Below are positions 1 to 18,075 of a stretch of 18,075 bases of DNA, one piece after another. The notes beneath the pieces are model-generated. The model ran no database searches. It saw only the letters and a list, made by a program, of their open reading frames with translations, and was not told the origin of the DNA. The translations under genes were made by a program, and so were the position numbers. Source of the DNA: JAGLHV01 sp023143305 [NCBI: Clostridia bacterium] (GTDB lineage Bacteria > CBDUZB01 > JAGLHV01); NCBI GenBank assembly GCA_030637025.1, contig DAOVVV010000042.1, positions 1 through 18,075 on the forward strand, given 5' to 3'. Position 1 is the stretch's first letter, and every line of letters starts with the position of its first letter.

Positions 1-3
1 CAT

Positions 4-38
4 AAAAAAAGGGGAGACTTTAATTCTCCCCTTTTTTT
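4..38. terminator. Bidirectional rho-independent terminator
   Basis: GGGGAGA (11-17) pairs perfectly with TCTCCCC (25-31) around a 7-nt loop, and the stem is extended by A7 (4-10) against T7 (32-38). On the minus strand this puts a GC-rich hairpin and U-tract about 20 nt after the stop codon of the TonB-dependent receptor gene, so it most likely ends that transcript. The A/T flanks let it work in both directions. Confidence 0.85.
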
Positions 39-58
39 GATTTAAATACTAGTTTTTT

Positions 59-1897
59 TTAAAACGTATATCCAACTTCTATAAAGAAATTCCTCCCTAT
101 CGTGGGATAATCTTTTATTTCTTCATATTTTGTATCAAAAATATTATAAACGGAAAAGGATAAATTTATATTTTCCCGCAATTTTGCCATTACTCTGCTA
201 TCTACAATCGCATAAGCAGCCAACCGGTCCATCCGTAAAGAAGATACGGAATATTTCCTTTGATCCACACAGTATATATTTGCATTAACACGAATATCAT
301 CATTTATTCTGTGTTTAACCCCCAAATTTAGTTTGTTTCTGGGAATATAGTCTAATTCTCTACCGGCCTCTCTATCCCGGGTTTCCTGATAAACATAAGA
401 AAGATAGCCTTTCCAATTGTAATATTCACTACCTACTTTTAATTCTATCCCCTCTATTTCCGCCTCATTTTTATTTATCTTATCAAATTGCCAAACACTC
501 CCTACAAAATTAGTTCTGCTAACTATTAAATTCTCTATTTTTTGAGTAAATAAGATTACCTCTCCTTCCAGAACTCTGGCAAATTTATGGCCGACTCCTA
601 ATTCAAAAATAGCTTTTCTTTCCGGGATGAGATTTTCATTTCCTACTGCACGCCTCCGGGCACTATACCACATATCGCCGTATACTTCAAAGAAATCAGG
701 AGCTCTAAATCCTTCGCCATAGGAAGCTCTGAGAATCGTTCTATAAAGATTATAAGCTATACCAATTTGTGGACTGCTTTCATTTTTGTATTTAGAATGA
801 TTATCATACCTTGTTCCCATGGTAAAAGTTAATTCCTCAATGGGTTTTAACTTGTTTTGCAAATATACAGCGATATTTGTTACCTCCCGTTTTCCACCTA
901 ATACTACTGCGGTAGCACCATCATAGCGATAATCCAAACCAAAAATAAATAGGTTTTCCGGAGTAATTTGCCAATTATTTTGTATATTCATTCCGACACT
1001 GTTCTCTTTAATATCCTCAATATTAACCATTTCCATTATGTGATTCCTTTTATTCACATATCCCCTAATTAACAGGTTTATTTTGTCATTTATTTCCACA
1101 TCTCTTATACCATGCACAAAAATTTCTCTGATTTCTTCCTTATTATCAGGGGTAATATTATCTATAGGTCCCGGCAACCCACGACTTATTCTGCGATGAC
1201 CTAATAATAAAGTAAAGTCAGCAAAAACAATTTTTCCTAAAAAATTATAATCTTCGTAAAAAGTATTTCCCACATATAATTTTTCTCCATTGGTTTTATA
1301 AAAATCTGCAGCAAACAGAATATCCAGTTCCTCCCCTTCTTTATCCCAATTCAATCTATAAAACTGACTGGCAAAATTTCCTCCTGCCACAGAAAAAGTA
1401 AGGCCGTCAATATCTTCTGCTGATTTAGTAATTATATTTACCACTCCGGTAAAAGCGTTAGCCCCGTATATCGCAGAGGCGGGTCCTAAAATTATTTCAA
1501 TTCTCTCTACATTAGTTAAGGGTAAATTCGGATAATAAGAAAAGATTCCAGCAGATACAGGGCAATCCGTGGGACAGCCATCTACTAAACAAAGTACTCG
1601 ACTATCGATTATATGTAATTTTGACCCGGCACTTCTAATCTCCCACCTGGATAAAAACCTTAAAACATCAGCAAGGGTTAACCATCCGAAATCTTTAATA
1701 TCCTCTGCCGTAAAAATTTCCATACTAACCGCTATTTCTGCTTTTTCTTGTTCATATTTTCCTGCCGTCACTACTTTCTCCTGTTTCCCAAATAATAAAA
1801 ATTCCGGTGGTTCTTCATTGTCTAGAGCAAATAACGGCAAGGCAAAAATAAACAATATCCCCCATAGTGTACCTATTCCAACAATAATTTTTTTCAT
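59..1897 (-). CDS. TonB-dependent outer-membrane receptor
   Basis: A 612-aa TonB-dependent receptor, expected to import a scarce ligand across the outer membrane using TonB energy. Residues 1-25 form a Sec signal peptide (basic MKK, hydrophobic core, ending ALPLFA-L). A VVTAGK segment near residue 42 resembles the TonB box. The plug domain follows (about 50-160), with the family signature LPLTNVERIEIILGPAS, IYGANAFTGVVNIITK. The rest is a beta-barrel rich in alternating aromatic strands and ends FFIEVGYTF, with the terminal Phe typical of outer-membrane proteins. The length is normal for small siderophore or cobalamin-type receptors. A GAGGGA ribosome site lies just before the ATG. It lies 48 bp downstream of a periplasmic binding protein gene, so both probably serve one substrate, which cannot be named. 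Oddity: three cysteines (103, 108, 112) sit in the plug loop where most relatives have none. Confidence 0.93.
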   Translation of the reverse strand: MKKIIVGIGTLWGILFIFALPLFALDNEEPPEFLLFGKQEKVVTAGKYEQEKAEIAVSMEIFTAEDIKDFGWLTLADVLRFLSRWEIRSAGSKLHIIDSRVLCLVDGCPTDCPVSAGIFSYYPNLPLTNVERIEIILGPASAIYGANAFTGVVNIITKSAEDIDGLTFSVAGGNFASQFYRLNWDKEGEELDILFAADFYKTNGEKLYVGNTFYEDYNFLGKIVFADFTLLLGHRRISRGLPGPIDNITPDNKEEIREIFVHGIRDVEINDKINLLIRGYVNKRNHIMEMVNIEDIKENSVGMNIQNNWQITPENLFIFGLDYRYDGATAVVLGGKREVTNIAVYLQNKLKPIEELTFTMGTRYDNHSKYKNESSPQIGIAYNLYRTILRASYGEGFRAPDFFEVYGDMWYSARRRAVGNENLIPERKAIFELGVGHKFARVLEGEVILFTQKIENLIVSRTNFVGSVWQFDKINKNEAEIEGIELKVGSEYYNWKGYLSYVYQETRDREAGRELDYIPRNKLNLGVKHRINDDIRVNANIYCVDQRKYSVSSLRMDRLAAYAIVDSRVMAKLRENINLSFSVYNIFDTKYEEIKDYPTIGRNFFIEVGYTF

Positions 1898-1945
1898 TTT
1901 TTTCCCTCTATTTAATTTATTTCCTTCAAAATTTATTTTCTTTTT

Positions 1946-2920
1946 TTACTTAAAAATTTTGTAAGCATCTTTTAATAAAATCTCCGGAATATCTACTTTT
2001 ACTTTTTTGGCAACTCTAATATTTATTACAAAATGCGTTTTCCTTGGCAGCGTAACAGCTAAGTTCTTAGTTTTTTTTCCTTTTAATATTTTCCAGGCTA
2101 ATTCCCCTGACTGTCTTCCTATATCTTCATAATCACAACTTAAACTAAATAATGCTCCTTTTTTTACCATATACATAGCCGGCCCCATTACCGGTATTTT
2201 CTTTTTTAAACTCATTGCTAACATATATTCTAAAGACCTTTCACTGACAACAGTCTTGTCTATAACTATCCATAATACATCTATCTTTTTAATTATACTC
2301 TCCAGCGCTCCGGGTACCTGCCCGGGAGAAGAGACAACAGCTTTTATTAATTTTAAATTATATTTTTTAGCTAAAGAAACAGCCCTCTTAATTTTTTTTC
2401 CTGTTTTTTGGGCATCATAAATTACCCCTATTTTCTTTGCCCGGGGAAGAATTTCGTTTAATTTTTTAAATTGAACGTTCAGAGAAACATCCATTGACGC
2501 TCCGGTAAGGTTGTTCCCGGGATAACGCATACTTCTTACTAATCCATTTGCTACAGGAGCTAATACCATCGAAAATACTACCGGAATTTTTTTTATTTCT
2601 TTCTTGATTTTTCGTGTTGGATTTGTTCCGATAGTAAGGATTAAATGAGGTTTTTTGTTTTTAATTTCCTTAATAATATGTTCATCCCGGATGTTTCTCG
2701 AAAATTTATAATAACTTAAAACTAAATTATCCTTTTTTTTACTTGCTTTCTCCTGCAATACTTCTAAAAATCCTTCCAAAGCCTCATCATACGGCTTTAT
2801 ATTCTCTCCCTTTATAATACAAATTGATAAGCTTTTTGAACAAATAAAATCCACACTTATATTAAAAAAAAGAGCCATACTTAAGATACTTACTATTATT
2901 TTATACTTTTTAAAATTCAT
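1946..2920 (-). CDS. ABC_sub_bind-type periplasmic substrate-binding protein
   Basis: A 324-aa secreted binding protein of the ABC_sub_bind (TrpX/YtrF-like) family. Residues 1-29 form a signal peptide: basic NFKKYK, then a hydrophobic stretch. There is no convincing lipobox, so it is probably soluble in the periplasm. Family marks include the start of the first lobe (ICIIKGENIKPYDEALEGF), HLILTIGTNPTRKIKKEI, IPVVFSMVLAP, NNLTGASMDV, AKKIGVIYDAQKTG and, near the C-terminus, GALFSLSCDYEDIGRQSGELAWKILKG with GYLF-like second-lobe spacing. These proteins bind small molecules between two alpha/beta lobes. Usually they are encoded next to an ABC permease and ATPase; here neither is present, and the partner is the TonB receptor directly downstream, which suggests sensing or shuttling. 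A good promoter lies 35 nt upstream and the ribosome site is AAAGGGA. The ligand is unknown. Confidence 0.85.
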   Translation of the reverse strand: MNFKKYKIIVSILSMALFFNISVDFICSKSLSICIIKGENIKPYDEALEGFLEVLQEKASKKKDNLVLSYYKFSRNIRDEHIIKEIKNKKPHLILTIGTNPTRKIKKEIKKIPVVFSMVLAPVANGLVRSMRYPGNNLTGASMDVSLNVQFKKLNEILPRAKKIGVIYDAQKTGKKIKRAVSLAKKYNLKLIKAVVSSPGQVPGALESIIKKIDVLWIVIDKTVVSERSLEYMLAMSLKKKIPVMGPAMYMVKKGALFSLSCDYEDIGRQSGELAWKILKGKKTKNLAVTLPRKTHFVINIRVAKKVKVDIPEILLKDAYKIFK

Positions 2921-2954
2921 TTTATCCCTTTATTTTAAATAACATCCTAATATA

Positions 2955-2983
2955 ATATTATCCCTTCTTCTTTGAAAAGTCAA
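2955..2983 (-). promoter_or_regulatory. Sigma70-type promoter for the binding protein/TonB operon
   Basis: Read on the minus strand: TTGACT (2983-2978), a 17-nt spacer, TAATAT (2960-2955). Both boxes are one mismatch from consensus and the spacing is optimal. The ATG of the binding-protein gene is 35 nt from the -10 box. Confidence 0.7.
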
Positions 2984-3095
2984 TACCGTTATAAATTATT
3001 TTTCGATAAAAATTTGTACCCTTAAACAGACTTATTTTTGTTTGCCCTTATACTAAATAAAGGTTTGCGGAAAATCGTTAAAGGCACTATTTTCA
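2975..3095. repeat. Degenerate repeat, copy 1 (TTAAACAGACTT motif)
   Basis: About 120 bp that align collinearly with 3627-3745. Both begin AAAAGTCAA, reach ATAAAAA at the same distance, then run TTTGTA, CTTAAACAG and a TATACT-xAATAAA segment. The core TTAAACAGACTT is at 3022-3033; an inverted perfect copy of the core is at 3506-3517. It could be a shared promoter or operator region, or an old dispersed repeat. The rest of the 2921-3191 gap shows nothing I can name. Confidence 0.5.
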
Positions 3096-3191
3096 AGATA
3101 ATAGGCAGGAATTGTTAGAAGTACTCTTTTTATGAATATTAACGGTGTCCTTAAATTTTTTAGTATTCATCCTAATCTACTTATCGCTTTA

Positions 3192-3401
3192 TTACTGTTT
3201 TTTCTTATCTTGATAAATTTCAATAAATTTTTCAATTGACCGGTCATAGGTTTTTTCTACATCAGAAGGAAAAAAACAGGCAGGAAACTCATTAAGTCTC
3301 AAATGATATTTTATGCATTCACAACATATTCCTTTTCTCTCACAGGGCTCATAAGAACAATTACAATAGTTTTTATTTTCTTCACTTTTACACTTTTCCA
3401 T
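3192..3401 (-). CDS. Small cysteine-rich protein, DUF6485-like
   Basis: A 69-aa cytoplasmic protein with eight cysteines, seven of them packed into the first half (C4, then C13, C15, C20, C26, C27, C29), followed by [13 protein letters not shown] and a short charged helix. The pattern [21 protein letters not shown] is what I associate with the DUF6485 family, whose role is unknown; metal binding is a fair guess from the cysteine spacing. I chose the ATG at 3401 because it follows an AAAAGGAG ribosome site at about 9 nt. The frame stays open to 3452, but those 17 extra residues have no ribosome site and do not resemble the family. It stands alone, flanked on both sides by copies of a degenerate repeat. 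Confidence 0.75.
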
Positions 3402-3626
3402 AAATAATTTTCTCCTTTTAAAGCAATTTTCTTCGCCTACCTCCCCTATCATATCGCATATCTATATCAGGAATAGGCAAGATTTACATTTATACTATAC
3501 AAAACAAGTCTGTTTAAAAAACTTATTACTCTGTTATGTTTTTTCAGTACCATTTTATTTTTTTTACTTTTAATAACATTTCATGTTAACTTCTTTTTTT
3601 ATTTTATTTTATTTTTTCTTCAATTA

Positions 3627-3745
3627 AAAGTCAACCTAATTTTGGATTGACTTTCCATAAAAAATTTTGTATTCTTAAACAGGTTTAGTTGTTTTTATAC
3701 TCAATAAAACTCAGTTAAAAAATGCTTAGCGAGAATAATACAGAC
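3627..3745. repeat. Degenerate repeat, copy 2 (TTAAACAGGTTT motif)
   Basis: Collinear partner of the 2975-3095 repeat, with the core TTAAACAGGTTT at 3675-3686 and TATACT at 3696-3701. It lies directly upstream of the GH65 gene, so the motif may be regulatory. Identity is moderate and the composition is AT-rich, so the exact borders are uncertain. Confidence 0.5.
3647..3675 (+). promoter_or_regulatory. Probable promoter of the GH65-GT4 operon
   Basis: TTGACT (3647-3652), 17-nt spacer, TATTCT (3670-3675). This would give a leader of roughly 90 nt before the ATG at 3772. The -10 box has two mismatches, so the call is moderate. Confidence 0.5.
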
Positions 3746-3771
3746 AAAATTCCCTTTTATTAAAGGATCTT

Positions 3772-6105
3772 ATGGCTAATTATTTTACCCACTATTTATC
3801 AAATTCTGCATGGTTAATCACCTCTGAAGGATGGCATCCTAAACAACAAAATATTATTGAAACCCAACTCTCTCTCGGTAATGGATATATCGGCAGCAGA
3901 GGAATTCTGGAGGAAATTCCACGTAATTGTTTCCCCGGTACTTTTTTTAGCAACATTTACGATAAAGCAGGGGCACAAGTAACTGAATTGGTCAATGCCC
4001 CCAATCCCATAGATTTCAGAGTAATCAGCAAAGGAGAAAAACTCGATGTTACGGCAATGGATGTTCTTGAACATAAACGAATTCTGGATATGCATAAGGG
4101 TTTTCTAATCAGAAAAACAATTTATAAAAACAGCAAGAAAAAAAGATTCAAATATCAATCAATGCGTTTTTTTAGTATGTTCGATACACATATTGCTGCA
4201 ATGCAAGTTTGTATTACCCCCATTGATGATTCAGCTCATTTTACTATCGAAAGTGCAGTAAATTCTTCTATTACCAATAAAGGAGTCATTACCGAAGGAA
4301 ACAAAAAACATGTGGACATCATAGAATTCAATAAATATGATAATGTTAACTATCTGTGTTTTAAGACATTAGACCAAAATATCTTACTTGCTTACGGCAC
4401 CCAATTAAAAATAGAACAAAATAATAAAGTTTCCGTTGTTTCTACCCGCTCCTTTGATTTAACCGTAAAAAAAGAGGAGACTGTTGTTATTACTAAATTC
4501 TTTACTTTCTATAATTCACTGGAAATCAACCCCCGGCAAATCCGAAACAAAACAATAAAAAACATCAAAAAAATTACCAAAAAAGGTTTTAATCAACTCT
4601 TTACCGCCCATTGCAAGGTATGGACTAAAAAATGGAAAAAAGCTAATATTGAAATAACGGGGGATCCTAAAGCGGAAAAGGCGTTAAGGTTTAATATTTA
4701 TCATCTACTTATTTCTACCGGCACGCAAGATATTGATACCAGCATTAAAGCAAAAGCACTTAGTGGTGAAGGCTATCGTGGACATATTTTCTGGGATACT
4801 GAAATATTTATCCTGCCCTTTTTTATTTATACCAATCCTCTTATTGCTAAAAATCTATTATTATACCGTTATCGCAGATTAAATATGGCCAGGGAAAACG
4901 CCCAACAAAAAGGATTTAAAGGAGCTATGTTCCCCTGGGAATCAGCTGATACCGGAAAAGATGTAACCCCCCAATGGTATAAAGACGTCGAGGGTAAAAT
5001 TAAAAAAGTAAGCACTATGCAATACGAACATCATATTTCGGCTGATATTTCCTATGGAATTTACCATTATTTCCAGGCTACTAATGATTTCGATTTTATG
5101 TTAAATTATGGTTTAGAAATCCTTCTGGAAACAGCTCGTTTTTGGGCCAGCAGGGTAGAATACAATAAACGAACTAAAAAATATGAAATAAACCATGTTA
5201 TCGGTCCGGACGAATTTCACATTGATGTCAACAATAATACCTACACTAATTTAATGGCAAAATGGAATTTAGAAATTGCCAAAAAAACATATTTAGCGTT
5301 AAAAAAAGAATTCCCCGGCTCAATAAAAAGACTCACCAAAAAAATAAATTTAAAGTTAAAAGATCTGGAAAATTGGGGAAAAATAGCAGTTAACATATTT
5401 GTACCTTTTTCGAAAAAAACAAATATCCTTGAAGAATTTGACGGTTATTTTAAACTAAAAAAATTCCCTTTACCTGAATTAGACAGCAATTTCCTGCCCC
5501 TTCTCCCAAAAAATATTCACATTTTAGATAAAACCCAATTTGTTAAACAAGCTGATGTTGTTATGCTCTTATATCTATTACCCTCTTCCTTTGATTATAA
5601 TTTAAAGAAAAAAAACTATCTCTTTTACGAGAAAAGGACACTGCATAAATCATCACTTAGTGTTTCGATGCATTCTCTGATGGGAGTAGAAGTAGGTGAA
5701 AAAATTAAAGCCTACCGTTACTTTCTCAATTCTGTCTACGCCGACCGTAAAAACATTTACGGTAATACTATTGACGGAATTCATGCCGCTTCTTTAGGTG
5801 GAACATGGCAAACAGCTATTAACGGTTTTGCCGGGGTAAAGATTGATAAAGGGTGTCTTTCTTTTCAACCAAAATTGCCTGCCTGCTGGGAAAAAATTAA
5901 ATTTTTGTTACAGTGGAAAGGATATGAAATATCCGTAAACATAAACAAAGAAAAAATTCGTCTCACCCTTTTTTCTAAAAACAAAAAAGATACTTTACCG
6001 ATAAAAGTCTACGGAGCAAATCAAAAGCTGCAGGCAAATAAAAGCACCGTTTTTCTTAGAAAAACGAAACAAAAAATATCTTTGGATACCAAAGGATTTT
6101 ATTAA
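3772..6105 (+). CDS. Glycoside hydrolase family 65 disaccharide phosphorylase
   Basis: A 777-aa GH65 enzyme. Family members cleave alpha-glucosides such as maltose, trehalose, kojibiose or nigerose with phosphate, giving beta-glucose 1-phosphate and a released acceptor, in the cytoplasm. Order of parts: N-terminal beta-sandwich (about 10-270; WHPKQQNIIETQLSLGNGYIG), linker helices, (alpha/alpha)6 barrel (about 300-690), and a small C-terminal beta sheet. Visible active-site marks are GHIFWDTE (W341-D342), the general acid Glu481 in IGPDEFH, K592-Q593 in FVKQADV, and the phosphate-site region DGIHAASLGGTWQ (668-680). The length fits the family (750-800 aa) and no key residue is missing. The start is supported by AAAGGA just upstream. 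The GT4 gene follows after 16 bp, surely co-transcribed. Specificity cannot be read from the sequence; a phosphorylase running in reverse as a synthase is possible. Confidence 0.9.
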   Translation: MANYFTHYLSNSAWLITSEGWHPKQQNIIETQLSLGNGYIGSRGILEEIPRNCFPGTFFSNIYDKAGAQVTELVNAPNPIDFRVISKGEKLDVTAMDVLEHKRILDMHKGFLIRKTIYKNSKKKRFKYQSMRFFSMFDTHIAAMQVCITPIDDSAHFTIESAVNSSITNKGVITEGNKKHVDIIEFNKYDNVNYLCFKTLDQNILLAYGTQLKIEQNNKVSVVSTRSFDLTVKKEETVVITKFFTFYNSLEINPRQIRNKTIKNIKKITKKGFNQLFTAHCKVWTKKWKKANIEITGDPKAEKALRFNIYHLLISTGTQDIDTSIKAKALSGEGYRGHIFWDTEIFILPFFIYTNPLIAKNLLLYRYRRLNMARENAQQKGFKGAMFPWESADTGKDVTPQWYKDVEGKIKKVSTMQYEHHISADISYGIYHYFQATNDFDFMLNYGLEILLETARFWASRVEYNKRTKKYEINHVIGPDEFHIDVNNNTYTNLMAKWNLEIAKKTYLALKKEFPGSIKRLTKKINLKLKDLENWGKIAVNIFVPFSKKTNILEEFDGYFKLKKFPLPELDSNFLPLLPKNIHILDKTQFVKQADVVMLLYLLPSSFDYNLKKKNYLFYEKRTLHKSSLSVSMHSLMGVEVGEKIKAYRYFLNSVYADRKNIYGNTIDGIHAASLGGTWQTAINGFAGVKIDKGCLSFQPKLPACWEKIKFLLQWKGYEISVNINKEKIRLTLFSKNKKDTLPIKVYGANQKLQANKSTVFLRKTKQKISLDTKGFY

Positions 6106-6121
6106 GAAAGGAAACCAAATT

Positions 6122-7312
6122 ATGTCCAAAAAAAAATTAAACATTGCTCAAATTCACTGGGGTTTTATTCCTATTATTGGCGGGGTGGAAACCCATCTTT
6201 CTATTTTAATGCCTGAATTAGTAAAAAGAGGACACAATGTAAGTTTATTAACCGGCTCAGCAGAGCAGGAAAAAGGACGCTATAAATATCATGGAGTAGA
6301 GATACACCGGTCTCCGCTCTTTGACCTTAACTGGCTTTATCAAAGAGGCCTGGACGGGTTGGAAGAAGAAATTAATCAACTTTATAATTCTTTCTTTGCC
6401 GAAGCTAAACCGGATATTGTACACACACACAATATGCATTATTTTAGTAAAATCCATATTACTCTTTTAGAAAAACTTTGTAAAAAAAGAAATATTCCGC
6501 TTATTCTCACTGCTCATAATGTCTGGGATGATATCCTCTTTTTAAAACTTACCCGGGAAATAAACTGGTCTCATATTATTGCCGTAAGTCATTATATTGA
6601 AAAAGAACTCTTTGGTATCGGTTGTGACGATAAAAAAACAACCGTAATCCATCATGGTATAGATATAGAAACCTTCCATCCACAAACTAAACTCTCTGAT
6701 GTTTACAAAAAACATCCCCTTTTAAAAGGGAAAAAAATTGTTTTTCATCCGGCAAGAATGGGCATGGCTAAAGGTTGTGATGTAAGTATTAAAGCAATAA
6801 ATTTAGTCAAAAATCAATTTCCCGATGTATTATTAGTTTTAGCCGGAACAAAAAATATCATTGACTGGGGGGAAAATCAACAAAAAGAAATTGCTTATTT
6901 TATCGATTTGGTAAAAACATTCAAATTAGAAAAAAATGTATACATTAACGCTTTTAGTCTTAAGGAAATGCCGGAACTCTACAATGTTGCACAAGTTTGT
7001 ATTTATCCCTCTTCTTGCTCAGAGCCATTCGGACTTACTATGTTAGAAACCCTGGCTTCAGAAAAACCCCTGATCGTAACCAATAGCGGCGGTATGCCTG
7101 AAATCGTAAAAGACGGTATTTGCGGATACGTTATACCTGTAAAAGATTTTGAAACTTTAGCCGGAAGAATTAGTATGTTGCTGGCAAATAATGACTTACG
7201 GGAAAGACTGGGAAGATGCGGCAGGCAAACAGTAAAAAATAATTATACCAAAGAAATTATGACTAATCGTCATTTGGATATCTACTGTCAGGTACTTTCT
7301 GAAAATGCTTAG
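6122..7312 (+). CDS. GT4-family glycosyltransferase
   Basis: A 396-aa GT-B fold retaining glycosyltransferase of family GT4, cytoplasmic or loosely membrane-bound. The N-terminal Rossmann half starts NIAQIHWGFIPIIGGVETH, with the glycine-rich loop (GGVETH) and PDIVHTHN typical of the acceptor side. The C-terminal half binds the nucleotide sugar: FHPARMGMAKG supplies the Arg and Lys that contact the phosphates, and the E-x7-E signature is present as E301 and E309 in SEPFGLTMLETLA, followed by TNSGGMPEIV. A GAAAGGA ribosome site precedes the ATG. It sits 16 bp after the GH65 gene, so the two may act in one pathway, for example making and breaking a glucosylated compatible solute or storage disaccharide; this is inference. 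Donor and acceptor are unknown. Confidence 0.88.
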   Translation: MSKKKLNIAQIHWGFIPIIGGVETHLSILMPELVKRGHNVSLLTGSAEQEKGRYKYHGVEIHRSPLFDLNWLYQRGLDGLEEEINQLYNSFFAEAKPDIVHTHNMHYFSKIHITLLEKLCKKRNIPLILTAHNVWDDILFLKLTREINWSHIIAVSHYIEKELFGIGCDDKKTTVIHHGIDIETFHPQTKLSDVYKKHPLLKGKKIVFHPARMGMAKGCDVSIKAINLVKNQFPDVLLVLAGTKNIIDWGENQQKEIAYFIDLVKTFKLEKNVYINAFSLKEMPELYNVAQVCIYPSSCSEPFGLTMLETLASEKPLIVTNSGGMPEIVKDGICGYVIPVKDFETLAGRISMLLANNDLRERLGRCGRQTVKNNYTKEIMTNRHLDIYCQVLSENA

Positions 7313-7325
7313 AGTTTTATTTACC

Positions 7326-7364
7326 GCTGATAGAGACAAGCCTTTCTTTGCTTCATTTATCAGC
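7326..7364. terminator. Weak hairpin between convergent genes
   Basis: GCTGATA (7326-7332) pairs with TATCAGC (7358-7364), with an inner AAGC/GCTT pair. It lies between the convergent GT4 and nadE genes and overlaps the nadE stop codon. No clear U-tract, so a terminator role is only suggested. Confidence 0.25.
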
Positions 7365-9036
7365 CTTTATAACTATTAGTAATCGGAAATTTTCTATCTT
7401 TACTCAGAACTTTAGCAGTAATTTTTATTCCCGGGGAAGATTGTCTACGCTTATATTCACTTCTATCTATCATCCGGATAACCTTTCTTACTGTAATAGC
7501 ACGAATTTTATTAGCAGCTATTTCTTTAGAGTTTTTATCTTCTTCCTCATATCCTTTTATTATTTTATCTAAAATAGAATACGGCGGGAGTACATCCTGA
7601 TCTTTTTGATTAATTTTTAATTCTGCCGAAGGGGCCCGGCTAAGAATACTCTCAGAAATTAAAAGCTTTTCCCCTTTTTTATTTACAAACCGGGAAAGCT
7701 CATAAACAAGCATTTTAGGGATATCCTTTATTACCGCAAAGCCCCCGGCCATATCTCCGTATAAAGTACAATATCCTACCGAACTCTCACTCTTATTTCC
7801 GGTACTAAGAACCATCCACTTAAATTTATTAGAAAAAGCCATTAGAATATTTGCTCTTATCCTTGCTTGTAAATTTTCTTCGGTTACATTTTCTTTTAAT
7901 CCTCTAAATTCCTTTTCCAGCACCCTTAAATAAACTTTCCATATCTTATCTATCGGAATTACCAGCAATTTAATTCCCAGATTTTTGGCTAAAATCCCGG
8001 CATCAGCTTGTGTTTCCGGTGATGAAAAACAAGAAGGCATAGAAATCCCAATAATATTTTCTTTACCTATGGCATCCCGGGCAATTGCTGCGGTTAAAGC
8101 AGAATCTACTCCTCCGCTTAACCCGATAACTGCCTTCTGAAAGCCATTTTTTCTTATGTAATCATGAGTTCCTAAAACCAGGGCCTCATAAATTTCACCT
8201 ATTTTATTCAATTTTTCGATTTTTCTCTTTGGTAAAACCGGTTTCTCGCTACTTTTCAAAGTATTTAATTTAATACTCTTTTTTAATTCAACGTTACTTT
8301 TTGACCTTTTTATTGCTAAATCAGCAATAATCAAATCCTCCTTAAATCGTTTAGCCGTTGCAATTTTTTCTCCGTTTGGATTAAAAACCCCACTACCCCC
8401 GTCAAACACAAGTTCGTCTTGTCCACCTACCTGATTGTTATAGCAAAAATAAGTTTTTGCTTTTTTTATCCATGGTACTAACTTCTTTTCTTTCAGCTTT
8501 ACATTTCCAATATAATAGGGAGACGCTGATATATTTATAATCAGTTGAACCTTTTTATTTACTTGCTCTTTTGCTGTCTTTCCCTGCTCCCGAAATTCTT
8601 CTCCGATATTAATCCCAAAAACAACCTTATTTAGAGAAAATAAAGAAAACTTTTTCCCCGGATTAAAATACTTTTTTTCATCAAATGTTCCAGAACTAAA
8701 CAAGTTTGTCTTATGATAAACTGCTTTTACCCTGCCGTTATTAATTATAGCAGCTGCATTATATAAATTCCCTTTTTTGTCTTTATCAGCAAAGCCCACA
8801 ATCACCACTATACGGAAACTATCCTTTCGCAGTAAATTTAATGCTTTTAAATTATCTTTTACGAACTCTTTCTTTAATAATAAGTCTTCGGGTGGATATC
8901 CACAGACGGCTAATTCGGGAAAGGTTATTATATCTGCTTTGAATTTTTGTGCTTTCCTGACAAACTGTACAATTTTATTTATGTTCCCCTTTAAGTCTCC
9001 CACAACAGGATTAATCTGTGCTAAAGCTATTCTCAC
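7360..9036 (-). CDS. nadE: NAD+ synthetase, glutamine-type, with altered glutaminase site
   Basis: A 558-aa two-domain NAD+ synthetase, converting nicotinate adenine dinucleotide to NAD+ with ATP, the last step of NAD synthesis. Residues 1-245 are the nitrilase-like glutaminase domain: Glu41 (ITFPELAVCGYPPED) and Lys109 (VYHKTNL) of the Glu-Lys-Cys triad are present, but the cysteine is not. Where relatives read NICED, this protein reads NIGEE, with Gly145 encoded by GGA. NQVGGQDELVFDGGS is well kept. Residues 280-558 form the synthetase domain: the ATP-pyrophosphatase loop GLSGGVDSALTAA, STGNKSE, GYCTLYGDMAGGFAVIKD and AELKINQKDQD are intact. It probably uses free ammonia. The start is GTG, with GGAG 8 nt upstream; an ATG alternative is not near. 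A stable hairpin separates it from the upstream synthase gene. Confidence 0.92.
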   Translation of the reverse strand: MRIALAQINPVVGDLKGNINKIVQFVRKAQKFKADIITFPELAVCGYPPEDLLLKKEFVKDNLKALNLLRKDSFRIVVIVGFADKDKKGNLYNAAAIINNGRVKAVYHKTNLFSSGTFDEKKYFNPGKKFSLFSLNKVVFGINIGEEFREQGKTAKEQVNKKVQLIINISASPYYIGNVKLKEKKLVPWIKKAKTYFCYNNQVGGQDELVFDGGSGVFNPNGEKIATAKRFKEDLIIADLAIKRSKSNVELKKSIKLNTLKSSEKPVLPKRKIEKLNKIGEIYEALVLGTHDYIRKNGFQKAVIGLSGGVDSALTAAIARDAIGKENIIGISMPSCFSSPETQADAGILAKNLGIKLLVIPIDKIWKVYLRVLEKEFRGLKENVTEENLQARIRANILMAFSNKFKWMVLSTGNKSESSVGYCTLYGDMAGGFAVIKDIPKMLVYELSRFVNKKGEKLLISESILSRAPSAELKINQKDQDVLPPYSILDKIIKGYEEEDKNSKEIAANKIRAITVRKVIRMIDRSEYKRRQSSPGIKITAKVLSKDRKFPITNSYKG

Positions 9037-9055
9037 TTTTTTTCTCCACTTTTAA

Positions 9056-9090
9056 ATATAGGGCTGCTAAGTTTTTCAGCAGCCCTATAT
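9056..9090. terminator. 13-bp perfect stem-loop between synthase gene and nadE
   Basis: ATATAGGGCTGCT (9056-9068) pairs with AGCAGCCCTATAT (9078-9090) around a 9-nt loop. On the minus strand it follows the homocitrate-synthase-type gene by about 70 nt and precedes nadE by about 20 nt. The stretch after it (TTTAAAA) is only a weak U-tract, so it may stop transcription, protect the 3' end, or modulate nadE. Confidence 0.6.
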
Positions 9091-9157
9091 AATATAATCC
9101 AATGAGTCTTAGGGTTTTTCAGTTACACTAATAAAAATTTAAAATACCTATTCTTTT

Positions 9158-10399
9158 TTACATAGGTGTTACAGTTAAAATTTTCCTTGCCTGCTTAGGA
9201 TAAGAGGCAATAAACTTTAACTCGTCGCTGGTTAACGGTTTTTGGGTATGGACATTAGAATAACGAACCAAATCCAATATTTCCGTTGCTTCTTTATCAT
9301 CTTTAAACTTAATTTCCATTTTTCCATAAACATTCCTAAACCCTTTTATTCCCCCATATTCTCCGGTAGTAATTTGTCTGCCTGTTTCAATTAGCTCTGC
9401 TTCTCCCCGACCCAATTCCTCAAAATGATAAAGTTCATAATTATCCCTGTCTTTTAAAGCTCCGTCGGCATGAATTCCCGATTCATGGGAAAAGGCATTA
9501 GCCCCCACCCCAGGCTGATTAATGGGAAGAGGCACACCAAAAGCATAAGCCGCATATTTAGCAATTCTCCACGCTTTTTTTAAATTTATGCGTTCATCCA
9601 GAAAATATTTTTTTCTAAACCCACTCGATTTTTTTATAGCTAAAATAACCGAAACTAAATCAGCATTACCCGCTCGTTCTCCCAGACCATTAATCGTCGT
9701 ATTAATATAGGCATCCATTCCCGCATCAATAACTCCCTTTGCCCCGGCTACGGAAGTAGCTACTACCATTCCTAAATCATTATGACAATGCAACTCTATA
9801 GGCAATTGGATTTCTTTGGCCAAAGTTTTTGTTCTTTCGTAGATAGTAAACGGATCATCAAATCCTAATGTGTCACAATAGCGAATACGATCTGCACCGG
9901 CTTTTTTTGCGGCAAAAGCAAATTCTATTAAATATTTCATTCTGCTTCGGGAAGCATCCTCCGCATTTACTCCAATACTTTCCGCTCCTAATTTACGGGC
10001 CTGATGAACAGCTTTAACCATCTCCCTAATCACTCCCTGGTGATCCAATTTTCCCCTAAATTTATGCTTTATCATTTGTTCTGAAGTGGAGATGGATAGA
10101 TTCAAATGTTTTAGTTTCGGAACCCTTTTAAAAGCAATTTTAACGTCATTAGCCATTGCCCGTATCCAGCCACTTAACCTGATGGAATCCAGCTTTTCTA
10201 CTTTAGCTAATTCCAAATTAGCATTTAAATAATTTGATTCGTGAAAAGTAACAGGAAAACCAAATTCCGATTGAAAAACTCCCATATCATTAAGATACAT
10301 ATTAATCATTGTTTTCTGCAATTTAGCTAATCCCAACCTGGCCGTTTGCACCCCATCACGATTAGTAACATCAATAATGTAAATCTTGTTTTTCGCCAT
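9158..10399 (-). CDS. Homocitrate synthase / Re-citrate synthase-type enzyme (DRE-TIM family)
   Basis: A 413-aa acyl-CoA condensing enzyme of the isopropylmalate/homocitrate synthase group; members join acetyl-CoA to a 2-oxo acid in a metal-dependent aldol reaction. The barrel starts IIDVTNRDGVQTAR, giving Asp10 (metal) and Arg14-Asp15 (catalysis). HCHNDLG (His204, His206) completes the metal site, NGLGERAGNADL (237-248) is the family signature 2, and SHESGIHADG (304-313) is the active-site lid helix. There is no C-terminal LeuA regulatory domain, so leucine control is unlikely. The DVTNRDGVQT opening differs from the usual DTTLRDGEQ form; I associate this branch with NifV-like proteins and with Re-type citrate synthases of anaerobes, so citrate formation from oxaloacetate is a real alternative. 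Ribosome site AAAGGAG. Probably co-transcribed with the RDD gene 58 bp upstream. Confidence 0.8.
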   Translation of the reverse strand: MAKNKIYIIDVTNRDGVQTARLGLAKLQKTMINMYLNDMGVFQSEFGFPVTFHESNYLNANLELAKVEKLDSIRLSGWIRAMANDVKIAFKRVPKLKHLNLSISTSEQMIKHKFRGKLDHQGVIREMVKAVHQARKLGAESIGVNAEDASRSRMKYLIEFAFAAKKAGADRIRYCDTLGFDDPFTIYERTKTLAKEIQLPIELHCHNDLGMVVATSVAGAKGVIDAGMDAYINTTINGLGERAGNADLVSVILAIKKSSGFRKKYFLDERINLKKAWRIAKYAAYAFGVPLPINQPGVGANAFSHESGIHADGALKDRDNYELYHFEELGRGEAELIETGRQITTGEYGGIKGFRNVYGKMEIKFKDDKEATEILDLVRYSNVHTQKPLTSDELKFIASYPKQARKILTVTPM

Positions 10400-10457
10400 A
10401 ATTATTTCTCCTTTTTGTAATAAAAAACTTTATTTTCAAATCCTGTTAAACCCTATA

Positions 10458-10970
10458 TTAACATTTAATTACCACTGTTTTTGCCATTTTATCATGCCAT
10501 CCCTGGTGTTTCTTATCCCAGATAATCCATAAAAAACCCATAAATAAAGCCATAGAGGAAAGGATATATCCGAAATATCTCCACATTGCCTTTCCTGCGG
10601 TTAAGGGTTTTCCATCTATAGTTATGATTTTTATTTTCATTATTTTTTTCCCGATAGTTTGTCCGTTCCATAATACCCAAAACCCAATGAAATAAAAAGC
10701 CATTGCTAACTGCGCAAGCATATCAGGAATACTCTCTGCTCCAAAAACTACAAGAATAGCAAAACTAAAGCTTATTAGCGCAAAATCAATAATATACGCT
10801 ACCAGTCTTCTTCCAAAACCAACATAGGTATACAAAGAAGTTATAACTTCCGGCTCCGGGGTTTGCGGCTCTTTTTCCATAGATTCTTCATCCTTTTTTA
10901 AAATAGCCCCACAGACATTACACTTTAACTTATTTTCTCCGTTTTCATACCCACATTCCGGACATTTCAT
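10458..10970 (-). CDS. Zinc-ribbon RDD-family membrane protein
   Basis: A 170-aa inner-membrane protein. Residues 3-20 are a zinc ribbon with two CxxC pairs (C3/C6 and C17/C20), followed by an acidic, proline-rich linker (25-42). The RDD domain covers 48-168: GFGRRLVAYIIDF carries the first conserved Arg and Asp, and HQGWHDKMAKTVVI carries the last Asp. Three membrane segments are visible (about 56-77, 84-101, 132-150), the usual count for RDD. The family's function is unsettled; ion transport has been shown for a few members. The start follows a purine-rich GGGGGAAAGGAA site. It is first in a likely operon with the synthase gene downstream, driven by the consensus promoter upstream. Confidence 0.85.
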   Translation of the reverse strand: MKCPECGYENGENKLKCNVCGAILKKDEESMEKEPQTPEPEVITSLYTYVGFGRRLVAYIIDFALISFSFAILVVFGAESIPDMLAQLAMAFYFIGFWVLWNGQTIGKKIMKIKIITIDGKPLTAGKAMWRYFGYILSSMALFMGFLWIIWDKKHQGWHDKMAKTVVIKC

Positions 10971-11063
10971 TTCCTTTCCCCCTACTTTTATAAAATTTTA
11001 TCTAAAACAAATTTTTTCCATCCATAGTTTTTATTCGCCCAAAATACTCCCCAAGTTTGTATC

Positions 11064-11092
11064 ATTATAAACAGAAATATGTCTACTGTCAA
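11064..11092 (-). promoter_or_regulatory. Perfect-consensus sigma70 promoter for the RDD operon
   Basis: On the minus strand: TTGACA (11092-11087), exactly 17 nt, TATAAT (11069-11064). Both boxes match consensus fully. It lies 94 nt upstream of the RDD start and only about 40 bp from the island border, so insertion of the island left it intact. Confidence 0.85.
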
Positions 11093-11133
11093 GCTTTGTT
11101 TGGCAGAGGGTAATAATATCCGGTGGTTTGATA

Positions 11134-11206
11134 AAAAAGGTCTTTTCTTATTTTTTTGGTTTTAAAAAATAGCCGTAGCTTTTAGGGACGAATATGTCTT
11201 TGAATT
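11134..11206. repeat. Island-flanking direct repeat, copy 1 (displaced 3' end of the dNTPase gene)
   Basis: 73 bp identical to 16185-16257 except one base (11172 G, 16223 A), exactly 5051 bp apart. On the minus strand it still encodes the last residues of the HD dNTPase, ending YGYFLKPKK and stop (stop at 11148-11150), without the rest of the gene. The one difference is synonymous (a Gly codon). Its last two bases complete the TAA stop of the 1062-aa island gene. This is what an attachment-site repeat in a gene's 3' end looks like. Confidence 0.9.
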
Positions 11207-14200
11207 ATTCTGTTTGGTCCGGATTGTTTTTTTTCCATAATTTTCTTAAAAAATCAATCCCTCGTTTACCATAAATATTGCATATTTCATTCGCTTCTTT
11301 TTTTATCTTTTTATCCTTTGATTTATAAAGAAATTCTACAATTGAATAAATATCTTCTTTTCGAAACTCAGGAGTATAACCTTCTAACATCTTCAAAAAT
11401 ATTTTGCCAATATATTTAACACCTTCACCTTTATCCTTTCGTTCCTCAAGATATTCAACGAAAAATGCCGCAGGGAAATAAATGTAGCTGCAAGAAGCAG
11501 TCTTCATCAACCAATTAAAATTCTTAGAATCTATTTTAGATAAAAACACTGTTAGTTTAGATAAATTAGATAATATTTCTTTGTCTTCTTTACTCAATTC
11601 TTCTACTTTTTTATCTTTATATTTATCATAAACCCATTGACACCATTCGACAATTCTATTTTTTATTTTCACCCCCCCATCATCCTCAATCACATTGTTT
11701 CTTTGCATCCAGAAAAAACCGATAATTTCTTTTATTTGTGCTGTCTTCCATTTTTCTAACAATTTACCAAAAAGGCTATTTTCTTTAAAATTTTCATGAC
11801 CTCGCAAATACCCCAGGCTGATATGTTGTACCAACCGTTCTTTTATATCTTCATCTTTATCTTTGAAAAAATGTTTTATTGCTAACTCATAATGTCCTTT
11901 CATTAAAAAATACACATTTTTATTTAATTCTCCATTAAATAAATATCCTTCCATAAATGCTTCCCATAAAGATATTTTATTTCTGTATAGAGTTAAGAAA
12001 TTTTCTATTTTATTTTCAACCCATTTTTTGTCCAGATAATGCAAGTTAGCACGGTATTGACCAACCAAAGTATATGCTTCAACAATCTCATCCTTTAACA
12101 CTTTTTCATATTTCCTTTTTATATCAGTAGGCCATTTTGGTTCTTTTTTATTTCCTTTTCTATTTTCTACACGCGCAATCCTTAAAGCTAAATAAATTAA
12201 GGCCGTAATATTCTTCCCAAAAGGAGAATTTAATGCCTGAATTACGGCACCTCTTTCTTGTTTTTCTTGTTTTTTTTCTTTATCTAAAAGAGTAAACAGA
12301 ATCTCTTTAGCAATTGTAAAGTATTTTTCTGAAAAGGCCCAAGAGTCACTTCGTGTTCCTTCCTGGATAAGTTCTCCAACCATCTCTGTTATCCAGGAAT
12401 ATTCAGCATCACGAGCATCCTCACCTTTTATTTTAAACTTACCTTCCCAAAACCCGGGTTTACCAATATATTCATTGATGAATTTAAAAAGTTTCTTCCA
12501 ATCTATATATTTATTTTCTCTCCATGCATCTTTTATCCCCCCAAGGAGGTAATAAACATAATAATACCCAACATTTAGAAATGGAGAAAGATTTTCGATA
12601 AATTTACCTGGTTCTTCCTGCACTGTAGACTTAAAGGTAGTAGCTAATCCCTCTACCGTAGGAGGATTAAAAAGGTCTCCCCCTTTAAAGCTCATCATAA
12701 ACTTTACTAATTCTTCGTTTGGCATTTTTACAATCTGTTCTTTAGTTAAGGGTGATTCCCCTGGTCCCCATTTTGTTTGTATTTGGTGTGTTTCTTCATT
12801 TACTTCTGTTCCGGTTATTTTTTTCATCTTTTCATAGAATTCAACAAAATAAGAATCAGATTTTAAAGCTAAATACCATCTCTGTTTCCAAAGAGTAATT
12901 TCTTTCTTCTCGTTTTCTTTTGCAATGTAACGTTTAGGACCTTTTTCAATAGTAGATTTTATTTTTCCTTTTTGAGGTTGTGAGAAGGTTGAAACATTAT
13001 TTTTGAACAAGTTATATAACTCTGGTTTACAACCATATGTATCTAAAAGTTCTTCATCAAACCATTGCCAAAACAAACCATTGTATTTTGACCACTCTTT
13101 TCCAATGATAAAAATAACCATTTTTCTAAAAAACAAGTACTTATCTTCCCAAAATTCCTTTAATACTTTTCTTGTTTCATCTTTGTTTACCCTGGCTTTT
13201 GCTAAAAGAATATTTTTTAAAACATAAGTAAGCATCTCAAGTGCGTCTTTTGTAGGATGTAGAGATTCCTCATAAAACGATCTATAAGTTCCATTATCAT
13301 AAAGGTTCCGATAAAGATTTTGTATTTTCCGGTTTAATAATTTCTTATCTATCTTGTTAAAAATACCCTTTCTCGATATAATTTCCTCAGTTTTTTTTAC
13401 AAATTCTTGTTTATTCCTGCAATTCTCTATCTTTATTGACTTTATTAACTTACTTTCACTTTGTTTTTTTAATAATATTTCTTCCCATACATCCTGTGGT
13501 TTCCTGTCTGTAATATCCTGAATTTCAATCTCGTAGTTATTCGCCTCATTCTCTTTTAATATAAGCAAACGTGAAATATTTGACAAATCAATTTTACTTT
13601 CTTTTTGTTTGATTATTTGTCTAATCTTTTGTGATAAATCCTTAATAACTTTAACTCCACATTTTTCACCAATTTTTTGAGCGTTACCTTTAAATGCTTT
13701 TAAAAGCCAATAAGAATCAATGTCTATTTTGTACTCTTTTTCTTTTCTCAATAGGTTTGTTTCTCTTTTTTCAGAAGATTTCATAGATTTAATAGCAGTT
13801 ATACTTTTAACAATTTCTTCTGCTTTTTCTATATTCTTAGACTTATCACTATTTAAGAATTTAGGCAGTAATTTTGTAGCTATTTCAGACCCAGCGAGTG
13901 TGCTATCAAACTTTGAATCAAGCCATATAGGAATTAATTTAATTATCTCCATTGGAATTTTATCATTGGGTATGTTCAATAAAATTTTCACAAAAAACCA
14001 CCAAGTACGATAATTATCTAAACTTTTATTGTGTTTAATATGATAATCTGTAACATTTTTTATAACCTCTAATAATTTATCAATATATTGTTCATTCCCG
14101 AGAGTAGTTACTTGTTGTGAAACTTTTTCTAAATATTGCAGAACATTCCACTCAGGAATTTTATAAGATCCTTTTTCTTCTGCTTCTATAAAACCCGGCG

Positions 14201-14396
14201 CTTTTTCCGGAGAAAAATAATCTCTTTCTTTTAAAGAATTAAACCACTGAATATTCTTGAGGTTCTTGAATAGATACGTTTCATATCCTTCTTCAGAATT
14301 AATGATATTAAATAAAATCTCTTCCTCTGATTTATTATAAGCCATAGAAATTATTTTATCTATTTTAAATACCTTCGGATAAAAATCAGTAACCAT
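11205..14396 (-). CDS. Large helical-repeat protein, presumed sensor partner of the SIR2 NADase
   Basis: Unrecognised; 1063 codons including the stop-adjacent end. It looks mostly alpha-helical, with many charged amphipathic helices and aromatic spacing like that of the long C-terminal repeat regions of STAND-type and other large defence proteins. Suggestive segments: EGYETYLFKNLKNIQWFNSL (37-56) followed by FSPEKAPG, a repeat opener I associate with such proteins; GPGESPLTKEQIVKMPNEEL near 545; and a C-terminal NIYGKRGIDFLRKLW. No Walker A motif, nuclease motif, signal peptide or membrane segment is visible, so it is not itself a NACHT or AAA ATPase. It starts inside the SIR2 gene (11-bp overlap); the SIR2 codons for Arg-Arg-Lys provide an AGGAGG ribosome site 4 nt before the ATG. 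That coupling implies a fixed ratio and probably a complex. A role in recognising invaders is inference. Confidence 0.8.
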   Translation of the reverse strand: MVTDFYPKVFKIDKIISMAYNKSEEEILFNIINSEEGYETYLFKNLKNIQWFNSLKERDYFSPEKAPGFIEAEEKGSYKIPEWNVLQYLEKVSQQVTTLGNEQYIDKLLEVIKNVTDYHIKHNKSLDNYRTWWFFVKILLNIPNDKIPMEIIKLIPIWLDSKFDSTLAGSEIATKLLPKFLNSDKSKNIEKAEEIVKSITAIKSMKSSEKRETNLLRKEKEYKIDIDSYWLLKAFKGNAQKIGEKCGVKVIKDLSQKIRQIIKQKESKIDLSNISRLLILKENEANNYEIEIQDITDRKPQDVWEEILLKKQSESKLIKSIKIENCRNKQEFVKKTEEIISRKGIFNKIDKKLLNRKIQNLYRNLYDNGTYRSFYEESLHPTKDALEMLTYVLKNILLAKARVNKDETRKVLKEFWEDKYLFFRKMVIFIIGKEWSKYNGLFWQWFDEELLDTYGCKPELYNLFKNNVSTFSQPQKGKIKSTIEKGPKRYIAKENEKKEITLWKQRWYLALKSDSYFVEFYEKMKKITGTEVNEETHQIQTKWGPGESPLTKEQIVKMPNEELVKFMMSFKGGDLFNPPTVEGLATTFKSTVQEEPGKFIENLSPFLNVGYYYVYYLLGGIKDAWRENKYIDWKKLFKFINEYIGKPGFWEGKFKIKGEDARDAEYSWITEMVGELIQEGTRSDSWAFSEKYFTIAKEILFTLLDKEKKQEKQERGAVIQALNSPFGKNITALIYLALRIARVENRKGNKKEPKWPTDIKRKYEKVLKDEIVEAYTLVGQYRANLHYLDKKWVENKIENFLTLYRNKISLWEAFMEGYLFNGELNKNVYFLMKGHYELAIKHFFKDKDEDIKERLVQHISLGYLRGHENFKENSLFGKLLEKWKTAQIKEIIGFFWMQRNNVIEDDGGVKIKNRIVEWCQWVYDKYKDKKVEELSKEDKEILSNLSKLTVFLSKIDSKNFNWLMKTASCSYIYFPAAFFVEYLEERKDKGEGVKYIGKIFLKMLEGYTPEFRKEDIYSIVEFLYKSKDKKIKKEANEICNIYGKRGIDFLRKLWKKNNPDQTE

Positions 14397-15393
14397 ACTT
14401 CCTCCTACTCAATTGTTCAAACAATTTCTCCACAAATATGTGTTGGCCTTTTTTGTAAACTATTGGTAAAATATAAAACTCTTCATACTCATTGAAAAAT
14501 TGATCTTTTAAATACTCTTCTTTCGACTCTATTAGCAAAAAGTGTCTAATTTGATTAGGGCTATACTCTCCTCCCCCTTCAGAATAAAATGATTGATTTT
14601 TTTTATTGTCTGATTCAATTTCTTTTGCTACCGTGAACAAGTACTCTCTGACATATTTATCCTTAAAACTAAATCCTAAAAATATAATACTTTTCTTTTT
14701 AAAAAAATGTTCTAGACACGTTTCAACACATTTTACCCCGTCTGCTTGTTTACTTATGGTTGGATAATATAGATCATAGTGAGTTTTTCTTAAAATATAA
14801 ATTTTTTTTTCAATATTTCCGTGTAAATAATAAATGACATTTTCCTTTTCGTTTGAATAATCTTCAATTTCTGGAATATGTTTTTTTATAAAATCTTTTT
14901 TATCCTTGGCACCAAAATGGTTTGATAAATAATTAACAAATTCACCTGCAGCTTCTATAGATATATCAAAATTAGTTGTCAAGCAGGTTTTTACTGCTAA
15001 AATCATTTTTATTAAAGTTACTGTTGTTGTATTATTGTTTGGACTCATTCCCTTTCGTATTGTTTCAAAATATTTTTCTTTTTTGCCTTTCTTTGTTAAC
15101 TCTTGGAAAATCTTATCTGCCAACTCGGGCCATTGTTCAGTGTCTTCTAAATACTCTTTATTGCTAGTTCTAAATTCACTCCCACAACAATCAAATAATG
15201 CTTTTATTAAACCCTCCCAATCTACTATTCCCAAGGGTTTAGATGCACCTGCCCCTACAAATGCTACTGATTTATCTATGGCATAATTGTCAATTAATTT
15301 TTTTAAGTTCTCAATATTTTTTGGAATAGATTCAATATAATCATTTAAGGAAGGACGCGAACTTTCTGTTTCAAAATCTTTTCTTTGCTGCAT
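14386..15393 (-). CDS. SIR2-family protein, predicted NADase effector
   Basis: A 335-aa cytoplasmic protein of the SIR2-like (SIR2_2) group seen in anti-phage systems, where the domain hydrolyses NAD+ and halts the infected cell. Visible marks: NAD-binding FVGAGAS (45-51), TTNFD (139-143) with the Asn and Asp that contact ribose, catalytic His191 in YYLHGN, and FLGFSFKD (238-245). The four zinc-binding cysteines of true deacetylase sirtuins are absent, favouring NAD hydrolysis. About 40 residues precede the domain and there is no other fused domain, unlike one-chain DSR1/DSR2 proteins. I start it at the ATG at 15393, 5 nt after the HepT stop codon and behind GAGAGG. The frame continues to a GTG at 15468, but those 25 residues are an off-frame reading of the HepT tail. 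Overlaps the next gene by 11 bp. Confidence 0.88.
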   Translation of the reverse strand: MQQRKDFETESSRPSLNDYIESIPKNIENLKKLIDNYAIDKSVAFVGAGASKPLGIVDWEGLIKALFDCCGSEFRTSNKEYLEDTEQWPELADKIFQELTKKGKKEKYFETIRKGMSPNNNTTTVTLIKMILAVKTCLTTNFDISIEAAGEFVNYLSNHFGAKDKKDFIKKHIPEIEDYSNEKENVIYYLHGNIEKKIYILRKTHYDLYYPTISKQADGVKCVETCLEHFFKKKSIIFLGFSFKDKYVREYLFTVAKEIESDNKKNQSFYSEGGGEYSPNQIRHFLLIESKEEYLKDQFFNEYEEFYILPIVYKKGQHIFVEKLFEQLSRRKYGY

Positions 15394-15398
15394 TATTC

Positions 15399-15725
15399 TT
15401 ATAACCTCTCTAAAACATTTCTTATCTTTTTCTCTAACGGTGTTAGTTTTGTTTTTATTACATCCCACATTATTTCATAATCTATCCCAAAATATTCATG
15501 GATAATAACATTTCTAAAGTTAATCAGGGATTTCCATTCAACCTCCGGATATTTCACTTTTATCTTTTGTGGTAATTGTCTTGCTACTTCACCAATGACT
15601 TCAAAGTTCCTAATTACTGCATCTATGCTTTTCTCATTTTTTGAAAACTGTTCAAAAGAAAGATTTCTTGTGTATTTCTTAATTTTTCCAATACATTCAA
15701 GTATATCCTCTATAGATTGCTTCGC
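15399..15725 (-). pseudogene. hepT: HepT (DUF86) toxin gene, N-terminus lost
   Basis: The minus-strand frame from 15725 to the TAA at 15399-15401 encodes an almost complete HepT/DUF86 protein: QSIEDILECIGKIKKYT at its start, EVIGEVARQLP in the middle, then FRNVIIHEYFGIDYE with the R-x4-H-x-Y signature of HepT ribonuclease-type toxins, and a normal end IMWDVIKTKLTPLEKKI. Roughly the first ten residues are missing: the frame runs upstream into a TGA at 15726-15728 inside a palindromic repeat, and no ATG, GTG or TTG start with a ribosome site precedes the homologous part. The usual partner MntA (a nucleotidyltransferase antitoxin) is not in the window. Most likely a remnant broken by the repeat; a rare start codon cannot be excluded. 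It sits 5 nt from the SIR2 start and may still carry its transcript. Confidence 0.75.
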
Positions 15726-15799
15726 TCATGCTCGCAATGACAGACATCTTTTTTTGTCATTGCGAATCCGCCATTCCTTAGTGGCGGGTGAAGCAATCT
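15714..15799. repeat. 86-bp palindromic repeat, full copy
   Basis: Nested inverted repeats: outer arms AGATTGCTTC (15714-15723) and GAAGCAATCT (15790-15799), inner arms TCGCAATGACA (15732-15742) and TGTCATTGCGA (15755-15765), and a third small hairpin CCGCCA/TGGCGG (15768-15787). I recognise this ATTGCTTCG...CGCAATGAC type as a dispersed repeat seen in many genomes of uncultivated bacteria. One end interrupts the hepT frame; the other supplies the first bases after (and part of) the TAA stop of the GIY-YIG gene. Confidence 0.85.
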
Positions 15800-16086
15800 T
15801 ACAATCCTTCATATAAATCATCCCAACTTTTATTCCTATCATTGATTAAGTCGATTTTCTTCTGTCTTGAACCACCTTTAATCTGTTTTTCTCTTATAAT
15901 TGCATTTTCTATATCCTCAAAAATTTCATAGTATACTAATTTAACAATATTGTATCTTTTGGTAAAGCCATCAATCAACTTTGCCTTATGCTCATATGTT
16001 CTTTTTATTAAATTATTGGTAACCCCCGTATAAAGAACTGTATTGCCTTTGTTAGTCATTATATAAATATAATATTGTTTATTCAA
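15799..16086 (-). CDS. Small GIY-YIG nuclease-like protein
   Basis: A 95-aa single-domain GIY-YIG protein of the YhbQ/UPF0213-like group. The motif pair appears as YYIYIM (5-10) and VLYTG (17-21); Arg29 with His33 and Glu66 in IIREKQIKG fit the catalytic Arg, His and metal-binding Glu, followed by SRQKKIDLI. The size is usual for the group, whose members are poorly characterised DNA-processing proteins. The start is TTG at 16086, 9 nt after AAAGGGA; the first ATG (Met10) would cut into the GIY strand. The gene is sandwiched between two copies of the same palindromic repeat: the full one touches its stop codon and a half copy lies 17 bp upstream of its start. This arrangement resembles repeat-associated transposase (RAYT-like) units, so it may help move the repeats; that is inference. 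Confidence 0.85.
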   Translation of the reverse strand: MNKQYYIYIMTNKGNTVLYTGVTNNLIKRTYEHKAKLIDGFTKRYNIVKLVYYEIFEDIENAIIREKQIKGGSRQKKIDLINDRNKSWDDLYEGL

Positions 16087-16103
16087 AAAATTATTCCCTT
16101 TGG

Positions 16104-16132
16104 AGATTGCTTCGCTTCCGCTCGCAATGACG
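16104..16132. repeat. Half copy of the palindromic repeat
   Basis: AGATTGCTTCGC-TTC-CGCTCGCAATGAC matches the left half of the full copy at 15714-15742 in the same orientation, with differences limited to the middle three bases and the end. The short arms ATTGC/GCAAT still allow a small hairpin. It lies immediately before the ribosome site of the GIY-YIG gene. Confidence 0.8.
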
Positions 16133-16151
16133 AACCTTTTCAGTTTTATTT

Positions 16152-16157
16152 ATTATA
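16152..16157 (-). promoter_or_regulatory. Possible -10 box for the island genes
   Basis: A perfect TATAAT on the minus strand, about 66 nt upstream of the TTG start of the GIY-YIG gene and within the island end. No good -35 hexamer is at 16-18 nt. In AT-rich DNA this is weak evidence; it is the best candidate I see for transcription of the island genes from inside. Confidence 0.3.
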
Positions 16158-16184
16158 AAGATTATTTTGCTAATAATATGAGGG

Positions 16185-16257
16185 AAAAAGGTCTTTTCTT
16201 ATTTTTTTGGTTTTAAAAAATAACCGTAGCTTTTAGGGACGAATATGTCTTTGAATT
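16185..16257. repeat. Island-flanking direct repeat, copy 2 (in place at the dNTPase 3' end)
   Basis: Partner of 11134-11206, 72 of 73 bases identical. It covers the last 19 codons of the dNTPase gene plus 14 bp after the stop. Just outside both copies there is also a TAATAAT stretch (11111-11119 and 16171-16179), which may mean slightly longer, gapped homology. Confidence 0.9.
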
Positions 16258-17395
16258 GGTTATTAAAAAAATCATCGGTCATTCCGGCGATAAAATCAAC
16301 TATTATGCGCCTTTTATCCGTGTTTCTGCGATAATTGTCATCAATATCTTTCAAATAATGGCGATAAAAAGGAGACTCTTTGTTTTCACTTTTTAAATCG
16401 TGCAGAAATTTTTCAAATAATTGTCTAAACATATTCTCAATTTTAGGTGTTTCTTTTTTAATCTGCTCATTGGAATAAATATTGACCTTATTAAACTTTT
16501 TTAAATCCCTTAACGCCCTGAATATATCATGGCTAAAGGTTAAATAATCTTTATCGTAACTATTTTTAATTAAATCCAAAACCAGGGTATTTATTATTTT
16601 ATCATTGGTGTTTCCGATAATTCGTCTAATACTTTCGGGAATATCCTTTCTTTTTATTACCCTCAAGGTAATGGCATCCTCTATGTCTCTTCCAATATAA
16701 GCAATTACATCGGAAATTCTAACTACGCATCCCTCCAGTGTCATCGGAAAAATTTTTTTGCTGTATTTTTCATTAAGAAAACAATTAAAATATTCTTCTT
16801 CAAATTTTTTCCAGTCCTTTGCATAATTTGGCCTATATTCCTTACTTAACATCTCACCGTTATGCGTTAAAATACCATCTAAGACCTGCAAGGATAAATT
16901 CAATCCTTTTCCGTGTTGTTCCAACTCCATTAAAAATTTTACGCTCTGGGCATTATGCACAAAACAACCTATTTTTTCTTTCTCGCATATCTCATTTAAA
17001 ACTTTTTCCCCATCATGGCCGTAAGGAACATGCCCTAAATCATGACCCAGAGAAATAGCTTCAATTAAATCTTCGTTCAACTGTAACGACCTTCCTATTA
17101 CCCTCCCTATTTTAGAAACAAATTGTACATGCAAGACCCGGTGAGTAATGTGGTCATTTTCAAACAGATAAAAAACTTGTGTTTTATCAATATATCTGGA
17201 ATAAGCACGAGAATGAATAATTTTGTCTGTATCATGAAAAAAATTCGGACGAATATTCATTCGGTCAGAGATTTTTTCTTTTCCCGGAAACTTTCTTATT
17301 CCCTTTTTGCTCTTACAGGCATATTTAGCTAAAATTCTTCCTTCCCGATTTGCGTTATTTAGTACTATTTCTGAAAAAATTTTTTTGCTCCTCAT
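16199..17395 (-). CDS. dgt: HD-domain dNTP triphosphohydrolase (dGTPase-like)
   Basis: A 398-aa HD-superfamily enzyme of the dGTPase (Dgt) type, releasing triphosphate from deoxynucleoside triphosphates in the cytoplasm and so controlling the dNTP pool; some Dgt proteins also limit phages. The opening RPNFFHDTDKIIHSRAYSRY and KTQVFYL match the family start after a 45-residue N-terminal stretch. The metal ligands are His85 (ITHRVLHV), His118-Asp119 (GHDLGHVPYGHDGE) and Asp229 (VRISDVIAYIGRDIED); His122 and His127 are the helper histidines. The C-terminal helices are family-typical in length. The start is ATG with AAGGAG at 6 nt. Its 3' end is the integration point of the downstream island and is duplicated 5 kb away. 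Substrate preference cannot be told from the sequence. Confidence 0.9.
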   Translation of the reverse strand: MRSKKIFSEIVLNNANREGRILAKYACKSKKGIRKFPGKEKISDRMNIRPNFFHDTDKIIHSRAYSRYIDKTQVFYLFENDHITHRVLHVQFVSKIGRVIGRSLQLNEDLIEAISLGHDLGHVPYGHDGEKVLNEICEKEKIGCFVHNAQSVKFLMELEQHGKGLNLSLQVLDGILTHNGEMLSKEYRPNYAKDWKKFEEEYFNCFLNEKYSKKIFPMTLEGCVVRISDVIAYIGRDIEDAITLRVIKRKDIPESIRRIIGNTNDKIINTLVLDLIKNSYDKDYLTFSHDIFRALRDLKKFNKVNIYSNEQIKKETPKIENMFRQLFEKFLHDLKSENKESPFYRHYLKDIDDNYRRNTDKRRIIVDFIAGMTDDFFNNQFKDIFVPKSYGYFLKPKK

Positions 17396-17655
17396 TCTTT
17401 ACTCCTTAACAATTATAAAGTAATGTCAAAAATATTCAGTCTCTCCTCGGCGAAGCCTGGGTAATTCATTTATATCTGTAATAATTGCAATGCTTTTTGT
17501 TAAAAATACTTGTCCCCCCTTTTTCAACGGGGAAAAACTATTTTTTCAAACTCCCAACCCCCAAATTCCCGCCTTATCCGCCAGTCTGTAAGGCAGAGAG
17601 AACCCTTCTTATCCACCTAAAGCGGAGCGGGCAGGCTACTAAATTTAAACCAAAA

Positions 17656-17823
17656 AAAATAAGGGTGAAATATGTTTTGAACGATATAGCAAATTTTAGC
17701 AAAAATTAGCGTTAAAAAAATGAGCTTGTCTGAGCAAAGCGAGTTGCTCATTTTTAGCTTGTTTTTGCGTGCCCAAAGGGTAAAATTATGCGTCTAGAGA
17801 GAAACATATTTGACCTTTATTTT
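17656..17823. repeat. 168-bp imperfect palindrome with 22-bp terminal inverted repeats
   Basis: The ends, 17656-17677 and 17802-17823, are inverted copies matching at 20 of 22 positions (core AAATATGTTT). The centre carries AAAAATGAGC (17716-17725) against GCTCATTTTT (17746-17755). It could be a MITE-like element or a structured RNA. Confidence 0.6.
17731..17755 (+). terminator. Terminator-like hairpin inside the palindrome
   Basis: TGAGCAA (17731-17737) pairs with TTGCTCA (17744-17750) around AGCGAG, followed by TTTTT. On the minus strand an overlapping fold uses GAGC at 17722-17725 and ends in seven T. No gene directly upstream on the plus strand needs it, so it may belong to the repeat. 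Confidence 0.4.
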
Positions 17824-18075
17824 CCTTGTTCCAAATCCTGACTCATAAATATCCTGTCACAAATAGTTATAAATCCCCCTAACCCTTTTTTTCAAAGAGG
17901 GAAATTATTTGTCATCTTTTTTCATGCTTTATTTGACATTATCAATTATACTGACTTCTCCCCATAGCAAGCGTTCTCAACTCAATACCATGTACTTTAT
18001 GATTTTTTATTTTAAACTTCAAAATAATTTATTAGACAGGAATGTATATCTTTTTTAAAAAAATCCCTGACTTCC

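What the first reader, a model, noticed from the sequence alone, without database searches (positions are those of the whole stretch)
11134..16257. A ~5-kb island inserted into the 3' end of a dNTPase gene, bracketed by 73-bp direct repeats
The sequence directly shows 73 bp repeated with one mismatch, 5051 bp apart. One copy is the true 3' end of the dgt-like gene, the other a detached end (last 19 codons plus stop and 14 bp). This matches site-specific integration at a gene 3' end with regeneration of the frame, as known for islands in tRNA genes, guaA or dusA. dgt as target is unusual, and the element has no integrase, so it would be mobilised in trans or be an immobilised relic. The border coincides with the stop codon of the last cargo gene.
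Basis: partly seen in the sequence, partly recalled or inferred. Interest (0 to 1): 0.8.

Follow-up and report, generated by a model that had tools for sequence, protein, structure and literature searches.

The report
Defence island with a palindrome-bound endonuclease
A 5-kb island of likely anti-phage genes sits behind a housekeeping gene whose tail is copied at both of its ends, and it carries a small DNA-cutting enzyme gene of a kind that, in many bacteria, is bordered by a widespread class of DNA palindromes for which no dedicated moving enzyme was known.

Summary
The repeat is real: 73 bp, one mismatch, 5051 bp apart. An empty site with one copy exists in the nearest relative, whose bin also holds the occupied right junction. 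A congener has like junctions, a longer repeat (about 118 bp) and other contents. So this is an insertion at the dgt 3' end. Site-specific integration is not supported: no recombinase in the island; in the three genomes held of the genus only Xer-like tyrosine recombinases plus one 176-aa protein, and no serine recombinase. I read it as a recombination-exchanged defence island with long target duplication: a split Dsr1-like SIR2 operon, a HepT remnant and a GIY-YIG gene between palindromes.
That last part leads furthest. In 290 genomes such GIY-YIG genes have a repeat shared by both flanks in 45 of 55 cases (ParE control 1 of 49) and outward CGTC-like REP tags on both sides in 32 of 55 (ParE 0 of 49; neighbour genes 1 of 64). 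REP class follows GIY-YIG phylogeny. In Azospirillum lipoferum a unit sits between sufB and sufC where four relatives have none. [quoted passage not shown] this enzyme is a candidate.

The parts
16199..17395 (-). dgt-like dNTP triphosphohydrolase gene (HD domain), intact; target of the insertion
   Evidence: Pfam HD and HD_assoc over cut-off; NCBIfam TIGR01353 over cut-off; PADLOC dGTPase E 2.7e-60
16185..16257 (-). Repeat copy R1: last 18 codons + stop of dgt + 14 bp
   Evidence: alignment of six junctions
16144..16184 (-). About 40 bp ('x40') that follows the dgt end in the window and, twice, in congener G002; absent from the empty site
16104..16132 (-). CGTC-like REP upstream of the GIY-YIG gene, tag pointing away from the gene
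   Evidence: definition of CGTC REPs from PMC3733652
15799..16086 (-). GIY-YIG endonuclease gene, 95 aa, TTG start; conserved Y8, Y19, R29, H33, E66 present
   Evidence: PF01541 E 9e-16; conservation in 58 aligned sequences
15714..15799 (-). Pair of REPs facing each other, starting at the GIY-YIG stop codon; predicted to fold as one long hairpin
15441..15725 (-). Remnant of a HepT (HEPN) gene, 5' end cut off at the REP, 3' end cut where the SIR2 gene begins
   Evidence: PF01934 E 1.2e-27; longer HepT behind a nucleotidyltransferase gene at this place in G002
14386..15468 (-). SIR2-domain gene (360 aa), separate N-terminal partner of a Dsr1-like system
   Evidence: PF13289 E 7.9e-16; PADLOC ThsA E 2.4e-16, LmuA, weak Dsr1
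11205..14396 (-). C-terminal part of a Dsr1-like defence protein (1063 aa) as a gene of its own
   Evidence: PADLOC Dsr1 E 5.9e-158, best stretch on profile 545-1225 of 1227; 63% identical to the fused 1361-aa protein of G002; no Pfam match
11134..11206 (-). Repeat copy R2: detached dgt 3' end, overlapping the stop codon of the gene above by 2 nt
11064..11093 (-). Promoter-like sequence (TTGACA, 18 bp, TATAAT) before the RDD gene; a similar one lies in G002
   Evidence: read directly; not tested
10458..10970 (-). RDD membrane protein gene, other border of the variable slot
   Evidence: PF06271 E 8.7e-23

Best explanation
The interval between dgt and the RDD gene is a slot that is empty in some strains and filled in others with exchangeable, probably anti-phage cargo. 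In the window the cargo is a split Dsr1-like operon (a SIR2 domain and the large Dsr1 C-terminal part on two genes), a dead HepT gene, and a GIY-YIG endonuclease gene between palindromes. The island came with a copy of the dgt 3' end, so that dgt stays intact on one side and its tail is repeated on the other; it has no recombinase of its own. I infer that it is lost, regained and re-assorted by homologous recombination between the two copies or with other alleles, as in 'insertion with long target duplication'. Shown: both allele states, four junction types, other cargo in a congener, no dedicated recombinase found in the genomes held. Inferred: that RecA-type recombination does it, and that the operon defends against phage by NAD loss. 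The GIY-YIG unit inside is of a separately mobile kind: REP-gene-REP, with CGTC-like tags pointing outward; its arrival probably removed the HepT 5' end and the nucleotidyltransferase gene (inferred).
For: Empty site with one copy, and the occupied right junction (11 mismatches to the window in 2673 bp), both in the G001 bin. G002: C37 and C151 overlap by 141 bp at 100%, giving the order dgt-R-x40-nucleotidyltransferase-HepT-Dsr1-R-x40-GIY-YIG-RDD; GIY-YIG lies outside the repeats there and inside in the window. Four junction types: dgt-R-RDD, dgt-R-x40, Dsr1-R-RDD, Dsr1-R-x40. R copies are more alike within than between species. Window vs G002 identity is uneven: HepT remnant region 94.4% although the gene is broken, GIY-YIG part with R 91.8%, dgt 87.6%, HMGL gene 84.8%, Dsr1 part 81.5%, RDD 73.4%, so parts were exchanged after the species split. 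Two PF00589 hits per genome, the two proteins scanned being Xer-type; no PF00239. GIY-YIG/REP evidence.
Against: Only three genomes of the genus are held, all fragmentary MAGs, one without a dgt match (G003), and the window's own genome is not held. In G001 the empty and the occupied contig differ at only two of 211 shared positions, and one of these is the R1/R2 base itself, so a short-read joining error across R is made unlikely by one SNP outside R, not ruled out. The constant junctions (R directly before x40; cargo stop codon directly before R) would also suit a site-specific element whose enzyme lies on DNA not seen here. Natural competence was not tested. None of six other Dsr1-like loci shows a long direct repeat at its borders (in one, L073, a 24-bp repeat brackets 12.7 kb that hold the gene), so the arrangement is not general for this system. 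Defence was not tested.
Confidence: 0.6

Rival explanations
1. Site-specific integrative element: a tyrosine recombinase supplied in trans (a lost integrase or XerCD) recombines a 73-bp attP with attB at the dgt 3' end; G002 would hold a tandem array in which R-x40 after Dsr1 is an attP-like junction.
For: All four combinations of left and right partners of R are observed; the target is a gene 3' end with the frame kept; a detached 3' end of another dgt family lies just behind a dgt gene in a Bacteroidales MAG (L014).
Against: No recombinase in the island; two PF00589 hits per genome, Xer-like apart from one 176-aa protein, and no serine recombinase in 3 genomes; repeat length not constant. 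No core with clear inverted arms was recognised by eye; this was not searched systematically.
Confidence: 0.17
2. One ancestral insertion, inherited vertically; gene conversion keeps the two dgt tails alike, and the empty strain of G001 simply lost the island by deletion between the repeats.
For: Same slot and like junctions in two species; a deletion between direct repeats is simple.
Against: The HepT remnant (94.4%) and GIY-YIG part (91.8%) are closer between the species than the flanking genes (73-88%), GIY-YIG stands on different sides of R, and no DNA match joins the SIR2 parts: parts were exchanged.
Confidence: 0.2
3. The second copy, or the empty allele, is an assembly artefact.
For: Repeats of 73 bp can mislead short-read assemblers; the empty contig differs from the occupied one by a single SNP outside the repeat within the 211 bp that they share.
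Against: The occupied right junction recurs in G001 and in another species, so the second copy is real; the empty contig does carry its own SNP at 11130 and overlaps the occupied one by 211 bp.
Confidence: 0.05
4. For the GIY-YIG part: the genes are passengers or homing genes that use REP-rich spacers as safe harbours and do not move REPs.
For: Of the 44 genomes with 50 or more REP-pattern matches, 15 have no GIY-YIG hit at the strict cut-off; of the 20 REP-richest GIY-negative genomes only 5 have even a weak hit, and in a partial look at six of those loci (some matches begin or end inside the gene) no REP was seen by eye. REP families persist without a close GIY-YIG.
Against: ParE genes of the same genomes are not so placed (0 of 27 with outward tags on both sides), nor are neighbour genes (1 of 64); both sides carry the same class in 29 of 32 classed places; REP class follows GIY-YIG phylogeny.
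Confidence: 0.35

Closest known systems
Insertion with long target duplication (Nobusato et al. 2000, not seen; described in passages of PMC3031569)
   Same: Gene block absent in a relative, bordered by long direct repeats of the target of variable length, without a transposase or integrase
   Different: Described there for restriction-modification genes; here the cargo is SIR2/Dsr1-like and GIY-YIG, and junctions are alike in two species
Genomic islands integrated into gene 3' ends (tRNA, guaA, dusA; recalled)
   Same: Target is a gene 3' end whose frame is kept; direct repeats at both ends; empty site exists
   Different: No integrase in the island or, apart from Xer-like enzymes and one 176-aa protein, in the genomes held
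Minimal mobile elements of Neisseria (search listing; details recalled)
   Same: Slot between two conserved genes with alternative cargo and no mobility genes
   Different: Here with a duplicated gene tail at the border
Dsr1 (defence-associated sirtuin 1)
   Same: PADLOC Dsr1 profile matched over its C-terminal part; fused form in G002
   Different: Split in two genes with an unlike SIR2 partner; no match to the NCBIfam equivalog model in the window, far below cut-off in G002
REPtrons: RAYT transposase genes with GTAG REPs (abstract and passages of PMC3733652)
   Same: Small nuclease gene between REPs, many solo REPs in the genome; REP class tied to enzyme clade
   Different: Enzyme is a GIY-YIG nuclease, not an HUH tyrosine transposase; the repeats resemble the CGTC super-family

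Membership tests
Insertion with long target duplication | Empty site with one copy of the repeat in a close relative | tested here: met
   G001:C382
Insertion with long target duplication | Long direct repeats of variable length at the borders, no transposase or integrase | tested here: met
   73 bp in the window, about 118 bp in G002
Insertion with long target duplication | Cargo is a restriction-modification system | tested here: not met
   SIR2, Dsr1-like, GIY-YIG, HepT remnant
Integrase-driven genomic island | Integrase gene in or near the element | tested here: not met
   genomes:
Integrase-driven genomic island | Excision to a circle | not testable with these tools
   no reads at hand
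Minimal mobile element | Alternative cargo between two conserved genes | tested here: met
   three states between dgt and RDD: empty, window, G002
Minimal mobile element | Natural transformation of the host | not tested
   -
Dsr1 | Match to Dsr1 models | tested here: inconclusive
   PADLOC E 5.9e-158; NCBIfam NF041818: no match in the window, 69.6 bits against a cut-off of 1400 for the G002 protein
Dsr1 | NAD depletion on infection | not testable with these tools
   experiment
CGTC REP super-family (window copies) | Terminal CGTC, TGTC or CCTC tag, stem beginning with A-T pairs | tested here: met
   tag at 16129-16132, stem ATTGC...GCAAT; definition
CGTC REP super-family (window copies) | Stem of 8-9 bp and loop of 4-5 | tested here: not met
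   upstream copy folds as 5 + 2 bp with an inner bulge; flanks of relatives of class CC, such as TGTC-ATTCCCGC-GAAA-GCGGGAAT-CCAG, do fit. The family consensus figure was not seen, so the window copies are called CGTC-like
CGTC REP super-family (window copies) | Unpaired tail, mostly CCA | tested here: not met
   the upstream copy ends CTCC
CGTC REP super-family | Many copies in the genome | tested here: met
   36, 64 and 14 pattern matches in G001-G003 against 0, 1 and 1 for the reversed pattern
REPtron | RAYT (HUH tyrosine) transposase gene between the REPs | tested here: not met
   GIY-YIG domain instead
GIY-YIG homing endonuclease | GIY-YIG domain with its conserved residues | tested here: met
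   catalytic roles recalled
GIY-YIG homing endonuclease | Insertion into an allele that lacks it | tested here: inconclusive
   A. lipoferum 4B against four relatives without it; spacer sequences vary, so the exact borders are not resolved

The most novel reading that the evidence does not exclude
Small GIY-YIG endonucleases of this type are the missing dedicated enzymes of the CGTC REP super-family and its look-alikes. REP-gene-REP units are the autonomous elements ('GIY REPtrons'), and the abundant solo and paired REPs are their miniature offspring. Each enzyme clade recognises its own stem class, cuts or nicks at the palindrome, and spreads by copying during repair, a mechanism unlike that of HUH transposases. 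The window holds one such unit, which landed in a defence island and broke a HepT gene.
Probability: 0.5. Interest if true: 0.9.

Novelty: new variant of a known kind. Interest (0 to 1): 0.74.

Why it matters
The island shows how defence genes can change places with, as far as can be seen here, no recombinase of their own, using only a copied gene tail. The larger point is the GIY-YIG gene. Palindromes beginning GTCATT and ending AATC occur in many of the bacterial genomes examined, and the survey that defined the CGTC class could name no enzyme for it (PMC3733652, abstract and passages). A partner with the right position, phylogeny and distribution turns that open question into a bench test in tractable species such as Azospirillum lipoferum.

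Tried and rejected
Rfam search of the window at gathering scores: nothing. tRNA or tmRNA in the window: none. Relatives in phage records of the Dsr1-like part and of the GIY-YIG protein: none; in viral contigs of dgt and of the Dsr1-like part: none. Copies of the dgt tail elsewhere in 16 loci with relatives of dgt: a repeat of a dgt end only in L014, where a motif scan suggests that it comes from another dgt family; not enough for a general rule. Long direct repeats around other Dsr1-like genes: none at the borders in six loci, one of them cut by its contig end; a 24-bp repeat brackets 12.7 kb in L073. Papers naming dgt as an integration site: 0 for the three terms used. GIY-YIG together with 'repetitive extragenic palindromic': 0 papers; no link seen among the listings (25 of 298 papers listed; 8 of 8; 7 of 7; 1 of 1); open-licence PubMed Central only. 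GIY-YIG as the sole keeper of these REPs: rejected, since REP-rich genomes without it exist.

The first random control for flank repeats (4 of 92, against 28 of 33 GIY-YIG places) mixed coding and spacer DNA and was replaced by ParE genes and neighbour genes. Two of 57 GIY-YIG places were dropped for short flanks. One ParE locus (L120) was dropped for a short flank and left out of the list. The 20 extra ParE places were picked by hand from the table as lying in genomes with GIY-YIG, before their flanks were seen. Four of the 49 ParE places are broken frames.
Full report
1. Observation. The dgt-proximal copy is 18 sense codons, stop, and 14 bp (plus 2 nt of the codon before); the distal copy overlaps the stop codon of ORF 11205-14396 by 2 nt. 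The stretch between them is 4978 bp.

2. Empty and filled sites. The window's own assembly is not held; the nearest genome, G001, shares 68% of its sampled 31-mers. G001:C382 (JAGLHV010000007.1) runs from window 10996-11206 straight into 16258 onward with one repeat copy. Another contig of the same bin, G001:C212, carries the filled right junction up to window position 11630 (11 mismatches in 2673 bp, none in 10996-11206). In the 211 bp that both contigs cover, the empty one differs at two positions: 11172, where it has the base of copy R1, and 11130, outside the repeat. So one SNP outside the repeat speaks for a haplotype of its own; an assembler's short-cut across the repeat is unlikely but not ruled out. 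Taken at face value the population holds both states.

3. The congener. In G002 (contig C37 = JAUVLC010000120.1; dgt protein 89% identical) contigs C37 and C151 overlap by 141 bp at 100%. Together they read dgt, R, about 40 bp 'x40', a nucleotidyltransferase gene cut by the C37 end, HepT, a fused 1361-aa Dsr1-like protein, R, x40, GIY-YIG, RDD gene. The repeat there is about 118 bp. The window has dgt, R, x40, GIY-YIG, HepT remnant, separate SIR2, Dsr1-like part, R, RDD gene. The alignment of six junctions shows every combination of left partner (dgt or Dsr1) and right partner (x40 or RDD spacer). The third genome, G003, has no dgt match.

4. What moved it. The scans found no recombinase among the island's proteins. 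PF00589 finds two hits in each of the three genomes of the genus: five full-length Xer-like proteins (298-317 aa) and a 176-aa protein in G002. Of these, the two scanned against NCBIfam are XerD (over cut-off) and XerC/XerD-like (just under both cut-offs, over that of PRK00283). PF00239 finds none in 3 of 3, while 10 of 14 control genomes ring. R copies differ by 1 of 73 within the window, by 2 of 73 within G002 as read from the alignment, and by about 7 of 73 between the species (each G002 copy is 90.4% identical to window R2). Identity between window and G002 is uneven: HepT remnant region 94.4%, GIY-YIG with R 91.8%, dgt 87.6%, 9130-10415 84.8%, 3599-7304 82.4%, Dsr1 part 81.5%, RDD 73.4%. 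A broken gene that is closer than intact housekeeping genes has been exchanged recently. I conclude that exchange by homologous recombination through the copied dgt tail is the likeliest mechanism, in the manner of 'insertion with long target duplication' (passages of PMC3031569; the original paper was not seen). A site-specific event at the origin of the arrangement is not excluded.

5. Cargo. ORF 11205-14396 matches the PADLOC Dsr1 profile (E 5.9e-158). Relatives occur in 8 of 386 genomes including G001 and G002; in five of the six other loci fetched the protein ends at about the same place (the sixth is cut), so its C-terminus looks natural. A neighbouring smaller gene with a SIR2-like GAG motif before the large gene is seen by eye in G299, G245 and G372 (not scanned). 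By the strict NCBIfam model neither the window nor G002 is a canonical Dsr1. Abortive infection by NAD loss is inferred from the family, not tested.

6. The GIY-YIG gene. It keeps Y8, Y19, R29, H33 and E66, each found in 56 to 58 of 58 aligned sequences (catalytic roles recalled). It lies between palindromes that begin GTCATTGCGA and end AGCAATC, nearest tags outward. I asked whether this is general. The search of 290 genomes gave 57 places in 44 genomes at E 1e-18 or better. Of 55 with usable flanks, 45 have a repeat shared by their two 300-bp flanks, and 32 have the tag pattern GTCAT(T/C)(C/G) outward on both sides within 200 bp. ParE toxin genes, small and accessory too, give 1 of 49 and 0 of 49; 27 of the 49 come from genomes that also hold such a GIY-YIG, and of these 0 of 27 have outward tags on both sides. 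Neighbour ORFs of 100 aa or more in the same loci give 1 of 64. Fisher P is 2e-18 for shared repeats against ParE and 4e-12 for outward tags. The nearest outward tag lies 34-56 bp before the matched ORF in 26 of 45 places that have one and 29-57 bp after it in 32 of 47. Both sides carry the same stem class in 29 of 32 places classed on both sides.

7. Class follows enzyme. With stem letters GC, CC or CT as label, the GIY-YIG tree of 58 sequences needs 8 changes for 47 labelled rows, against a mean of 21.4 for shuffles (0 of 200 as low). The tree is weakly resolved (7 of 55 branches starred), and near-copies in it help the label to cluster. Within one genome (G023) two genes of different clades carry the class of their clade (GC for C62, CC for C71); likewise, within the genus, G001:C100 (CC) against the window (GC). 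G008 fits in part: C24 is GC in the GC clade, C3 mixed (CT upstream, GC downstream) beside CT rows.

8. Genome counts. A REP pattern (GTCATTSYN{8,30}RSAATC) occurs a median 85.5 times in the 44 genomes with such a GIY-YIG and 6 times in the 246 without (AUC 0.90, P 1.6e-17); for ParE presence the medians are 15.5 and 6 (AUC 0.66, P 3e-6) (not corrected for kinship or genome size). Against a strict dependence: of the 44 genomes with 50 or more matches, 15 have no GIY-YIG at this cut-off; of the 20 REP-richest GIY-negative genomes only 5 have a weak hit, and a partial look at the flanks of six of those loci shows no REPs by eye.

9. Named cases. A protein search of plasmid records gave 32 records; I read the flanks of nine. 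Azospirillum lipoferum, Rhizobium sp. CIAT894, Shinella sp. and Aeromonas caviae have GTCAT-type palindromes outward on both sides; Neisseria gonorrhoeae has them on both sides with the nearest clear tags facing the gene; Planktothrix and Spirosoma have clusters or other stems on both sides; Sinorhizobium meliloti has a form tagged CCTC; Photobacterium shows no clear REP (read by eye). By the survey paper, CGTC-1 repeats of Neisseria are the dRS3 repeats, and A. lipoferum and S. meliloti are listed hosts of CGTC REPs. In A. lipoferum 4B the unit, with a REP pair on each side, lies between sufB and sufC; A. ramasamyi, A. oryzae, Azospirillum sp. B510 and A. thermophilum have sufB and sufC 55-129 bp apart without it. 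The spacers vary, so the exact ends and any target duplication stay open.

10. Literature. Di Nocera et al. 2013 (PMC3733652; abstract, passages and section 'CGTC families' read) define CGTC REPs and state that they apparently lack a dedicated transposase. By that definition (tag CGTC, TGTC or CCTC; stem 8-9 bp beginning with A-T; tail mostly CCA) many class-CC flanks fit in full, whereas the window's copies meet the tag and A-T rule but not stem length or tail, so I call them CGTC-like. The searches listed no paper seen to tie GIY-YIG genes to these repeats (in one search only 25 of 298 papers were listed); subscription papers are not covered.

11. Verdict. The island is a new case of a known way of moving defence genes. 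Its GIY-YIG unit points to a partner for a very common class of bacterial palindromes; the association is strong, and that the enzyme moves them is a hypothesis.

Noticed in passing
window 17406-17951: About 520 bp present in the window and absent from G001 at this place, with a short direct repeat (about CAATTATA) at both ends; it contains a repeat (about 17637-17874) with dozens of matches in G001-G003.
   Followed up: partly
L014 10640-11040: Paludibacter MAG: detached 3' end of what looks like a different dgt family (NFIAGMTDDYAIMLY...) about 150 bp behind an intact dgt gene, next to genes that look like type I restriction genes by eye.
   Followed up: partly
L006 (G002:C37) 6660-6960: Palindrome GGTAGCCGCAGACTTTAGCCTGCG and what looks like a transposase remnant between dgt and the nucleotidyltransferase gene; possibly a GTAG-type REP (recalled).
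   Followed up: no
window 14386-15468 and L045 563-4645: The Dsr1-like C-terminal parts are 63% identical but no DNA match joins the SIR2 parts: perhaps a domain swap between two species at one locus.
   Followed up: partly
L225 (Planktothrix agardhii plasmid p1): GIY-YIG gene between genes annotated as MmeI-type restriction enzyme and DISARM drmA: a second case inside defence genes.
   Followed up: no
G065, G021, G174, G061 (whole genomes): Genomes with 157-438 matches to the REP pattern and no GIY-YIG relative at E 1e-6; whatever keeps REPs there is unknown.
   Followed up: partly
L079 (G002:C175) 600-1250: GIY-YIG gene between direct copies of a different 67-bp repeat (ATATTCCC...GGGGCAATGGT), so not all such genes sit between CGTC-like REPs.
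   Followed up: no
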